DNA from: Sphaerisporangium album
GTDB lineage: Bacteria; Actinomycetota; Actinomycetes; Streptosporangiales; Streptosporangiaceae
DNA length: 64,000 nt
NCBI RefSeq assembly: GCF_003323745.1
Contig: NZ_QOIL01000018.1
Span: forward strand, 1-64,000
Direction: 5' to 3'
In this document: positions 1 through 64,000 of the stretch, piece after piece
How the letters are laid out: every line of letters starts with the position of its first letter
Position numbering within the stretch: the first letter of the stretch is position 1
Program-made: the position numbers and the translations under genes
Notes under the pieces: model-generated
Told to the model about the DNA's origin: nothing
The model's input: only the letters and a program-made list of their open reading frames with translations
The model's database searches: none

Positions 1-351
<351 letters not shown>

Positions 352-510
352 TCACGGGAAATGGGGAGATGCGGGGCGCTCGCGAAAGCGACGCCGTGCT
401 TCCCGACGAGGGGACGCACACCACCAGGGCGTCGCGAACGGCGACCCCTGCCTTTGCACCGCCGCCGCGCAGGGGAAGATCTCCTGGGAGACTCAGTGTG
501 GAAACCTCTC

Positions 511-647
511 TGAAACTTGTCAAGCATGTCAGAAATTTTCGGTACTCCTGGCGTCGCACGTGCGTGACATCGGCTCGAAGTGCCAGGTGGGTTGGGCTGA
601 AACTTTCGCCGCCCGGTGCGCGACAGTGACCATGATTGAAAGTTTCA
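511..647. promoter_or_regulatory. Cluster of GAAANTTTC palindromes upstream of the GH10 gene
   Basis: Three exact GAAANTTTC palindromes lie at 531-541 (AGAAATTTTCG), 598-608 (TGAAACTTTCG) and 637-647 (TGAAAGTTTCA). A degenerate copy, TGAAACTTGTC, lies at 511-521. The same 11-mer TGAAACTTTCG recurs at 17230-17240 before another secreted glycosidase, and TGAAAATTTCA lies at 14570-14580. Similar CGAAACTTTCG boxes are known upstream of Streptomyces xylanase genes. I infer an operator array for a hemicellulose-responsive regulator; the regulator itself is not identified. The rest of 331-911 contains no gene that I can see. Confidence 0.6.
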
Positions 648-911
648 TCACCAGACCCTGGAGATGAGGCGGGCCATCTCGATGACGCCAGATAAGCCCC
701 CCACGGTCCCCGCGCGGTCGGTACGGGCACGCCGCGGACCTTGACAGGGGCGGTCCGCCTCGTATTAGCTCCGCCCACGCCGCCTCCAACCGATCGACGG
801 AGAGGGGACTTCACCGGTAAGACGAAATGTGAACGTTAACGACGCCTCGCGGCCCTGTCCGCGACGGGCGGACGCCGTGCGCCCCGGACAGATACCACCT
901 ATCTGCCGTCC

Positions 912-1106
912 GGCTGTCCGGCCGGCGGCCTGCGCGGCGTGCAAGGCCCTGTCCAGGTCGCGCGCGAGGTGCTGCGAGCACTCGGCCAGGAGCTTGGGCC
1001 GGCCGACGAGCACGGCGTGACCGTCGACGATGCCCTGCACGCCGAGGCCTTCCAGGTTGGCGAAGTCCTCGGGCGTGGGAAGTTTGCCGAGGCGCAGAGC
1101 CGCTAG
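912..1106 (-). pseudogene. Fragment of a heavy-metal (copper-type) P1B ATPase
   Basis: About 65 codons read on the minus strand with no start and no complete domain. They include 'EDFANLEGLGVQGIVDGH', 'AVLVGRPKLLAE' and 'ALHAAQAAGRTA'. These match the nucleotide-binding part of CopA/CtpV-type metal ATPases, around the region before the DGVND motif. No Walker, CPC or DKTG motif lies nearby, so this is a remnant and not a gene. The similarity ends at about 912, next to a perfect 6-5-6 inverted repeat at 889-905 (CAGATA/TATCTG). That repeat might mark the break or be an unrelated operator. The piece lies just past the LysR stop. Confidence 0.6.
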
Positions 1107-1116
1107 TGAGTGGCGA

Positions 1117-2127
1117 TTAGTTTGGGATGGCTTGTACGCCGGGGGGTAGTTGGGCCCGTTCCTGGGCGTCCAGGAACGCTTTGACTACTGCGGCGTCTGA
1201 GCGGCGTCTGGTCCAGAAGAGGGCGACTTCTCGGCGGGCGGTGGGGGAGTCTATGGTGCGGATCGCGAGGCCTTCGGTGCTGGTGGTCTCCAGGGCGAGG
1301 CGGTTGATGACGCCGATGCCGAAGGCGGAGCGGACCAGTGCGACCAGGGTCGCCGGCTGGTCGGTGAGGTAGGCGATGTCGGCTCGTCCAGCCTCGTCGC
1401 CGAGGGTGTTGCGCAGGTCGAATCCGCCGCCGTCGTCCTCGCTGCCGGCCGGATTGCCGATCAGTGGCCGCTGCAGGATGTCGTCGACGCTGACCGAGGT
1501 CCTCTGGGTGAGGGGGTCCTGCTCGCGCATCACGGCGACGATGTCCTCGCGCCAGATGGTTCGATGGCAGAGCGTGGTCTCGTGCATCTTCGGGAGCAGC
1601 GGCCGGAACGCGAGGTCGACGGCCCCGCTGACGACCATTTCCTCCAGTGTCGAGGCGGTTCCCTCGTGGAGCTCGATGGTGATGCCCGGGTATTTCGACG
1701 TCAACTCCCGTAACACCGAGGGAAGGTACGTCGAGCTGACGCTCGGGTAGCTGCCGATCTTGACGTGCGCGACGAAGTTGTCGAGCGTGCTGCGGGCGGC
1801 CTCGATGCCGCGTTGGAGCTCGAGGAGGGCGTTCAGGGCGTGTCCGCGGAACAGCTCACCCGCCTCGGTCGTGCAGATGGGGCGTGCCTTGCGATCGAAG
1901 AGGGTCACTCCGAGGGCATGTTCCAGGGCTGCGATGTGGGCGCTGACTCGCGACTGCGACAGATGCAGGCCGAGGGTGGCGGCGCCGAATCCGCCTTTGT
2001 CCGCCACCGCGAGGAAACTGCGCAACCAGGCGGTCTGCAGCGACATGGCGTCCCGCGGATCGCGTGGGGCGAGGTCGACGATCTCGTCGGCGGGGTGATC
2101 GTTCGAAGAGGACGGCGAGCCGTTCAT
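1117..2127 (-). CDS. LysR-family transcriptional regulator
   Basis: The protein has 336 residues. A winged HTH starts at about residue 28 (LQTAWLRSFLAVADKGGFGA, then LSQSRVSAHIAALEHALG, the classic LysR recognition helix). A periplasmic-binding-like effector domain follows (KIGSYPSVSSTYLPSVL, then DLAFRPLL). An internal Met at 2046 would give a typical compact LysR. However, the ATG at 2127 overlaps the stop of the upstream glcF remnant as ATGA, the junction used throughout this operon, so I prefer 2127. The gene is last in the 6612-to-1117 transcript. It probably senses a sugar-acid intermediate and controls this operon and/or the divergent FAH gene. That role is inferred from position only. 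Confidence 0.85.
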   Translation of the reverse strand: MNGSPSSSNDHPADEIVDLAPRDPRDAMSLQTAWLRSFLAVADKGGFGAATLGLHLSQSRVSAHIAALEHALGVTLFDRKARPICTTEAGELFRGHALNALLELQRGIEAARSTLDNFVAHVKIGSYPSVSSTYLPSVLRELTSKYPGITIELHEGTASTLEEMVVSGAVDLAFRPLLPKMHETTLCHRTIWREDIVAVMREQDPLTQRTSVSVDDILQRPLIGNPAGSEDDGGGFDLRNTLGDEAGRADIAYLTDQPATLVALVRSAFGIGVINRLALETTSTEGLAIRTIDSPTARREVALFWTRRRSDAAVVKAFLDAQERAQLPPGVQAIPN

Positions 2128-2327
2128 CCGTCCGCCGTTCCCGCTTGAGCCATGGCGACGAGCTCGGCCAGGTGGAGCACCCGCGTTCGCAGCCGAGCGC
2201 GGCGCACCGCTTTGATCAGCTGACGCTGGCAGCCTGGGTTCACCACAACCAGGAAATCTAGATTAAGTTCGGCCGGTTCCGCCATCTTCGCGGTGCCCAG
2301 CTCGTCGGGGTCAAAGACGTTCGTCAT
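2124..2327 (-). pseudogene. Remnant of glycolate/lactate oxidase iron-sulfur subunit (GlcF-like)
   Basis: A 67-codon frame keeps only the start and the extreme C-terminus of a GlcF/LldF-like protein. 'VVNPGCQRQLI' and 'RTRVLHLAELVA' match the last cysteine-rich CCG domain, in which the Cys of NPGC is a cluster or substrate ligand. All 4Fe-4S ferredoxin motifs and the first CCG box are missing, so it cannot work alone. Its ATG lies inside the end of the glcD remnant, and its stop overlaps the LysR start (ATGA). Transcription and translational coupling may therefore persist although the gene is gutted. This looks like an internal deletion of about 1 kb. Confidence 0.7.
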
Positions 2328-2695
2328 GAATGAGTTTCCCGGGGTTGAGGATGCCCGCCGGGTCGAAAGCCTGCTGATCCGGGCCGGCAGGGCGGTCTGT
2401 CGACGCGGCGAACCAGTTCAGGTAGGCGTGAGCGTGGCACGCCGACGTCCTCCAGCATGGTCGCGCCGCCCAGCCGGGCCAGTGCCGGCAGCGCGCAGCG
2501 CCGCGCTGCCGGCAGTGCTTCCGACTCGGCGGCCGCTGCGGCGACCTGCACTGAGGTGGCACCGTGCTCTGGCATGAGCTCGGCCATCTCCCGTACGGTC
2601 CGGGCCACCTCATCCGGGCTGCTGTTCGACGCACCGACGATCCTGCGCAGGTCGGCGGAGATCGCTCGGGCATCGGCGACGGCCGGAGTCCTCAT
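2311..2695 (-). pseudogene. Internally deleted and frameshifted FAD-linked oxidase (GlcD/lactate dehydrogenase-like)
   Basis: The ATG at 2695 overlaps the upstream SDR stop (ATGA). The first frame gives an N-terminal-like 'AISADLRRIVG', then jumps to the C-terminal half ('ARTVREMAELMPEHGA', 'ALPALARLGG', 'EDVGVPRSRLPELV'). The frame then shifts, and the other frame ends in 'AFDPAGILNPGKL', the signature C-terminus of GlcD/D-lactate dehydrogenases. The PP-loop FAD-binding domain is absent. An intact relative would oxidise a 2-hydroxy acid such as glycolate or lactate together with GlcF. In an L-fucose or L-rhamnose oxidation pathway that acid is the lactate made by the last hydrolase, so its loss here fits a decayed final step. 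Confidence 0.7.
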
Positions 2696-3444
2696 GCCGC
2701 CGTCATCCCTCCGTCGAGGACGAGTGCGGCCCCGTTGACGAACCGGCCCTCGGGCCCCGCGAGGAAGGCGACCATGGCCGCGATCTCGTCCGGTGAGCCC
2801 ATGCGCCCGTCCAGTTGCCGCGCCGCCATCGCGGCGCGGGCCGCTACCGGATCCGGCGCGTTCGCGAGGATCTTCCCGATCCACTCGGTCTCCACGGTTC
2901 CGGGGCAGATCGCCACGCAGCGGATTCCTTCGCGTGCGTGGTCGACGGCGACCGCTCGGGTGAGGCCGACCAGCCCGGCCTTGGACGCGCAGTACGCCGC
3001 CCGGCGAGCCAGCCCGACCTGACCGCCCACGGAGGCGATGTTGATGATCACGCCGCTGCCGCGGTCGAGCATCAGCGGCAGGGTGGCCCGGATGGTGAGG
3101 AACGGTCCGGTGAGGTTCACCGCCATGACGCGGTTCCAATCCGCGTCACTCGTCTCCAGTACGGTCGCGGCCAGGCCGATCCCGGCCACGTTCACCAGCA
3201 CTTCCGGGGCGCCGACGGTGACGGCGATCTCCCGGGCCACCGACCCCACGGCCAGCGGGTCGCACAGGTCGACGGTGAAAGGGTGCGCCAGGCCACCGGT
3301 CTGCTGGATCAGGGTGCCCGTCTCGGCGAGACCGGACACGTCGAGATCCATCATCGCGACCTCGTAGCCGTCGCGGGCCAGGCGCAGAGCGGTGGCGCGG
3401 CCGATACCGGAAGCCGCGCCCGTCACCACGGCGACGGTGCTCAT
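2692..3444 (-). CDS. SDR-family NAD(P)-dependent dehydrogenase (first of two)
   Basis: This is a 250-residue classical short-chain dehydrogenase. The Rossmann glycine motif is TGAASGIG near residue 9. An Asp follows beta-2 (MMDLD), which suggests NAD+ preference. The 'NVAG' motif, Ser in 'INIASVGG', and 'YCASK' (Tyr and Lys of the catalytic tetrad) are all present. It ends with the usual 'FVNGAALVLDGG'. The ATG at 3444 overlaps the stop of the preceding SDR and its own stop overlaps the glcD remnant. In the proposed pathway one SDR oxidises the free sugar to its lactone and the other oxidises the 2-keto-3-deoxy acid at C4. Sequence alone does not say which does which. Confidence 0.9.
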   Translation of the reverse strand: MSTVAVVTGAASGIGRATALRLARDGYEVAMMDLDVSGLAETGTLIQQTGGLAHPFTVDLCDPLAVGSVAREIAVTVGAPEVLVNVAGIGLAATVLETSDADWNRVMAVNLTGPFLTIRATLPLMLDRGSGVIINIASVGGQVGLARRAAYCASKAGLVGLTRAVAVDHAREGIRCVAICPGTVETEWIGKILANAPDPVAARAAMAARQLDGRMGSPDEIAAMVAFLAGPEGRFVNGAALVLDGGMTAA

Positions 3445-4202
3445 GAGTACACCGTTCCAGGCAGCGAACCGTCCATGGCGTATCCGCCGTCGACGTCCAA
3501 GCAGGCGCCCGTGGTGTAGCACGCCTCCGCGGACGCGAGGTAGGCGATGGCGGAGGCCACCCACTCGGGCGGCGCGATCTTCCCCAGCGGGATCTTCGCC
3601 GTCAGAGAGCTGACGATCTCGGGGGTGTAAATGGGCTCGCTCATCTTGGTCCGGGTGGCGCCCGGGCGTACGCAGTTCACCGTGATGCCGGAGGGAGCCA
3701 ACTCCGATGCCATCGTGCGGGTCATCGCCTCGAGCCCGCCCTTGGTCGCCGTGTAGGGCGCGGCGTTCGGCTCGGAGACCACGGCGTGGACCGAGGAGAC
3801 GTTGACGATGCGGCCGGGCGTGCCGTGCTCGACCATGATGCGAGCGACGGCCTGGCTCAAGAAGAAGACCCCTGTCAGGTTCACCGCGATGACGCGATCC
3901 CAATCGGCCCGTGAGACCTGAAGGAAGGGGGCGATATGCAGGATTCCGGCGACGTTGGCCAGCACGTCGACCTGCTGGAACTCCCCGCGCAGGTACTCCT
4001 CCAGTGACCGCGCCGCATCCAGGTCCGCGACGTCCAGGTCGAGCAGGCGAAGGCGCCCCTCTACGTGGTCGGGCCACGGCGTGGTGTGCTTCAGATCGAC
4101 CGCCACCACCGTGGCTCCCTCGCGCAGAAACCGGACCGCCGTCGCCCGGCCGATGCCGGAGTCGGCGCCGGTGACGATGGCGACCTTCTCGCTGAATCTC
4201 AT
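3441..4202 (-). CDS. SDR-family NAD(P)-dependent dehydrogenase (second of two)
   Basis: This is a 253-residue SDR. It has TGADSGIG near the N-terminus, an acidic residue after beta-2 (AVDLK), 'NVAGI', Ser in 'IVNVSSVHAV', and a Tyr/Lys pair in 'YTATK'. The C-terminal 'TTGACLDVDGGYAMDG' is typical. It shares only the family fold with its neighbour, so the pair is not a recent duplication. ATGA overlaps at both ends place it strictly between the SMP-30 lactonase and the other SDR. A role as sugar dehydrogenase or 2-keto-3-deoxy-aldonate dehydrogenase is inferred from this company. Confidence 0.9.
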   Translation of the reverse strand: MRFSEKVAIVTGADSGIGRATAVRFLREGATVVAVDLKHTTPWPDHVEGRLRLLDLDVADLDAARSLEEYLRGEFQQVDVLANVAGILHIAPFLQVSRADWDRVIAVNLTGVFFLSQAVARIMVEHGTPGRIVNVSSVHAVVSEPNAAPYTATKGGLEAMTRTMASELAPSGITVNCVRPGATRTKMSEPIYTPEIVSSLTAKIPLGKIAPPEWVASAIAYLASAEACYTTGACLDVDGGYAMDGSLPGTVYS

Positions 4203-5086
4203 GCGATGACCTCTCGTGCAAGGCGGAAGGGGGTCGACGGCCGCCCCGGGGTGTCGGCCTCGCGCCGCAGTACCGCCCCTGACAGCGGCCACATGTCCAG
4301 TTGGGAGGAGCTGAGGCCAATGGACGCCGAGGTGATGTACATCGTCTGGAGCTGCGGTCCGCCGAAAGCGATGCTCGTCGGACGGATGACCGGAACCCGC
4401 ACCTGCTCGGCCACGACGCCATCGGGGGTGAAACGGGTCACGTGGGCTCCGTCCCAGAAGGCGCACCAGACGTCACCCGCGGCGTCGACCCGAAGCCCAT
4501 CGGGGATACCGCGGAGCGACGAGGTGTCCGCGAAGACCCGACGAGCCGTCGCCTCCCCTGACTCGACGTCGAAGGCGTACCGGTAGATCACGTCGTTGCG
4601 GGAGTCGACGAAGTATGTCCACCGCCCGTCCGGCGACCAGTCGATGCCGTTGGAGCAGTAGAACCCCTCATCGATGACGGTGTAGGCGCCGTCGCCGTCC
4701 AACCGGTAGAGCCGGCCCTCGGGCCGCGTCTCGCCGTCCTCAAGCGAGCCGGTCCAGAACCGCCCGGCAGGGTCGACCGACCCGTCGTTGAACCGGCAGG
4801 CCGGGCGGTCCGCCTCGGGGTCGGCCAGGAATGTACGGTCGCCGGTACGGACGTCCAGGAGATGCCAGCCGGAACGCATACCGGCGACGAGCACATGCGG
4901 ATCATCCGTGAGGCCGAGGCAACCGACCTGGGTCTCGACATTGATCTGTGCCGGACGCCCGGCGTCGGCGGCCTGGGTGAAAACGGTTCCCGCGACGATG
5001 TCCACCCAGTACAGGGTGTCGATCCGCGCGTCCCACAGCGGCCCCTCACCCAGGGTGGCCCGGCCGTCCCAGAAAACTGAGGTCAT
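4199..5086 (-). CDS. SMP-30/gluconolactonase-family lactonase
   Basis: This is a 295-residue six-bladed propeller. It opens with 'ATLGEGPLWD', in which the Glu is a metal ligand of the SMP-30 fold. It has 'FNDGSVDPAGRFWTG' with Asn and Asp ligands, 'SNGIDWSPDG' and 'IPDGLRVDAAGDVW', which supply the remaining ligands. Family members hydrolyse aldonolactones to aldonic acids with a divalent metal. The start at 5086 overlaps the dehydratase stop (ATGA), which fixes it. It would act after a sugar dehydrogenase and before the UxaA-type dehydratase. Which lactone it prefers cannot be read from the sequence. Confidence 0.92.
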   Translation of the reverse strand: MTSVFWDGRATLGEGPLWDARIDTLYWVDIVAGTVFTQAADAGRPAQINVETQVGCLGLTDDPHVLVAGMRSGWHLLDVRTGDRTFLADPEADRPACRFNDGSVDPAGRFWTGSLEDGETRPEGRLYRLDGDGAYTVIDEGFYCSNGIDWSPDGRWTYFVDSRNDVIYRYAFDVESGEATARRVFADTSSLRGIPDGLRVDAAGDVWCAFWDGAHVTRFTPDGVVAEQVRVPVIRPTSIAFGGPQLQTMYITSASIGLSSSQLDMWPLSGAVLRREADTPGRPSTPFRLAREVIA

Positions 5087-6612
5087 ACAACGGCTCCCAT
5101 CCGCCACGGCACGATCTCCTCGGTGCCGAACCCGAGCGCCTCGGACTTGCTCGGCGTACCCGATGCCATGTCCACCAGGGCCTCGAACAGCAGGGTTCCA
5201 TAGCGGATCTGGTCTTCCCGCGACATCGCCGGGCCCGCGTCGAAGTCCATGTCGGCGCGCATGTGCTCGTACAGCCGGGTCGTCGTGCTGATCTTGAGGC
5301 AGGGGGTCGGGCGCGACCCGAAGACCGACCCTCGGCCGGTCGTGAACGCCAGCAGGTTGGCCCCGCCGGCGACCATACCGGTCGCCGAGACCGGGTCGTA
5401 ACCGGGGGTGTCCATGAAGGTCAGCCCTGGGGCGGTGACCGGGGCGGCGTAAGCGACCACGTCGTTGAGCGGGCTCGTACCGCCCTTCAGGACCGCACCC
5501 AGCGACTTCTCCCAGATCGTCGAGATGCCACCGTCCCGGTTGCCCTTGGACGGGTTGTTGTCCAGCTCCGCGTCGTTGCTCGCCGTATAGGCCTGCCACC
5601 AGGCGATCAGCTCGTCGATCCGGTGGGCGACCGCGGGCGCCTCGGCCCGCTTGCGCAGCATGTGCTCCGCACCGTAGATCTCGGGAGTCTCACCGAGGAT
5701 GACCCGGCCACCGGCGGCCACCAGCAGATCGGCCGCCACGCCCAGTGTCGGATTGGCCGTCAGACCCGAGTAGGCGTCGCTGCCGCCGCACTGCAACCCC
5801 AGTATCAGCTCGTCGACCGGAATGGGCTCACGCCGCAGGCCGGCGAGCTGCGACGCCATCGCCGCGATGGAGTCCAAGGCGGCGTTGACGGTGGCGGCCG
5901 TACCACCCAGGTCCTGGATGGAGAGGGTCTCGACGGCCAGGCTGTCGCCGAAGATGTTCTCCGGCTGGTTGATCTCGCAGCCCAGACTGACCATCACCAC
6001 TCCGGCGATGTTCGCGTGCCTGGCATACCCGCGCAGGGTGCGGCGCAGGATGTCATCGCCGGCGGTGCCCTCGGCCATACCGCAGCCCAATTCGTGGGTG
6101 AGAGCGATGACCCCATCCAAACCAGGCACCCTGACCTGGGCGTTCGCGGCCTGTGCGACCATCCGGGCCACCGTCGAGGAGCAGTTCACCGTCGGAAGCA
6201 CGGCAAGGTAGTTACGGGTCGCGGCCCGGCCGTCGGGTCTGCGATAGCCGAGGAAATGGTCGCGCGTCGGGACGGCCGGCGGAGACCACAGCGATGGCGT
6301 GGAGGGGACCGTCCCGAGGCCGACGCTCTGCGGCCCGACCCCGAGGTTGTGCATGTGAACGTGGGCGCCGGGCAGGATGTCCTGCAGCGCGACGCCGATG
6401 ACCTCGCCGTACTTGCGAACGGCCGCCCCCTTGGCGACGGCGCGCACGGCAACCTTGTGGCCCTCCGGGATGTCATCGATCGCGGCGACGACGCCGTCGA
6501 CCACCTGCACGAGCGTCCCGCGGCCGAGGTGCTCGCGGGCAAGCCCTACGTCGTCCACGCCCTCCAGCGGAACCAAAGGGACGGCGACATCGGCCGGCAT
6601 CGGTGCGGTCAT
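5083..6612 (-). CDS. UxaA-family sugar-acid dehydratase (altronate/galactarate/fuconate type)
   Basis: The product is about 509 residues. It has an N-terminal SAF-like domain ('PEGHKVAVRAVAKGAAVRKYG') joined to the large UxaA/GarD catalytic domain. Conserved pieces are 'YRRPDGRAATRNYLAVLPTV', 'HELGCGM', 'LGCEINQ', 'LQCGGSDAYSGLTANP', 'GETPEIYGAE' and 'TTGRGSVFGSRPTPC'. These enzymes dehydrate sugar acids to 2-keto-3-deoxy acids using Fe2+ or Mn2+. Altronate and galactarate are the classic substrates; homologues also serve L-fuconate. I start at the ATG (6612), preceded by GGATC, not at a TTG 15 bases earlier without a ribosome site. It is the first gene of the minus-strand operon, 41 bases from a perfect inverted repeat. 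Neighbours favour a deoxy- or neutral hexonate over galactarate. Confidence 0.9.
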   Translation of the reverse strand: MTAPMPADVAVPLVPLEGVDDVGLAREHLGRGTLVQVVDGVVAAIDDIPEGHKVAVRAVAKGAAVRKYGEVIGVALQDILPGAHVHMHNLGVGPQSVGLGTVPSTPSLWSPPAVPTRDHFLGYRRPDGRAATRNYLAVLPTVNCSSTVARMVAQAANAQVRVPGLDGVIALTHELGCGMAEGTAGDDILRRTLRGYARHANIAGVVMVSLGCEINQPENIFGDSLAVETLSIQDLGGTAATVNAALDSIAAMASQLAGLRREPIPVDELILGLQCGGSDAYSGLTANPTLGVAADLLVAAGGRVILGETPEIYGAEHMLRKRAEAPAVAHRIDELIAWWQAYTASNDAELDNNPSKGNRDGGISTIWEKSLGAVLKGGTSPLNDVVAYAAPVTAPGLTFMDTPGYDPVSATGMVAGGANLLAFTTGRGSVFGSRPTPCLKISTTTRLYEHMRADMDFDAGPAMSREDQIRYGTLLFEALVDMASGTPSKSEALGFGTEEIVPWRMGAVV

Positions 6613-6652
6613 CCAAGATCCAGCCAATGCGCGAACATGCCGAACCAGTAAT

Positions 6653-6668
6653 CTTGAAATCGTTCAAG
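6653..6668. promoter_or_regulatory. Inverted repeat CTTGAA-N4-TTCAAG before the dehydratase operon
   Basis: A perfect 6-4-6 palindrome lies 41 bases upstream of the dehydratase ATG in the divergent intergenic region. Its position and symmetry suit an operator for a dimeric repressor or activator of the minus-strand operon. The regulator is unknown; the LysR at the operon end and the FadR-type protein at 16.3-17.0 kb are the local candidates. Confidence 0.45.
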
Positions 6669-6783
6669 TCCAGATTCAGAGGGTGTCACGCAAGTCACCC
6701 TAGTTCCCGGGGCAACGTCAGATGAAGCGCGAGTAACAGAACGACGTCATCCGTCCCACGAATAGTCACAGGCCAGAGCCGGA

Positions 6784-6828
6784 ATCCGAATGACGCCCAT
6801 TCGGATAACGGTCTCCATGATCCGAATA
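6784..6828. promoter_or_regulatory. 9-5-9 inverted repeat plus a third half-site before the FAH gene
   Basis: ATCCGAATG (6784-6792) and CATTCGGAT (6798-6806) form a perfect palindrome with a 5-base spacer. A third copy, ATCCGAATA, starts 36 bases later at 6820, close to three helical turns. All lie 55-98 bases upstream of the FAH start, with no gene between. The arrangement looks like a two-site operator. No such half-site was noticed elsewhere in the island. Confidence 0.55.
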
Positions 6829-6881
6829 CCTGAGGTTAGTGTGTCGAAACAATCCAAGCAGGGTCCGGGAGAGGCAGGAAC

Positions 6882-7718
6882 ATGAAATTCGCACGGCACG
6901 GTGAGCCCGGCCACGAATACCCGATCGTGAGCGGTGCCGACGGACTCTGGCGCGACCTCACACCGATCGCTCCGGACGTGACGCCGGACCTGCTGTCGCG
7001 ATCGGAACCCGAGCTCGGCCTTGAGGCGTTGCCGGTCGTCACCCGCCTGGAGCGGTTCGGACCGCCCCTCACCGGTATCGGAAAGATCATCTGCATCGGG
7101 CTGAACTACAGCGATCACGCCGAGGAGACCGGGGCCGCCCCACCACCCGAGCCGATCATCTTCCTCAAGGCCCCCGACACCGTCGTCGGCCCGCAGGATG
7201 ACGTGCTGATCCCGCGCGCGTCACGCAAGACCGACTGGGAGGTGGAGCTCGCCGTGATCATCGGGACGAGGGCGCGCTACCTGACCAGCCCCGACGACGC
7301 CCTGGCCTGTGTCGCCGGGTACACGATCAGCAACGATGTCAGCGAACGCGAATTCCAGCTGGAACGAGGCGGCCAGTGGGACAAGGGCAAGAACTGCGAG
7401 ACCTTCAACCCCCTCGGACCGTGGATCCTCACCGCTGACGAGGTCCCCGACCCGCAGAAGCTGAACCTGCGGCTGTGGGTCAACGGACACCTGCGCCAGA
7501 ACGGCACCACCGCGGACATGATCTTCGACGTGGCCCACCTGATCTGGTACGTCAGCCAGTTCATGGTCCTCAACCCCGGTGACGTCATCAACACCGGCAC
7601 GCCCGCGGGTGTCGCCCTCGGCAGCCCAGGCCGGCCCTACCTGCGCGCCGGCGACGTGGTCGAGCTGGAGATCGACCACCTGGGACGCCAACGCCAGAAT
7701 CTCCGGGCCACACCCTGA
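6882..7718 (+). CDS. FAH-family hydrolase, probable 2,4-diketo-3-deoxy-aldonate hydrolase
   Basis: This is a 278-residue fumarylacetoacetate hydrolase fold. It has 'GKIICIGLNYSDHAEE', 'PIIFLKAPDTVVGP', the metal-binding 'TDWEVELAVIIG', and 'YTISNDVSEREFQ' followed by 'GKNCETFNPLGPW' and 'NTGTPAGVALG'. The set matches the subgroup that cleaves 2,4-diketo-3-deoxy acids of L-fucose, L-rhamnose or related sugars to pyruvate and a hydroxy acid. It is often misnamed ureidoglycolate lyase. GGGAGAGGCAGG precedes the ATG at 6882. It diverges from the UxaA/SMP-30/SDR operon, and together they supply every enzymatic step of a non-phosphorylative route. The exact substrate is inferred. Confidence 0.9.
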   Translation: MKFARHGEPGHEYPIVSGADGLWRDLTPIAPDVTPDLLSRSEPELGLEALPVVTRLERFGPPLTGIGKIICIGLNYSDHAEETGAAPPPEPIIFLKAPDTVVGPQDDVLIPRASRKTDWEVELAVIIGTRARYLTSPDDALACVAGYTISNDVSEREFQLERGGQWDKGKNCETFNPLGPWILTADEVPDPQKLNLRLWVNGHLRQNGTTADMIFDVAHLIWYVSQFMVLNPGDVINTGTPAGVALGSPGRPYLRAGDVVELEIDHLGRQRQNLRATP

Positions 7719-7773
7719 ACCTGAGGGGGCCGGTCGCGGTCTTCATTCCGAGACCGGCCTTCGTGCGTCCCCG

Positions 7774-9273
7774 TCAGAGGATCTGCTGCCATTTCTGGTT
7801 GTTGCCGTTCCCGCATGACCACAGTTGGACGTTCTGGGCGTTGTACAGGTCGGCGTCCAGGCAGAGCTTGGAGTCGACTCCGCGGATCGTCCCATCGGAG
7901 AAGAAGAGCCACTTCTGGTTGGCGTTGCCCAAGCAGTCATGGATGACGACCCGGGTGCCGTTGGTCTTGCCGAATCCGAAGGCGTCCAGGCATTTCGTGC
8001 CGTTGTAGACGGTGATCGTGCCGTTGGACTGCCTGGTCCATCGCTGGTTGTCGCCGTTCCAGCAGTCCCAGACCTGGAGCTGGACACCGTTGTTGTGTGA
8101 GATGCCGGGTATGTCGAGGCACTTGTTATAGAAGACGTTTCGCAGCTGGCTCGTGCCCGAGACGGATCTGCCCCAGGCGTACTTGAGGCGGTCGACGGCC
8201 GTGGGGTTCGGCGTCCACAGCGGCAGGTTGGTGGTGCCGCCGTAGAACCCGCTGTAGAGCCTCAGGATGTTGAGCGAGTCGTGGTCCGGGCTCGTGGTCC
8301 TGCCGCCGAGGCCGTGGCACCAGATCGCACCCAGGTGGTAGTCGTGGATGACATCGGTGATGGCGCGCAGGAACGCGACCTCCTTGGGGGTCGAGCCGCT
8401 GGGGGTGGCGTTGTAGTTGATGCCGTTGTCGGCGTCCGCGCCGAACTCCTCTATGACGGTGCGTGAGGCGCAGTTGCCCATGAGGGTCGTGATGTCGCTG
8501 ACCCACTGGTCGTAGGTCCGCGCAGCGTATGGAAAGGCATAGCGGTGCATGGCGAGATAGACACCGTTGAAGCGGGGGTCGTTACAGAGGGGCCGCAGGT
8601 CGCTTCCCCAGCCGCCGCCATCGAGTTGGGCGCCCTCAATGAGCATCCGGTACCTGGGAAAGCCGGCAGAACTCACGCGGGCTATCCAATTGGCGGCGAA
8701 GTTCAGCCACTGGGGGGTGGTGAATCCGATAGGCTCGTTTATCGGGTCGAAATAGATCTGGGGGTTGTTCACGTACCTGGCGGTGAGGGTGTCCCACATC
8801 TGGTTCCAGGTGGGCAGGTAGCTGTCGACGACCTTGTTGCTACCGTCTTCCACCCAGTAGGACAGGATGACCTTGAAGCCCCTGGCCGTCGCGGCGTCGA
8901 TGACGCCGTTGTAGGTGTTCCAGGCCGTGGTGGCGGGGTTGATCGGCAGCCGGACGGTGTTGGCGCCCAGGTCGCTCTGGAACGTGGCGAACACGGCGTC
9001 GGCCTTGCTTCTGGCGGCGTTGTAGTCGTCGTTCGCGGACAGCCCCTGCAGGACGAGCCGGTCAGAGCTGAAGTTGTCGCCGAGGCGGGACCAGTGCACG
9101 CCCTGGAACTGGCTGGGGTCGAGGGCGGGGTCCGCGGCGGCCGCTGATGCGCCGGACATGGCCAGGAGCGGTGTCATGACCAACGTCATCAGTGCGGCCA
9201 GCACCCAGGCCGACGTGCGGCGGCCGAGGCGGGTTCGGGCAGGAACGGATGGGATGGGATGGGGGCGCGGCAT
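7774..9273 (-). CDS. Secreted GH5-family glycoside hydrolase with C-terminal CBM13/ricin domain
   Basis: The protein has 499 residues. A twin-Arg-containing basic region and hydrophobic core (residues ~10-45) form a signal peptide with an ASAAAADP cleavage zone. The GH5 barrel follows, with 'NTVRLPINP', the acid/base Glu in 'FDPINEPIG' and a nucleophile candidate in 'VIEEFGADAD'. The last ~130 residues are a beta-trefoil lectin with three repeats ending in QxW-type motifs ('NQRW', 'NQKW', 'NQKW') and 'KCLD' loops. GH5 covers cellulases, mannanases and xylanases, and I cannot pick the subfamily. The start at 9273 has AAAGGAA before it; an upstream ATG at 9327 lacks one. The gene stands between the FAH gene and the ABC transporter. 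Confidence 0.9.
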   Translation of the reverse strand: MPRPHPIPSVPARTRLGRRTSAWVLAALMTLVMTPLLAMSGASAAAADPALDPSQFQGVHWSRLGDNFSSDRLVLQGLSANDDYNAARSKADAVFATFQSDLGANTVRLPINPATTAWNTYNGVIDAATARGFKVILSYWVEDGSNKVVDSYLPTWNQMWDTLTARYVNNPQIYFDPINEPIGFTTPQWLNFAANWIARVSSAGFPRYRMLIEGAQLDGGGWGSDLRPLCNDPRFNGVYLAMHRYAFPYAARTYDQWVSDITTLMGNCASRTVIEEFGADADNGINYNATPSGSTPKEVAFLRAITDVIHDYHLGAIWCHGLGGRTTSPDHDSLNILRLYSGFYGGTTNLPLWTPNPTAVDRLKYAWGRSVSGTSQLRNVFYNKCLDIPGISHNNGVQLQVWDCWNGDNQRWTRQSNGTITVYNGTKCLDAFGFGKTNGTRVVIHDCLGNANQKWLFFSDGTIRGVDSKLCLDADLYNAQNVQLWSCGNGNNQKWQQIL

Positions 9274-9430
9274 GGAATTCCTTTCCGCTCGGCGCGCGAA
9301 AATGGCGGATGGAGTTCGATTGGCCACTAGCGCGCGTTAACAAGTTTGAAATGAACGTATCCACGCTTCCTTGAGGCGTCGATAGCGTTTTTCGGAACTC
9401 GCCGATCTGTGCCGCGAATGTCATTGAGTT

Positions 9431-10471
9431 TCAGGGTCCGCGCCTCAGCCGACGGTGGAGTCCATCGGCGGACGCGGCGATGAAGATGATGACGCCGGTG
9501 ACGATCTGCTGGTCGAAAGAGGCCAGGCCGAGCAGGCTCATACCGTTGGAGAGAAATCCGAGGAAGAGCACGCCGATGCCGGTACGCAGCAGGCTGCCCC
9601 GTCCCCCGGTCAAGCCGGTGCCGCCCAGGACGACGGCGCCCACGATGTTCAGCAGCAGCGGGCTCCCCATGCCGGCGCCTGCTCCGGCGAGCCCGGAGGT
9701 CAGAACGATGCCGGCGATCGCGGAAAACAGGCCCGCGACGGCGTAGACACTCGTCTTGACATGGGTGACGCTGACGCCGCTGATGCGAGCGACCTCGACA
9801 TTTGCTCCAACGTGCAGGACACGCCTTCCCCACGCGGTGCGCGTCAGGACGAGTTGCGCGATGGCGTACAGCACGACGGCCAGCCACACGGAGTACGGAA
9901 CCCCGCCAGGCCCATCGATACTGAAGCCGATGAACCCGGAGGGGACCGGGGCGATCGTCTTGCCATGGCTGAGGAGCGTGGTCCCCCCGCTCACGACATA
10001 GAGCGCGGCAAGGGTCACGGCGAACGGGACGACAGGCATCCTCGCCACGACGGCTCCGACCACAAGACCTATCGCGGTTCCGGTGAGCAGTCCTGCCGCG
10101 ACACCCGCCGGGACGTTACCGGTGCTGGTGATGATCCAGGCGCCCGCGACCCCGCTGGCGCCGATCACGCCTCCGGTGGACAGGTCGATGCCGCCGGTCA
10201 GGATGACGAAGGTCGCGCCGATCGCCGCGATCGCGACCACGGCGGACTGGCTGAACACGTTGGTGATGTTCGAAGGCGTCAGCAATCCATCGGTGAGCAG
10301 GCTCAGCACCGCGATGAGGACGACCAGCGCGGGCAGCATCGAAAGATCGGCGAACCACCCGGGACGCCGGGCCGGATCACGCAGCCACGACGTCCGCTTC
10401 GTGGAGTAGGTCGCAGGCACGGTGGAGGGCACGTCGGCGGTTCCCTCCCCGCGGACTGGTTCAGGCAACAC
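9431..10471 (-). CDS. Sugar ABC transporter permease (ribose/xylose class)
   Basis: This 346-residue protein has 8-10 hydrophobic segments and an RbsC/BPD_transp_2 signature. 'AIGATFVILTGGIDLSTGGVIG' covers the first conserved loop, and 'NIVGAVVLGGTGLTGGRGSLL' is the cytoplasmic coupling loop. The extended, Pro-rich N-terminus is cytosolic. Its start overlaps the end of the binding-protein gene by 11 bases. It would form a heteromeric channel with the second permease at 11.5-12.5 kb, fed by the lipoprotein and powered by the fused ATPase. Confidence 0.92.
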   Translation of the reverse strand: MLPEPVRGEGTADVPSTVPATYSTKRTSWLRDPARRPGWFADLSMLPALVVLIAVLSLLTDGLLTPSNITNVFSQSAVVAIAAIGATFVILTGGIDLSTGGVIGASGVAGAWIITSTGNVPAGVAAGLLTGTAIGLVVGAVVARMPVVPFAVTLAALYVVSGGTTLLSHGKTIAPVPSGFIGFSIDGPGGVPYSVWLAVVLYAIAQLVLTRTAWGRRVLHVGANVEVARISGVSVTHVKTSVYAVAGLFSAIAGIVLTSGLAGAGAGMGSPLLLNIVGAVVLGGTGLTGGRGSLLRTGIGVLFLGFLSNGMSLLGLASFDQQIVTGVIIFIAASADGLHRRLRRGP

Positions 10472-11462
10472 AGCCCCACACCTGTGGGCTGGTCTTGGCG
10501 AAGCCGGCCTGGTTGAGGGTCAGCCCCTCCGTCTGGACGGTTCTGGGGTCGACGGCCTTCCCGCCCAGTGCGGTGGTGATCGCCGTGATGGCCTGCCGCC
10601 CGAAGTCGTCGACGGGGGTGGCGATGTCGGCGTCGAGGGTCTTGTCCCGCATGGCCTTGCATCCGTTCTGGTCACCGTCGATGGTCACCAGGAACACGTG
10701 CTTGGGATCTCCGACCGGGGCCAGCCGGTTGGCCGAGGTCAGCGCGGACTGCACCGACGGCAGCAGGAAGTCCGAGGGAACGAAGATCGCGTTGATGTCG
10801 GGGTTCTTCTGGAGCGCGTTGGACGTCCCGTCCAGGGCCTGGGCCGGATCCCAGTTGGTGGGGACCTGGCTGACGACGGTGACGTTCGGGTCGCCCTTGA
10901 GAGCGGCGTTGAATCCGTCCCTGCGGCCGATCGCGTTCTGGTCGGTGAGCGCGCCCACCAGCTCCAGTACCTTCAACGGTTTGGTCTTGGCCGCATTGGC
11001 GAACTCGGTCGCCGAAAGCCGGCCGTCGGCCGAAGGGTCGCCGGTGATCTGGAACGTGACGTTCTGCTGGTCGGCGACCGCCCGGTCGATGGCGACGAAC
11101 GGGACGTTCTTGGCCTTGGCCAGGCTGATGGAGGAGGCGATCTGCTGGCCGTCCTGGGCGATCACGATCACCGCACTGACCTTGCGCGTCTGGATCAGGT
11201 CCTGGATCTGCGAGGACTGCTTCTGCGGGTCCTTGTCGGCGACGGCGAAGATGACGTCGTATCCGGCCGCCTTGGCCGCCTTCTCGATCGCCGCCTTCTC
11301 TGCCTGCCGGATCGCGTTGAGCAGATCGAAGCTCACACCGATCGTGACCTTCTTGGCGGACGCGCCCGCTTCGGACTGCTTCGCGCTCGAACCGCAGGCG
11401 GCGAGTACGAGACACGACGCCGTGAGCGCTGCCATGGATCGAATGATCGGGAAGGCTTTCAT
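10461..11462 (-). CDS. Sugar-binding lipoprotein of the ribose-class ABC transporter
   Basis: This is a 333-residue Peripla_BP_4 family protein. The signal peptide ends in the lipobox LAAC, with the acylated Cys at about residue 23, so it is anchored outside the membrane. The mature part starts 'KKVTIGVSF', and has 'VIVIAQDGQQIASSISLAKA', 'VPFVAIDR' and 'VFLVTIDGDQNGCKAMRDK', typical of two-lobed pentose/hexose binders. AAAGG precedes the ATG. The ligand is probably a monosaccharide released by the surrounding glycosidases. The sequence does not name it. Confidence 0.92.
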   Translation of the reverse strand: MKAFPIIRSMAALTASCLVLAACGSSAKQSEAGASAKKVTIGVSFDLLNAIRQAEKAAIEKAAKAAGYDVIFAVADKDPQKQSSQIQDLIQTRKVSAVIVIAQDGQQIASSISLAKAKNVPFVAIDRAVADQQNVTFQITGDPSADGRLSATEFANAAKTKPLKVLELVGALTDQNAIGRRDGFNAALKGDPNVTVVSQVPTNWDPAQALDGTSNALQKNPDINAIFVPSDFLLPSVQSALTSANRLAPVGDPKHVFLVTIDGDQNGCKAMRDKTLDADIATPVDDFGRQAITAITTALGGKAVDPRTVQTEGLTLNQAGFAKTSPQVWGCVA

Positions 11463-11494
11463 TGGGGGTTACCTTTCATTTCATGACGCACGAT

Positions 11495-12502
11495 TCATGC
11501 GCTGGAAATCATCCGGCCCCCGCCGGACGATGAACGGCCAGGCAGCCGCAAGGTCTGAGCCAGGTTCCGCCACCGCATTCCGGCGGCGATGACCGCGGTG
11601 AGAAGGACGCCGCCGCGGACGATGTCGAAGACATAGGGCGAGGCTCCGGAGAAGACCAGCCCCGTCTGCGCGGTGGTGAGGACGAGAGCGCCGAGGACGG
11701 GGCCGGTGATGCTTCCCCGCCCCCCGAACAGGCTGGTGCCGCCGAGGACCACCGCCGTGATCACCGTCAGCTCGTAGCCGTCGCCGATGGAGGGCTGGAC
11801 GGCGCCCAGACGTGCGGTCTGAGTAAGTGAGGCGACAGCGGCCAGCAGGCCCGCGAGCGCGTACGCACCGGCCGTCACCGTCCTGACGGGGAGCCCCCCG
11901 TTGAGGGCGGCGGCGCGGTTGGACCCCACGGCCTGGGTGTATCTGCCGAACACGGTCCGGCTGAACAGCATGCCCCCGCCGATGGCCGTCGCCGCGGCGA
12001 GCAGAACCGGAGCGGGGACGCCGAGGAGGCTCCCTGTGCCGATACCCCGCAGGTGCGCGGGCAGATCGATGTTCTGCTGGCCGGTGATATGACCGCCGGC
12101 ACCTCGGAAGACCTGCATCGAGGCGAGGGTCACGATCAGGGCGGGGACCCGGGTCATCGCGACCGCGACCCCGTTGAGCAGGCCCATGAGCAGTCCCGCC
12201 GCGGCGATGGCAAGGAACACCACACCGGTCGGCGCTGAGATGAGCGCCTGGCTGGACTCGATCGCGGCTGCCAGGAACAGAGTCGAGCCGACGGATAGGT
12301 CGATTCCCGCAGTCATGATCACGAATGTCGCGCCGACCGCGGCGATGATCAGCGGGCTTGCCTGGATGGCGATATTGCGAAAGTTCGCCGTCGTGCCGAA
12401 ACCGCTGTAGAGACCGGAGAGAGTGAGGAGCAGCACCACCCACACCGGCAGAAGTGGCTGCCGTCGCAGAGCGAGAACAGACCATTTGTAGGCAGATTTC
12501 AT
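11495..12502 (-). CDS. Second sugar ABC transporter permease (ribose/xylose class)
   Basis: This is a 335-residue RbsC-like integral membrane protein. 'IIAAVGATFVIMTAGIDLSVG' and 'VITAVVLGGTSLFGGRGSITG' are the family landmarks. It is clearly homologous to, but well diverged from, the 9.4-kb permease, so the transporter uses two different membrane subunits as rhamnose/autoinducer-type systems do. The ATPase stop overlaps its ATG (ATGA at 12499-12502), which shows translational coupling in the order ATPase, permease, binding protein, permease. Confidence 0.92.
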   Translation of the reverse strand: MKSAYKWSVLALRRQPLLPVWVVLLLTLSGLYSGFGTTANFRNIAIQASPLIIAAVGATFVIMTAGIDLSVGSTLFLAAAIESSQALISAPTGVVFLAIAAAGLLMGLLNGVAVAMTRVPALIVTLASMQVFRGAGGHITGQQNIDLPAHLRGIGTGSLLGVPAPVLLAAATAIGGGMLFSRTVFGRYTQAVGSNRAAALNGGLPVRTVTAGAYALAGLLAAVASLTQTARLGAVQPSIGDGYELTVITAVVLGGTSLFGGRGSITGPVLGALVLTTAQTGLVFSGASPYVFDIVRGGVLLTAVIAAGMRWRNLAQTLRLPGRSSSGGGRMISSA

Positions 12503-13998
12503 CGGGCACCCCCAGTGGCGAGCCGGATGACGGCCTCCTGGGTCGCCTGCGACCGGTCGAGAATGCCGACCAACCGGCCATCGTGCATGACACCGACGCG
12601 ATGACTCAGCCCGAGCACTTCCTCCATCTCGGAGCTGATGAGCAGGATCGCCGAGCCGGCTCGCGCGAAGTCGGCCAGATGCCGGTAGATCTCAGCTTTG
12701 GCCCCCACGTCGATACCGCGTGTCGGCTCGTCCAGAATGATCAGTTGGGGTCGTCTGCTCAGCCACTTGGCGAGGACCACCTTCTGCTGATTGCCGCCGC
12801 TCAGCGAACCGCCGCCCGCGTCCAACCCGCCGCGCGCGGTCAGGCCCACGGTCGTCGCGAGTTCTCGGGTGAGGTGGCGCTCAGCCGTATTGTCGAGCCA
12901 TCCGAACGGCCGCAAACGGCAGACCGAGTCGAGGTCGACGATGGAGAGGCTTTCGCGGATCGGCCGCTCGAGGAACAGTCCCTCGTGCCGCCGGTCCTCG
13001 GTGACGAATGCGATTCCGGCACCGATGGATGCGCGAACGTCTCCGCGCCGCAGCGGCCGTCCGGCCACCTCGATCTGCCCGGCCCGGCCCGCGAGTCCGA
13101 AGATCGCCCGGGCGACCTCGGTACGGCCCGAGCCCATCAGTCCGGCCAGGCCGAAGATCTCGCCCCGGGCGATGTCGAACGAGATTCCTTCGACCCGGGA
13201 GTCGTCGCTCAGGTCACGTACGGACAGCGCGATCTCGGGCTGCGGTTCCGGAAGCTCCGGGTATCCCTGGGCGAGTTCGCGTCCCACCATGAGCGACTCG
13301 AGGGTGGGGCGGTCGAGCTCGCCGGTCGGTCGGTCGGCCACGAGTCGCCCGTCGCGCATGACCACGACTCGCCGACTGAGTCTGAAGATCTCCTCGAGAT
13401 AATGGGTGATGTAGAGGACCGCCACCCCGTCGCTGCTCAGTTGCTCGACGATCCGCATGATCAGCTCGCGTTCGGCGAGATTGAGCGAGGCGGTCGGCTC
13501 GTCGAACACGATGGCGCGGGGTTCGGCCGCCAGGGCCTTGGCGATCTCTACCAGTTGACGCTGCCCGGCGGAGAGTTCACGCACGACGGCGTCGGGACCG
13601 AAACCGGCCCCGACTCGCTGAAGGATGGGGGCGGTGGCGCGCCGCAGGGCCGCGGGCCGGACCGTCATCGCCCGGGAGGACCTGAGATGGCCGATGAAAA
13701 TGTTCTCGGCGACCGTCAGGTCGGGAAATAGGCTGGTCTCCTGGTGCACCGTGGCCACGCCCGAGTGCCTCGCGCCGGCTCCCGCATGGGCGCCCTCGCC
13801 GCCGATACCGACGTGCCCGGAGTCGGGCCGCAGAGTTCCGCCGATGATGTTCTTGATGGTGGACTTGCCGGCACCGTTCTCCCCGGCCAAAGCAACGACC
13901 TCGCCATTCGAGACCGTGAACGAGACGTCATCCACCGCGACGACACCGCCGAACGACTTCGACAGCCTGCTCACCGTGATCGCGGCCACCGGACTCAC
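12499..13998 (-). CDS. Sugar ABC transporter ATPase, tandem nucleotide-binding domains (RbsA/MglA type)
   Basis: The protein has 499 residues and two ABC domains. The first has 'GENGAGKST' (Walker A), 'ELSAGQRQLVEIAKAL' (signature) and 'AIVFDEPTAS' (Walker B). The second lacks a standard Walker A ('GLMGSGRTE') but keeps 'LSGGNQQKVVLAKWL' and 'LIILDEPTRGIDVG', as is normal for this class. I chose the GTG at 13998 because it overlaps the stop of a 9-codon leader frame as GTGA and gives the family's usual ~500 residues. An ATG-started version from 14151 would add 51 unlikely residues. First structural gene of the transport operon. Confidence 0.92.
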   Translation of the reverse strand: MSPVAAITVSRLSKSFGGVVAVDDVSFTVSNGEVVALAGENGAGKSTIKNIIGGTLRPDSGHVGIGGEGAHAGAGARHSGVATVHQETSLFPDLTVAENIFIGHLRSSRAMTVRPAALRRATAPILQRVGAGFGPDAVVRELSAGQRQLVEIAKALAAEPRAIVFDEPTASLNLAERELIMRIVEQLSSDGVAVLYITHYLEEIFRLSRRVVVMRDGRLVADRPTGELDRPTLESLMVGRELAQGYPELPEPQPEIALSVRDLSDDSRVEGISFDIARGEIFGLAGLMGSGRTEVARAIFGLAGRAGQIEVAGRPLRRGDVRASIGAGIAFVTEDRRHEGLFLERPIRESLSIVDLDSVCRLRPFGWLDNTAERHLTRELATTVGLTARGGLDAGGGSLSGGNQQKVVLAKWLSRRPQLIILDEPTRGIDVGAKAEIYRHLADFARAGSAILLISSEMEEVLGLSHRVGVMHDGRLVGILDRSQATQEAVIRLATGGAR

Positions 13999-14024
13999 CA
14001 CGCTTGGTTCACAGCCACAGGCAT
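13995..14024 (-). CDS. Nine-codon leader ORF coupled to the ABC ATPase
   Basis: ATG CCT GTG GCT GTG AAC CAA GCG TGG TGA encodes MPVAVNQAW. It is preceded by GGGAGGACCTC, the best ribosome site in this region, while the ATPase GTG has none of its own. The stop shares four bases with the ATPase start (GTGA). Ribosomes probably load here and re-initiate on the ATPase. It may be the stub of an older upstream gene rather than a regulatory peptide; the frame continues upstream without similarity to anything I recognise. Confidence 0.45.
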   Translation of the reverse strand: MPVAVNQAW

Positions 14025-14298
14025 GAGGTCCTCCCATAAGTCCGAAACGCCATTCATCTGGCAATGAGCCTTGCGACGTTCCCGAGCGGTGTATTCGCCT
14101 GCGGGAATGCTGTAGAACGTTAAGGCCCGAGGTCGAGGCTGTGAAGCGCATGTTTCAGCAGGCAACGATCCGGTAAGCGAATCAGCCGCTCCCTGGCCCG
14201 CGCCGCCCGCCGGGTGCTCGATGCCCATGGCCGGCGGCGTTCGCGGTAGTCGGCGTTGCGCTCGATGCCGGGGAACTCGCGGTCGCGTCACCGCGGCA

Positions 14299-14481
14299 GT
14301 CCCCGTTGCGCCGCTGCCGGACGTCGGCGTTGACCCGCAGCCAGATCCGGCCGCCGGAGACCGACGCGCTCGCGGGCTCGGGTGCCGACCACCTGGTGTC
14401 GTCGGGGTCGTGGTTCCACTCCCACCGCGGCCCGAGCGCGCTCGTGGACCGGATCCAGCCGTCGGGGGAGAAGCACGTCGA
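14299..14481 (-). pseudogene. Fragment of a GH43-type glycosidase C-terminal sandwich domain
   Basis: About 60 minus-strand codons contain 'GPRWEWNHDPDDTRWS' and 'GGRIWLRVNADVR'. These resemble the 'WEWNHNPDN..WSL..R.G.LRL' pattern of the beta-sandwich that follows the five-bladed catalytic domain in GH43 beta-xylosidases and arabinofuranosidases. No catalytic part and no start lie nearby. It sits in the intergenic region between the transporter operon and the enolase-family gene. I treat it as a relic of a lost hemicellulase. Confidence 0.5.
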
Positions 14482-14569
14482 CAACCGGTTCCGGTGCCCT
14501 GACCCCCGCGTGTCGTGATCGGTCCCGCTGACCTGGAAGTTCAGGACCATCCGGACCGATCCCGGGTCA

Positions 14570-14580
14570 TGAAAATTTCA
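14570..14580. promoter_or_regulatory. TGAAAATTTCA palindrome
   Basis: A perfect 5-1-5 palindrome with the same GAAANTTTC core as the sites at 531, 598, 637 and 17230. It lies in the divergent region between the ABC ATPase (572 bases away) and the enolase-family gene (214 bases away), so it could serve either. Confidence 0.5.
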
Positions 14581-14653
14581 ACGAATGCATCGGCCAGGTT
14601 CTCCGCCTGCGGTCAAGGAGTATGAGCGACCCGCGGCGGCCCCTGCGGGAACC

Positions 14654-14683
14654 TTGCAAACATAATACGTATGGTCTTATATT
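14654..14683 (+). promoter_or_regulatory. Candidate promoter of the enolase-family gene with an internal operator
   Basis: TTGCAA (14654-14659) and TATATT (14678-14683) are separated by 18 bases. The spacer contains the 8-base palindrome ATACGTAT (14665-14672), which gives CATACG on the minus strand. The CATACG element also lies within two promoter-like spacers at 17.1 and 17.4 kb. This supports control by the neighbouring FadR-type regulator. Position agrees with transcription of the gene at 14794. Confidence 0.5.
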
Positions 14684-14793
14684 TCGACGCGATGAACAGC
14701 TCGTCAACATGACCGTCCAGACAGGGACACTCCTTCGGCGTGTACCTCACGTACATCTACTTCTCGACGCCGAACACCGCCAAAGGAGCGAGT

Positions 14794-15981
14794 TTGAAGG
14801 TCACCGGCTACCGCAGCCTGACGACGGAGCACGACTGGGGGCGACCTATCGGCGACGCCAACGGGGTCATGCCGGACTCGCGTACCGAGGTGCACGTGCT
14901 CATCGTCGAGACCGACAGCGGTCTTGAGGGGGTCGGGGTGGGCCCGCACGGCGACATCGACCGCGTCTTCGGCGCCGTCGAGGGTGAGGACCCGCGGGCC
15001 GTCTCGGCGCTCTACGACCGGATGCTGGCGCGGGTCTTCAAGACCGGCCACTCGGGCGCGACGTTCGGCGCGATCGGCGCGATCGACATGGCGCTCTGGG
15101 ACCTCAAGGCGAAGGCGGCCGGCGAACCGCTCTGGCGCACCCTCGGCGGCCTGGACCGGTTCGTCCCCGGCTACGCCTCCGGGCTGGACATCGCACTCGA
15201 CGACGACGCCTTGGCGAACCTGTACGAGCGCTTCGCGGACCGAGGCTTCAGCGCCGGAAAGCTCAAGGGCGGCCGGAACCTCGGGCACGACCTGCGCCGG
15301 CTGGAGGCGTTGCGGGACGTCCTCGGGCGCAACTCGGCGCACCCTGCCCTCATGTTCGACGCCAACGAGTCGTGGAACCGCTCGCAGGCCGTGCGGTTCG
15401 TCACGGCGCTGGAGCGCACGGTCGACCTCACCTGGATCGAGGAGCCGGTGCGAAGGTGGGACGCGGCCGGACTGGCCTCGGTCCGGCGGGGCGTCCGCGC
15501 CGCCGTCGCGACCGGCGAGAATCTCACCGGCCTTGAGCAGTACCGGCCGCTCCTGGACGCCGACGCGATCGACATCGTCCAGGTGGGCAACGTGTGGGGC
15601 ATCACGCACTTCCTGCGAGTGGCCGCGGTGGCTCACGGCCGCGACCTCCCTGTGAGCCCGGTGGCCTACCACGCCAACCCGCTGGCGCACGCCGCCGTGG
15701 CGGTGCCCAACCACCTGACCTGCGAGGTCCAGGACCTCTCGTCTCCGGTCGGGATCGAGGTCGACCAGGAGTTCGCGGACGGAGGGATCGTCCTCGGTGA
15801 GGAGCCGGGCCTCGGCATCCGGGTCGACGAGGACCGGATCAAGGCCGTGCGAGCCGCTGGCCCGCCGGCCGTGATCTCCGGGCCCCATGTCCGTCCCGAC
15901 CGGGCGGGTCTGCGTATCGTCCCCGACTCCCGCCAGGAGGAGCCGATCGGCGGCCCCGCGGTGGAGCGGGTGGGGTCGTGA
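14794..15981 (+). CDS. Enolase-superfamily (mandelate racemase group) sugar-acid dehydratase
   Basis: The product has 395 residues from a TTG at 14794 preceded by AAAGGAG; the ATG 54 bases earlier has no ribosome site. The capping domain occupies about 1-130 ('GAIGAIDMALWDLKAKAAGEPL'). In the barrel, 'KLKGG' supplies the KxK pair. Metal ligands are Asp in 'MFDANESWN', Glu in 'WIEEPV' and Glu in 'ATGENLTG'. A late His ('YHANPLAHAA') could be the general base. Such enzymes dehydrate aldonates (fuconate, rhamnonate, galactarate and others). With the UxaA-type enzyme the island holds two unrelated dehydratases, so two substrates or a redundant step are possible. Confidence 0.88.
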   Translation: MKVTGYRSLTTEHDWGRPIGDANGVMPDSRTEVHVLIVETDSGLEGVGVGPHGDIDRVFGAVEGEDPRAVSALYDRMLARVFKTGHSGATFGAIGAIDMALWDLKAKAAGEPLWRTLGGLDRFVPGYASGLDIALDDDALANLYERFADRGFSAGKLKGGRNLGHDLRRLEALRDVLGRNSAHPALMFDANESWNRSQAVRFVTALERTVDLTWIEEPVRRWDAAGLASVRRGVRAAVATGENLTGLEQYRPLLDADAIDIVQVGNVWGITHFLRVAAVAHGRDLPVSPVAYHANPLAHAAVAVPNHLTCEVQDLSSPVGIEVDQEFADGGIVLGEEPGLGIRVDEDRIKAVRAAGPPAVISGPHVRPDRAGLRIVPDSRQEEPIGGPAVERVGS

Positions 15982-16210
15982 GCGCGCGGCACCGCATCGA
16001 GCGTCACGCCCTCGTCGTCGGCGTCCGGCCGGAGCGCCGGGAGGAGTACCTTGAGCTGCATCGCAACGTCTGGCCGCAGGTCGAGGCAGCCGATCGACGA
16101 GATCTGGCATCTGTCGTGAGCCGCGTCCCTCGACCCGCACGTCATATCTGGAACAGGGTGACCGACCCGTGGTCGTGGCCGGCGGCGGCCGAGCCGGCCC
16201 GCGCCGTCCG
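15978..16210 (+). pseudogene. Broken L-rhamnose mutarotase-like gene (RhaM/DUF718)
   Basis: A GTG at 15978 overlaps the stop of the enolase-family gene (GTGA). The first ~35 residues ('HALVVGVRPERREEYLELHR', 'NVWPQVEA') are a clear RhaM N-terminus. The rest has lost the central strand region, with only a faint 'NRVTDP' resembling the family's late 'W..TDP'. Intact RhaM enzymes interconvert alpha and beta anomers of L-rhamnose or L-fucose, about 105 residues long. The frame runs on to about 16361 into the convergent regulator gene. The gene once gave the operon a 6-deoxyhexose flavour, a useful clue to its original substrate. Confidence 0.6.
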
Positions 16211-16258
16211 GCCGACGTGGCGCTCGGGTGTTCTGGGCGGCCGTGGCGAAGGCCCTGG

Positions 16259-17029
16259 CTACCGCTGCAAACGTACGGGGTCGCTCAGTCCGGTGCGGCG
16301 GACGAGCCAGGCCTCGGTGATATGTGTGAACATCGCCTCGGCGGCGCCCGCGGGGTCTTGAGCCGCGATGCGTTCGTAGACGCGCCGGTGGCCCTGATTG
16401 GACGCCACGCACAACGCCCGCTCCGTGCGGCCCATGTAACGGGCGGTGTTGATGGCCTGGCTCTCCAGTGACCGGACGACACCGCGGGCGATGCGGTTCC
16501 TGGATGTCCGCATGATCGTGTCGTGGAAGGCGCGATCATGTTCGGCGTACGTGACGGGGTCTTCCACGAGTTCGTCCATGCGATCGACCAGCGCGCGCAG
16601 CCGATCGACGGTCTCCTGGTCCGCCAGGCGCGCGGCGACGTTCGCCATGTCGGACTCCAGCAGACGCCGGGTGACGACGAGGTCGTCGAGGATCGCCAAG
16701 GTCTCGTCTTCGGCGATGGTCGCGGCGAGGACGAGCTCGTCGAGCATGTCCCAGCTTGTGGGCGGGGTGATGATGGTGCCGAAGCCTTGGCGGACCTGTA
16801 CCAGGCCCTTTTCCTGGAGGATCTTCACCGCTTCACGGATGACGGTCCGGCTCACCGAGAAGGTCTCGCACAGGTCGGCCTCACGGGGCAACGCCGTCCC
16901 GGGCGCGTGAACTCCGCGGACGATCCGCTCCACCAGCTCGACCGTGACCGCCTTGGCGAGATTGGCCGGTCGTCGCGCCCAGGCCGGGGGAGTGGTAGCA
17001 GTCACCCCTGCATGCTGTGATGCCGTCAT
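16259..17029 (-). CDS. FadR-subfamily GntR transcriptional regulator
   Basis: This is a 256-residue protein. The N-terminal winged helix (~25-90) has 'GTALPREADLCETFSVSRTV' and 'IREAVKILQEKGLVQVRQGFGTII'. The helical FCD effector domain (~105-240) carries probable metal ligands in 'EHDRAFHDTIMRTSRN' and a late His in 'HRRVYERI'. FadR/FCD regulators commonly sense sugar acids. GGAGGGGAC precedes the ATG at 17029. It is convergent with the rhaM remnant and divergent from the GH141-like gene. Inverted repeats at 17094-17121 lie just upstream and fit autoregulation. Confidence 0.9.
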   Translation of the reverse strand: MTASQHAGVTATTPPAWARRPANLAKAVTVELVERIVRGVHAPGTALPREADLCETFSVSRTVIREAVKILQEKGLVQVRQGFGTIITPPTSWDMLDELVLAATIAEDETLAILDDLVVTRRLLESDMANVAARLADQETVDRLRALVDRMDELVEDPVTYAEHDRAFHDTIMRTSRNRIARGVVRSLESQAINTARYMGRTERALCVASNQGHRRVYERIAAQDPAGAAEAMFTHITEAWLVRRTGLSDPVRLQR

Positions 17030-17091
17030 GTCCCCTCCGGATGACGCGCCGCAGGCGGCGTCACGACTTGGCTCTCACTGTACTTCACCGC

Positions 17092-17121
17092 ATTGACGTT
17101 ACACGTCATACGGCTTATGAC
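17092..17121 (+). promoter_or_regulatory. Operator-promoter element, copy 1 (upstream of the FadR-type gene)
   Basis: ATTGACG, four variable bases, then ACGTCATACG. The same 17 fixed bases recur at 17404-17424. Within copy 1 two overlapping palindromes are present: TGACGT-TAC-ACGTCA (17094-17108) and GTCATA-CGGCT-TATGAC (17105-17121). TTGACG (17093-17098) and TATGAC (17116-17121) are exactly 17 bases apart, so the element is also a plausible rightward promoter. It lies 63 bases before the FadR-type start, well placed for autoregulation. Confidence 0.6.
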
Positions 17122-17229
17122 TGAGCGCTCTTCGCGGAACACGGACCTGGTCGAGGACATTGGCGCCCGCACTTCGCTCAATGGTCTCTCCCCGGGCCGC
17201 GATTCGGGAACGGCCACCGCCGGCCGCGA

Positions 17230-17240
17230 TGAAACTTTCG
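17230..17240. promoter_or_regulatory. TGAAACTTTCG site before the GH141-like gene
   Basis: Identical over 11 bases to the site at 598-608 in front of the GH10 xylanase. It lies between the two operator-promoter repeats in the region that separates the FadR-type gene from the secreted glycosidase. The second glycosidase may therefore answer to the same polysaccharide-responsive regulator as the xylanase. Confidence 0.55.
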
Positions 17241-17403
17241 CCGGCGGCGGCTGCGCGCGTCGGGCGAGATGACGTTCTGAACTGGGGGGTCGCCGTGCCC
17301 CTCGTGGGGGTGCGCACCTGCTCGCCCGCACCTATGTGCCTTCCTGGCCGCCAAGCCGGGGCGGCCGTCCGCCTTCATGTGGCCGCCGTCTCGGACGGCC
17401 CCT

Positions 17404-20042
<2,639 letters not shown>

Positions 20043-20048
20043 GAGCCT

Positions 20049-20087
20049 GGACACCCCGCTGAGGCGGCCCGCCTCGGCGGGGCGTCC
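20049..20087 (+). terminator. Long hairpin after the GH141-like gene
   Basis: GGACACCCCGCTGAGGCGG pairs with CCGCCTCGGCGGGGCGTCC, with two G-T-type mismatches and a minimal loop. It starts 7 bases after the stop codon. There is no T tract, which is usual for actinomycete terminators. Confidence 0.7.
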
Positions 20088-20246
20088 CGGCTTCCGGATC
20101 GGGCCAGGCACGCTTGTGTCGCCCATCTCATGGCGAATCGACGCTCGGGGTGGGGGCGAGAGTCGAAAGCCTCTTCTTCGGTGACCTAAGTCGCGGGGTG
20201 TTCGCGGGCGCGGGCTCCCGCGGGGGTTCGCGGGTAGATTCGGCTC

Positions 20247-21647
20247 ATGTCCCCCTCGGAGTCCGTCGGCGAGGCCGTGCGGGAGCACGGCGCTCCGCGG
20301 TATCGCCGGCTCCTGCCCGCGGCGGTCGCGGACGCCTGGGAGCCCGGTGATGGTAGGTCAGGGCGGCGCGTCCGGCGGACCACGCGCGACTGGTTCGTGG
20401 ACGTGTGCGTGTTCCTGTGCGCGGCCTGCTTCGCGGTGGCGACCGCGGCGGCCAAGGGCGAGCCGTCCTACGTGCCGGCCTGGCTGCTGGCCGCCGACCA
20501 GCTCACCGGCGTCCTCGGGTGCGTGGCGCTGTGGCTGCGCCGCAGATGGCCGGTCGCGCTGGCCGTGGTCCTGTGCCTGCTCAGTACGTTCTCCGAGTTC
20601 GTCGGGGGCGCGGGCCTCGCCGCGCTGTTCACCGTGGCCGTGCACCGGCCCCTCCGCGTGGTCGCCCCGGTCGGCGCGGTCTCCATGGCCGCGTCGTTCG
20701 CCTACGCCTACCTGCGGCCCGAGCCCGAGATGCCGTTCGCGTTCCTGGTGGCGCTCGGCGTCACCCTGAACGTGGCGGTGATCGGCTGGGGCATGTTCGT
20801 CCGGGCCCAGCGCCGGCTCATGCTGTCGCTGCGCGAGCGCGTCGAACGGGCCGAGACCGAGGCGGAGCTGCGCGCGGAGCAGAGCCGGCTGCGCGCCGAG
20901 CAGGCCCAGCGGCTGGCACGCGAGCAGATCGCCCGCGAGATGCACGACATGCTGGGGCACCGGCTCTCGCTGCTCAGCGTGCACGCGGGCGCGCTGGAGT
21001 TCAACGCCGGGGCCTCCCGGGAGCAGGTGACACAGGCGGCGGGCGTGATCCGCGACAGTGCCCACCAGGCGCTCCAGGACCTGCGCGAGGTGATCGGCGT
21101 GCTGCGCGCCGGGGATGACGCCGAGGCCGGCCCGTCGGACCCGGACCGGCCGCAGCCGACCCTGGCCGGGCTGCCGAGCCTGGTCGAGGAGTCCCGGCAG
21201 GCCGGCATGCGGGTCACCCTGCTGTCCGAGGTCGGCGACCCGGACGCGGCCCCCGCGGCCGCGGGGCGCACCGCCTACCGCGTCGCCCAGGAGGGGCTGA
21301 CGAACGCCCGCAAGCACGCGCCCGGCGCCGAGGTGCTGGTGCGCGTGTCCGGCGGCCCGGGGGACGGGCTGACGGTCGAGCTGCGCAACCCGCTGCCCGC
21401 GCGGAAGAGGACGGGTGTCCCCGGCGCGGGGCCCGGCGGCCTGTCCGAGCGGGAGGGGCCGGGGGTCGGCGGCGCGGGCAGGGGACTCGTCGGGCCGGTC
21501 GAGCGGGAGGGGACGGAGATTCCCGGCGCGGGCAGGGGGCTCATCGGGCTGGCCGAGCGGGCGACGCTGGCGGGGGGCCGTCTGGCCTGCGGCCCGCTGG
21601 CGTCCGGCGAGTTCCAGGTGCGGGCCTGGCTACCCTGGCCCGCATGA
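20247..21647 (+). CDS. NarL-type sensor histidine kinase with a repeated ATP-lid segment
   Basis: The protein has 466 residues. Four to six hydrophobic helices occupy about 45-190. A coiled coil with 'RAEQSRLRAEQAQRLAREQ' leads into HisKA_3 with the phospho-acceptor His in 'IAREMHDMLGHRLSLLSVHA'. The ATPase domain has the N box 'QEGLTNARKHAPGAEV'. The G2 box is unusual: 'VPGAGPGGLSEREG', 'VGGAGRGLVGPVEREG' and 'IPGAGRGLIGLAERA' follow one another. The last is the canonical GxGxxGL..R motif, so the first two look like tandem duplications that lengthen the ATP lid. It overlaps the response regulator by ATGA. The signal is unknown. Confidence 0.9.
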   Translation: MSPSESVGEAVREHGAPRYRRLLPAAVADAWEPGDGRSGRRVRRTTRDWFVDVCVFLCAACFAVATAAAKGEPSYVPAWLLAADQLTGVLGCVALWLRRRWPVALAVVLCLLSTFSEFVGGAGLAALFTVAVHRPLRVVAPVGAVSMAASFAYAYLRPEPEMPFAFLVALGVTLNVAVIGWGMFVRAQRRLMLSLRERVERAETEAELRAEQSRLRAEQAQRLAREQIAREMHDMLGHRLSLLSVHAGALEFNAGASREQVTQAAGVIRDSAHQALQDLREVIGVLRAGDDAEAGPSDPDRPQPTLAGLPSLVEESRQAGMRVTLLSEVGDPDAAPAAAGRTAYRVAQEGLTNARKHAPGAEVLVRVSGGPGDGLTVELRNPLPARKRTGVPGAGPGGLSEREGPGVGGAGRGLVGPVEREGTEIPGAGRGLIGLAERATLAGGRLACGPLASGEFQVRAWLPWPA

Positions 21648-22309
21648 ACCCGCCGATCCGCGTCATGATCGTCGACGACGACCCGCTGGTGCGCGCCGGG
21701 CTGTCGCTGATGCTCGGCGGCGCCCCCGACCTGGAGATCGTGGCCGAGGCGGACGACGGCGCCGCCGTCCCGTCCCTGGTGGACCTGCACGCCCCCGACG
21801 TCGTGCTCATGGACGTGCGCATGCCCGGGACGGACGGCCTGGCGGCGACCGAGGCCCTGCGGCGGCGCCCCCGGGCCCCCGAGGTCATCATCCTGACGAC
21901 GTTCAACGCCGACGAGTACGTGCTGCGGGCGCTGCGCGCCGGGGCCGCGGGGTTCGTGCTGAAGGACACCCCGCCCGCCGAGATCGTGTCCGCGGTGCGC
22001 CGCGTCGCGGCCGGGGACCCGGTGCTGTCGTCGGCGGTGACCCGCAGGCTCATCGCCCACGTCGCCGGGAACCGGCCGGACCTGCGGCGCGCACGGGCCC
22101 TGGCGCGGCTCCGCGAGCTCAACGACCGGGAGCGCCAGGTGGCGGCGGCCGTCGGGCGGGGGAAGTCGAACGCCGAGATCGCCGCGGAGCTCTACATGAG
22201 CGTGCCGACCGTCAAGACCCACGTCTCGCGCATCCTGACCAGGCTCGATCTCAACAACCGGGTGCAGATCGCCCTGCTCGTCCACGACGCGGGCGTCCTC
22301 GGCCCCTGA
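21644..22309 (+). CDS. NarL/LuxR-family response regulator
   Basis: This is a 221-residue response regulator. The receiver has an acidic pocket in 'MIVDDDPLVRAG', the phospho-acceptor Asp in 'VVLMDVRMPGTDG', and Thr and Lys in 'LTTFN' and 'FVLKDTPP'. The C-terminal LuxR HTH has 'LNDRERQVAAAVGRGKSNAE' and 'MSVPTVKTHVSRIL'. Translational coupling to the kinase (ATGA) makes it the cognate partner. Targets are unknown; the adjacent secreted glycosidase is possible but nothing in the sequence shows it. Confidence 0.95.
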   Translation: MNPPIRVMIVDDDPLVRAGLSLMLGGAPDLEIVAEADDGAAVPSLVDLHAPDVVLMDVRMPGTDGLAATEALRRRPRAPEVIILTTFNADEYVLRALRAGAAGFVLKDTPPAEIVSAVRRVAAGDPVLSSAVTRRLIAHVAGNRPDLRRARALARLRELNDRERQVAAAVGRGKSNAEIAAELYMSVPTVKTHVSRILTRLDLNNRVQIALLVHDAGVLGP

Positions 22310-22347
22310 GGGGCCGCCTCCCGTCAGGCGGCGGCCCGCCGGGAGCA

Positions 22348-22375
22348 CCCCCGGCCTCGCGGCCGGGGCGTTTCT
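22348..22375 (+). terminator. Hairpin terminator after the two-component operon
   Basis: CCCCGGCC-TCGC-GGCCGGGG followed by CGTTTCTC. A second, weaker GC-rich hairpin (GGCCGCC...GGCGGC) immediately follows the response-regulator stop. Confidence 0.65.
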
Positions 22376-22378
22376 CAC

Positions 22379-22523
22379 AAGATGGATCCTCACCGCCATC
22401 TCCTACCGCGTCCTCGGCCGCATCGCCGACGACGCGCTCGGCGTGGACGGCAGGTCCGTCCACCTGGCCACCATCGACCCCGAGTGGGAACGGCCGGACG
22501 TTCCGGCGGAGGAGGCGAGCTGA
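22379..22523 (+). pseudogene. Possible C-terminal gene fragment, family not recognised
   Basis: A 48-codon plus-strand frame ending at TGA 22523 reads like real protein ('LTAISYRVLGRIADDALG', 'VHLATIDPEWERPDVPAEE'). It has no start codon, no ribosome site and lies directly after a terminator. I do not recognise the family. It may be the tail of a gene whose front has been deleted, or a chance open frame; the codon bias favours the former slightly. Confidence 0.25.
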
Positions 22524-22708
22524 TCCGGCGGTCTTGACCCGGCTTTGCCCGGTGAGTGAGTCGCGTCACCCTTCTTGGCAATCCGTTGGGGCTGTGCATA
22601 GGGTTGAAAGCGGACAAAAGGCGTGTAACCCGGCATTGTGCCGCTCCGCTCCGGACACGTCGTGCCCCCTCGTCATCGCCCACCGGAAATCCCACGGAAA
22701 GTCGCGTC

Positions 22709-22981
22709 ATGAGCCACGGCAGCGGTCACAACCCGCCCGAGCACGCAGCACCCGAGCACGTGGTGTTCGAGATGGACCTCACCCTCCACGAGTCCCGCCG
22801 CCGCGCCGAAGTGATCTCGGCGCTCGGCCCCGGGTGGGACCCCCTCGCGGTCATGCGGGCCGAGGAGGAGGCCTGCGACCTGCTCTACTCCGGCCTGGAC
22901 GCGCGGCAGCGCGAGACCTACGACATGCTCGTGGCGGCCGGCGTCCTGCCCCGGCGAGAGGCGGACCGTGCTTCCGATTGA
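22709..22981 (+). CDS. DUF6400-like small protein
   Basis: The protein is 90 residues, acidic, with no membrane segment or signal. 'FEMDLTLHESRRRAEVISAL' and 'GPGWDPLAVMRAEEEACDLL' followed by 'YSGLDARQRETYDMLVAAGV' match my memory of the actinobacterial DUF6400 family. That family is predicted all-helical and has no known function. ATG at 22709 follows GGAAA. It overlaps the next small gene by 14 bases, so the two are probably translated together, and I recall a similar pairing in other actinomycetes. Confidence 0.7.
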   Translation: MSHGSGHNPPEHAAPEHVVFEMDLTLHESRRRAEVISALGPGWDPLAVMRAEEEACDLLYSGLDARQRETYDMLVAAGVLPRREADRASD

Positions 22982-23204
22982 CCCGCACGCCGACATCGCC
23001 CGTCGTGCCTGGATCCCCTGCCCCCGCTGCCGTGACGACCGCGGCTGCGCCGACTGCGGCTCCGGTCGCAACTGCCGCGACCACTGGCGCTATCTGCTGA
23101 GCAACACCGGCAGCGTCCTGCACGTGCAGTGCCCCGGGTGCGCCCACCTCTGGAACCACGAGTCCGGCTTCGGAGCCGGCGGCAGGCCGCCCGCCCTGGC
23201 CTGA
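22968..23204 (+). CDS. Small Cys-rich, zinc-ribbon-like protein
   Basis: The protein has 78 residues from a GTG inside the end of the DUF6400-like gene. 'CPRCRDDRGCADC' supplies four cysteines, 'GRNCRDHW' a fifth plus His, and 'VQCPGCAHLWNH' two more with His. The spacing suits one or two structural zinc sites. Trp and aromatic residues between them suggest a compact ribbon. Function is unknown. Close overlap with its neighbour implies a joint role. Confidence 0.7.
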   Translation: MLPIDPHADIARRAWIPCPRCRDDRGCADCGSGRNCRDHWRYLLSNTGSVLHVQCPGCAHLWNHESGFGAGGRPPALA

Positions 23205-23490
23205 CGCCGTCAGCGTCCTCCCCGGCCTGACGCCGTCAGGCGGAGGCGGGACCGGGCGACGGCGCCGGGACGTGCGCCACGGAGACGGCGTCGCCGGCGC
23301 ACGTGACCCCCGCGTCCGGCACCGCATGATCAGGCCGAACGTGTCGCCGTGCTCGGCGATCAGATGCGTCTGCGGCTCCGGCCGGCGCTCGCGCCCGTGC
23401 GGATCCCGGCTCGGGACCGCGCGGCGGACGCGCGCGGCGGGTGCGCGGCCGATGGTACGGCCCTCCCGGCACCGGCGTTAGCATGCGGCA

Positions 23491-24753
23491 ATGGTCGCCG
23501 ACGATGTCCAGGAGACGCTCGAGTCGCTCGCCGCCGCGGTGGGGCGCGGCGTCTCCGTCGACGATCTCGACGGGCGCGTCATCGCCCACAGCGCCCACGG
23601 CGCCGACGCCGACCCCGTGCGCGCGCGGGCGATCCTGTCGCGGTCGGTGCCCGCCGAGGTCGGCGAGTGGCAGCGCGCCCACGGCGTCGGCGCGGCGACC
23701 GGGCCCGTGCGCGTGCCCGCCAATCCCGCGCTGTCCATGGGGGCGCGGCTGTGCGTGTCGCTCCTGCACCGGGGACGGCGGCTCGGGTACCTGTGGATCA
23801 CCGAGGGCGAGCGCCCGCTGACGCCCGCCGAGACCGACCGCGCCGTACGGGACGCCGCCACCGTCGCCGCGCTGCTGGACGAGCAGGACTTCCCCGGCCC
23901 GTCGAGCCGAAGCCGCCGCGTCCTGCGCCGCCTGCTCACCGGCGACCGCGAGACCCGGTACGAGGCCGCCGCCGAGATGCTCGCCCGGGGCCTGGCCGAC
24001 CACGACCGGCCGTACCGCGTGCTCGCCGCTCGCCCGGACGTCGTGACCGATCCCGGGCAGGCCGGGACGCTCGGCGTGACGCCCGCGGGGGTGGGCTCCG
24101 GGTTCTCCGGTGCCGGGGACGGGGTGGTCACCTCGGCGGCCGACCTGGAGCGCCTGATCGGCGGCGGGCTGCGCGGGCCGCGCGTTCCCGCCGCCTACGC
24201 CCGCATCGACGGCCTGACCGTCGTGCTCGTCCCCGAGGGTCCGGTGGCGGGCGCCCCGCCGCCGGACCGGGCGGGGCGGGGGAGCACGTGGCCCGGCGTC
24301 GTCCCCGGCACGTTCCCCCTGGGCGGCGCCGTGGGGGTCAGCGCCCGCCACGCCGGCCTGGAGACCGCGCGGGCGGCCTACCGCGAGGCGCTGGCCGCGT
24401 CGCGGGCGGTGGCGGCCGACCCGGCGATCGGCCCGGTGGCGGTGTGGCCGGAGGTCGGGGTCTACCGCTTCTTCGGCCCCTCCGCCGAGGAGCCCTCCGG
24501 CGCGCGGCCGGAGCCGCTGGCGCTGCTGGAAGGCCGCGACCCGCGCGGGGTGCTGGCCCGCACCCTGGAGGTCTACCTTGACTCGGGCGGCGACGCGCAG
24601 GCGACCGCCGAGGCGACGCACCTGCACCGCACGAGCCTCTACTACCGCCTGCGCCGCATCGAGGAGATCACCGGCCGCGACCTGCGCGACGGCCGCGACC
24701 GCCTCGAACTGCACCTCGCCCTCAAGCTCGCCCGCTGGAACGCCTCCCGGTGA
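23491..24753 (+). CDS. PucR-family transcriptional regulator
   Basis: The protein has 420 residues. The N-terminal ~150 residues form a GAF-like sensory region ('VGRGVSVDDLDGRVIAHSAH', 'GYLWITEGERPLTPAETD'). The middle is a GGDEF-like CdaR region. The C-terminus is the PucR HTH: 'DSGGDAQATAEATHLHRTSL' then 'YYRLRRIEEITGRDL'. PucR regulators act on purine, amino-acid or proline catabolism genes. Here the nearest downstream genes are the sugar ABC operon, separated by 20-bp tandem repeats, so a role there is possible but not shown. The upstream 286 bases contain no gene that I can support. Confidence 0.88.
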   Translation: MVADDVQETLESLAAAVGRGVSVDDLDGRVIAHSAHGADADPVRARAILSRSVPAEVGEWQRAHGVGAATGPVRVPANPALSMGARLCVSLLHRGRRLGYLWITEGERPLTPAETDRAVRDAATVAALLDEQDFPGPSSRSRRVLRRLLTGDRETRYEAAAEMLARGLADHDRPYRVLAARPDVVTDPGQAGTLGVTPAGVGSGFSGAGDGVVTSAADLERLIGGGLRGPRVPAAYARIDGLTVVLVPEGPVAGAPPPDRAGRGSTWPGVVPGTFPLGGAVGVSARHAGLETARAAYREALAASRAVAADPAIGPVAVWPEVGVYRFFGPSAEEPSGARPEPLALLEGRDPRGVLARTLEVYLDSGGDAQATAEATHLHRTSLYYRLRRIEEITGRDLRDGRDRLELHLALKLARWNASR

Positions 24754-24780
24754 CCCGCCCGCCCGCCGTGCTCGCCTGAG

Positions 24781-24880
24781 AGGACCCGAGCCGACCTGGG
24801 CGGATCTGAGTCGCCCGTGACGGATCCCAGCCGGCCGTGGCGGATCCCAGCCGCCCGTGACGGGCCTGGGCCGTCTTCGC
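24781..24880 (+). repeat. Five tandem 20-bp repeats
   Basis: Five units in exact 20-base register: 24781, 24801, 24821, 24841 and 24861. The central units read CGGATCCCAGCCGGCCGTGG and CGGATCCCAGCCGCCCGTGA. Outer units are more diverged (first AGGACCCGAGCCGACCTGGG). The block lies 27 bases after the PucR stop and 150 bases before the ABC operon. It could be a VNTR, a multi-site operator or a structured terminator. Confidence 0.75.
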
Positions 24881-24920
24881 CGGTGGCATCCCTGGTCACG
24901 ACGGGTGGGTCGGTTTCGGA

Positions 24921-24973
24921 TTTCCGGAAAGACCGGTAAAGGGGTTCCCATAGGCCCGCAAATTCGTTATAAC
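24921..24973. promoter_or_regulatory. Palindromes upstream of the ABC sugar operon
   Basis: TTTCCGGAAA (24921-24930) is a perfect 10-base palindrome and GTTATAAC (24966-24973) a perfect 8-base one. Both lie in a locally AT-rich stretch 58-110 bases before the binding-protein start. The operon encodes its own GntR/UTRA regulator, a likely ligand for one of these sites. Confidence 0.4.
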
Positions 24974-25030
24974 AACCTATCAACGTAACGATTGCTCACC
25001 AGGGGGCGGCGTGGGCGGGGAGGAGGACTC

Positions 25031-26383
25031 TTGAGGATCATCACGAGCGGTGGCCGCAGGGCCGGAGCCGTCGCGCTGAGCGCCGCGCTGGTCATCGCGG
25101 CCGCCGGGTGCGGCGGGACGGACGCCGGGGGGACCGGCGGGGGAGGCGGGGCGCGCGCCGTCACCTTCCTCACCCACTGGGGCCCCGAGCAGGTCGCCAT
25201 GCTGAAGAAGGCGGCCACGGCCTTCCAGGAGAAGAACCCCGGCGTCACGGTCACCGTCCGCGCCGTGCCGTTCGCGAACCTGCTCAGCACGCTGCGCACG
25301 CAGGGCGCGAGCCCCGGCGGCCCCACCATCGCGAGCATCTACGACCTCTGGCTGCCCGAGCTCGTGCGCGACGGCCTCGCCGCCCCCGCGCCCGCCGACG
25401 TCGCCCAGGACCTGTCCGCCGGCTGGCCCGCCAACCTCGTCGAGGGCGTCACCAAGCAGGGGCGGCCCCGCGGCTACCCCAACGAGGTCGACCTGTACGC
25501 GCTGAACTACAACAAGAAGCTGTTCGCCGAGGCGGGCATCGCCGCGCCGCCCAAGACCTGGGACGAGCTGGCCGCCACCGCCGCCAAGCTGACCAAGCGC
25601 GACGGGGGCGGCGGCAAGGTGACCCAGCAGGGCTTCGGCGTCATCACGAGCTGGGCCGCGGGCGTGGTGCACCCCTGGCTGTCGCTGGTGAACTCCAACG
25701 GCGGCGCCCTCGTCGACGGCTCGGCCCCCAAGCTGGACGACCCGAAGGTCCAGGCCGCCACCGACCTGTACGCCAAGCTGGTGAAGGACGGCGTGACCCA
25801 GCCGTCCATGAGCAACGCCAACGCCAACACCACCGGCCCCTACCTGGACAACTTCGTCAACGGCAAGACCGGCATGATCATCATGGCGAACTGGTGGCAG
25901 AGCGCGCTCAAGGAGGCGATGGGCGACCGGTTCGCGGACGTCGGGGTCGCGCCGATCCCCGTCGGCCCGGACGGCGCCGCGTCCGCACCGGTGTCCTACT
26001 CCTGGCTGACCATGGTGAACGGCAAGGCCGACCAGGCCAAGCAGGACGCCGCGTGGAAGTTCCTCACCTACCTCAACGGGCCGGACAGCGGTCAGAACGG
26101 CTCGTCGGCCATGGGCGACATCCTGGTCTCGATGGGCATCCTGCCCAGCCGGACCGGGGACCTGTCCGCCCACAAGGCCGAGCTGTCGGACCCGTTCCTG
26201 TCGGTCTACGTCGAGCAGCTCCCGCACGCCAGGCCGTTCCCCGCTGTCCTCGGCGGCGAGGAGATGAGCCAGGCCGTGCAGAAGCACATCGAGAACGTCG
26301 TCTTCGGCAAGGAGACCGCCAAGGAGGCCATGGACGCCGCGCAGCGGGAGGTCGCCGGCATCCTCACCAAGGCCGGCGCATGA
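25031..26383 (+). CDS. Extracellular sugar-binding lipoprotein (UgpB/MalE class)
   Basis: The product has 450 residues from a TTG at 25031 preceded by GGGGAGGAGGA; an ATG-like start 39 bases upstream has no ribosome site. The signal peptide ends with a lipobox-like 'IAAAGC' near residue 25. The mature protein has 'VTFLTHWGPEQVAMLKKAAT', 'NPGVTVTVRAVPF', 'YALNYNKKLFAEAGI' and 'PKTWDELAATA', standard for family-1 solute-binding proteins of oligosaccharide, amino-sugar and glycerol-phosphate importers. First gene of a six-gene operon with two permeases. No ATPase is encoded, so a shared MsiK-type ATPase is presumably used, as is common in actinomycetes. Confidence 0.93.
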   Translation: MRIITSGGRRAGAVALSAALVIAAAGCGGTDAGGTGGGGGARAVTFLTHWGPEQVAMLKKAATAFQEKNPGVTVTVRAVPFANLLSTLRTQGASPGGPTIASIYDLWLPELVRDGLAAPAPADVAQDLSAGWPANLVEGVTKQGRPRGYPNEVDLYALNYNKKLFAEAGIAAPPKTWDELAATAAKLTKRDGGGGKVTQQGFGVITSWAAGVVHPWLSLVNSNGGALVDGSAPKLDDPKVQAATDLYAKLVKDGVTQPSMSNANANTTGPYLDNFVNGKTGMIIMANWWQSALKEAMGDRFADVGVAPIPVGPDGAASAPVSYSWLTMVNGKADQAKQDAAWKFLTYLNGPDSGQNGSSAMGDILVSMGILPSRTGDLSAHKAELSDPFLSVYVEQLPHARPFPAVLGGEEMSQAVQKHIENVVFGKETAKEAMDAAQREVAGILTKAGA

Positions 26384-27318
26384 CCTCTCCCTCCGTGACC
26401 ACCGCGACCGCCGGGCGGGGCCCCTCCGCCCGGTGGGGACGTGACCTCGCCGCGGGCCATCGCGGCGCCGCGGTGGTGTTCCTGTCGCCGGCGATGGCGG
26501 TCATCGTCCTGTTCGTGGTGGTGCCCATCGGCCTGACGTTCTGGATCAGCCTGCACGAGTGGTCGATGTACACCCCGCTGACCGACATGGCCTGGCGCGG
26601 CCTCGCCAACTACCGCGAGCTGCTGGCGGACCGGGACTTCTTCACGGCGCTGCGCAACACGCTCGTCTACGTCGTGCTGGTCGTGGCGGTCACGCTGCCC
26701 CTGGCGGTCGCGCTCGGCATGCTGCTGTACTTCCCGAAGTCGGCGGCCAAGGGCGTGGCGCGCGCGGTGCTGTTCTCGACCTACGTCGTGCCGACCGTCG
26801 CGACCGCCATCGTGTGGGGCGCCCTGTACGCCCCGGACTACGGCCCCTTCGCCCAGATGTTCTCGGCCGTGGGCCTGAGCGCCCCGGCATGGCTGAGCGA
26901 GCCCGGCACGGCGCTGGTCTCGCTGGTCGTGTTCCACGTGTGGCAGATGATCGGCTACTACACGATCCTCGTCGTCGCCGGGCTCACGCAGATCCCGCCG
27001 GACCTGTACGAGGCGGCGCGCATCGACGGCGCCGGCTTCTGGCGCCAGACGGTCAGCGTCACGCTGCCGCTGCTGCGCCGCACGACGATCTTCATGACGC
27101 TGATCACCGTCATCAACGCGATCCAGGTGTTCGACCCGGTGTACATCCTGACCCAGGGTGGCCCCGCCGAGAGCACGTCGGTGGTGTCCTTCTCGATCCA
27201 GCGCGAGGCGTTCCAGTACGGCATGGCGGGCCAGGCGAGCGCGATGGCGTTCAGCCTGCTCATCGTGCTGCTGGCCATCGGCGGGCTGTTCCTCGCGGCG
27301 ATGCGGAGGCGCTCATGA
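26380..27318 (+). CDS. Sugar ABC transporter permease (MalF/UgpA class)
   Basis: This 312-residue protein has six predicted helices. The conserved EAA loop reads 'LYEAARIDGAGFWRQTVSVT' and 'LPLL'. The ATG overlaps the binding-protein stop (ATGA). It forms the transmembrane pore with the next gene product. Confidence 0.94.
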   Translation: MTSPSVTTATAGRGPSARWGRDLAAGHRGAAVVFLSPAMAVIVLFVVVPIGLTFWISLHEWSMYTPLTDMAWRGLANYRELLADRDFFTALRNTLVYVVLVVAVTLPLAVALGMLLYFPKSAAKGVARAVLFSTYVVPTVATAIVWGALYAPDYGPFAQMFSAVGLSAPAWLSEPGTALVSLVVFHVWQMIGYYTILVVAGLTQIPPDLYEAARIDGAGFWRQTVSVTLPLLRRTTIFMTLITVINAIQVFDPVYILTQGGPAESTSVVSFSIQREAFQYGMAGQASAMAFSLLIVLLAIGGLFLAAMRRRS

Positions 27319-28217
27319 GCGCGCCGGTCGCCCCCGCGCGGGAACAGGCCGCCCCGGAGGCGGCCCGGGTGCCCGCGGCGCCGGTGAGGTCCGGGCGGCT
27401 CGTGAGGCGCGCGGCGGTCTCCCTCGTCATCGGGCTGGTCATGCTGCCGCCGCTGTTCCCCCTGTACTGGATGCTCGTCTCCGCACTCAAGGGGCCGGAG
27501 GAACTGCAGAAGACCCCGCCCACCTGGTTCCCCGCCGACGTGACCTTCGGCGCCTTCTCCGAGGTGTTCTCGGTGGTCCCGTTCGGGCGCGCCTTCCTCA
27601 ACAGCGCGCTCATCGCCGGGGTGTCCACGCTGTCGGTGCTGGTCACCAGCGTCATGGCGGGCTACGTCTTCGCGAAGTACCACTTCCGCGGCAGAGATGT
27701 GATCTTCTGGGCGGTCGTGGCAACCATGTTCCTTCCCCCCATCGTCACCCTCGTCCCCCTGTACTGGCTCGTCTCCACGATGGGCCTCGCCGACTCCTAC
27801 GCCGGCGTCATGCTGCCCTGGCTGGCGAACGCCTTCGGCATCTTCCTCATGCGCCAGTTCATCGCCGACGTCCCCGACGAGCTCATCGACGCCGCGCGGG
27901 TCGACGGCGCGGGCGAGATGCGCATCCTGTGGGGGGTCGTCACCCCGCTGCTGCGCCCCGCGCTGGTCAGCCTGGCGGTGTTCGCGTTCGTCTTCCACTG
28001 GAACAACTTCCTGTGGCCGCTGTCGATCCTCCAGGACGACGGGAAGTTCCCCGTCGTGCTCGCCCTCGGCCAGTTGCTCTCGTACAGCACCAGCGTGCGG
28101 TACCAGAACGTGGTCATGGCGGGCGCCCTGATCGCCAGCGTGCCGACGATCCTCGTGTTCCTGCTCGCGCAGCGCGTCTTCGTGCAGAGCGTCTCGCGCA
28201 CGGGGGTCAAGGGATGA
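27315..28217 (+). CDS. Sugar ABC transporter permease (MalG/UgpE class)
   Basis: This 300-residue protein has six helices after an Ala/Pro-rich cytosolic tail. The EAA loop is 'ELIDAARVDGAGEMRILWGV' followed by 'VTPLLRPAL'. ATGA overlaps join it to the MalF-like gene and to the kinase. Only the two permeases and one lipoprotein are present, without a dedicated ATPase. Confidence 0.94.
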   Translation: MSAPVAPAREQAAPEAARVPAAPVRSGRLVRRAAVSLVIGLVMLPPLFPLYWMLVSALKGPEELQKTPPTWFPADVTFGAFSEVFSVVPFGRAFLNSALIAGVSTLSVLVTSVMAGYVFAKYHFRGRDVIFWAVVATMFLPPIVTLVPLYWLVSTMGLADSYAGVMLPWLANAFGIFLMRQFIADVPDELIDAARVDGAGEMRILWGVVTPLLRPALVSLAVFAFVFHWNNFLWPLSILQDDGKFPVVLALGQLLSYSTSVRYQNVVMAGALIASVPTILVFLLAQRVFVQSVSRTGVKG

Positions 28218-29053
28218 ACGGGACCAGCGGGACGTACGTGGGCGTCGACGTCGGCGGCACCTCGGTCCGGGGCCTCACCGAGACCGCGCGGGGCCGCGGC
28301 GAGCCGGTCGCGCTGCCGGTCGCGCGCGGGTACGAGGCGTTCCTCGCCCAGCTCGCGTCCCTGTGCCCGCCCACTCCGCGGGCCGTCGCCGTCGGGCTGC
28401 CGGGCACCTCGCTGCGCGGGACCCCGGTCTTCGTCCCCGCCCTGCCGTGGCTGGAGGGACGCCCGCTCGCGGCCGACCTCGCCGAGCGCGTCGGCGCGCC
28501 GGTCTCGCTGGCGCTGGACGGCCACCTCACCCTGCTGGCCGAGTCGGCCGAGGGCGCCGCGAAGGGGCTGCGCTCGGCCGTCCTGGTCGCCCTCGGCACC
28601 GGCGTCGGCGGGGCGCTGCTCGTCGACGGCCGCGTCTGGCGCGGCGCGCACGGCAGCGCGGGCTCGTGGGGCTGGCTCCCCGCACCCGTGCCCGCCGACC
28701 CCCGCCAGGGGCCGTTCGAGCGGGTGGCGGCGGGCTCGGCGCTGCGGGGAGGGCCGAGGCTCGTGGCCGCCGCCCGCTCCGGCGACCCGGCCGCGCTCGC
28801 CGGGCTCGACGACTACGCGGGCCGCCTCGCGCCGGGCGTCGCCGCCCTGGCCGCCGCGCTCGATCCCGAGGTCGTGCTGATCGGCGGCGGCATGGCCGAC
28901 GCGATGGACGTCCTCGGGCCGCTTCTGGACGCGCACGTCGCGCGCTGGACGTCCCCGGACGGCCGCCGCGTTCCGGTGCGCGCGACCGCCCTCGGGTCGC
29001 GCGCGGGAGTGGTGGGGGCCCTGCTGGCCGCCCGCCTCGGGGAGGAATGGTGA
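28214..29053 (+). CDS. ROK-like sugar kinase lacking the usual metal motif
   Basis: This is a 279-residue actin-fold protein. 'YVGVDVGGTSVRG' is the phosphate-1 motif, 'VAVGLPGT' the connect segment, 'VLVALGTGVGGALLVDG' the phosphate-2 motif and 'VVLIGGGMAD' the adenosine motif. ROK kinases normally have ExGH and CxCGxxGC around the substrate; here that place reads 'AHGSAGSWGWLPAP', with no Glu-His and no cysteines. It may be a divergent amino-sugar or hexose kinase or a non-catalytic sensor. ATGA coupling to the permease and overlap with the regulator tie it to the imported sugar. Confidence 0.8.
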   Translation: MNGTSGTYVGVDVGGTSVRGLTETARGRGEPVALPVARGYEAFLAQLASLCPPTPRAVAVGLPGTSLRGTPVFVPALPWLEGRPLAADLAERVGAPVSLALDGHLTLLAESAEGAAKGLRSAVLVALGTGVGGALLVDGRVWRGAHGSAGSWGWLPAPVPADPRQGPFERVAAGSALRGGPRLVAAARSGDPAALAGLDDYAGRLAPGVAALAAALDPEVVLIGGGMADAMDVLGPLLDAHVARWTSPDGRRVPVRATALGSRAGVVGALLAARLGEEW

Positions 29054-29793
29054 TCGTGCCCCCGCTCGACCCCACTTCGGGCGTCCCGCTCTACCTGCAG
29101 GTCGAGAGAAGCCTGCGCCTGCGCATCGACGCGGGCGAGTGGCGGCCGGGGGAGAAGCTGCCCACCGAGGGCGAGCTCGGCAAGGCCTACGGCGTCAGCC
29201 GCGTCACCGTCCGCCAGGCGCTGGCCCGGCTGGTCGACCGCGGCGCGCTGGTGCGCGAGCAGGGCCGCGGCACGTTCGTCCGCGACACCAGCCTGACCGC
29301 CGGAGCCCGGGGCGTCACCTCGTTCAGCGCCGAACTCCAGGTCCTCGGCCACACCTCCGGCGCCCGGGTGCTGGAGCAGGTGGTCGTCACCGCGGCCGAG
29401 GCCGACCTGCCGCCCGAGATGGGGCTCGCGCCGCGGGACCCGCTGCTGCGCCTGCGCAGGCTCAGGACCGACGGCTCACGGCCGGTCGGCGTGCAGACGG
29501 CGCTGCTGCCCATCACGCGCTTCCCCGGCCTCGCCGACCTGGACTTCGCCGACCGGTCGCTCTACGAGACGCTCAGGAGCGTCTTCGGCGTCGTCCCCCG
29601 CGAGGCGGTCGAGACCTTCACCGTCGGCGGAGTGCTGGACGAGGACGCCCCCACCCTCGGCGTCGCCCCCGGCGCCCACGCCTTCTACGTCGAACGGCTG
29701 ACCTTCGACGCCGCGGGGCCCTTCGAATACGTGCGCAGCGTCATGCGCGGTGACCGATACCGCGTGCGGCTGGCGCTGCGCGACACCCACTGA
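29047..29793 (+). CDS. GntR-family regulator with UTRA effector domain
   Basis: The product is about 248 residues from ATG 29047; GTG codons at 29050 and 29056 are alternatives. The N-terminal wHTH reads 'LYLQVERSLRLRIDAGEW', 'KLPTEGELGKAYGVSRVTVR' and 'QALARLVDRGALVREQGRGT'. The UTRA domain has 'LRRLRTDGSRPVGVQTALLP' and ends 'FEYVRSVMRGDRYRVRLALR'. HutC/DasR-like members usually respond to sugar phosphates. It overlaps the kinase by seven bases and precedes the SIS gene, so it most likely represses this operon until the phosphorylated sugar appears. Confidence 0.92.
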   Translation: MVIVPPLDPTSGVPLYLQVERSLRLRIDAGEWRPGEKLPTEGELGKAYGVSRVTVRQALARLVDRGALVREQGRGTFVRDTSLTAGARGVTSFSAELQVLGHTSGARVLEQVVVTAAEADLPPEMGLAPRDPLLRLRRLRTDGSRPVGVQTALLPITRFPGLADLDFADRSLYETLRSVFGVVPREAVETFTVGGVLDEDAPTLGVAPGAHAFYVERLTFDAAGPFEYVRSVMRGDRYRVRLALRDTH

Positions 29794-29818
29794 TGGAACC
29801 GATGGAGAGGAACACACC

Positions 29819-30577
29819 GTGACGTACACCCGTACGCTCATCGATATGCTCGACCGCCTGGACACGTCCCAGGGCGAGGCGCTGAACACCGTGGCCGAGC
29901 GGTGCGCCGACGCCGTGCAGAACGGCGGCCTGATCCACCTGTACGGCAGCGGGCACTCGGTGATCCCCACCATGGACGCCTTCCCCCGGTACGGCAGCTT
30001 CGCCGGGCTGCACCCGCTGACCGACCCCCGGCTGATGTGGCACAACGTGCTCGGCCCCGGCGGGGTGCGCGAGCTGCTCTGGCTGGAGCGCACCGAGGGC
30101 TACGTCCAGCAGTACCTGGACCACGAGCCGCTCTCGGCCGGAGACGTCCTGATCGTCTACTCCCACGGCGGACGCAACGCCGCCCCCGTCGAGGCCGCGA
30201 TGTACGGCGCCAAGCGCGGGCTGTTCACCGTCGCGGTCACCTCGCTGGCCAACCTCGACCGGCCGGCCGAGCACTCCAGCGGACGGCGCATCGCCGAGGT
30301 CTGCGACGTCACCGTGGACACCGGGGTGCCGATCCAGGACGCCATCGTGGACGTCGAGGGCTGGGACCGCCCGGTCGGCGGGTCCTCCACCGTCGTGGCC
30401 TGCGTGGTCAGCCACGAGATCGTGACCCGCACCGCGGCCGTGCTGGCCGGGCGCGGGGTCGTGGTGCCCACGTTCGTCTCGCCCACGGTGCCGGGCGCCT
30501 CGGTGGAGTCCAACGACGAGGTGTTCGAGGAGCACCGCCGCCGGCTGCACGCGGCCAAGGGACGCGGGATCTCCTGA
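29819..30577 (+). CDS. SIS-domain phosphosugar-binding protein (UPF0309-like)
   Basis: The product has 252 residues from GTG 29819 with GGAGAGGAA upstream. SIS motifs include 'GLIHLYGSGHSVIPTMDAF' and 'DVLIVYSHGGRNAAPVEAAM'. It resembles the UPF0309 proteins found beside GntR/ROK/ABC sets for amino sugars. The SIS fold binds phosphosugars; isomerase, deaminase or etherase activity cannot be separated here. It completes an uptake-phosphorylation-conversion operon with local GntR control. The pathway substrate is unknown; N-acetylated or amino sugars are a reasonable guess. Confidence 0.85.
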   Translation: MTYTRTLIDMLDRLDTSQGEALNTVAERCADAVQNGGLIHLYGSGHSVIPTMDAFPRYGSFAGLHPLTDPRLMWHNVLGPGGVRELLWLERTEGYVQQYLDHEPLSAGDVLIVYSHGGRNAAPVEAAMYGAKRGLFTVAVTSLANLDRPAEHSSGRRIAEVCDVTVDTGVPIQDAIVDVEGWDRPVGGSSTVVACVVSHEIVTRTAAVLAGRGVVVPTFVSPTVPGASVESNDEVFEEHRRRLHAAKGRGIS

Positions 30578-30597
30578 CCCGGGCGCGGCCCCGGCGG

Positions 30598-32349
30598 TCA
30601 CGCGGGCGGCCGGTCCTCGTCCTCGTGGTCGGGGTCGTAGCTGGTCGGCTCGGCGGGCAGGGTGTAGCGCTCGTCGATGAGGTCGACGATCCTGCGCCTG
30701 CCGCCCGCGGGGTCGCCGGGGTCGTGCGCCTCCTCGACCTCCGCGACCCGCTCGGCCAGGTCGTCGTCGCCCAGCGCGCCGCCGATCCAGCGCGAGTAGT
30801 CGCCCTGGCGCAGGTGGTGCAGCCAGGTCTCGTCGTCCACGCCCTCGGCCAGCTCGACGAAGGTGTGCAGGTTGCGGGCCCGCAGCTTCAGCCGCCCCTC
30901 GGGGCCGGTGAAGTAGAAGCTGTCGTCCTTGGACATCGTGCCCGCGGCGTACTTGCGCCGATGCCGGCTCCGCTCGGTGCGGGCGGGCACCAGCGTGAGC
31001 GATTCCGCCCGCGCGGAGCCGGTCCTCCACAGCGCGATGTCGCCCTTCCCGGACGCCGGCGGCGCGGGCGGCTCGTCCCCGCGGGCCCGCGCGAACGCCG
31101 CCAGCGTCCCGGCGGGGTTCTCGCCCACCGCGATCACCGAATCGGCCAGGCGCAGCGCCGCCGGGCTCATCGCCTCGGGGTGCACGGTCACCATGAGCAG
31201 CGAGCCGACGTCCTCGGCCTCCTTCACCGCGATCTCGGGAAGCTCGGCCGGCATCAGGTGGTGGGCCTCGTCCACCACCACCCAGTGGGGGTGCCCGAGC
31301 CGGGCGCGCAGGCTCGCCAGGCGCGGGAGCACCTCGGTGAAGAACCCCGGCCGGTCGCGCAGCGGCATGCCGATCAGGTTGACCACGACGTTGTGCCCCG
31401 GCGACTCCAGGACCCCCAGCACCTCCTCCACGCCGGGGGCGCCGTCGGGGCCGCCCAGCACGGTCATCTCCGGGAACTCGCTGTAGTCGCCCTCGGGGTC
31501 GATCACGACGCACTGGTAGCCGTCGTCGACGAGCCGCTCCAGCAGCGCCGTGGTCGCGGTCGACTTGCCGCTGCCCGACGGCCCGGCCACGACCAGGCCC
31601 TGCCCGTAGGGCGGCAGGCGCACCTCGGAGTCGTCCTCGCGGTGGCCCAGCAGGACGTGCCTGCGGGGAATCTCCCGCGCGTCCAGCTCGCCCGACAGCA
31701 TCATCTCGGCGAGTTCGGCCACGCCCGCGCCGTTCTCCCCGGCCAGGGCCAGGTCGCAGCCCTCCTTGAGCGCGGGCAGCGCGTTGGCGACGGCCGCGCC
31801 GCACTCGGCGGCCGTCAGGAAGGCGTGGTCGTTCTCCGCGTCGCCCACTGCGGCCACGTTGTGGGGGGAGAGGTTCAGCCGGTCCAGGGCGGCGGCCAGG
31901 CCGCTCGCCTTGTTCACGCCCGGCGGCAGCACCATGACGGCGCCCTTGTTGTAGATCACCTGGAGCTCCAGCCCCAGGTCGCGGATGGCCTCCAGCACGG
32001 GCACGTCGTGGGGCGTGCGGGTGGCCACGATCACGTCCCCGGTGCCGAGCGGGGACACCCCCCGCGCGCGCAGCCGCTCCAGGAACCCCTCCGGCGGCGA
32101 CGCGGCCAGGGCCTCGCGGGTGCGTTGCGCCGGGTCGTACAGCACGGCGCCGTTCTCGGCGACGATCAGGTCGAACAGGCGCGCGTGCGCGAAGACCTCC
32201 AGCAGGTCGTCGAGTTGCCGGCCGGTGACCAGCAGCAGCTTCACCCCCGCCCGCGACAGGCGTTCCAGCGTGGTGAGGGTCTGGTCGGCGATCCGCCCCT
32301 TGTGGACGAGCGTCTCGTCGAAGTCGCAGGCGAGCACGTGGTAGCGCAT
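30598..32349 (-). CDS. HAD-IIB phosphatase fused to a HerA-like P-loop ATPase
   Basis: The protein has 583 residues with no membrane segment. Domain 1 (1-~225) is a Cof/SPP-type HAD hydrolase: 'ACDFDETLVHKG' nucleophile Asp, 'LLLVTGRQL', a Lys in 'GVNKASGL' and 'AAVGDAENDHAFLTAA' with the metal-binding Asp. Domain 2 (~250-420) has Walker A 'VAGPSGSGKSTAT', 'CVVIDPEGDYSEFP' and Walker B 'HWVVVDEAHHLMP', typical of DUF87/HerA/VirB4 ATPases. Domain 3 starts 'YFTGPEGRLKLRARN' and may bind ligand or partner. An acidic tail follows. No nuclease partner is adjacent. Substrate is unknown. Confidence 0.85.
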   Translation of the reverse strand: MRYHVLACDFDETLVHKGRIADQTLTTLERLSRAGVKLLLVTGRQLDDLLEVFAHARLFDLIVAENGAVLYDPAQRTREALAASPPEGFLERLRARGVSPLGTGDVIVATRTPHDVPVLEAIRDLGLELQVIYNKGAVMVLPPGVNKASGLAAALDRLNLSPHNVAAVGDAENDHAFLTAAECGAAVANALPALKEGCDLALAGENGAGVAELAEMMLSGELDAREIPRRHVLLGHREDDSEVRLPPYGQGLVVAGPSGSGKSTATTALLERLVDDGYQCVVIDPEGDYSEFPEMTVLGGPDGAPGVEEVLGVLESPGHNVVVNLIGMPLRDRPGFFTEVLPRLASLRARLGHPHWVVVDEAHHLMPAELPEIAVKEAEDVGSLLMVTVHPEAMSPAALRLADSVIAVGENPAGTLAAFARARGDEPPAPPASGKGDIALWRTGSARAESLTLVPARTERSRHRRKYAAGTMSKDDSFYFTGPEGRLKLRARNLHTFVELAEGVDDETWLHHLRQGDYSRWIGGALGDDDLAERVAEVEEAHDPGDPAGGRRRIVDLIDERYTLPAEPTSYDPDHEDEDRPPA

Positions 32350-32442
32350 GCCGTGCCCCCTACCCCTGGGGGCGGGGTCACGCTCCTGAACGCCGGGCGA
32401 ACATCGGGCGAACCGCGGGCGCCGGCGGCCCGCGCCCGGGCG

Positions 32443-33009
32443 TCAGGCGGTGCGGCGGAGAGGTTCGATGAGCTCCAGGGCGACCTCGACGGCCGCCTTC
32501 TTACGCTCGTCCTCGCTGACCTCGTCCTCCTTGAGCAGGAACCAGGCCGCGTGAAGCGTGAAGATGGCCATCGAGCTTCTGAGGCGCTGCGCCGTCGAGT
32601 CGTGCTCCTCCCACAGGATGCCGACCAGGCTGGTCATGAGGCTGCGCATCTTCTCCAGTTTCGGATGATCGCGCAGCGCGGTCTGGTTGCGCTCCATGAA
32701 CCTCATGAACGCGTGGTGGTTGGCGTTGTAGAGGGACTCGGCGTACCGCAGGACGAACTCGCGCCGGGTCTCGACGGTGCGCGGCTGGTCCTGCGCCCAC
32801 TTGATCAGGCGCTCCATCTCGGCCTGCCGGTCCTCGCCGAGGCTGGCCACGATGTCGTCCTTGGTCCTGAAGTGGTAGTACAGCGCCGCCTTCGTCACGC
32901 CGAGTTCTTCGGCGATCTCCCTCAGTGAGGTCGCCTCATAGCCCTGCTCGGTGAAGAGCTTCAGGGCGATCTCCTGGATGCGAGTCCTTGTGTCGGTATG
33001 TTCCCTCAT
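32443..33009 (-). CDS. TetR-family repressor
   Basis: This is a 188-residue protein. The HTH at ~10-55 reads 'IQEIALKLFTEQGYEATSLR', 'EIAEELGVTKAALYYHFRTK', an almost consensus TetR signature. The C-terminal ligand domain is helical ('FMRFMERNQTALRDHPKLEK'). It diverges from a DHA2 efflux pump, with operator-like repeats between them, so it most likely represses both itself and the pump until an exported compound binds. Confidence 0.93.
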   Translation of the reverse strand: MREHTDTRTRIQEIALKLFTEQGYEATSLREIAEELGVTKAALYYHFRTKDDIVASLGEDRQAEMERLIKWAQDQPRTVETRREFVLRYAESLYNANHHAFMRFMERNQTALRDHPKLEKMRSLMTSLVGILWEEHDSTAQRLRSSMAIFTLHAAWFLLKEDEVSEDERKKAAVEVALELIEPLRRTA

Positions 33010-33043
33010 GTCTGTTTCGGACCGCTCCTGTCCCCATTTATTA

Positions 33044-33110
33044 ACTTGACGGCCGACAAGTAAGTTATCTACCTTTGGCAGTATAGTCACTAGCCGGTCG
33101 GCAAGTAAGC
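33044..33110. promoter_or_regulatory. TetR-type operator repeats between repressor and efflux pump
   Basis: ACTTG-N8-CAAGT (33044-33061) is a perfect inverted repeat. CGGCCGACAAGTAAGT (33050-33065) recurs as CGGTCGGCAAGTAAGC at 33095-33110, matching at 13 of 16 positions and 45 bases (four turns) away. TATAGT at 33082-33087 could be the pump's -10 box, between the two copies. The pattern fits two repressor dimers covering the divergent promoters. Confidence 0.6.
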
Positions 33111-33148
33111 AACCGACTACCAGGTAACTACCAAGGGGGCTCAAAGGA

Positions 33149-34765
33149 ATGACGGAGACCGAGGCCGAGATAGTTCCCGGCCGTCGGCGGGAGGTCATGG
33201 TCGTCCTGCCAGGCCTGATGCTCGCCATCATGCTGGCCATGCTCGACAACATGATCGTCGGTACCGCGATGCCGCGCATCGTGGGCGAGCTCGGCGGCCT
33301 GGCCCATCTCTCCTGGGTGGTGACGGCGTACGTCCTCGGGACGACCGTCTCGACTCCGATCTGGGGAAAGATCGGTGACCTGTACGGACGCAAGACCATC
33401 TTCCTGGCGTCCATCGCCATATTCATGGTCGGCTCCGCCCTGTGCGGCATGGCCGGCTCGGACATCTTCGGCGGCACCTCGGGCGGCATGGGCGAGCTCA
33501 TCGCCTTCCGCGCCATCCAGGGACTCGGCGCCGGCGGCCTCATGGTCAACGCCATGGCCATCATCGGCGACCTGGTCCCGCCCCGCGAGCGCGGCCGCTA
33601 CCAGGGCATCATGGCCGCGATCATGGCGCTGGCGATGGTCGCGGGCCCGCTCGTCGGCGGCTTCATCACCGACAACCTGAACTGGCGCTGGGCCTTCTAC
33701 GTGAACCTGCCCATCGGCGCCATCGCGTTCGTCTGGCTGCTCCTGCGCCTGCACCTGCCGAAGTACCGCACCGAGCACCGCATCGACTGGCTGGGCGCCG
33801 CCCTTCTGGGCGTGGGCATCACCGCCCTGGTCCTCATCACCACCTGGGGCGGCACGGAGTACGCCTGGGGCTCCTGGCAGATCCTCGGCCTCGTGGCCGT
33901 GGCCGTCGTGAGCCTCGCCGTCTTCATCCCGGTCCAGCGCCGGGTCGCCGAGCCGATCATGCCCCTGCACGTCTTCCGCGACCGGAACTTCACCCTCGTC
34001 TCGCTGGTGGGCTTCCTTCTCGGCTTCGCCATGTTCGGCGCCATCAACTTCCTGCCGCTGTTCCAGCAGACCGTCCAGGGGGAATCGGCGACCAACTCCG
34101 GCCTTCTGCTGCTGCCGATGATGGCCGGCATGATGGCGATCTCGCTGATCGCCGGGCAGGCCATCACCAAGACGGGCAAGTACAAGGCGTGGCCGTTCTT
34201 CGGCGGCGTGGTCATGGTGGTCGGCATGTGGCTGCTGTCGCTCCAGGACGTCAACACCACCACCTGGCAGACCGGCCTGTTCATCGCCGTGCTCGGCCTC
34301 GGCATGGGCGGCCTGATGCAGACCACGATGCTCATCGCGCAGAACAGCGTCGAGCAGAAGGACCTCGGCGTGGCCAGCAGCGCGTCCACCTTCTTCCGCT
34401 CCATCGGCGGCTCGTTCGGCGTCTCGCTCTTCGGGGCCATCTTCAACCACCAGCTCACCGCCAACCTGACCGACAGGCTCGGACCTCAGGCGGCCGCGAT
34501 GGCCCAGGGCGGCAGCGGCCGTCTCGACCCGACCGCGCTGGCCGGGCTGCCCGCGCAGGTCCGCGACGGCTTCCTGTCCTCGCTGGCCGACTCCATCTCC
34601 AGCGTGTTCTTCTGGGCCATCTTCATCTCGGTGCTGGTGCCGGTGTTCGCGGCCTTCATCAAGGAGGTCCCGCTGCGCTCCGGCCCCGCCGCCCCGGGTT
34701 CCGCGCCGAAGGACGGCACGGGCGACGACGCCAAGGACGCGATGCCGGTCGCGGCCTTCGACTGA
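33149..34765 (+). CDS. DHA2-family MFS drug exporter (14 TM)
   Basis: The 538-residue integral membrane protein has about 14 helices. Early sequence 'LAIMLAMLDNMIVGTAMPRI' carries the DHA2 motif D1-type 'LD...V..A.P.I'; 'GKIGDLYGRKTIF' is the MFS loop 2-3 motif A and 'GLGAGGLMVNAMAIIGDLVP' motif C-like. It exports amphiphilic drugs or a natural product by proton antiport. The gene is controlled by the divergent TetR. The C-terminal tail after residue ~510 is cytosolic, Pro/Asp-rich. Confidence 0.94.
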   Translation: MTETEAEIVPGRRREVMVVLPGLMLAIMLAMLDNMIVGTAMPRIVGELGGLAHLSWVVTAYVLGTTVSTPIWGKIGDLYGRKTIFLASIAIFMVGSALCGMAGSDIFGGTSGGMGELIAFRAIQGLGAGGLMVNAMAIIGDLVPPRERGRYQGIMAAIMALAMVAGPLVGGFITDNLNWRWAFYVNLPIGAIAFVWLLLRLHLPKYRTEHRIDWLGAALLGVGITALVLITTWGGTEYAWGSWQILGLVAVAVVSLAVFIPVQRRVAEPIMPLHVFRDRNFTLVSLVGFLLGFAMFGAINFLPLFQQTVQGESATNSGLLLLPMMAGMMAISLIAGQAITKTGKYKAWPFFGGVVMVVGMWLLSLQDVNTTTWQTGLFIAVLGLGMGGLMQTTMLIAQNSVEQKDLGVASSASTFFRSIGGSFGVSLFGAIFNHQLTANLTDRLGPQAAAMAQGGSGRLDPTALAGLPAQVRDGFLSSLADSISSVFFWAIFISVLVPVFAAFIKEVPLRSGPAAPGSAPKDGTGDDAKDAMPVAAFD

Positions 34766-34802
34766 GACGCCGCGCCCCTCTCACGTCCCATCCGCTTCAT
34801 CG

Positions 34803-34840
34803 CTACGGCCGTGGCCACCTCCCCGTGGTCACGGCCGTAG
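34803..34840 (+). terminator. Hairpin after the DHA2 exporter
   Basis: CTACGGCCGTGGCCAC (34803-34818), a 6-base loop, then GTGGTCACGGCCGTAG (34825-34840): a 16-bp stem with one G-T pair, 38 bases after the stop codon and without a T tract. Confidence 0.7.
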
Positions 34841-35000
34841 CCGTTCCGGCCGTAGGCGGACACGGCAGGCATCTGATCGCTCGTTCCCCGCAGGCGCCCG
34901 GCAAGTGCCCTGCAAGCGACCCCTTCTAGCGTCGGGCGCGCCCCCCTTGCGAGAACCCCGGCGGGAACCACGGAGACCCGCCAGAACGAGGAGTCCCGAC

Positions 35001-35413
35001 GTGTCCACCGCAGCCCTGATGGTGCTCATCTTCGGCGTGATCGCCCTGGTCCTCGGAGGTGTCGGCCTCGGTCTGCTGTTGTCGGCCCGCGACTTCCGCC
35101 GCATCGCGCTTCGCGTCCCCGGGGAGGTCGTGCGGCTGCGCGAGAGGCGCGACGACGAGGGATCCGTCTACTACCCGACCACCGGTTCATGACGCTGAAC
35201 GGGCAGTACGTCGAGGCCGAGACCGGCGTCGGGAGCAGCCCGCCCTCGGCCCGCGTCGGCGACCGGGTGACCGTGCTGTACGACCCGGCCGGGCCGGACC
35301 GCATCCGTCTGGAGGGCTTCTGGGCCGGCGGCAACGGCGTCGGCGTTCTGTTCGCGTTCCTGGGCCTCGTGTTCCTGGTGGCCGCGGCGGCCATAGCGGC
35401 GTTCAGCCCCTGA
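35001..35413 (+). pseudogene. DUF3592-like membrane protein split by a one-base frameshift
   Basis: GTG 35001 (with GAGGAG before it) opens a frame with one TM helix ('LMVLIFGVIALVLGGVGLGL') and 'PGEVVRLRERRDDEGSVYYP', then stops at 35192. A second frame, from ATG 35189, continues the family sequence 'TLNGQYVEAETGVGSSPP', 'VGDRVTVLYDPAGPDRIRLE' and a second TM helix. Adding one C near 35181 would join them as ...YYPT-H-R-F-M-T.... The gene is broken, or the base is a sequencing error. An ATGA overlap at 35189-35192 could still allow re-initiation and a two-chain product. Confidence 0.75.
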
Positions 35414-35521
35414 CCCGCCGGGCGCCTCGGGCGCCCCGAGCCGCCGAGCCGGAGGCGCGGCACAGGCGCGGCACCGCGGGGTTGCCTGCCGGACTTCTCG
35501 GAAGTCCCGGGCGAAGATATG

Positions 35522-35544
35522 GTTAGTTAGCGTAAGCAACTAAC
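35522..35544. promoter_or_regulatory. Inverted repeat GTTAGTT-N9-AACTAAC, probable MarR operator
   Basis: A perfect 7-9-7 palindrome ends 17 bases before the start of the second DHA2 pump. Its symmetry and its place between promoter and start fit the MarR repressor encoded immediately after the pump. Confidence 0.6.
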
Positions 35545-35561
35545 TTGCTGAAAGGGTGCCT

Positions 35562-37265
35562 GTGCGGACGAAGCACTATCACTGGGTCGCGCTGAGCAAC
35601 ACCACGCTGGGGATGCTGCTCGCCACCGTCAACTCGTCGATCGTGATCATCTCGCTGCCGGCCATCTTCCGTGGCATCCACCTGGACCCGCTCGAACCCG
35701 GCAACGTCAGCTACCTGCTGTGGATCCTGATGGGGTACATGCTCGTCTCGGCCGTCCTGGTGGTGACGCTCGGCCGCCTCGGCGACATGTTCGGCCGCGT
35801 GCGCATGTACAACGCCGGGTTCGCCGTCTTCACCCTCGGCACCCTCGCGCTGGCCCTGGACCCGTTCCAGGCCGACGCCGGCGCGATGTGGCTGATCGGC
35901 TGGCGGGTCTTCCAGGGCATCGGCGGCGCGCTGCTCATGGCCAACTCCGCCGCCATCCTCACCGACGCCTTCCCCGCCGAGCGGCGCGGCATGGCGATCG
36001 GCGTCAACCAGGTCGCCGCGATCGCGGGCAGCTTCTTCGGCCTGGTCGCGGGCGGGCTGCTCAGCGAGATCAACTGGCGGCTGGTGTTCTTCGCCTCCGC
36101 GCCCATCGGCGTCGCCGGGACGATCTGGGCCTACAAGTCCCTGCGCGAGACCGTCCGCAGGACCTCCGGCGCACGCGTCGACTGGCTGGGCAACGCGACC
36201 TTCGCCGTCGGCCTGACGGCGCTGCTGGCCGGGGTCACCTACGGCATCCAGCCCTACGGCGGCCATCCCATGGGATGGACCAACCCGTGGGTGCTCGCCG
36301 GGGTCGTCGGCGGCGCGGCCGTGCTGGGCCTGTTCTGCGTGATCGAGACCCGGGTCGCCCAGCCGATGTTCCACCTGGAGCTGTTCCGCGTCCGCGCCTT
36401 CGTGGCCGGCAACTCCGCCGGGCTGCTCACCGCCATCGCGCGCGGCGGCATGCAGTTCATGCTGATCATCTGGCTGCAGGGCATCTGGCTGCCGCTGCAC
36501 GGCTACCGCTTCGAGGAGACCCCGCTGTGGGCGGGCATCTACCTGCTGCCGCTGACCGTCGGCTTCCTGGTGGCCGGCCCGCTTTCGGGGCACCTGTCGG
36601 ACCGGCACGGGGCGCGGGCGCTGTCCTCCGGCGGGCTGGTGCTGTCCGCGCTGGCCTTCACCGGGCTGCTGCTGATCCCCACCGACTTCCCGTACTGGCT
36701 GTTCGCCGTGCTCATCTTCCTGAACGGCGTGGGCTCGGGCCTGTTCGCCGCGCCCAACTCCACCGCGATCATGAACTCCGTCCCGGCGGGGCAGCGCGGC
36801 GTGGCCTCCGGCATGGGGGCGACGTTCACCAACGCCGGCATGGTGCTGTCGATCGGCGTCTTCTTCTCGCTGATGATCGCGGGCCTGGCGGACACCCTGC
36901 CGCGCACGCTGACCGCGGGCCTCACCGAGCACGGCGTCCCGTCCGCCATCGCCGCCCAGATCGGGAACCTGCCCCCGGTCGGCACGCTGTTCGCGGCCTT
37001 CCTCGGCTACAACCCGGTCGAGAGCCTGCTCGCCCCCACCGGCACGCTCGCCTCGCTCACCCCGGCCGACGCCGGGACGCTCACCGGCGGGTCCTACTTC
37101 CCGAACCTCATCTCCGGCCCGTTCCACCACGGCCTGGTCATCGTGTTCACGCTCGCGATCGCCATCTCGCTGCTCGCCGCCCTCGCCTCGCTGCTGCGCG
37201 GAGGCCGGTACGTGCACGAGGATGAGCCCACGCCCCGGAAGGTGGTCGCCGTGGGCGAGTCGTGA
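35562..37265 (+). CDS. DHA2-family MFS exporter (14 TM), MarR-linked
   Basis: The product has about 567 residues. Of two in-frame GTG codons, 35562 has AAAGGG at correct spacing; 35556 does not. 'LSNTTLGMLLATVNSSIVII' and 'LPAIFRGI' begin TM1; 'LGRLGDMFGRVRMYNAGF' is motif A and 'RVFQGIGGALLMANSAAILT' motif C-like. It differs clearly from the 33-kb pump. Large extracytoplasmic loop near residues 480-520. It is followed by a MarR gene 21 bases away, so the pair probably forms a self-limiting export unit for a toxic or signalling compound. Confidence 0.93.
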   Translation: MRTKHYHWVALSNTTLGMLLATVNSSIVIISLPAIFRGIHLDPLEPGNVSYLLWILMGYMLVSAVLVVTLGRLGDMFGRVRMYNAGFAVFTLGTLALALDPFQADAGAMWLIGWRVFQGIGGALLMANSAAILTDAFPAERRGMAIGVNQVAAIAGSFFGLVAGGLLSEINWRLVFFASAPIGVAGTIWAYKSLRETVRRTSGARVDWLGNATFAVGLTALLAGVTYGIQPYGGHPMGWTNPWVLAGVVGGAAVLGLFCVIETRVAQPMFHLELFRVRAFVAGNSAGLLTAIARGGMQFMLIIWLQGIWLPLHGYRFEETPLWAGIYLLPLTVGFLVAGPLSGHLSDRHGARALSSGGLVLSALAFTGLLLIPTDFPYWLFAVLIFLNGVGSGLFAAPNSTAIMNSVPAGQRGVASGMGATFTNAGMVLSIGVFFSLMIAGLADTLPRTLTAGLTEHGVPSAIAAQIGNLPPVGTLFAAFLGYNPVESLLAPTGTLASLTPADAGTLTGGSYFPNLISGPFHHGLVIVFTLAIAISLLAALASLLRGGRYVHEDEPTPRKVVAVGES

Positions 37266-37286
37266 CCGCGCGCAGTGGAAGGCCTC

Positions 37287-37730
37287 ATGATCGAACAATC
37301 CCCCGGCGTCACCCTCGCCGACGCCGAACTCGCCGACCGCCTGCGCAAGGCCCTGGCACGCCTGTCCCGGCGGGCCCGCCAGCAGGTGCCGCAGGCGCTC
37401 ACGGTGAGCCAGGTCTCCACGCTGTCGGCCGTGGAAGCCCTGGGCCCGGTCCGCCTGGTCGACCTGGCCGCCCACGAGGGCGTCAGCGCCCCCACGCAGA
37501 GCAGGCTGGTCGGCAGCCTGGAGACCCTGAACCTGCTGACCCGCGCGCCCGACCGCGCCGACCGCCGCGCGTCCCTCCTCACGCTCACCGAGGAGGGACG
37601 CGCCCGTCTGGCCCAGCTCCGCGACGACCGCTCGGCGTTCTTCACCGCCCGGGTCGCCGCCCTGCCGCCGGCCCAGCGGGCCGCGCTCGCCGCCGCCCTG
37701 CCCGCGCTGGAGTCGCTCGCCGCGCCCTGA
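37287..37730 (+). CDS. MarR-family regulator
   Basis: The product has 147 residues from ATG 37287, with GGAAGG upstream; an in-frame GTG lies 12 bases earlier. The winged helix has 'LTVSQVSTLSAVEALGPVRL', 'VDLAAHEGVSAPTQSRLVGS' and the wing 'DRADRRASLLTLTEEGRARL'. It is co-transcribed with the DHA2 pump and is the obvious ligand of the GTTAGTT palindrome at 35522. Confidence 0.93.
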   Translation: MIEQSPGVTLADAELADRLRKALARLSRRARQQVPQALTVSQVSTLSAVEALGPVRLVDLAAHEGVSAPTQSRLVGSLETLNLLTRAPDRADRRASLLTLTEEGRARLAQLRDDRSAFFTARVAALPPAQRAALAAALPALESLAAP

Positions 37731-37780
37731 TCACATAGGTGATTTTCTTCATGATTCCCCGCAGGTAGTAGCGTCGGATC

Positions 37781-38713
37781 ATGCGACTAGGCGTCCTCGA
37801 CATCGGCTCGAACACGGTGCATCTTCTGGTGGTGGACGCCCACAGGGGCGCGCAGCCGCTGCCGGCGTACTCGCACAAGGCCGAGATGCGCCTGGCCGAG
37901 CACCTCCACGACGGCGACACGCTGTCCACGCAGGGGGAACGCGAGCTGCGCCGGTTCATCGAGGAGTCGCTGCGCATCGCCGAGGACAAGGGCGTGGAGG
38001 ACATCATGGCCTTCGCCACCTCGGCCGTGCGCGAGGCGTCCAACGGCGAGGACGTGCTGGGCCGCCTGCGCGACGCCACCGGCGTCGACCTGCAGGTCCT
38101 CTCGGGGCAGGACGAGGCCAGGCTGACGTTCCTGGCGGTGCGGCGCTGGTTCGGCTGGTCCTCCGGCAGGCTGCTGGTGGTGGACATCGGCGGCGGGTCC
38201 CTGGAGATCGCCTCCGGCGTCGAGGAGGCGCCGGACGTCGCCGTCTCGCTGCCGCTCGGCGCCGGGCGGATGACGCGCCGCTGGTTCACCGGCGACCCGC
38301 CGCCCGCCGTGGAGGTGCGGGACCTGCGCCGGCAGGTGCGCGCGCAGATCGGCAGGGTGGTCGGCGACGTCGTGAAGTACGGGCGCGCCGACCACGCGGT
38401 GGCGACGTCCAAGACGTTCAAGCAGCTCGCCCGCATCGCCGGCGCCGCGCCCTCCGCCGAGGGCCCCTACGTCCGGCGGACGCTGAGCCACAAGAACCTG
38501 TCCAACTGGACCGAGCGGCTCACCTCCATGACCAACGCCCAGCGCGCCGGGCTCCCCGGCGTCTCCTCCGGCCGCGCGCCGCAACTCCTGGCCGGCGCCA
38601 TCGTCGCCGACGCCACCATGGACCTGTTCGAGCTGGGTGAGCTGGAGATCTGCCCGTGGGCGCTGCGCGAGGGAGTCATCCTGCGCCGCCTGGACGGCAT
38701 GCCCGGCACGTGA
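37781..38713 (+). CDS. Ppx/GppA-family exopolyphosphatase or pppGpp phosphohydrolase
   Basis: This is a 310-residue ASKHA-fold phosphatase. '[17 protein letters not shown]' is the first phosphate motif, '[16 protein letters not shown]' the conserved loop, '[12 protein letters not shown]' has the catalytic Glu region and '[16 protein letters not shown]' the second phosphate motif. It is the short, single-domain actinobacterial form. It acts in the cytosol on polyphosphate ends or pppGpp. No clear ribosome site precedes the ATG, so it may be leaderless. Confidence 0.93.
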
Positions 38714-38858
38714 GCGGTCGGCGTCTCTTGCGTAACGCAACCCCCGCGAACGGCGCGGCGGCCCCGCGGAATCAGTACGTTCACCTGCGTGGGGCGAAGT
38801 GTGAGCGTGCCCGTCGCGGGCACGAGTCCCACGCCACAACACAAGAGGAGGATGGGCG

Positions 38859-39146
38859 ATGATGGAGATCATCGGCGCGGCCTGGACAGTTCTGGCCGTC
38901 CTGATGCTCGCGGGACTCGCCCTGATACTCATCGCCGTGGTGACGCTGATCCTCCTGGCGCTGATGGCCTCGGCCACCAGCCCCGAGCCCGACCTCACGT
39001 CCGTCCCGCGTCCAGAGCCTTCCGGGAAGCTCCCGGCGGCCTCTCCGGCCCCCCGGCCGGTCCAGGAGCGCAGGGACGGCCGCGTGATGATGGGCCAGGC
39101 CAGGGGCGTCGTCATCCGGAGGGAGGGCCACCCGGGAGTCCCGTGA
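38859..39146 (+). CDS. Small single-pass membrane protein, function unknown
   Basis: The protein has 95 residues. One long hydrophobic helix lies at about 7-35 ('WTVLAVLMLAGLALILIAVV'), then a Pro/Ser-rich cytosolic tail with 'RRDGRVMMGQARGVVIRREG'. GAGGAGG lies 10 bases upstream; an ATG three bases later is equally possible. I recognise no family. It is convergent with the helicase gene and 146 bases after the Ppx gene. Confidence 0.65.
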   Translation: MMEIIGAAWTVLAVLMLAGLALILIAVVTLILLALMASATSPEPDLTSVPRPEPSGKLPAASPAPRPVQERRDGRVMMGQARGVVIRREGHPGVP

Positions 39147-39171
39147 GGCGGGTCGTACGCCCGCGCCGCGG

Positions 39172-40482
39172 TCAGCGAAGCGGCGCCGCCTCGACACGGT
39201 GCCCGGCGAGATGGGCCAGGACGGCCTGGTTGGCCTCCCACCCGTCGGGGAACTTCACCGGGACGTTCAGGCGGACCGGCTCGGCCGAAGGATGCGCGTC
39301 GAGCAGTTCGGGGATCCCGGCGCGGGCGACGACCACGCACGCGTGCCGATGCCGTGAGGTCAGCACGCACAGCCGCCCGGACTCCAGGTGGAAGGCCGTC
39401 GCGTCCCTGCGCCCCGACAGCGGGTGCAGGACGATCGTGACGTCGTACTCGCGGCCCTGCAGCCGGTTGGCCGTGTCGACGGTGACCCCCGGCGGCGGCC
39501 CGGCGGCCAAGATCGCGGCCACCTGGTCGCGGTGCGCCGCCCCGATCGCGATGCGCTCGGCCGTCACCGGGCGCTCGCCACGCTCGGAGATCGCCACCGG
39601 CGCGCGCTGCACGAGCCTCGTGGCCAGCAGGGCGGCGGCCTGGACGGCCTCGGCGTCGGTGCGCAGGGTGTGCCGGCTCGGCAGCTCGTACAGCGCCCAG
39701 CCGCCGGACGCGGCCTCTTCCAGTGCGCGGTCGTAGGCGGTGCGCATGCCGCCCGCCCGGAACACCAGGCGCCGCTCGCCCGGCTCGGTGCCCGCACGAA
39801 AGCCCGTGAACGGGTAGAACGCCTCGGAGACGACCGGCGCGGCCGAGGCGGGCAACCTCCAGGACACCGGCAGCCGGTGCACGGGCAGGTCGGGGTTGTG
39901 GCGCAGCAGCACGGCCACGGCGCTCTGCAGCGGATCCCACGACAGGCCCGCCCAGCGGTCGCCGTCCACGACCGAGAACGGGTCGAGCTGCCCCGGGTCG
40001 CCCACGAACAGCGCCCGCTCGAACATGCCCGCGACGCGCAGCAGCTTGTCCGAGCGCATCTGGTACGCCTCGTCCACGATCGCCCACGGCCAGGTGCGGT
40101 CGCCCGCCCACGCCCACTTGTCGGCGGTGGCCACCACCACGGCGGGGTCGCCCAGCTCGGGCAGCTTGGTGCCTACGGCGGCCTTGCCCATCACCCGGGC
40201 CGGCACGACGTAGTCGGACGCCGACAACCGGCCGACCGGCAGGCCGGGGTGCTCCTCGGCGAGGCGGACGATCAGGTCGTCCACCTGCTCGTTGGTCTGC
40301 GCGACGATCATCAGCGGCTCGCCGGACTCCGCCAGGTGCCCGGCCGCGCGCACCACCAGCGTCGACTTGCCCGCGCCCGGCGGCGAGTCGACGACGACGC
40401 CCCGGTGCCGCGGCAGATCGTCCAGCACGGCGTCGACGACCGCCGCCGCCTCCGCCGCGGGGGACGGCATCGCGCCGATCAC
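39172..40482 (-). CDS. Upf1-like SF1 helicase/ATPase of a four-gene module
   Basis: The product has 436 residues from GTG 40482 with GGGAGGAG before it. SF1 motifs: I 'VVDSPPGAGKSTLVVRAAGH', Ia 'IVAQTNEQVDDL', II 'WAIVDEAYQM', III 'ALFVGDPGQLDPF', IV-like 'LPVSWRLPASAAP', V 'VTVDTANRLQGREYDVTIVL' and VI 'LCVLTSRHRHACVVV'. The protein is compact, without the accessory 1B/2B insertions of UvrD. It most resembles the Upf1/Sen1/Dna2 branch, which moves 5'-3' on RNA or DNA. It is last in an operon with an unknown protein, a Cas4/RecB-like nuclease and a winged-helix protein. Confidence 0.87.
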   Translation of the reverse strand: MIGAMPSPAAEAAAVVDAVLDDLPRHRGVVVDSPPGAGKSTLVVRAAGHLAESGEPLMIVAQTNEQVDDLIVRLAEEHPGLPVGRLSASDYVVPARVMGKAAVGTKLPELGDPAVVVATADKWAWAGDRTWPWAIVDEAYQMRSDKLLRVAGMFERALFVGDPGQLDPFSVVDGDRWAGLSWDPLQSAVAVLLRHNPDLPVHRLPVSWRLPASAAPVVSEAFYPFTGFRAGTEPGERRLVFRAGGMRTAYDRALEEAASGGWALYELPSRHTLRTDAEAVQAAALLATRLVQRAPVAISERGERPVTAERIAIGAAHRDQVAAILAAGPPPGVTVDTANRLQGREYDVTIVLHPLSGRRDATAFHLESGRLCVLTSRHRHACVVVARAGIPELLDAHPSAEPVRLNVPVKFPDGWEANQAVLAHLAGHRVEAAPLR

Positions 40483-40540
40483 GGCCGCTCCTCCCGGCCG
40501 CCGCGCGGGGCCGCCGCTCTCCTCACGCCGGAGGGCGCGC

Positions 40541-42010
40541 TCATGACCACTCCTCCTGATCGTCCTCGGTGCTCGGGACGTACTCCGGCGGGGGGCCGCC
40601 GTGCGTCCAGGGAGTCTCCTCGGGGGCGGGCAGGCTCGCGGGCGGCTGGTACTCGTCGCTGAGCGCGGCGTAGCAGACCTGGTCGCCGACCTCGGGGACC
40701 GCGCCGGGCGTCGCGACCTTGCCGCGCCCCATGCCCTTGACGATCTTCAGGGTCACCAGCTCGCCGTCGACCTCCACGACCTCGGCCTGCTGGCCGCGCC
40801 GGTCCGGGGTGCCCAGCTTCGTCCCGGTGGCCAGCCGCACCGGATCGCCCGTCCGCACGGTGAGCAGCGGCCGCAGCTTGCGCCCCCTGCCCTCGCCCTC
40901 GGCGTTGGCGGGGTCGGACGCGACGACCGTGCCGGTGAACGCCTCGCCGGTCAGCCGGTAGGCCGCCATCACCAGCGGGTCGTCGTAGGCGCGCTGCGCG
41001 TCGTAGGACGCCTGCGCGCGCTCCATGCGGGCCAGCCGGGACGCCGCCGCGACCGCGCCGTCGTGCTTGGGCTGGGGCGGCCCGCCCTCGGCGAGCTGCT
41101 CGGCGAAGGCGGTGAACGACCCGCGGTCGGTCTCCCACCGCGCCGAGGCGCCCCTGCCCTCGGGCAGCCCGCGCAGCAGGTCCACCGCTCGCCACATCAG
41201 CCGCCAGGTCGGATCGAGCTGCGTGCGCACCGCCTCGGCGACCCGCGCGGCCGCCCGCTCGCCCGGCGCCTCCTCGTACGCCCGGATCGCCGGCGCCAGC
41301 ACCTCGGCGTCGAAGCCGGGGTCGGTGGCCGGGCCCGCGGGCGGCCACACCAGCGGATCCTCCGCCTCCCTCGCCGCGTCCGCCCCGGTCGTGCCCGGCG
41401 GCGGGTCGATCCAGCCGATCAGCGACGCGAGGTTGGCGTCCTCCAGCGCGCTCTGGCCCGTGGCCCAGTGCAGCGACAGCGCCTCGGTGGCCGCCAGCAG
41501 CAGCGCCGAGCCGGGGTGGCGCGCCCGCTGGGCGAAGAACGTGAGCCACCGGCCGAGGATCGGCACCGACGGGTGGACGGCGTGCGGGCCCTCCGCGCGG
41601 CGGAACCGCGTCGAGCGGCCGAGCAGCAGCGTGAACGCCAGCGCGGAGCGGCCCGGGACCAGCAGTTGCGGCGCGTCGGCGCACCGCTCGTACGGCTCGG
41701 CGCCGCGCCGCTCGACCGTCTCGGTCTCCTTCAGGAAGCCCTCGACGTACGGCAGGACGATCTCGGCCAGCTCGGCGGCGAACGCGAACCGCAGGTCGCG
41801 GTCGCGTGGCTGGGGCACCACCAGCAGGTGGGGATGGCCGGGGTCGGTGCCCACCATCGCGGCCAGCGGCGCGGCGGCCTCGCCCGCGAGCCGCAGCGGG
41901 ATGAACACCATGGGCCGCTCGGACAGGTGGCAGTGGCGCACGGTGGCGAGCCGCTGGGCCGTCCCGGTTCGCACGGCCCGCAGGCGGGCGAGGGCGGCGA
42001 GCGTGCTCAT
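40541..42010 (-). CDS. Protein of unknown function between helicase and nuclease genes
   Basis: The protein has 489 residues, start fixed by GGAGGCACG before ATG 42010. No domain I can name. The N-terminal two thirds are helical with 'ERPMVFIPLRLAGEAAAPLA', 'LLVVPQPRDRDLRFAFAAEL' and 'PGRSALAFTLLLGRSTRF'. The C-terminal ~130 residues look like a small beta-barrel ('VRLATGTKLGTPDRRGQQAE', 'VVEVDGELVTLKIVKGMGRG'), comparable to KOW/OB-type barrels or the 1B barrel that Upf1-like helicases normally carry. Since the adjacent helicase is compact, this protein could supply its barrel and strand-binding surface. That idea is inference. Confidence 0.75.
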   Translation of the reverse strand: MSTLAALARLRAVRTGTAQRLATVRHCHLSERPMVFIPLRLAGEAAAPLAAMVGTDPGHPHLLVVPQPRDRDLRFAFAAELAEIVLPYVEGFLKETETVERRGAEPYERCADAPQLLVPGRSALAFTLLLGRSTRFRRAEGPHAVHPSVPILGRWLTFFAQRARHPGSALLLAATEALSLHWATGQSALEDANLASLIGWIDPPPGTTGADAAREAEDPLVWPPAGPATDPGFDAEVLAPAIRAYEEAPGERAAARVAEAVRTQLDPTWRLMWRAVDLLRGLPEGRGASARWETDRGSFTAFAEQLAEGGPPQPKHDGAVAAASRLARMERAQASYDAQRAYDDPLVMAAYRLTGEAFTGTVVASDPANAEGEGRGRKLRPLLTVRTGDPVRLATGTKLGTPDRRGQQAEVVEVDGELVTLKIVKGMGRGKVATPGAVPEVGDQVCYAALSDEYQPPASLPAPEETPWTHGGPPPEYVPSTEDDQEEWS

Positions 42011-42086
42011 CGTGCCTCCGCGATCGGGCGACGGCGTCCACGCGGGCGCGGGCGCCGGTGCGGTTGTGCCCGGCGGCGGGTGGGGC

Positions 42087-43196
42087 TCATCCCGCCTCCG
42101 CGTAGATGCGGTCGGCCAGGCGCAGCAGCCGGGCGATCTCCTCCTGGCCCTCGCCGGGGGTCAGGGAGCCGTCGGCCAGCCCCAGCGCCTCCGACACCGT
42201 CGCCACCCCGCCGAGCGCGTCGCGGACCTGACGTCCCAGCAGCTCGGTCGACCCCCCGGCCGCGGCCTCGTCCCGGCAGAAGAAGCACAGGTCGCACGTC
42301 GACAGGCACTCGGGCGCGTACCGGGCCCCGACCGTGCGCACCGCCTCACGCAGCTCGGGCACCGGGCGCGTCGGCACGCCGTCGGCGTCCGGCGCCAGGT
42401 CGAAGGTCAGCTCCTCGGGCAGCCCGTCCACGATCGCGCCGACCCTGGCCATGCGCGAGAGCTGCCTGCGCAGCACAGCCAGCTCCCTGCGCACGTCCAG
42501 CAGCGTCCCCGCCGGGCGGTTCGCGAAGTTCTCCGGGCACACGAGCACGACCTCGTGCGACACCCGGGCCGGGTCGTGGCCGAGCTCCGCCAGCATGGTG
42601 CGCAGCGCCAGCACGTACACCGCCGCCTGGCGCGCCGCCGCCGCCACCTTGTCCGGCTCGGCCTGGCCGTCCACGATCGCGAACGACTTGATCTCCACGA
42701 TGTGGAACCGGCCCGCGAGCCGGAAGGCCACGACGTCCGGCTCCAGGTACGAGGTGTGCCCCGCGATCTCCAGCCGCAGCAGCGGGTGGTCGTACAGGGT
42801 GCCCGCCTCGTCGTCGTCGCGGGCGGCCCGGTCGATCAGCTTGAGCGTGTGGGCGTGGCGCAGGTGCGCCGACGGGTTGCCGCCGATGTCGCCGAGGTCG
42901 GTGTAGGCGGCGAGCGGGATCGGCAGGCCCAGCAGCTCGCGCAGCAGCCGCAGCAACTCGGCGCAGCCCGAGTCCTTCACCAGCGCCTCGAACGCGTTGC
43001 CGCGGGTGATCGCGAACGGCGACTGCCCGAACGGCGCCGGGAACCCCAGATGGGTCGCGGTCGCGTCCTTGTCCACCCCCGCGGCGTCCATCACCGCGCG
43101 CCGCGCGCACCCGGGGTTGGCCGCCAGCGCGGCGATCGCCCGCGCGTCGTGCGGCCGCGCGGGCACGGCGCCGCGCAACCGGTCGAACCGCTCCAC
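42087..43196 (-). CDS. RecB/Cas4-like PD-(D/E)XK nuclease with probable Fe-S cluster
   Basis: The product is about 369 residues from GTG 43196 (AGAGAGG upstream); an ATG at 43229 is an alternative. The nuclease core is 'SYLEPDVVAFRLAGRFHIVE' continuing 'IKSF', giving the Asp...Glu-x-Lys triad, with an upstream His in 'LRHAHTLKLI'. One Cys near the N-terminus ('ANPGCARRAV') and 'CLSTCDLCFFC' near residue 290 match the split four-Cys 4Fe-4S arrangement of AddB, Cas4 and Dna2. 'VYVLALRTML' and 'VSHEVVLVCPEN' resemble RecB-family motif III. With an Upf1/Dna2-like helicase next door it may form a two-chain Dna2- or AdnAB-like machine. Confidence 0.8.
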   Translation of the reverse strand: MERFDRLRGAVPARPHDARAIAALAANPGCARRAVMDAAGVDKDATATHLGFPAPFGQSPFAITRGNAFEALVKDSGCAELLRLLRELLGLPIPLAAYTDLGDIGGNPSAHLRHAHTLKLIDRAARDDDEAGTLYDHPLLRLEIAGHTSYLEPDVVAFRLAGRFHIVEIKSFAIVDGQAEPDKVAAAARQAAVYVLALRTMLAELGHDPARVSHEVVLVCPENFANRPAGTLLDVRRELAVLRRQLSRMARVGAIVDGLPEELTFDLAPDADGVPTRPVPELREAVRTVGARYAPECLSTCDLCFFCRDEAAAGGSTELLGRQVRDALGGVATVSEALGLADGSLTPGEGQEEIARLLRLADRIYAEAG

Positions 43197-43265
43197 CTCA
43201 CACCTCTCTCTGCCACGCGACATGAACACCGGACCGCACGGCCGCCCCGGGCGCGGCGCGGGCTC

Positions 43266-44108
43266 TCACGACGCCTCCTCGCGGGCGAGGCTCAGGATCG
43301 TGCCGCCGAACAGCCGTTCGGCGTCCCCCAGGCGGGCGCGGGCGCGGTCGGCGATCCGCGCGCGGGCGTCCGCGTCCGCGCCGGCGTGGACCTCCAGCTC
43401 GGCGCGGGCCGCCTTGACCACCATGGCCGGACGGGGCGGGGCGTCGGGCGCGACGGGAACGCCGGGGACGTTGTACGCGAGCCGCGACAGCAGTCTCTCC
43501 GCGCCGGACGGCGTCGGCTCGCCCGCCTCCTCCAGCCGCAGGATGTGCTCGGCCACGCGGATCGCCGTGGTGAGGAAGTCGACGCGGGGGCTCAGCGGGC
43601 CGATCGCCCGGCGCTCCAGTGGCCACGTGCTGACCGTGAGCAGGCCGCGCGAGGCCGACAGGCGGTCGGTGAGCGCGGCGCACAGGTAGTACGGCCGCGC
43701 GAACGGCGAGGACCTGAAGGAACGCTCCTCGTCCCTGCGAAGGCTGGCGAGCTGCGTGCCCCGCAACGAGCCCGCCCGCAGCGCGCCGTGCACGGCGACG
43801 ATCATCTTCGCCGACGCGGGCACGCCAAGGATCGTCAGCGCCTGGTGCACCTGCTCGCGCACGGGCACCAGCGCGCCCGGCTCCCGCGCCGCCCCGGCCC
43901 GCGGCGCCTCGTCCGGCTCGCTCGCCGAGGGGGTCTCGCGGGCGGGCGGCTCCTGGTCGGCCAGCGCCTGGTCCCACGCGCGCTCCACGCCGCGCAGCTC
44001 GGCCCGCAGCGACCTCGCCAGCGCGCCGTCCCGGGCGCGCACGGCCCGGCGGACCTCCGCGCGGAGCGCGTTGATGCGCTCCTCCAGAGCGTCCAGCCTT
44101 TCACTCAC
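43266..44108 (-). CDS. Coiled-coil/winged-helix protein, first gene of the helicase-nuclease module
   Basis: The product is about 280 residues from GTG 44108; ATG codons at 44153 and 44147 are possible. Residues 1-50 form a coiled coil ('RLDALEERINALRAEVRRAV'), then an acidic, Pro-rich linker. The centre resembles a winged helix ('QVHQALTILGVPASAKMIVA', 'SLRGTQLASLRRDEERSF'), followed by helices with 'ALTDRLSASRGLLTVSTWPL'. It may be a DNA-binding subunit or the module's regulator. Same strand, short gaps (69, 76 and 58 bases) and order imply one transcript of four genes. Confidence 0.7.
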   Translation of the reverse strand: MSERLDALEERINALRAEVRRAVRARDGALARSLRAELRGVERAWDQALADQEPPARETPSASEPDEAPRAGAAREPGALVPVREQVHQALTILGVPASAKMIVAVHGALRAGSLRGTQLASLRRDEERSFRSSPFARPYYLCAALTDRLSASRGLLTVSTWPLERRAIGPLSPRVDFLTTAIRVAEHILRLEEAGEPTPSGAERLLSRLAYNVPGVPVAPDAPPRPAMVVKAARAELEVHAGADADARARIADRARARLGDAERLFGGTILSLAREEAS

Positions 44109-44191
44109 GCCCGGAGCGTACCAACAGTTCCCTTGAGTTCCAGACATTTCCAATATTCACAGCGCGTCGCCGTTCCGCGGGCGCGGCGCTC

Positions 44192-46042
44192 TCAGCTCAG
44201 GGGTCTGAAGTAGGTCCCCGGGCGCTCGCTGCCCATCACGCCGCCGACGCACCGGTAGACGCGCACCCCCTCCTTGAAAGCCTCCGGGCTCGGGGGCAGC
44301 GCCGAGACCATCCACTTGGAGGGGGAGATCTCCCTGGCGACGCCCTGCCTCGACTTCAGCAGCACCTGCATCGAGCAGAGCTTCTTCACCACGGGGTGCG
44401 CCTCGAGGTCCTGCAGGTCGTAGGTGATCCCGTCCACGGGCATCGGCGCCACGGCGAAGGTCTCCCACGAGTGGGCCTCCTCGCAGCCGCGCCGCTTGAC
44501 CGTCACCGACCCCGCGATGGAGACGATGCCGCCCCAGCACTCGGCCTCCTGACTGCAGGCGGCCCGCGCCGCGGCCACCGACGCCGCGGGGCAGTTGGCC
44601 GTGACGGTCGCAACGGCCCCGGCGGTCGGCTCCAGGCCGCCGGACGGCAGGCCCGTGCCCACGCCCGCCCCCGTCGCCGGTGGAGCGCTCGCCGGCATGG
44701 TCGTGGCGGCGTCGGGCGTCGCGCCCTCGTGGAGGGCGAGGGCCGTCCCGATCGTCAGCAGCAGGGCGAACACCCCGGCGACCGCGACGTACGCGCCGGT
44801 GTGCGCGTTCTGCTTCGGCGTGTGCGGGGGGAGGGTACTGGACACGGCACGTGCGCTCGGCCCGGTGACGGCCTCCCGGGGGGACGGGCGCCCGCCTCGG
44901 TCAGGGCCGTCCCCGTGCCGCCGGGACGGCCCGGTGGGAGCCGAATGCCGGGAATGGGCCGGGGGCGCGGACGGCGCGCTCCGCGCGGCGGGGCGGGAGT
45001 ACTGCGGCGGGCGCTCGTACGGCCCGGAGTGGCCGGGCGCGCTCGCGTGGGGGAGCGGCGCCGAATGTCCGTGGGGGGCCGGATGCGACAGCGGTCCCGA
45101 GTGCCCGGGGTGGCCCGGCTGGGCGGCCGGACCGGGGTGGCTCGGCTGGGCCACCTGATATGCCACCGACGGACCGCCCGATCCGGATCGCCCGGAGTGC
45201 CCCGGCCGTCCCGGCAGCACGGCCGCGGGGATCGCCGCGAGGGCGTCCCGCAGGTCGGCGGCGGACGGGATGCGCTCGCGGGGGTCGGCCGCCATGCCCG
45301 CGCGGAGCACGGCGGTCAGCTCCGGCGCCACCCCGGGGATCTCCGGGACCGGCCGCCGGTGCAACGCCATGATCATCGCGACGTTGACCACGCCGCTCTC
45401 GGGGAAACGCGGCGGACGCCCGCTGAGCAGCGCGTACAACGTCGCCGACAGCGAGTAGACGTCGCCCGCCGGGCTCGGCTCGGCGAGCTCGAACGCCTCC
45501 GGAGGGCCGAACGCCGGGGTCAGCGACTCGCGGGTCACCGACATCTCGCCCTCGGTGTGAGCGGTCGCGGCCAGCCCGAAGTCCGACAGCGCCACCATCC
45601 CGTACCCGTTCACCAGGATGTTGGCCGGTTTCACGTCACGGTGCAGCACGCCCGCCGTGTGGGCCGCCGCCAGCGCGTCGGCGATGCGCACCCCGATGTC
45701 GCGCACCTCGGCGGGGCTCAGCGGGCCCTGCTCGCGCAGCCGGTCCGACAGCGAACCGCCCGGGCACAGCTCCAGCACCATGTACGGACGCCCGTCGCCG
45801 AGCACCCCGGCGTCGTACACGTCCGCCACGTGCGGGTGGCCCGACAGCGCCCCGGCCGAGCTGACCTCGCGCATGAAGCGCCGCCGGTCGCGCTCGGAGA
45901 CCAGCACGCGGTTGTCGACCTTGAGAGCGACCTCGCGGCGTACGGCGAGCTGCCGCGCGCGGTACACCACGCCGAACCCGCCCTGACCGAGGATTCCGAG
46001 CACCTCGTACCCCGGCACCTCGGGCGCCCCAGGCTCGCCCAC
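44192..46042 (-). CDS. Transmembrane Ser/Thr protein kinase (PknB-like) with Cys-rich outer domain
   Basis: The protein has 616 residues. The kinase domain (10-~270) has 'LGQGGFGVVYRARQ' (P-loop), Lys in 'VALKVD', 'HRDVKPANILV', 'LSDFGLAA' in place of DFG-containing loop, and 'DVYSLSATLYALLSG'. A ~130-residue linker is rich in His, Ser, Gly and Pro with recurring 'HSGP'/'GHSG' units. One TM helix follows ('YVAVAGVFALLLTIGTALAL'). The outside domain has cysteines in 'CSQEAECWGG', 'RRGCEEAHSWETF' and 'KLCSMQ' and resembles septum-formation-type domains. It probably senses an envelope cue. ATG 46042 has GAGGGAGG before it. Confidence 0.93.
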   Translation of the reverse strand: MGEPGAPEVPGYEVLGILGQGGFGVVYRARQLAVRREVALKVDNRVLVSERDRRRFMREVSSAGALSGHPHVADVYDAGVLGDGRPYMVLELCPGGSLSDRLREQGPLSPAEVRDIGVRIADALAAAHTAGVLHRDVKPANILVNGYGMVALSDFGLAATAHTEGEMSVTRESLTPAFGPPEAFELAEPSPAGDVYSLSATLYALLSGRPPRFPESGVVNVAMIMALHRRPVPEIPGVAPELTAVLRAGMAADPRERIPSAADLRDALAAIPAAVLPGRPGHSGRSGSGGPSVAYQVAQPSHPGPAAQPGHPGHSGPLSHPAPHGHSAPLPHASAPGHSGPYERPPQYSRPAARSAPSAPPAHSRHSAPTGPSRRHGDGPDRGGRPSPREAVTGPSARAVSSTLPPHTPKQNAHTGAYVAVAGVFALLLTIGTALALHEGATPDAATTMPASAPPATGAGVGTGLPSGGLEPTAGAVATVTANCPAASVAAARAACSQEAECWGGIVSIAGSVTVKRRGCEEAHSWETFAVAPMPVDGITYDLQDLEAHPVVKKLCSMQVLLKSRQGVAREISPSKWMVSALPPSPEAFKEGVRVYRCVGGVMGSERPGTYFRPLS

Positions 46043-46285
46043 CCGCCACCTCCCTCACGGCCCGCGAGCGGCACCCTATCGGAAGGTTCTCGCTCATATT
46101 TCCGTATAGATCACACTCACCCGGTGCCGATACGGCGGGGAGGGAGGAAAAGCCCTGCTCACCACCGGGCGCGGCGCGTGGGAACGCGAGCGCCCGGCGA
46201 TCCGACGGGGACCGCCGGGCGGGCGTGCCGCGCGGGGTGTGCCGGCCGGGCGGCCACGGGTGACGGGCCGCCGGAGGACGGGCGG

Positions 46286-47893
46286 TCAGTGGGAGCCGGT
46301 GAGCTGGATGTCGTGGACGCGGGGGTCGCCCTCGTCGGCGAAGTAGTCGGAGGGGCGGGTGGCGTCGGCGCCCTCGGCGAGCTTGGCGGCGCGGGCGATC
46401 AGCGTGCCGACGAGGGCCACCACCAGGTTCACGGCCAGGGCCAGGAAGCCGGCGTAGATCGTCATCTTGGTGTCCAGGCCCAGCTTCGCCAGCGGGAACG
46501 CCGACCCGCCGAAGTGGGCGTGGTCGGTGGCGGGGTTGGCGATGTTGTAGAGCATCAGCATGCCGGCGGCCATGCCCGCCGTCCAGCCGGCGATCAGCCC
46601 GCCCCGGTGCAACCAGCGGGTGTAGAGGCCGAGCCCGACCGAGGGCAGCGTCTGCAGGATGATCACGCCGCCGATGAGCTGGAGGTCGATGGAGAACTGC
46701 GGGTCGATCAGCAGGATGACCAGAACCGCGCCGATCTTCACGACCAGCGAGGCGATCTTGCTGACCGCCGCCTCCTGGGCGTTGGTGGCGTCCCGCCTGA
46801 TGTACTCCTTGTAGATGTTGCGCGTGAACAGGTTGGCCGCCGCGATCGACATGATGGCCGCGGGCACCAGCGCGCCGATGCCGATGGCGGCGTAGGCGAC
46901 TCCGGTGAACCAGTCGGGGAACATCGCGTCGAAAAGCTGGGGCACCACGGTGTTGGGGTCGGCCTTGCCGCCCGCGGTGATCGGCTTGACCCCGGCCGCG
47001 ATCGCCATGTAGCCGAGCAGCGCGATGAGGCCGAGCAGGAGGCTGTAGGCGGGCAGCGCGGACATGTTCCGCTTGATCACGCCCCGGTTGCGCGCCGCGA
47101 GCACGCCGGTGACGCTGTGCGGGTACAGGAACAGCGCCATCGCCGAGCCGAGCGCCAGCGTGACGTACTGGAGCTGGTTGTTGGCGTTGAGCAGGTAGCC
47201 GTCACCGGGCGCGGGGGTGGCCTCGAACTTCGCCCGGGCCGCGTCGAAGATCGAGCCCATGCCGCCGAGCCGCGTCGGGATGTAGATCACCGCCACGAGG
47301 ATCACGATGTAGATGAGCGTGTCCTTGACGAAGGCGATCAGCGCCGGGGCGCGCAGGCCCGACTGGTAGGTGTAGGCGGCGAGGATCGCGAACGCGATGA
47401 TCAGCGGCAGCTCGCCGCTGACGCCCATCGACTTCAGCACCGCCTCGATGCCGACGAGCTGGAGGGCGATGTAGGGCATCGTGGCGACCAGCCCGGTGAT
47501 CGCGATCAGCAGGGCCAGCGTCGGGGAGCCGAACCGGGCGCGGACGAAGTCGGCGGGGGTCACCAGGCCGTGCACGTGGGACACCGACCACAGCCGGATC
47601 ACCACGAGGAAGATCAGCGGGTAGGTGATGATCGTGTAGGGCAGGGCGAAGAACCCGGTCGCGCCGGCGCCGTACAGCAGGGCGGGGACCGCCACGAAGG
47701 TGTAGGCGGTGTAGAGGTCGCCGCCGACGAGGAACCAGGTGATCCACGTGCCGAACTTCCGTCCGCCGAGGCCCCACTCGTCCAGGCTCGCCAGGTCGTC
47801 GGGGCGGCGCCAGCGGGCCGCGACGAACCCCATGCCGCTGACGAGCAGGAACAGGACGGCGAAGACCACGATCTCGGTGAGATGCTCGCTCAT
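46286..47893 (-). CDS. Sodium:solute symporter, monocarboxylate/acetate type
   Basis: This is a 535-residue SSS-family transporter with about 13 helices. 'DEWGLGGRKFGTWITWFLVG' starts the sodium-binding bundle and 'ATMPYIALQLVGIEAVLKSM' is typical of the MctC/ActP branch that takes up acetate, propionate or pyruvate. ATGA overlap with the DUF3311 gene makes the two a unit, the usual arrangement in actinobacteria. The C-terminus 'YFADEGDPRVHDIQLTGSH' is cytosolic. It could also reclaim lactate or pyruvate, but no regulatory link to the sugar island is visible. Confidence 0.93.
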   Translation of the reverse strand: MSEHLTEIVVFAVLFLLVSGMGFVAARWRRPDDLASLDEWGLGGRKFGTWITWFLVGGDLYTAYTFVAVPALLYGAGATGFFALPYTIITYPLIFLVVIRLWSVSHVHGLVTPADFVRARFGSPTLALLIAITGLVATMPYIALQLVGIEAVLKSMGVSGELPLIIAFAILAAYTYQSGLRAPALIAFVKDTLIYIVILVAVIYIPTRLGGMGSIFDAARAKFEATPAPGDGYLLNANNQLQYVTLALGSAMALFLYPHSVTGVLAARNRGVIKRNMSALPAYSLLLGLIALLGYMAIAAGVKPITAGGKADPNTVVPQLFDAMFPDWFTGVAYAAIGIGALVPAAIMSIAAANLFTRNIYKEYIRRDATNAQEAAVSKIASLVVKIGAVLVILLIDPQFSIDLQLIGGVIILQTLPSVGLGLYTRWLHRGGLIAGWTAGMAAGMLMLYNIANPATDHAHFGGSAFPLAKLGLDTKMTIYAGFLALAVNLVVALVGTLIARAAKLAEGADATRPSDYFADEGDPRVHDIQLTGSH

Positions 47894-48120
47894 CGGCCGT
47901 TCCTCCGCTTGCCGACCTGGTACACGATGGTGGTGGAGGCGACGCCGAGGATGATGAAGGCGAGCTGCGCCCAGTAGAACAGCGGGAGCCCGAACAGGCG
48001 GGGCTCGTCCGCGTTGTAGACGGCGGTGATCAGAGGGATCACGATCGGCACGAGCAGCAGCCAGTTCCACGGGCTGCGATCGCTCCTGGCCGGGCGCTGA
48101 TCGCTGGGTGGCGTGGTCAA
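47890..48120 (-). CDS. DUF3311 small membrane subunit of the symporter
   Basis: The product has 76 residues from TTG 48120 preceded by GAGGAGAG; an ATG 30 bases upstream lacks a site. Two helices ('WNWLLLVPIVIPLITAVYNA' and 'LFYWAQLAFIILGVASTTIV') flank 'EPRLFGLPLFYW', the DUF3311 signature. It is translated immediately before the symporter and is believed to assist it. The 329 bases upstream (48121-48449) hold no gene that I can see. Confidence 0.88.
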   Translation of the reverse strand: MTTPPSDQRPARSDRSPWNWLLLVPIVIPLITAVYNADEPRLFGLPLFYWAQLAFIILGVASTTIVYQVGKRRNGR

Positions 48121-48449
48121 CTCACTCTCCTCGCGAAAGGGAGGCGGCACCGGCCTGGCGAGGCCGGTGATCCGGTCGAGCGGAAGCGTAATTTCGCGTG
48201 CGAGGCGAAACCTTCACCGATCTGTGAACGGACTTGTTGGCGCGGTGAACGGGCCCCCGTGCGCGCCCCTCGGCGATCTTCCCAGCTCAGGGGGGTCGTG
48301 AAGGGGAGGCGTGCCCCGGGGGTGGCCTTTCGGCGACGCGGCGGGCCCGGTCGCCGATCGTCGTCGGCGCGGGTCTTGACAAGCGGCCTGACGCGCGCGG
48401 GAACGGCCATGACTTGAGGCGCGGGCGCCCGCGATCCTCGGCGGTGGCC

Positions 48450-50045
48450 TCAGGCCCGGGCGTGGGGGAAGATGATCGCCGAGGGGTGGCCGGGGTCGTG
48501 GAATATCTCCTGGTCGGCGGCGACCGCCGTACGGCCGGTGGCCAGCGGCTCGCCGGTGCCGAGGTTGCGCGCCAGCCGGGGGTAGGCCCCGCTGGCCACC
48601 TGGACCCGCACCCGGTGCCCCCGCAGGAAACGGTGGGCGATCGGCCACAGCTCGACCTCGACGCGGCGCACGTCGTCCTCGCCGGTGGGCGGCGCTCCGG
48701 GGAACAGCCGGCGCACGCCCTCGCACACGTTGTACGACGACCCGTCGGGGTGCACGTCGCAGACGCGGATCACCAGGTCGGTGTAGGGGGTGCTGGAGCG
48801 CAGGTAGACGTCGGCGGTGACCGGGCCGATCAGGTCCAGGTCGTCCCGCAGCACGTCGCCGGTGTAGACGAGGACGTCGGGCCGCGCCTCCAGGCGCCGG
48901 TTGTCGCGGGGCGCGGAGTTGCCGAGCAGGGTGGGGCCGCCGAGGACCGGCGTGGGCCGGGCGGGGTGGTAGCGGTAGCGGTCCGGGAAGGACTCGGCCG
49001 GGGCGCCGGGGCCGAGGCCGAAGCCGGGCTGGAGGTGCCAGCGCCGCCGCGCCATCCCGGGCACGGGCCAGTCGTCGTAGTCGCGCCACATCCCCGCGCC
49101 GGTGACGTACAGCCGCACGGGGCTGGCCCGCAGGCCCGAGGAGTCGCCGAGCAGGTGGGCGCGGAACCATTGCAGCGCGTCCAGGTTGGCGAGCCGCCCG
49201 TGCCGCACGTCGGCGTGGTGCCAGGGCCCGATCGTGAGGTGGGGACGCCGCCCGGCCGCGCGCATGGCGGCGTAGTCCTTGAGCTGCCAGGGCAGGAAGA
49301 CGTCGTACCAGCCGCCGGTCATGGTGACGGCCGCCTCGACCTCGCCGACGGTGGCCGAGAAGTCCCTCTTCTTCCAGAACGGCACGGCCGGATCGGCGTG
49401 GTGGCTGAGCACCTCCTGGTAGAAGGGCAGCGTGCGCCCGGCGGCCACCTGGTCGAACTCGCCGACGGGACGGCCGGACATCACGGCCCGCTGGGTGCGG
49501 CGCGGGGCGAAGACCGGCGCGGCGCCGCTGAGCGGCCCGGACAGCATGGCGGTCAGCGTGCTCCAGCTCAGCACGGCCTCCAGCGCGAAAGAGCCGCCCA
49601 CGTAGGCGGCGTCACGGAACTGGGAGGCGGTCACCTGTGTCGCCATGGCCCTGAGGTCGGGCCCGGCGAACGGCGCGATGGCCCACTGGGCGTACCCGAG
49701 GTAGCTCGGGCCGTGCATGGCGAAGGTGCCGCCGTACCAGGGCTGGGCGCGCATCCACTCGACGGTCGCGAGCCCGTCGTCCTGCTCGTCCAGCGGGGTG
49801 AGCTCGCCGCCGGACCCGAACCCGCCTCTGCAGCTCTGCAGGATCACCTGGAAGCCCTGCCGGGCGAACGACCTGCCGTAGACCAGGCCGAACAGTCCGC
49901 GCCTGCCGTAGGGGGAGCGGACGAGGATGGTGGGCGGGGCGCTCACGCCGATCGGGATGTACCGGTCGGCCAGCAACATGACGCCGTCCGGCATGGGGAC
50001 CCGCATGTCCCTGTGCACGACGACCCTGTGCGGTAACCGAGTCAT
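48450..50045 (-). CDS. CocE/NonD-family alpha/beta hydrolase (X-Pro dipeptidyl-peptidase-like)
   Basis: This is a 531-residue protein. Early 'MRVPMPDGVMLLADRYIPIG' is the family N-terminus. The nucleophile elbow is 'MHGPSYLGYAQWAIA' with Ser in GPSYLG. 'MTGGWYDVFLPWQLKDYAAM' provides the Asp and 'LTIGPWHHADVRHG' the catalytic His. The C-terminal jelly roll ('DVLVYTGDVLRDDLDLIGPV', 'LRSSTPYTDLVIRVCDVHPD') is normal. No signal peptide, so it is likely cytosolic and acts on esters, amides or peptides. It is divergent from trpE(G), with palindromes between them. Confidence 0.92.
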   Translation of the reverse strand: MTRLPHRVVVHRDMRVPMPDGVMLLADRYIPIGVSAPPTILVRSPYGRRGLFGLVYGRSFARQGFQVILQSCRGGFGSGGELTPLDEQDDGLATVEWMRAQPWYGGTFAMHGPSYLGYAQWAIAPFAGPDLRAMATQVTASQFRDAAYVGGSFALEAVLSWSTLTAMLSGPLSGAAPVFAPRRTQRAVMSGRPVGEFDQVAAGRTLPFYQEVLSHHADPAVPFWKKRDFSATVGEVEAAVTMTGGWYDVFLPWQLKDYAAMRAAGRRPHLTIGPWHHADVRHGRLANLDALQWFRAHLLGDSSGLRASPVRLYVTGAGMWRDYDDWPVPGMARRRWHLQPGFGLGPGAPAESFPDRYRYHPARPTPVLGGPTLLGNSAPRDNRRLEARPDVLVYTGDVLRDDLDLIGPVTADVYLRSSTPYTDLVIRVCDVHPDGSSYNVCEGVRRLFPGAPPTGEDDVRRVEVELWPIAHRFLRGHRVRVQVASGAYPRLARNLGTGEPLATGRTAVAADQEIFHDPGHPSAIIFPHARA

Positions 50046-50091
50046 GGGCGCTCCTCGCTTGGAGTCATACCCTCGTGGACGTAAGCGGCGC

Positions 50092-50149
50092 GTTACTCAC
50101 TGGTAACATGCTAGTGCTATCGTGCGTCGAGCGCTGTGACGTACGTCAC
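50092..50149. promoter_or_regulatory. Two palindromes between the CocE-like gene and the trp leader
   Basis: GTTAC-N6-GTAAC (50092-50107) and the perfect 14-mer GTGACGTACGTCAC (50136-50149). They lie in the divergent promoter region and look like operators, one for each direction or both for a single TetR/GntR-like protein. The CocE-like start is 46 bases from the first; the trp leader ATG is 81 bases past the second. Confidence 0.5.
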
Positions 50150-50230
50150 TCCGCCCTCCGGGTGCCGCCGCCGCGGGCGTGTCGGGGCGAACAAGTGGCG
50201 CCGCGCACCGGGGGCCGCTAGCATTCCAGC

Positions 50231-50272
50231 ATGCGAAAGACCTCTTCTGCTCAGTGGTGGCGCCCCGCATAG
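50231..50272 (+). CDS. trpL: trp leader peptide with tandem Trp codons
   Basis: A 13-codon frame, MRKTSSAQWWRPA, ends at TAG 50270-50272 and carries two adjacent TGG codons. It lies 100 bases before trpE(G), immediately upstream of a terminator hairpin. Similar short peptides with consecutive Trp residues precede trpE(G) in rhizobia and trp operons of other actinobacteria. Ribosome stalling at TGG TGG (50255-50260) when charged tRNA-Trp is scarce would set the fate of the downstream hairpins. Confidence 0.85.
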   Translation: MRKTSSAQWWRPA

Positions 50273-50325
50273 GCGGCGCGACTTTCGCATACCCACGGAC
50301 GGCCGCCCCGGGAGGCGGCCTTTTT
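50272..50325 (+). terminator. trp attenuator: terminator and competing antiterminator
   Basis: Terminator: GGCCGCC (50301-50307), CCGGGA loop, GGCGGCC (50314-50320), then TTTTT. Antiterminator: GGCGGC (50272-50277) can pair with GCCGCC (50302-50307). Protector: GCGCC (50260-50264) with GGCGC (50275-50279), reinforced by ATGCGAAA (50231-50238) with TTTCGCAT (50283-50290). The Trp codons overlap the protector's 5' arm, which is the logic of classic Trp attenuation. Confidence 0.85.
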
Positions 50326-50371
50326 CGTGCCCGCCCGGGGCCAATCGAAGATCAAGAAGGGCGGGGCAAGG

Positions 50372-52504
50372 GTGGAAACGAGCGCATATACCACCGCCGG
50401 TGGCATCGAGGTCGAGGTGACGACCGCCGACGTACCCGAGTCGGTGCTGGAGGACGTCGTCTCCTCGCTCGGCGAGCGTCGCGGCGGCGTGCTCTCCTCC
50501 GGAATGGAGTACCCCGGCCGCTACAGCCGATGGCACCTCGCCTACGTCGACCCGGTGCTGGAGATCGTCGCCCGCGGCCGCGCCATCTCCGCCCGCGCGC
50601 TCAACGCGCGCGGCCGGGTCGTGATGCCCGCGGTCACCAGCTGCCTGCTGGCCGTGGGCAAGCCCACCACCGAGCCGGCCCCCGACCACGTCGAGGTCCA
50701 CATCGCCGAGACCGGGGAGATCCTCCCCGAAGAGATGCGCAGCCGCCGTCCCACCGTGTTCACCGCGATCCGTGAGGTGATCGCCGCGTTCGCGGGCGAG
50801 GACGAGCACCTCGGCCTGTACGGCGCCTTCGGCTACGACCTGGCGTTCCAGTTCGAGCCGATCCGCCGGCGACTCGAACGCGCGGCCGACCAGCGCGACC
50901 TGGTCCTGCACCTGCCCGACCGCGTCATGGTGATCGACCGCAAGCGCGAGACCAGCTACGAGTACCTCTACGAGTTCACCGTCGACGGCGTCTCCACGCG
51001 CGGCCTCGAACGCGAGGGGGAGACGGTTTCCCTGCCCGTCCCGCCCGCGGAGGTCCCCGCCGACCCGAAGCGCGGCGAGTACGCCGAGGTCGTCGAGGCC
51101 GCCAAGCAGAAGTTCCGGCGCGGCGACCTGTTCGAGGTCGTCCCCGGCCAGGTATTCCACGCCCCCTGCGCCGACCCGGCGGGCTTCTACCGCCACCTGC
51201 GCCAGAGCAACCCCGCGCCCTACGAGTTCCTGTTCAACCTCGGCGAGGGTGAGCACCTCGTCGGCGCCTCGCCCGAGATGTACGTCCGCGTCCAGGGCGA
51301 CCGGGTCGAGACCTGCCCGATCTCCGGCACGATCGCCCGCGGCGCCGACCCCGTGGAGGACGCCGAGGCCATCCGCACCCTGCTCAGCTCCGTCAAGGAG
51401 GAGTCCGAGCTCACCATGTGCACCGACGTCGACCGCAACGACAAGTCGCGGATCTGCGTCCCCGGCTCGGTGCAGGTGATCGGCCGCCGTCAGATCGAGC
51501 TGTACTCGCGCCTCATCCACACCGTCGACCACATCGAAGGACGGCTCCGCCCCGGCTTCGACGCCCTGGACGCCTTCCTCACCCACATGTGGGCCGTCAC
51601 CGTCACGGGCGCCCCCAAGACCTGGGCCATGCAGTTCATCGAGGACCAGGAGGCGACCGCCCGCCGCTGGTACGGCGGCGCCGTCGGCTACCTGGGCTTC
51701 GACGGGTCCATGAACACCGGGCTCACCCTGCGCACCGCGCAGATCAGGGACGGCGTGGCCATCGTCCGGGCGGGCGCCACCCTGCTGTTCGACTCCGACC
51801 CCGCCGCCGAGGAACGCGAGACCGAGCTCAAGGCAAGCGCCCTGCTCGGCGCCCTCGCCGCCGTCGGCCGTCCCCAGGAGCATGCCGTCCCGTCCTCCGC
51901 GCCCGAGCGGCCGGGCGAGGGCGTGAAGGTCCTGCTCGTCGACCACGAGGACTCCTTCGTCAACACCCTCGCCGACTACTTCCGCCAGCACGGCGCCGAC
52001 GTCGTCACGCTCCGCCACGGCTTCCCCCTGTCGATGCTGGAGGAGGTCGACCCGGGCATGGTGGTCCTCTCGCCCGGCCCCGGCTGGCCGTCCGACTTCG
52101 GCTGCTCGGCCCTTCTGGACGCCCTCTACGCGCGCGGGCTGCCCGTCTTCGGCGTCTGCCTCGGGCTCCAGGCGATGGTCGAGCAGGCGGGCGGCAGCCT
52201 CTCGCTGCTGTCCCACCCCGAGCACGGCAAGCGCGGGCAGGTCGCCCGGGTCGGCGGGGGGGCGCTGCTGGACGGGCTGCCGCAGGAGTTCACCGCCGCG
52301 CGCTACCACTCGCTGCACGCCAAACGGCCCGGCGTGAAGGGGTTCACCGTCACGGCCGAGACCCCCGACGGCGCGGTCATGGCCATCGAGGACACCGAGA
52401 ACCGCCGCTTCGGCGTCCAGTTCCACCCCGAGTCCATCCTCACCGTGGAGGGCGGGGCCGGGGCCAGGATCATCGCCAACGTGTTGCGGCTGTGCCGGGG
52501 TTGA
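50372..52504 (+). CDS. trpE: Fused anthranilate synthase TrpE-TrpG
   Basis: The product has about 710 residues from GTG 50372; a GTG at 50327 abuts the terminator and is less likely. The chorismate-binding TrpE part (1-~510) ends with 'AVTVTGAPKTWAMQFIEDQE' and 'GYLGFDGSMNTGLTLRTAQI'. The glutaminase part (~525-710) has 'VLLVDHEDSFVNTLADYFRQ', Cys nucleophile in 'VFGVCLGLQAMVEQ' and His-x-Glu in 'VQFHPESIL'. It makes anthranilate from chorismate and glutamine, the first step to tryptophan. The fusion resembles rhizobial trpE(G). It stands alone, away from other trp genes, under the attenuator just upstream. Confidence 0.95.
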   Translation: METSAYTTAGGIEVEVTTADVPESVLEDVVSSLGERRGGVLSSGMEYPGRYSRWHLAYVDPVLEIVARGRAISARALNARGRVVMPAVTSCLLAVGKPTTEPAPDHVEVHIAETGEILPEEMRSRRPTVFTAIREVIAAFAGEDEHLGLYGAFGYDLAFQFEPIRRRLERAADQRDLVLHLPDRVMVIDRKRETSYEYLYEFTVDGVSTRGLEREGETVSLPVPPAEVPADPKRGEYAEVVEAAKQKFRRGDLFEVVPGQVFHAPCADPAGFYRHLRQSNPAPYEFLFNLGEGEHLVGASPEMYVRVQGDRVETCPISGTIARGADPVEDAEAIRTLLSSVKEESELTMCTDVDRNDKSRICVPGSVQVIGRRQIELYSRLIHTVDHIEGRLRPGFDALDAFLTHMWAVTVTGAPKTWAMQFIEDQEATARRWYGGAVGYLGFDGSMNTGLTLRTAQIRDGVAIVRAGATLLFDSDPAAEERETELKASALLGALAAVGRPQEHAVPSSAPERPGEGVKVLLVDHEDSFVNTLADYFRQHGADVVTLRHGFPLSMLEEVDPGMVVLSPGPGWPSDFGCSALLDALYARGLPVFGVCLGLQAMVEQAGGSLSLLSHPEHGKRGQVARVGGGALLDGLPQEFTAARYHSLHAKRPGVKGFTVTAETPDGAVMAIEDTENRRFGVQFHPESILTVEGGAGARIIANVLRLCRG

Positions 52505-52615
52505 GTAAAGGCGGGGGATGAGAAGCGGCCCGCGGCCGTAGAGTCCACGGGCGCGAGCGGGCGTCCGGCCCGCCCGCGACGTACGACGTACGCCGAGAGC
52601 GGGGTGAGGGGGCCG

Positions 52616-53980
52616 ATGGATCCGGCCGACATGGCCGCGGCCGGCGCGGTTCCGGCCGCCCTCCCCGACTCGGTGCGGGCGGCGCTGCTCGCCCCGCTGG
52701 TGGACCACCACTGCCACGGCGTGCGCCGCGACGAGCTTCCCCGGGCGCGGTTCGAGACGCTCATCGCCGGGACCGGCGCCCCGCCGGTCCCGGGAACCAC
52801 GCACTTCGAGACCCCCCTGGGCGCCGCCATCAGGCGCTGGTGCGCCCCCGTGCTCGGCCTCGCCCCACACGCGCCGCCCGCCGTCTACCTCGCCCGCCGC
52901 GCCGAACTCGGCCCCCAGGAGGTCAACCGCCGCCTCCTGCGCGCCGCCGGCGTCGTGGCGTTCCTCGTGGACACGGGCACGGACACCGGGCCGGACGGCA
53001 TGGCGGACCGCACGGCGCGCGGCGCGCGGGCAGGGACGGCCGACGGCGCGAGGGGCGGCGCGCCGGTGGGGGGCGACGGTCCGGTGGGGCCTGCCAATGG
53101 CGCCGCGCGCGGCGTCCGGGAATGGGCGGCCAACGGCGGCGCGCGGGAGGAGACGGTCACCCGTGCGGCCGCGGGCGGGCGTGAGCTGCTCTCGGCCGCC
53201 GAGATGGGCAGGCTCGGCGGGGCCGCCGCCGACGAGATCGTCCGCCTGGAGAGCGTCGAGGAGGACGTGGCCCGCGGGGGCACGACCGCCGCCGGGTACC
53301 TCGCGGCGCTGGAGGAGCACCTGTCCGCACGCGCCGCCGGCGCCGTCGCGCTGAAGACGGTCGTCGCCCGTCGCTGCGGGCCGGGGTTCGACCCCGCACG
53401 GCCGTCACGCGGCGCGGTGATCGCCGCGGCGGGCAGGCGGCTCGCCGACCCCGGGCGCCCCCTGGACCACCCCGTCCTGCTGCGCCACCTGCTCTGGACG
53501 GCCACCGCCGTCGCCCGCGAACGCGGCCTGTCCCTCCAGATCTCCACCGGCTACGGCCCCGTCGCCGGCCCGGGCCACTGCGACCCCGCCCTTCTGGCCG
53601 GGTTCGCCGAGGCGCTGGGCCCCGCGGGCGTGCCGCTGGTCCTGCTGCACTGCCACCCGTTCCACCGGCAGGCCGCCCACCTCGCCGCCGGGTTCCCGCA
53701 CGTGTACCTCGACGCCGGCTCCGCCCTCATCCACTGCGCCGGGAGCGCGGCGGGCGTCGTCGGCGAGCTGCTGGACCTGCTCCCGTTCCACAAGCTGATG
53801 TTCGGCTCGCACGGCCGCGGCGTCGCCGAGACCTGCCACCTCGCCGCGCTGCGCTTCCGCCGGGGCCTCGGGCGGGCGCTGGCGGACCGGCTGGAGCAGG
53901 GGAAGTGGAGCGCTCCCGACGCCGCCCGCGTCGCCCACATGATCGGATCCGACAACGCCCGCCGCGTCTACCGCCTCTAG
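52616..53980 (+). CDS. FluG-type amidohydrolase (TIM-barrel, metal-dependent)
   Basis: The product has 454 residues from ATG 52616 with GAGGGGG upstream. 'LAPLVDHHCHGVRRDELPRA' gives the metal-binding HxH. 'FLVDTGTDTG', 'LQISTGYG' and 'LVLLHCHPFHRQ' add barrel ligands, and 'HKLMFGSHGRGVAETCHLAA' holds the late Asp/Ser region. The family is related to the amidohydrolase half of FluG. Residues ~125-185 form an Ala/Gly-rich, low-complexity insertion not expected in the family. Substrate unknown. It precedes thyX on the same strand with a 62-base gap. Confidence 0.85.
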   Translation: MDPADMAAAGAVPAALPDSVRAALLAPLVDHHCHGVRRDELPRARFETLIAGTGAPPVPGTTHFETPLGAAIRRWCAPVLGLAPHAPPAVYLARRAELGPQEVNRRLLRAAGVVAFLVDTGTDTGPDGMADRTARGARAGTADGARGGAPVGGDGPVGPANGAARGVREWAANGGAREETVTRAAAGGRELLSAAEMGRLGGAAADEIVRLESVEEDVARGGTTAAGYLAALEEHLSARAAGAVALKTVVARRCGPGFDPARPSRGAVIAAAGRRLADPGRPLDHPVLLRHLLWTATAVARERGLSLQISTGYGPVAGPGHCDPALLAGFAEALGPAGVPLVLLHCHPFHRQAAHLAAGFPHVYLDAGSALIHCAGSAAGVVGELLDLLPFHKLMFGSHGRGVAETCHLAALRFRRGLGRALADRLEQGKWSAPDAARVAHMIGSDNARRVYRL

Positions 53981-54042
53981 CGGGCCCCGGGCTCGCACTC
54001 CAGTACGATGGCGGCGGCCGCAGACGGAGGGGGAACCGAGGC

Positions 54043-55269
54043 GTGGAATTCCTGAGCGATGTGACGGTGGAGCTGGTCAGGCACAACGCCGCCGACTCCG
54101 ACGTGGTGTGGGCCGCCCGTGTCTCCACCGCGGGCGAGCAGTCGCTGGAGGCCGTCCACCAGGACCCCGAGCGCTCCAGGGGCCTGATCAACTACCTCAT
54201 GCGCGACCGCCACGGCAGCCCCTTCGAGCACAACTCGATGACCTTCTTCATCAGCGCCCCCATCCTCGTCTTCCGCGAATTCCACCGCCACCGCGTGGGC
54301 TGGTGCCTCCCCGGAGACGCGCTGATTCCGGTGGGGCCGTTGACGAACGGGGTGAACAAGAAGATCAAGGACATCTACGCGGACTGGCACGAGGGCGTTC
54401 ACGACTCCGTGGGCGGCGTCCGCGAACTCCCCTCCCGCCGCCATCCGACCACGCGTACGGTGAACCTCGACACCGGCCTGATCGAATCGGCCCGCATCGC
54501 CGATGTCTTCAGGAGCGGGATCAAGCCGATCCTGAAGATCACGACGGTCCACGGCAAGGTCCTGCGATGCTCACCCGACCATGCGCTCCTCTCGCGCGGC
54601 GCCTGGGTCAAGGCGAAGGATCTCGCGCCCGCAGACCTGATCTCCGCACAGGCGACCGTGCCGGCCGGCGAGTCCACCGGTGTTCCCGGGCCTCTGCGGG
54701 AGGGTGTCCGCGACGAGGAGATCCTTTCGGTCGTGCCGGACGGCGAGGAGGAGACCTATGACATCTCCATGCCGGGCCCTTGGCACAACTTCATCGCCGA
54801 CGGCATCGTCGTTCACAACTCCTACAACGAGGAGAGCGGCAGATATCGCGAGCTCCAGCCGGTCTTCTACGTTCCCGGGCGGGAGCGCAGGCTCGTGCAG
54901 CAGGGGAAGCCGGGGAAGTACACCTTCGTCGAGGGGGACGACGAGCAGTACAAGCTGGTGACCGAGGCCATGGAGGACTCCTACCGGCGGTCCTACGAGG
55001 CCTACCAGGAGATGCTGAAGGCCGGCATCGCCCGGGAGGTAGCCCGGGCGGTGCTGCCCGTCGGGCTGTTCTCCTCGATGTACGCCACGTGCAACGCCCG
55101 CTCGCTGATGCACTTCCTGTCGCTGCGCACCAAGGACGAGCGGGCCACGGTGCCGTCGTTCCCGCAGCGCGAGATCGAGATGGTCGCCGAGAAGATGGAG
55201 GCGATCTGGGCCGGGCTGATGCCGCTCACGTACGCCGCCTTCAACGCCGCGGGCCGCGTCGCCCCCTGA
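54043..55269 (+). CDS. thyX: Flavin-dependent thymidylate synthase ThyX interrupted by a mini-intein
   Basis: The precursor is 408 residues from GTG 54043 with GGAGGGGG upstream. Host parts are 1-87 ('VELVRHNAADSDVVWAARVS', 'GSPFEHNSMTFFISAPI', 'EFHRHRVGW') and 260-408 ('SYNEESGRYRELQPVFYVPG', 'ARAVLPVGLFSSMYATCNAR'). The intein cuts the ThyX signature exactly between RHRVGW and SYNEESGRY, so no activity is possible before splicing. After excision 236 residues remain, the normal size. ThyX makes dTMP from dUMP with methylenetetrahydrofolate, NADPH and FAD. No thyA is seen in the window. Confidence 0.95.
   Translation: MEFLSDVTVELVRHNAADSDVVWAARVSTAGEQSLEAVHQDPERSRGLINYLMRDRHGSPFEHNSMTFFISAPILVFREFHRHRVGWCLPGDALIPVGPLTNGVNKKIKDIYADWHEGVHDSVGGVRELPSRRHPTTRTVNLDTGLIESARIADVFRSGIKPILKITTVHGKVLRCSPDHALLSRGAWVKAKDLAPADLISAQATVPAGESTGVPGPLREGVRDEEILSVVPDGEEETYDISMPGPWHNFIADGIVVHNSYNEESGRYRELQPVFYVPGRERRLVQQGKPGKYTFVEGDDEQYKLVTEAMEDSYRRSYEAYQEMLKAGIAREVARAVLPVGLFSSMYATCNARSLMHFLSLRTKDERATVPSFPQREIEMVAEKMEAIWAGLMPLTYAAFNAAGRVAP
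54304..54819 (+). other. ThyX mini-intein (172 residues)
   Basis: It starts with Cys1 in block A 'CLPGDALIPVG'. Block B is 'VLRCSPDHALLSRGAWVKA', with the conserved His. Block F is 'EETYDISMPGPWHNFIADG' and block G ends 'IVVHN'; the next host residue is Ser, the +1 nucleophile. There is no LAGLIDADG or HNH segment, and 172 residues is too short for one. It is therefore a splicing-only mini-intein that has lost its endonuclease. Base composition of its centre is slightly less GC-rich than the host gene. Confidence 0.95.
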
Positions 55270-55318
55270 CCGCGACACCGATCCCCGCGCCGATCACCCC
55301 GCGCCGATCACACGGTGA

Positions 55319-55624
55319 TCACAGCGCCGGCAGCACGTACACCTCGGCCCCGGGGGGTAAGGCGCAGGCCAGCCCCCCGAGGCGGCGGGCGTTCTCCCCG
55401 CAGACGAACATGCTGATGTGACGGCGGATCCCGCCGTACTCGTCGCACAGACGTTTCTCCAGCATCGGGTGGGTGCGGCGCAGGGTGTGGAGGGCGGCGC
55501 CGAGCGTGGGACGGCTCTCGGCGGAGTCCGCCACGGCGAAGACCCGCACCTCGGTCGCTCCGCTGCCCCAGTGGCCGAGCGCGCTGGGCAGCACGAATGT
55601 CACGAGCGTGACCGGCTTGGCCAT
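55319..55624 (-). CDS. MoaD/ThiS-like beta-grasp protein without the Gly-Gly tail
   Basis: The protein has 101 residues. It starts 'KPVTLVTFVLPSALGHWG', contains 'RPTLGAALHTLRRTHPMLEK' and 'ISMFVCGENARRLGGLACAL', and ends 'PPGAEVYVLPAL'. This is the ubiquitin-like fold, in which the usual last strand 'VLPA...GG' would end in a Gly-Gly for adenylation and thiocarboxylation. Here the stop comes right after PAL, so sulfur-carrier activity by the normal mechanism is not possible. It may be a C-terminally truncated carrier, or a member processed or used structurally. The start sits 5 bases after a 28-codon ORF. Confidence 0.75.
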   Translation of the reverse strand: MAKPVTLVTFVLPSALGHWGSGATEVRVFAVADSAESRPTLGAALHTLRRTHPMLEKRLCDEYGGIRRHISMFVCGENARRLGGLACALPPGAEVYVLPAL

Positions 55625-55629
55625 GGGAG

Positions 55630-55716
55630 TCAGTGCACCGCCGGCGCGGTGAGACGGGCCCGGGCGAATGGGGGAGAGGGCCGCCGGGGGTCGGCGGCGG
55701 GCGGGGTGCCCTGCAT
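55630..55716 (-). CDS. Possible 28-residue peptide upstream of the MoaD/ThiS-like gene
   Basis: ATG 55716 follows GAAAGGAAGGGCGATC, a much better ribosome site than the MoaD-like start has. The frame gives a Pro/Arg-rich peptide ending 'ARLTAPAVH' and stops 5 bases before the MoaD-like ATG. It could be a translated leader for coupling or a chance frame. No family is recognised. The 220 bases further upstream to 55940 hold nothing that I can support. Confidence 0.35.
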   Translation of the reverse strand: MQGTPPAADPRRPSPPFARARLTAPAVH

Positions 55717-55939
55717 GATCGCCCTTCCTTTCGGGGCCGGGCCGCGTCGCCGTTCCCCCGACACGGCGTGGCGCCGCCCGGCCGACGTGTCGGCCGCTGC
55801 GCGCGGATCGGCATCATCGTGTCACGTCGGCGGGGCGTCCGCCGGGCTCCCCGCGATGTTGGTGATCAGATCGCCCGGATCGTCCTGCGATATCTGTTTA
55901 CCCTGCGAGGAGGGCCGTTTTTCGGCCGGGCGCGCGCCC

Positions 55940-57058
55940 TCACGGCTCGCGGACCGGATCCCGGTGGATCCGGGCGGGAGGCACGCCGTCGTCCTCCAAC
56001 AGCCGTACGGTCTCGCTCACCATGGCGGGCGGCCCGCAGACGTACACCTCGTGGTCGGTCCAGGAGTGGAAGCGGCGCACGGCGTCGGTGAGCGTGCCGC
56101 GCATCCCGTCGTAGCCGGGCTGGCCGGACACGACCGGCACGACCCTCAGCCACGGGTACCGGGCCTCCATCTGGATGAGGTCGCCGAGGTCGTACAGTTC
56201 GGCGGCCGTGCGGGCGCCGAACAGCAGGTGGATGTTGGGGCGGTGCCCGGAGGCGATGACGTGCTGGACGACGGCCTTCAGCGGGGCGAGGCCGGTGCCG
56301 CCGGCCACGAGCAGCAGGTCGCGCGGGTGCTCGCCCTCGGGGGGCGTCATGCTGCCGACCGGCGGGCCGAGCAGGACCGAGTCGCCGACGCGCGTGCGGG
56401 AGACCAGCGTCGTGCTGACCCAGCCTCCGGGGACGGCGCGCACGTGCAGCCTGATTGTGTTGTCCGGGCGGGGCGCGTTGGCGATGGAGTAGGTGCGCCA
56501 TACCCGGGGCCAGCGGGAGGTCTGCACGTTGACGTACTGCCCGGCGGTGTAGGGCAGGGGGGCGCCGGGGCGCAGGGTGATCACGGCGATGCCGGGGGCG
56601 CGGGTCTCGTGGTCGACGACCTCCGCGGTCCACCAGGCCGGGGAGACCCCGGCGTCGGCCTCGGCGGCCTCGATCATCATGTTGGCCGCGGCGGTGTACG
56701 CGGCGGCCCACGCCGCCTCGACCTCGGGGGTCCAGCCGTCGCCGGAGAAGCGTTTGATGGTGGCGAGGAGCGCGTTGCCCACGGCGGTGTAGTGCTCGGG
56801 GACCACGCCGTACTTGCGGTGGTCGCGGCCGAGTTGCCCCAGGTAGCTGCGGAGGCTGTCCGGGCTGTCCAGGCTCCACACGACGCGGGTGAGCGCGCTG
56901 AAGAGGCGGTCGCGCTGGACGTCCATGGCGGGCGGGAACAGCCCCCGGAGGTGTGGGCTCTCAGCGAACAGCCTCCCGTAGAAGTACGCGACGGCCTTGC
57001 CCATGACGGGCTGGATGTCCGAGAAACTTTCCTTGACGAGACGGGGATTCAACGACAT
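55940..57058 (-). CDS. Flavohemoprotein-like globin with FAD/NAD(P)H reductase
   Basis: The protein has 372 residues. The globin domain (1-~130) has proximal His in 'LGRDHRKYGVVPEHY' and 'PHLRGLFPPAMDVQRDRLF'. The FAD domain has 'WRTYSIANAP' (RxYS motif), and the NAD domain 'LLLVAGGTGLAPLKAVVQHV' and 'VYVCGPPAMV'. Such proteins oxidise NO to nitrate or reduce it. It is shorter than Hmp (~396 residues), matching the actinobacterial type. No NsrR-like site was evident upstream. Confidence 0.92.
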   Translation of the reverse strand: MSLNPRLVKESFSDIQPVMGKAVAYFYGRLFAESPHLRGLFPPAMDVQRDRLFSALTRVVWSLDSPDSLRSYLGQLGRDHRKYGVVPEHYTAVGNALLATIKRFSGDGWTPEVEAAWAAAYTAAANMMIEAAEADAGVSPAWWTAEVVDHETRAPGIAVITLRPGAPLPYTAGQYVNVQTSRWPRVWRTYSIANAPRPDNTIRLHVRAVPGGWVSTTLVSRTRVGDSVLLGPPVGSMTPPEGEHPRDLLLVAGGTGLAPLKAVVQHVIASGHRPNIHLLFGARTAAELYDLGDLIQMEARYPWLRVVPVVSGQPGYDGMRGTLTDAVRRFHSWTDHEVYVCGPPAMVSETVRLLEDDGVPPARIHRDPVREP

Positions 57059-57615
57059 TTGTCAACGCCACCCTAATAGACCGGAAACGGTGTCCGATCT
57101 TGTCGTGCCACCTCCTGATGGTTCCGGGTCGGTGAGCGTCCGGCGGCCCCGGCGCCACCGATCGCTCGAATTGGAGTCTTCCATTCCTACATGGGCCTCA
57201 CAACCGTTTCACCACAATGTGGCGGGAAAGCGAACTGTTCGTAATTGGCGATTGATTCTCCGTAATGGCCGATCAGGACAGCAGGAAAACGGCGGGGAAC
57301 GAGAGTCTTATTCGTATTCGGTGGTCGAAATCATGGGTGCGCCGGCGGCCCCGGCAGAATAGTGAATCCGTCTCTCATATCCCCGGCCGCCTGGGGTCCC
57401 GTCGGCGGAGCGGTGCGGCGGAGCCCGTACGCGCCGCCCCCGGCGGGCGAGCGGGAGCCTGCGACGGGTGTGACCGCTGGGGTCAGTGAGACGGGACTGA
57501 TACCCGGATACGTGACATACCCGGAAATGTTGTGCGTCATGATGGGTCTGCCACCGCTACTGGGCTGGGTGCCGCCGCAGGGCGGCACGACCGTGCGCGA
57601 GCCCCTGGAGACCGC
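57059..57615. other. Gene-free stretch
   Basis: No coding region can be supported between the divergent flavohemoprotein and PuuD-like genes. The part from about 57170 to 57380 is clearly less GC-rich than its surroundings, as promoter regions of this genome tend to be. No convincing palindrome or RNA structure was seen. Confidence 0.6.
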
Positions 57616-58302
57616 ATGTCCCGACCGCTTATCGGTATCACCACATATTTCGACGCCGCCCGCTGGGGCACCTGGGTGCGCGAGGCCGTCCTCTCGCCGC
57701 CCGCGTACGCGAAGGCGGTGGACAAGGCGGGAGGCGCCCCGGTGCTGGTTCCCCCGCTCAGCCTCGGCGCCGTGGACAGCTATGTCCGGGGCCTGTCGGG
57801 GCTCATCCTCGCCGGCGGCGTGGAGGTCGACCCGGCGGTCTACGGGGAGGAGTGGGACGAGCGGGTCGATGAGCCGCAGCCGCGGCGCGACAGGTTCGAG
57901 ATGGCGCTCGCCAAGGCGGCCATCGACGCCGACGTGCCGGTGCTCGGGGTGGCGCGCGGCATGCACGTCCTGAACGTCACCCTGGGCGGTTCGCTGATCC
58001 GGTGGCTGCCCGAGGCCGTGCACCACGACCGGCACGCCGCGAGCACGCCCCACGCCATCCAGGTCAGCGTGTCCAGCAAGGCCGGCAAGGCCATCGGCGA
58101 CCACATCGAGGTGGCCACGCCCCACCACCAGGGCCTGCGGCGGCTCGGCGCCGGCCTGATCGCCATCGCCTGGGCCGACGACCAGATCGTCGAGGGGGTG
58201 GAGCTCCAGGGCCACCGGTTCTGCGTGGGCGTCCAGTGGCACCCCGAGCGCGGCAACGACAACCGTCTGGTGGACGCGCTGGTGGAGGCCGCGATCCCCT
58301 GA
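57616..58302 (+). CDS. PuuD-like class I amidotransferase lacking the catalytic cysteine
   Basis: This is a 228-residue protein of the gamma-glutamyl-GABA hydrolase family. 'MSRPLIGITTYFDAARWG', 'GLILAGGVEVDPAVYGEE' and 'VQWHPERG' (His and Glu of the triad) are present. The nucleophile elbow, normally G-x-C-R-G, reads 'VLGVARGMHVLNVTLGG': Cys is replaced by Ala (GCG at that codon). His in 'TPHHQGLRRLG' is kept. The protein is thus probably a pseudoenzyme or uses another chemistry. GGAG lies 7 bases before the ATG. No glutamine synthetase-like or aldehyde dehydrogenase gene of a Puu pathway is nearby. Confidence 0.85.
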   Translation: MSRPLIGITTYFDAARWGTWVREAVLSPPAYAKAVDKAGGAPVLVPPLSLGAVDSYVRGLSGLILAGGVEVDPAVYGEEWDERVDEPQPRRDRFEMALAKAAIDADVPVLGVARGMHVLNVTLGGSLIRWLPEAVHHDRHAASTPHAIQVSVSSKAGKAIGDHIEVATPHHQGLRRLGAGLIAIAWADDQIVEGVELQGHRFCVGVQWHPERGNDNRLVDALVEAAIP

Positions 58303-58398
58303 GCCGCGGAGGCCCGGCCGACCCGTGCGGGCCACCCCGACCGGCCCTCCGCCGCCCGCACGGGGCGGCGAAGGGCCGCGTCTCGAAAGGGCCGCGTC

Positions 58399-59580
58399 TC
58401 AGAAGCTGCGGGGCAGCCCCAGCACCTGGGTCGCCAGGTAGTTCAGCAGCAGTTCCTCGGTGACCGGCGCGACCTTGCCGATCCGCGCGTCGGCCAGCAG
58501 GCGGGCGACCGGGTACTCCAGGGAGTAGGCCATGCCCCCGTGGGTCTGGAAGGCGTGGTCGGCGGCCTCCCAGGCTGCCTGGGAGGCGGTGAGCTTGGCG
58601 ATGTTCGCCTCGGTCCCGCAGGGCATCTGACGGTCGAACAGCCACGCCGCCTTGTACAGCATCAGCCGCGCCAGCTCGATCTTGGCCTTCACCTGCGCGA
58701 GCGGGAAGGCGATGGCCTGGTTGGCGCCGATCGGCCGTCCGAACACCTCGCGCTCCTTGGCGTAGGCCACGGCCACGCGCAGCGCGACCTCGGCCCCGCC
58801 CAGGGCGCTCGCGCCGAGCAGGATCCGCTCGGGGTTGAGGATGTCCCACAGCACCACCGCGCCCTGGTCGACCTCCCCGAGCACGTCGGCGGCGGGGACC
58901 CGCAGGTCGTCGAAGAACACCGTGTTCGAGGGGGTGGTGTTGGCCCCCATCTTCGGGATCGGCCGGTAGGAAAGCTGCCCGGCGGCCACGGCCTTCGGCA
59001 CGTCCACCAGGAACACGGTGAGCCCGTTGGTGCGCGGCCTGGCCTCGGCCGCGGGGATCGTCCGGGCGACCAGCAGCATCCAGGCCGCCCGCTGGACCCC
59101 GGTGATCCAGATCTTCTGCCCTTTGATCACGTACTCGCCGCCGTCGCGGCGGGCGAAGGTGGAGATCGCCAGCGAGTTGGACCCGGCGTCGGGCTCGGTG
59201 AGCGCGAAGCACGTCTCCAGCTCACCGGTCGCCAGCTTCGGCAGCAGCGCCCGCCTCTGCCCGGGCGAGCCGTGCCGCGCCAGGGTCAGCGCGCCGAACC
59301 CCGGCGTCAGCACGTACGTGAACGCCGACCCGCCGGCCGAGCCCGAGGCCGACAGCGTCTCGGTGGCCACGGCCAGCTCCAGCAGGCCCTGGCCCCCGCC
59401 GCCGTACTCCTCGGGCACGGCCAGGCCCAGCCACCCGCCCGTGGCGAGCTCGGCCCAGACCTCCTCCGGCCACCGTTTCTCCGCCTCGCACCGCTGCCAG
59501 TAGTCCATGTCGTAGCGCGCGCAGATGGCCGCGACGCCGCGACGGACGTCCTCGGCGCTCTCGGGAAGCGTGAAGTCCAC
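58399..59580 (-). CDS. Acyl-CoA dehydrogenase
   Basis: This is a 393-residue protein. 'ALTEPDAGSNSLAISTFARR' is the FAD and substrate signature, 'GENVF'-like region reads 'FFDDLRVPAADVLGEVDQGA' and the C-terminal domain has 'FGRPIGANQAIAFPLAQVKA' and 'QTHGGMAYSLEYPVARLLAD'. The last motif's position normally held by the catalytic Glu is served by 'HGGMAYSLEYPV'. It catalyses alpha,beta-dehydrogenation of an acyl-CoA using ETF. It stands alone, without thiolase or hydratase partners, so the chain type cannot be inferred. Confidence 0.93.
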   Translation of the reverse strand: MDFTLPESAEDVRRGVAAICARYDMDYWQRCEAEKRWPEEVWAELATGGWLGLAVPEEYGGGGQGLLELAVATETLSASGSAGGSAFTYVLTPGFGALTLARHGSPGQRRALLPKLATGELETCFALTEPDAGSNSLAISTFARRDGGEYVIKGQKIWITGVQRAAWMLLVARTIPAAEARPRTNGLTVFLVDVPKAVAAGQLSYRPIPKMGANTTPSNTVFFDDLRVPAADVLGEVDQGAVVLWDILNPERILLGASALGGAEVALRVAVAYAKEREVFGRPIGANQAIAFPLAQVKAKIELARLMLYKAAWLFDRQMPCGTEANIAKLTASQAAWEAADHAFQTHGGMAYSLEYPVARLLADARIGKVAPVTEELLLNYLATQVLGLPRSF

Positions 59581-59697
59581 CGTGATCTCTCCAAGTACCG
59601 GTCGGGTCCCGTCAGGGGCGCCATGCTAGAACGGAGTTCTGGCGGCGGGTGCGCTTATCGCCTCGCCGGGCCTGGCCGGGTCGGCGCGCCGGACGGG

Positions 59698-60288
59698 TCA
59701 GCCGCGCGGGCGCCGGGCGTGGTAGACGAACGCCGGGGGCAGGTTGCCCCACACCGTGCGGCTCGGCACGACCTCCTCGAAGGCCTCCATCAGCCGGCGG
59801 CGGAACCGCAGGGCCGGCGGCAGCGTGCGGGCGTGGGTGTAGGCGAAGGTCGTGAACGTCCCGTCGTGGCCGAGCACCGTGGTGATGGCCTCCAGCAGCC
59901 GGTCCTGCAGCCGGGCGGGGAACGCGGCCCACGGGAGCCCGCTGACCACCGCGTCGGCCCGCTCGAGGCCGTGGTGCTCCAGCAGGTGCGGCAGGTCGCA
60001 GGCGTCGGCGGTGACGACCGTGGCGCCGGGGTGGCGCTCGGAGAGCCGTGCGGCCAGCACCGGGTTGATCTCGACGGCCAGGTGGTGGCCGCGTCCGCCG
60101 AGGCGCCGCTGGATCTCGCCGGTGAACACACCCGTCCCGGGCCCCAGCTCGACGATCACCGGCTCCCCGCGCTCGGGCACGGGCGAGGCGACGACCCGCG
60201 CCAGGCGGAGGGAGCTGGGCGCCACCGCGCCGGTTTTGCCCGGCGATCGTAGGAACTGCCCGAAGAAGAGGGCTGTGTCATTGGCCAT
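59698..60288 (-). CDS. SAM-dependent methyltransferase, phospholipid N-methyltransferase/KsgA-like
   Basis: The product has about 196 residues; two close ATG codons (60294 and 60288) are possible starts. 'FFGQFLRSPGKTGAVAPSSL' opens the protein and 'VIVELGPGTGVFTGEIQRRL' is motif I. 'LAVEINPVLAARLSERHPGA' is motif II, 'TVVTADACDLPHLL' motif III and 'DAVVSGLPWAAFP' replaces the KsgA NLPY motif. This resembles PmtA-type phosphatidylethanolamine methyltransferases. With the phosphatidyltransferase divergently downstream a lipid role is plausible. Confidence 0.8.
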   Translation of the reverse strand: MANDTALFFGQFLRSPGKTGAVAPSSLRLARVVASPVPERGEPVIVELGPGTGVFTGEIQRRLGGRGHHLAVEINPVLAARLSERHPGATVVTADACDLPHLLEHHGLERADAVVSGLPWAAFPARLQDRLLEAITTVLGHDGTFTTFAYTHARTLPPALRFRRRLMEAFEEVVPSRTVWGNLPPAFVYHARRPRG

Positions 60289-60484
60289 GCCCACGACCTT
60301 AGAGAACCGGGGGGCGTGCTCGCTTCCCCAATGCGGTGGATCTCGTGACGCGCCCGGCGTCCGTCTGCGGGAGGAGGGCGGACCGGGGCAGGTCGCGCCG
60401 GTGGGACGCCCGCCCCGTCACCTCGCGCCGCGCCCCGGTAGGGTCGGCAGCAGATTCACGCGGGGGCACGAGGGGAGCAAGCCG

Positions 60485-61063
60485 GTGAGATCGGCCGAGG
60501 ACCGGATCTGGACGGTTCCGAACGTCCTGAGCATGCTGCGGCTGCTCGGCGTGCCGGTGTTCCTGTGGCTCGTGCTCGGGCCCAAGGCCGACGGGTGGGC
60601 CCTGGCACTGCTCATGGCGGCCGGGTTCTCCGACTGGCTGGACGGCAAGCTGGCCCGCGCCTGGAACCAGACCAGCAGGCTCGGCAGGATGCTCGACCCG
60701 CTGGCCGACCGGCTCTACATCCTGGCGACGCTGATCGGCCTGACCCTGCGGGACGTCATCCCGTGGTGGCTGACCGCGGTGCTCGTCGGAAGGGACGTCG
60801 TGCTCCTGCTCGGCGTCCCCGTGCTGCGCAGGCACGGCTTCGGCCCGGCCCTGCCGGTCCACTTCCTCGGCAAGACGGCGACGGCGAGCCTGCTGTACGC
60901 CTTCCCGCTGCTCTTCCTCGCGTCCCACGAGGGCTGGTACGCCGACGTGGCGCGGATCCTGGGATGGGCCTTCGCCATCTGGGGAACAGGTCTTTATTGG
61001 TGGGCGGGGGCGCTGTACGTGGTTCAGGGACGCCGGCTCATCGAAGAGGCGAGCCGGGCATGA
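60485..61063 (+). CDS. CDP-alcohol phosphatidyltransferase
   Basis: The product has 192 residues from GTG 60485 with GAGGGGAG upstream. The catalytic motif DG-x2-AR-x8-G-x3-D-x3-D is complete in 'DGKLARAWNQTSRLGRMLDP' plus 'LADR'. Five or six TM helices follow. Such enzymes transfer a phosphatidyl group from CDP-diacylglycerol to an alcohol (glycerol phosphate, phosphatidylglycerol or inositol phosphate). It is likely a PgsA or cardiolipin synthase type. It precedes the nucleotidyltransferase gene by 93 bases on the same strand. Confidence 0.9.
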   Translation: MRSAEDRIWTVPNVLSMLRLLGVPVFLWLVLGPKADGWALALLMAAGFSDWLDGKLARAWNQTSRLGRMLDPLADRLYILATLIGLTLRDVIPWWLTAVLVGRDVVLLLGVPVLRRHGFGPALPVHFLGKTATASLLYAFPLLFLASHEGWYADVARILGWAFAIWGTGLYWWAGALYVVQGRRLIEEASRA

Positions 61064-61156
61064 TCGTATCGTGGGGCCGCCTCCGCGGCCTCACGGCGAT
61101 CACCCGCGTAAGCGCGGCCGCGTGCCCACCGTGACGAAACTGCCGGAGGGTGATTT

Positions 61157-63658
61157 GTGAAGGCCGTCGTGATGGCGGGCGGGGAGGGGACTCGGCTGCG
61201 GCCGATGACCGCCAACCAGCCCAAACCCCTGCTTCCCGTGGTGAACCGGCCGATCATGGAGCATGTGCTGCGCCTGCTCAAGCGGCACGGTTTCACCGAG
61301 ACCGTCGTCACCGTGCAGTTCCTCGCCGCGCTCGTGCGCAACTATTTCGGCGACGGGGACGAGCTCGGCATGAGCCTGCACTACGCCACCGAGGAGATCC
61401 CGCTCGGCACCGCCGGCAGCGTGAAGAACGCCGCCGACAAGCTGCGCGACGAGCGCTTCCTGGTGATCTCCGGGGACGCGCTCACCGACGTCGACCTGAC
61501 CGACATGATCAGGTTCCACGAGGAGAACGGCGCCCTGGTGACCATCGGGCTCAAGCGCGTCCCGAACCCGCTGGAGTTCGGCATCATCATCGTGGACGAG
61601 CACGGCCGGGTGCAGCGCTTCCTGGAGAAGCCCACCTGGGGCCAGGTCTTCTCGGACACGGTCAACACCGGCGTGTACATCATGGAGCCCGAGGTCCTGG
61701 ACGAGGTGGCCCCCGGCATGGCCGTCGACTGGTCGGGCGACGTCTTCCCCAAGCTGCTCGCCCGCGGCGCCCCGCTGTACGGCTACGTCGCCACCGGCTA
61801 CTGGGAGGACGTCGGCACCCACGAGAGTTACCTCAAGGCCCAGGCCGACGCCCTGTCGGGCCGGGTGCGGCTCGACGCCGACGGCTTCGAGCTGTCCCCG
61901 GGCGTGTGGGTGGCCGAGGGCGCCTCGGTCGACCCCGACGCCATCCTCAAGGGTCCGCTGTACATCGGCGGCTACGCCAAGGTCGAGGCCGGCGCCGAGC
62001 TGCGCGAGTACACCGTCCTCGGCGACAACGTCGTGGTCAAGGAGGGCGCGTTCCTGCACCGCGCCGTCGTCCACGACAACGTCTACATCGGACCGAGCGC
62101 CCACCTGCGCGGATGCGTCGTCGGCAAGAACACCGACGTCATGACCGGCGCCCGCATCGAGGAGAACGCCGTCGTCGGCGACGAGTGCGTCATCGAGGCG
62201 GAGGCCTACGTCTCCTCCGGGGTGAAGATCTACCCGTTCAAGACGATCGAGGCCGGCGCGGTCGTCAACACCAGCGTGATCTGGGAGTCGCGCGGCCAGC
62301 GCAGCCTGTTCGGCCCGCGCGGCGTCTCCGGCCTGGTCAACGTCGAGATCACCCCCGAGCTGTGCGTCCGCCTGGCCAGCGCCTACGCCACCACCCTGAA
62401 GAAGGGCGCCTCGGTCATCACCTCGCGCGACTCCTCCCGCGCGGCCCGCGCCCTCAAGCGCGCCGTGATCAGCGCGCTCAACGCCAGCGCCATCAACGTG
62501 CTGGACCTGGAGGCCGCCCCGATGCCCGTGGCGCGCTTCCACACCTCCAACGAGACCGCCTCGGGCGGCATCGCCCTGCGCACCACCCCCGGCGACCCGC
62601 AGAGCGTCGACATCATCTTCATGGACGAGAACGGCGCCGACCTGTCCCAGAACGCCCAGCGCAAGCTGGAGCGCGTCTTCTCCCGCCAGGAGTTCAGGCG
62701 CGCGTTCCCCGGCGAGATCGCCGAGCTCAGCTTCCCCGCCAGGGCCGTGGAGGACTACACCCGCGAGCTGCTGCGCTGGGTCGACATGTCCGGCGTGCGG
62801 GACGCCGAGATGAAGGTCGTGATCGACTGCGCGGGCGGCACCTCGGCACTGGTGCTGCCGAGCCTGCTCGGGCGGGTCGGCGTGGACGTCCTGACCGTCA
62901 ACAACCGCCTGGACGACTCCTCGCCGACCGAGACCCTCGCCGAGCGCCGCAGGGACCTGCAGCGCCTGGCCGAGCTCGTGGGGTCCTCCAGGGCCGCCTT
63001 CGGCGTGCGGTTCGACCCGGTGGGGGAGCGCATCTCGCTGGTCGACGAGATGGGCCAGCTCATCAGCGAGGAGCGCGCCCAGCTCGTCGTCCTGGACCTG
63101 GTGGCCGCCGAGCGCCGCGGCGGCCGGGTCGCCCTGCCCGTGACCACCACCCGCGTCGCCGAGCAGGTGTGCCGCTTCCACGGGGCCCAGGTGCAGTGGA
63201 CCTCCACCGCCCTGGACGCCCTCACCTCGGCCGCCGCCGACCCCGAGCTGATCTTCGCGGCGGACGGGCGCGGGGGCTTCATCGTCCCGGAGTTCGCGCC
63301 CACGGTGGACGGCCTGGCCGCCTTCCTGCGCCTGCTGGGCCTCGTGGCCCGCACCCGCCTGTCGCTCAGCCAGATCGACGCCCGCATCCCGCAGGCCAAG
63401 ATGCTCAAGCGCACCGTGCCGACGCCGTGGGCGGCCAAGGGGGCCGTCATGCGGTCGGTCGTGGAGGCCGCCGACGGCTACCGCCTGGACACCACCGACG
63501 GCGTCCGGGTGGTCGAGGAGGACGGCGGCTGGGCGCTCATCCTGCCCGACCCCTCCGAGGCCGTCACCCACCTGTGGGCCGAGGGCGACGACCTGGACGT
63601 CGCCCAGGCCCTGCTGGAGCGCTGGGCCCGCGTGGTCGAACAGGCCGTCGGCACCTGA
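61157..63658 (+). CDS. Sugar-1-phosphate nucleotidyltransferase fused to a phosphomannomutase-like domain
   Basis: The protein has 833 residues from GTG 61157 with GGAGGG upstream. Domain 1 (1-~235): '[20 protein letters not shown]' pyrophosphorylase signature, '[12 protein letters not shown]', '[20 protein letters not shown]'. Domain 2 (~250-370): left-handed beta-helix hexapeptides. Domain 3 (~380-833): phosphohexomutase fold. The phosphoserine loop (normally T-x-S-H-N) is not visible; the matching place reads '[11 protein letters not shown]'. The metal loop DGDxDR is replaced by 'FAADGRGG'. The mutase half is therefore probably inactive or regulatory. Likely makes GDP-mannose or a related NDP-sugar for cell-envelope glycans. 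Confidence 0.88.
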
Positions 63659-63844
63659 CCGCCGCCCCCACCGCGGCCGGACGCCCGCGCCCACCGGGTT
63701 CGATCTGCCCCGAACCCACCGTTTCCAGTCACATTCGACCGGCGCGGCGCATGGACCGCGGGGCCGCGCGGGCGGTAGCTTTGGACCGGCGCGGCGAGCC
63801 GGGCAGGAAGGGGAAAGGTGAGCAAGCCGTCACGAGCCCCCGTA

Positions 63845-63867
63845 GTGAGAGCCCGAGCGAGTCTCAC
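63845..63867. promoter_or_regulatory. Inverted repeat GTGAGA-N11-TCTCAC
   Basis: A perfect 6-11-6 inverted repeat between the nucleotidyltransferase stop and the last promoter, 34 bases before its -35 box. It could be an upstream operator or a weak terminator for the preceding gene. Nothing else is seen in 63659-63900. Confidence 0.35.
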
Positions 63868-63900
63868 CAGCATGTCCGAACCCGCGAGCATGCCCTCATC

Positions 63901-63929
63901 TTGACCTTTGCGACTCATCAGCGTATGTT
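63901..63929 (+). promoter_or_regulatory. Sigma-70-type promoter for the gene at the right edge
   Basis: TTGACC (63901-63906), exactly 17 bases, TATGTT (63924-63929). Transcription would start near 63936, 17 bases before the next ATG. This is one of the clearest vegetative promoters in the window. Confidence 0.7.
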
Positions 63930-63952
63930 GCGGCATTCGCAGTCTGAGCAAC

Positions 63953-64000
63953 ATGAGCAGCGAAGAACCGAGGCACGCCGCCCAGAGCACCGTCGCCGCG
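63953..64000 (+). CDS. Start of a gene truncated by the window edge, product unknown
   Basis: ATG 63953 opens 16 codons to the edge (begins MSSEEPRHAAQ). It is supported mainly by the well-formed promoter just upstream; the ribosome site (GAGC) is weak. The visible residues are too few for a family call. Confidence 0.5.
   Translation, partial: MSSEEPRHAAQSTVAA

Follow-up and report, generated by a model that had tools for sequence, protein, structure and literature searches.

A three-gene candidate for a DNA2-like helicase-nuclease in actinomycetes, with accessory copies near SbcCD and Wadjet genes

Results

We analysed a window of 64,000 nucleotides in which four minus-strand open reading frames, CC, NUC, UNK and HEL, follow one another in that order of transcription, with gaps of 36, 76 and 58 bases. 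The unit opens with CC (43266..44153, 295 aa) and continues with NUC (42087..43229, 380 aa), UNK (40541..42010, 489 aa) and HEL (39172..40482, 436 aa). A preliminary description had given the span as 39172..44108; its four co-directional genes stand, while position 44108 falls on a GTG inside CC. The CC gene of locus L036 begins at this same GTG, and the ATG at codon 3 of NUC is likely an alternative start. PPX and MFS genes adjoin the module in 9/9 loci of the window's genus.

NUC is a RecB-family PD-(D/E)XK nuclease. The split four-cysteine (iron-staple) pattern attributed to it was upheld by an alignment of 57 sequences, in which C41 (43107..43109, minus strand) and the C-terminal C308-x3-C312-x5-C318 (42276..42308, minus strand) are all invariant. 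The (D/E)xK motif was found in the same alignment as E179-I-K181 (42687..42695, minus strand); E163, D165, E179, K181 and Q201 each occur in at least 90% of sequences, and Y205 is invariant. The only named family approached was PUB_1 in Pfam (E 0.14), while NCBIfam and PADLOC gave none at E <= 1. Identity with the CRISPR adaptation nuclease Cas4 was rejected, as no Cas4 family matched at E <= 1 in Pfam, NCBIfam or PADLOC.

HEL has the compact core of an SF1B helicase of the Upf1/DNA2 branch, the assignment originally proposed, and its best PDB profile matches are SMUBP-2/IGHMBP2 (E 2e-10) and DNA2 (E 1e-8). Helicase motif strings occur at residues 33, 62, 137, 161, 207, 336 and 376, and Pfam assigns AAA_11 (E 6e-8) as well as AAA_12, with no UvrD family at E <= 1. 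The match to NCBIfam PLuB_AAA (E 3.5e-11) scores far below that model's cut-off, and matches to PADLOC helicase models are weak and partial (best MkoA, E 4e-6). AddAB, AdnAB and RecBCD likewise pair a helicase with a RecB-family nuclease on DNA ends, and AddB also carries an iron staple; however, their motors are UvrD-like SF1A helicases in large fused chains. Identity with AddAB or AdnAB was thus rejected on the helicase branch.

UNK belongs to no family in the libraries searched, as first noted, and its structure model (pLDDT 91.5) gave no Foldseek match at E <= 0.001. The barrel-like C-terminus suspected earlier was borne out by this model and by a second-look structure aligner, which placed a beta-barrel at residues 347-450 (40661..40972, minus strand) closest to domain 1B of IGHMBP2 among the families on its own list. 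In the model, UNK thus appears to carry the 1B barrel that HEL lacks, in keeping with the suggestion that it supplies a part missing from the compact helicase. Residues 31-290 (41141..41920, minus strand) possibly adopt an RNase H-like or DEDD-exonuclease-like fold, a borderline assignment from the same model. No D-x-E pair is conserved in an alignment of 65 UNK sequences, and this part is probably a catalytically silent scaffold.

The winged helix once ascribed to CC was not recovered: the CC model consists of helices throughout, good in an N-terminal hairpin (residues 14-67) and poor in the middle, and Foldseek found no PDB structure at E <= 0.001. PDB sequence searches with NUC, UNK and CC profiles returned designed proteins or weak matches only. 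CC is present at 62 of 80 UNK loci and is dispensable, because it is unrecognised in the core Streptomyces-type copies of the operon. A kinase gene, PK, was dropped as a candidate fifth member because only 8/80 loci have it, and in four of these the identity is 33-37%.

Of 577 UNK relatives, 80 were kept and all of these were examined. The distinct HEL loci, some of them chosen as second copies or as lying outside the commonest genus, number 141 after the merging of twelve duplicates. NUC, UNK and HEL occur together in the same order in 20/20 of the first loci, more than a chance arrangement, and each is encoded by its own gene in the window as in 146/146 loci. Among 39 loci reached through HEL (L171-L189, L257-L276), 34 have NUC and UNK beside it; the exceptions are a contig end (L263), two HEL fragments (L188, L189) and two loci with HEL alone (L171, L273). 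Conversely, NUC-UNK stands without an adjacent HEL in 10/80 loci.

The suggestion of similar neighbours in other actinomycetes proved sound, as the module is conserved across many of them and common in Streptomyces-type genomes. UNK is found in 141/150 genomes of the Streptomyces-type genus, and the loci compared there mostly occupy a single syntenic position. Outside the window's own genus it is patchy within the family (10/26 genomes of other genera), and HEL occurs in 70/394 genomes of the class, with surroundings fetched for part of these 70. This patchiness is unlike that of a plain housekeeping gene. Three UNK matches were counted in each of genomes G585, G511 and G586, of which G585 was opened. 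A phage origin was discarded, as tblastn of UNK and NUC against 50,697 phage records gave no match.

SbcCD genes are present near 21 of the 141 distinct HEL loci and absent near 120, in a sample that is partly selected and does not give a population frequency. The adjoining SbcCD is an additional genome copy in 15/15 genomes checked. Loci from Amycolatopsis, Kibdelosporangium and Micromonospora have it downstream, in the same direction as the module; in other loci it lies upstream and is divergent. On the HEL tree, which was built quickly, leaves many forks open and joins long branches to one another, the linkage state changes at least four times. At 8/141 loci, all of them accessory copies, Wadjet genes are found no more than 9 kb from HEL, a count from the same partly selected sample and likewise not a population frequency. 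DUF3375-type Wadjet genes occur near accessory copies L232, L233, L240 and L275, and PADLOC JetA2/B2/C2-type genes near L238, L239 and L272, with one subunit in L104. Locus L233 combines all three elements, SbcCD, the module and Wadjet. Additionally, SNF2 or PD-(D/E)XK candidate defence genes stand beside the module in L185, L244-L246 and L276, and Prim-Pol is also among the linked genes. No contig end is close to the second copies L244 and L245. Wadjet (JetABCD) is outside the module itself, and neither it nor SbcCD adjoins the window copy; the window's genome has one SbcD gene, and no DUF4194 was found there.

Discussion

The gene order and content, thought at first to match no known system, fit a known kind, that of DNA2-like proteins made as a single chain (Bad, TM0106), here divided among three genes. 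A named system matching all four genes was sought and none turned up in the family libraries or in the literature searched, whose partial coverage leaves absence unproven. PADLOC (2.0.0 of 2023) holds no model for CC, NUC or UNK at E <= 1, and identity with a known anti-phage defence system was set aside for that reason.

Eukaryotic DNA2 combines an iron-staple nuclease, a 1B barrel and an SF1B helicase, and partners with Mre11-Rad50 in end resection. The three genes share with DNA2 and Bad the four cysteines spanning a RecB-family nuclease (NUC), a 1B beta-barrel between nuclease and helicase (in UNK) and the Upf1-branch SF1B core (HEL); unlike both, nuclease and helicase are here unfused at every locus examined. 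Parts of PMC7430649 describe Bad of Geobacillus stearothermophilus as a 1245-aa single chain with an iron-staple RecB-family nuclease and an SF1B helicase, rare and sporadic, adjoining a methyltransferase gene in Geobacilli, and call the structure and function of its central domain completely unknown. Set against that description, the module comprises three genes, is common in some actinomycete genera and in some copies adds CC, SbcCD or Wadjet.

The long actinobacterial form of the TM0106 family (TIGR03491) carries an Fe-S nuclease, a DxE exonuclease part, a barrel region and an Upf1-like helicase in order, in a single chain of about 1100-1260 aa. The module matches it co-linearly in part, at 22-300, 607-692 and 761-1142, with the exonuclease part unmatched. 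Taken alone, the matches of NUC to the nuclease region (E 8e-4, probability 25%) and of UNK to 607-692 (E 0.07, probability 0.8%) are weak. Any Upf1-like helicase would match the helicase of TM0106. D331 and E333 are invariant in 19 long TM0106 proteins, whereas UNK has no such pair. None of the four proteins matches TIGR03491 at E <= 1, and the window's genome gave no match to it. HEL and TM0106 rarely share a genome, overlapping in 7 genomes at E <= 0.001 in a count that ignores phylogeny, four of them at E only 1e-4 to 1e-3.

We consider it probable that NUC, UNK and HEL are separated parts of one DNA2-like helicase-nuclease that acts on DNA ends, serving maintenance in core copies and coupled to SbcCD or Wadjet in accessory ones. 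HEL would be the motor, UNK would supply the 1B barrel that usually lies in the motor's own chain together with a probably silent RNase H-like scaffold, and NUC would cut the unwound strand; CC may be a helical adaptor in four-gene copies. Such a complex would load on a free DNA end, unwind it with 5'-to-3' polarity and cut single strands, so that the end is resected or destroyed. Genome maintenance may be the role of the core copies (that of the window and the three-gene operon of Streptomyces type), which would take the place of the single-chain TM0106 protein. Accessory copies may be coupled to their own SbcCD (Mre11-Rad50), which would open blocked ends, and some also to the plasmid lineariser Wadjet, with the module degrading what these open. 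HerA and NurA are not known to share a protein family with the module. The archaeal HerA-NurA helicase-nuclease is reported to cooperate with Mre11-Rad50 at breaks (PMC5715905).

The fixed place in the window's genus and the near-universal UNK in one large genus speak for maintenance, while the patchy UNK in the family's other genera and the accessory copies near SbcCD and Wadjet leave room for defence. A module primarily devoted to anti-plasmid or anti-phage defence, the window copy included, would also account for that patchiness and for the DUF3375-type, JetA2/B2/C2-type, SNF2 and PD-(D/E)XK neighbours, its wide spread being a defence turned near-universal in one genus. We regard this as unlikely given the mostly single syntenic place of UNK across 141/150 genomes, the fixed place in the window's genus, the lack of tblastn matches for UNK and NUC in the phage records and the lack of PADLOC models for CC, NUC and UNK.

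Somewhat less likely still is that the SbcCD and Wadjet links are functionally meaningless hitch-hiking in chromosome arms and that the module is in all cases a repair enzyme working on its own. Part of PMC10482375 reports Wadjet and Lamassu as generally enriched at Streptomyces chromosome ends, so that co-location with the module can be passive; most HEL loci (120/141) lack SbcCD, and L244 and L245 are far from a contig end. However, the linked SbcCD is an additional copy in all 15 genomes checked, is co-directional and downstream in three genera and divergent upstream elsewhere, and has changed linkage state at least four times. An RNA or R-loop processing complex, in which RNA or hybrids would be the substrate of an Upf1/IGHMBP2/Sen1-like helicase and the nuclease would trim displaced DNA, is very improbable. 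IGHMBP2 (SMUBP-2) is closest both to the UNK barrel and to HEL, IGHMBP2 and Sen1 act on RNA too, and an RNase H-like part would fit hybrids, but NUC is of the iron-staple type known on DNA (AddB, DNA2, Cas4, Bad), UNK lacks a conserved DxE pair, and the linked SbcCD, Wadjet and Prim-Pol all work on DNA.

Streptomyces-type and many other actinomycete genomes appear to share the proposed DNA2-like helicase-nuclease, unnamed in the libraries used. The barrel and the possible RNase H-like scaffold of the UNK model offer a starting point for comparison with the central domain of Bad. Additionally, the extra SbcCD and nearby Wadjet suggest how Wadjet-linearised DNA could be finished off, and this linkage may bear on the crowding of SMC-type defences at Streptomyces chromosome ends. 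A bolder reading, which we hold tentatively and think rather doubtful, is that accessory copies belong to a composite immune machine with as many as 10 genes. Wadjet would cut circular plasmids, a private SbcCD would open blocked or hairpin ends and the module would unwind and destroy the linear DNA. Encoded near telomeres that are capped by protein in linear Streptomyces replicons, this machine would spare capped host ends and destroy uncapped ones, a legitimacy check on DNA ends. Core copies would then be its maintenance ancestor or descendant, standing in for TM0106.

The Streptomyces-type genus (g46) is, as we infer from sequence, Streptomyces. Of the 136 plasmid records that match the chromosome end of one of its genomes (G551), 133 are from Streptomyces; for another (G894) the figure is 11 of 13. 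The core region gave short matches only.

Organization and conservation of the module

In the reading that we find best supported, NUC, UNK and HEL are the three parts of a DNA2-like helicase-nuclease that acts on DNA ends and may carry an adaptor; we infer its complex formation, polarity and substrates. In the window, the ORF listing places four co-directional genes on the minus strand, CC (helical protein, 43266-44153), NUC (nuclease, 42087-43229), UNK (489-residue protein, 40541-42010) and HEL (helicase, 39172-40482), separated by 36, 76 and 58 bases; several related loci have a four-base stop/start overlap between neighbouring genes, for example NUC/UNK of loci L027 and L028. The genome carrying the window is 9.3 Mb. 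The window's genus is probably Sphaerisporangium, as two loci from this genus (L032 and L029) have the same HEL sequence as named Sphaerisporangium records (L051 and L052, respectively). HEL matched Pfam AAA_11 and AAA_30, and CC, NUC and UNK matched no Pfam or NCBIfam family at cut-off and no PADLOC model.

UNK was found in 21 of 60 genomes, a count that includes the window's own, 9/10 further genomes of its genus and 10/26 from other genera of the family. NUC, UNK and HEL occurred together and in order in all 20 loci from UNK-bearing genomes, with CC in 17. Among 80 named loci reached via UNK, NUC was present in every one, HEL in 70 and CC in 62; the ten lacking HEL come from Micromonospora or Verrucosispora genomes, each of which has a HEL match elsewhere. 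Approached from HEL, NUC and UNK adjoined it in 34/39 loci, and in a set of 153 loci (141 distinct HEL sequences) both lay at most 9 kb away in 146, invariably in the one-strand order NUC-UNK-HEL (146/146). This order is kept in two loci outside the class (L186 and L187; NUC about 1e-18, UNK 1e-15 to 1e-17, HEL 1e-58 or better). HEL is scarce across the phylum, with a match at E <= 0.001 in 58 of 396 genomes and at E <= 1e-50 in only 16. Lone HEL genes, with NUC and UNK not adjoining, were seen at L171, L192, L196, L198, L200 and L273, some of them in Micromonospora/Verrucosispora genomes with HEL-less NUC-UNK pairs elsewhere.

A Ser/Thr kinase gene (44192-46042, minus strand) lies upstream of CC in the same orientation, with 38 bases between them, and may share a transcript with the module in the window. 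It adjoins the module in 5/9 loci of the window's genus and in 8 of the 80 named loci, of which four are weak cases, and is not a general module part.

Relationship to known helicase-nucleases

The closest PDB entries to the HEL profile were SMUBP-2/IGHMBP2 and DNA2, and all seven helicase motif strings sought were found. Walker A starts at HEL residue 33, and the corresponding part of SMUBP-2 begins near residue 196; thus, HEL lacks space for the barrel found ahead of this motif in SMUBP-2. The 57 NUC sequences all carry C41, C308, C312, C318 and Y205, and at least 90% retain each of E163, D165, E179, K181 and Q201; judged from the alignment, this pattern is that of a predicted RecB-family core with a four-cysteine iron staple. 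Such staples are described for AddB, DNA2, Cas4 and the bacterial DNA2-like protein Bad (PMC7430649). The NUC profile matched no iron-staple RecB-family structure among PDB sequences.

The module would correspond to a single-chain enzyme, like those of the TM0106 family (TIGR03491), split into parts. We compared it with nineteen long actinomycete TM0106 proteins, which carry the DxE of their exonuclease part at 202-399 and the Walker A motif at 671-873. HEL matched residues 761-1142 (E 5e-28), and the NUC profile gave a weak co-linear match to the N-terminal region of TM0106 (residues 22-300, E 8e-4, probability 25%). The UNK barrel reached residues 607-692 at E 0.07 only, and neither the UNK N-terminal part nor CC had a convincing match to the long proteins. 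In one sample from the class (394 genomes), HEL (E <= 1e-60) occurred in 70 and TIGR03491 (above cut-off) in 134. Both occurred in three (G118, G798 and G856), where 23.8 would be expected (one-sided Fisher 1e-10, phylogeny ignored); all three carry CC-bearing module copies (L180, L272 and L270). Relaxing TIGR03491 to E <= 0.001 gave 154 genomes and an overlap of 7, phylogeny again ignored, the four extra scoring E 1e-4 to 1e-3. In a sample of 41 relatives, none of the 6 genomes with TIGR03491 had UNK.

HEL also matched 51 plasmid records. Five of these, originating in Rhodococcus, Mycobacterium, Cellulosimicrobium and Xylanimonas (L234, L235, L334-L336), were examined. Their operon runs from a VWA gene through proteins of about 60-70 and about 390 residues to a helicase (E 2e-51 to HEL), and in four of them an AAA ATPase gene stands ahead of the operon genes; NUC was not listed in these five. 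The 390-residue protein is possibly UNK-like, on a weak match over most of its length (E 0.002, probability 14%). If this match is real, UNK-HEL would be the constant pair and the nuclease exchangeable.

Core copies

UNK occurs in 141/150 genomes of a genus inferred to be Streptomyces. Upstream of the Streptomyces-type core module are TPR, His_Phos_1 and PAP2 genes (each in 15 to 19 of 20 loci) and downstream a small gene and a Prim-Pol gene (each in 11 to 12 of 20); when 154 loci were scanned with greater sensitivity, TPR appeared in 22, PAP2 in 20, the small gene in 20 and Prim-Pol in 16. CC was not recognised in these core loci. In the window's genus, HEL is flanked by PPX and MFS genes in 9/9 loci, with an SSS transporter gene on the CC side in 6/9. 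These neighbourhoods show a pattern of vertical inheritance, and the core copies look like maintenance functions.

The Prim-Pol gene downstream of HEL in many Streptomyces-type loci is PF09250, and a tRNA-Lys (ctt) gene lay near the module in 5/5 loci scanned (L172, L182, L247, L248, L251); either gene is a possible partner or landmark. Tandem repeats of the last ~22 HEL codons, joined to a short GC-rich sequence, follow HEL in Streptomyces-type loci L177 (9061-9730, spacing 169 bases), L176 and L249.

Accessory copies

SbcCD, the bacterial Mre11-Rad50, senses and processes ends, and an SbcCD pair adjoins 21 of the 141 distinct HEL loci (domains where tested: SbcD_C and SbcC_Walker_B in L117, the former in L104, the latter in L236). 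In one layout, CC-NUC-UNK-HEL-SbcD-SbcC run in one direction (Amycolatopsis, Kibdelosporangium and Micromonospora; L086, L088, L117, L191, L193, L194, and L104 with at most a CC remnant). In the other, SbcCD diverges from CC (L184, L233, L236-L242, L270, L272, L274, L275), with a broken SbcCD in plasmid copy L232. There, at 208-2269, SbcC and SbcD are split into several small ORFs; the module and Wadjet genes have full-length ORFs. CC is present in 20/21 SbcCD-linked loci versus 75/113 others. All 15 genomes chosen for the link carry, besides the linked SbcD, a weaker-scoring SbcD at another site (G585 has more), and genomes without the link had one SbcD gene (7/7).

Wadjet genes lie at most 9 kb away in 8 of the 21 SbcCD-linked loci, of the DUF3375/DUF4194 type in L232, L233, L240 and L275 and of PADLOC type 2 in L238, L239, L272 and, by one subunit, L104. 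They directly follow HEL in six; a helicase gene intervenes in L275 and SbcCD in L104; a JetA2 match in L270 falls slightly beyond the limit. On the HEL tree, SbcCD linkage needs at least four changes, as does Wadjet linkage. Wadjet cuts small circular DNA (PMC10586767). Both SbcCD and Wadjet would supply DNA ends to the helicase-nuclease, and the accessory copies may serve in defence. Other accessory copies neighbour an SNF2 helicase gene (PADLOC C3a139), a PD-(D/E)XK gene (PprPDDEXK) or a TerD-domain gene (L185, L244-L246, L276, L237).

All five SbcCD-linked copies on replicons seen as a single contig or record are close to an end. L236 occupies 4.7-9.6 kb of an 8.27 Mb replicon, L237 20-25 kb of one of 8.53 Mb and L275 14-19 kb of one of 8.87 Mb. 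On a linear plasmid of 300 kb, L233 sits about 11-16 kb from the end; L232 is 2-7 kb from the end of a plasmid record of 186 kb, which is listed as circular. The same SbcD match recurs 25.6 kb from the opposite end in L237, and thus this copy is probably in terminal repeats. L244 and L245, second copies of another type without SbcCD, are internal in their contigs. As Wadjet and Lamassu are known to be enriched towards Streptomyces chromosome ends (PMC10482375), end position alone proves little. Some 'Lamassu' calls at these ends could be module-linked SbcCD. The linked SbcC of L236 (81-3278, minus strand) scores E 2e-14 against PADLOC LmuB, with mad3 scoring better.
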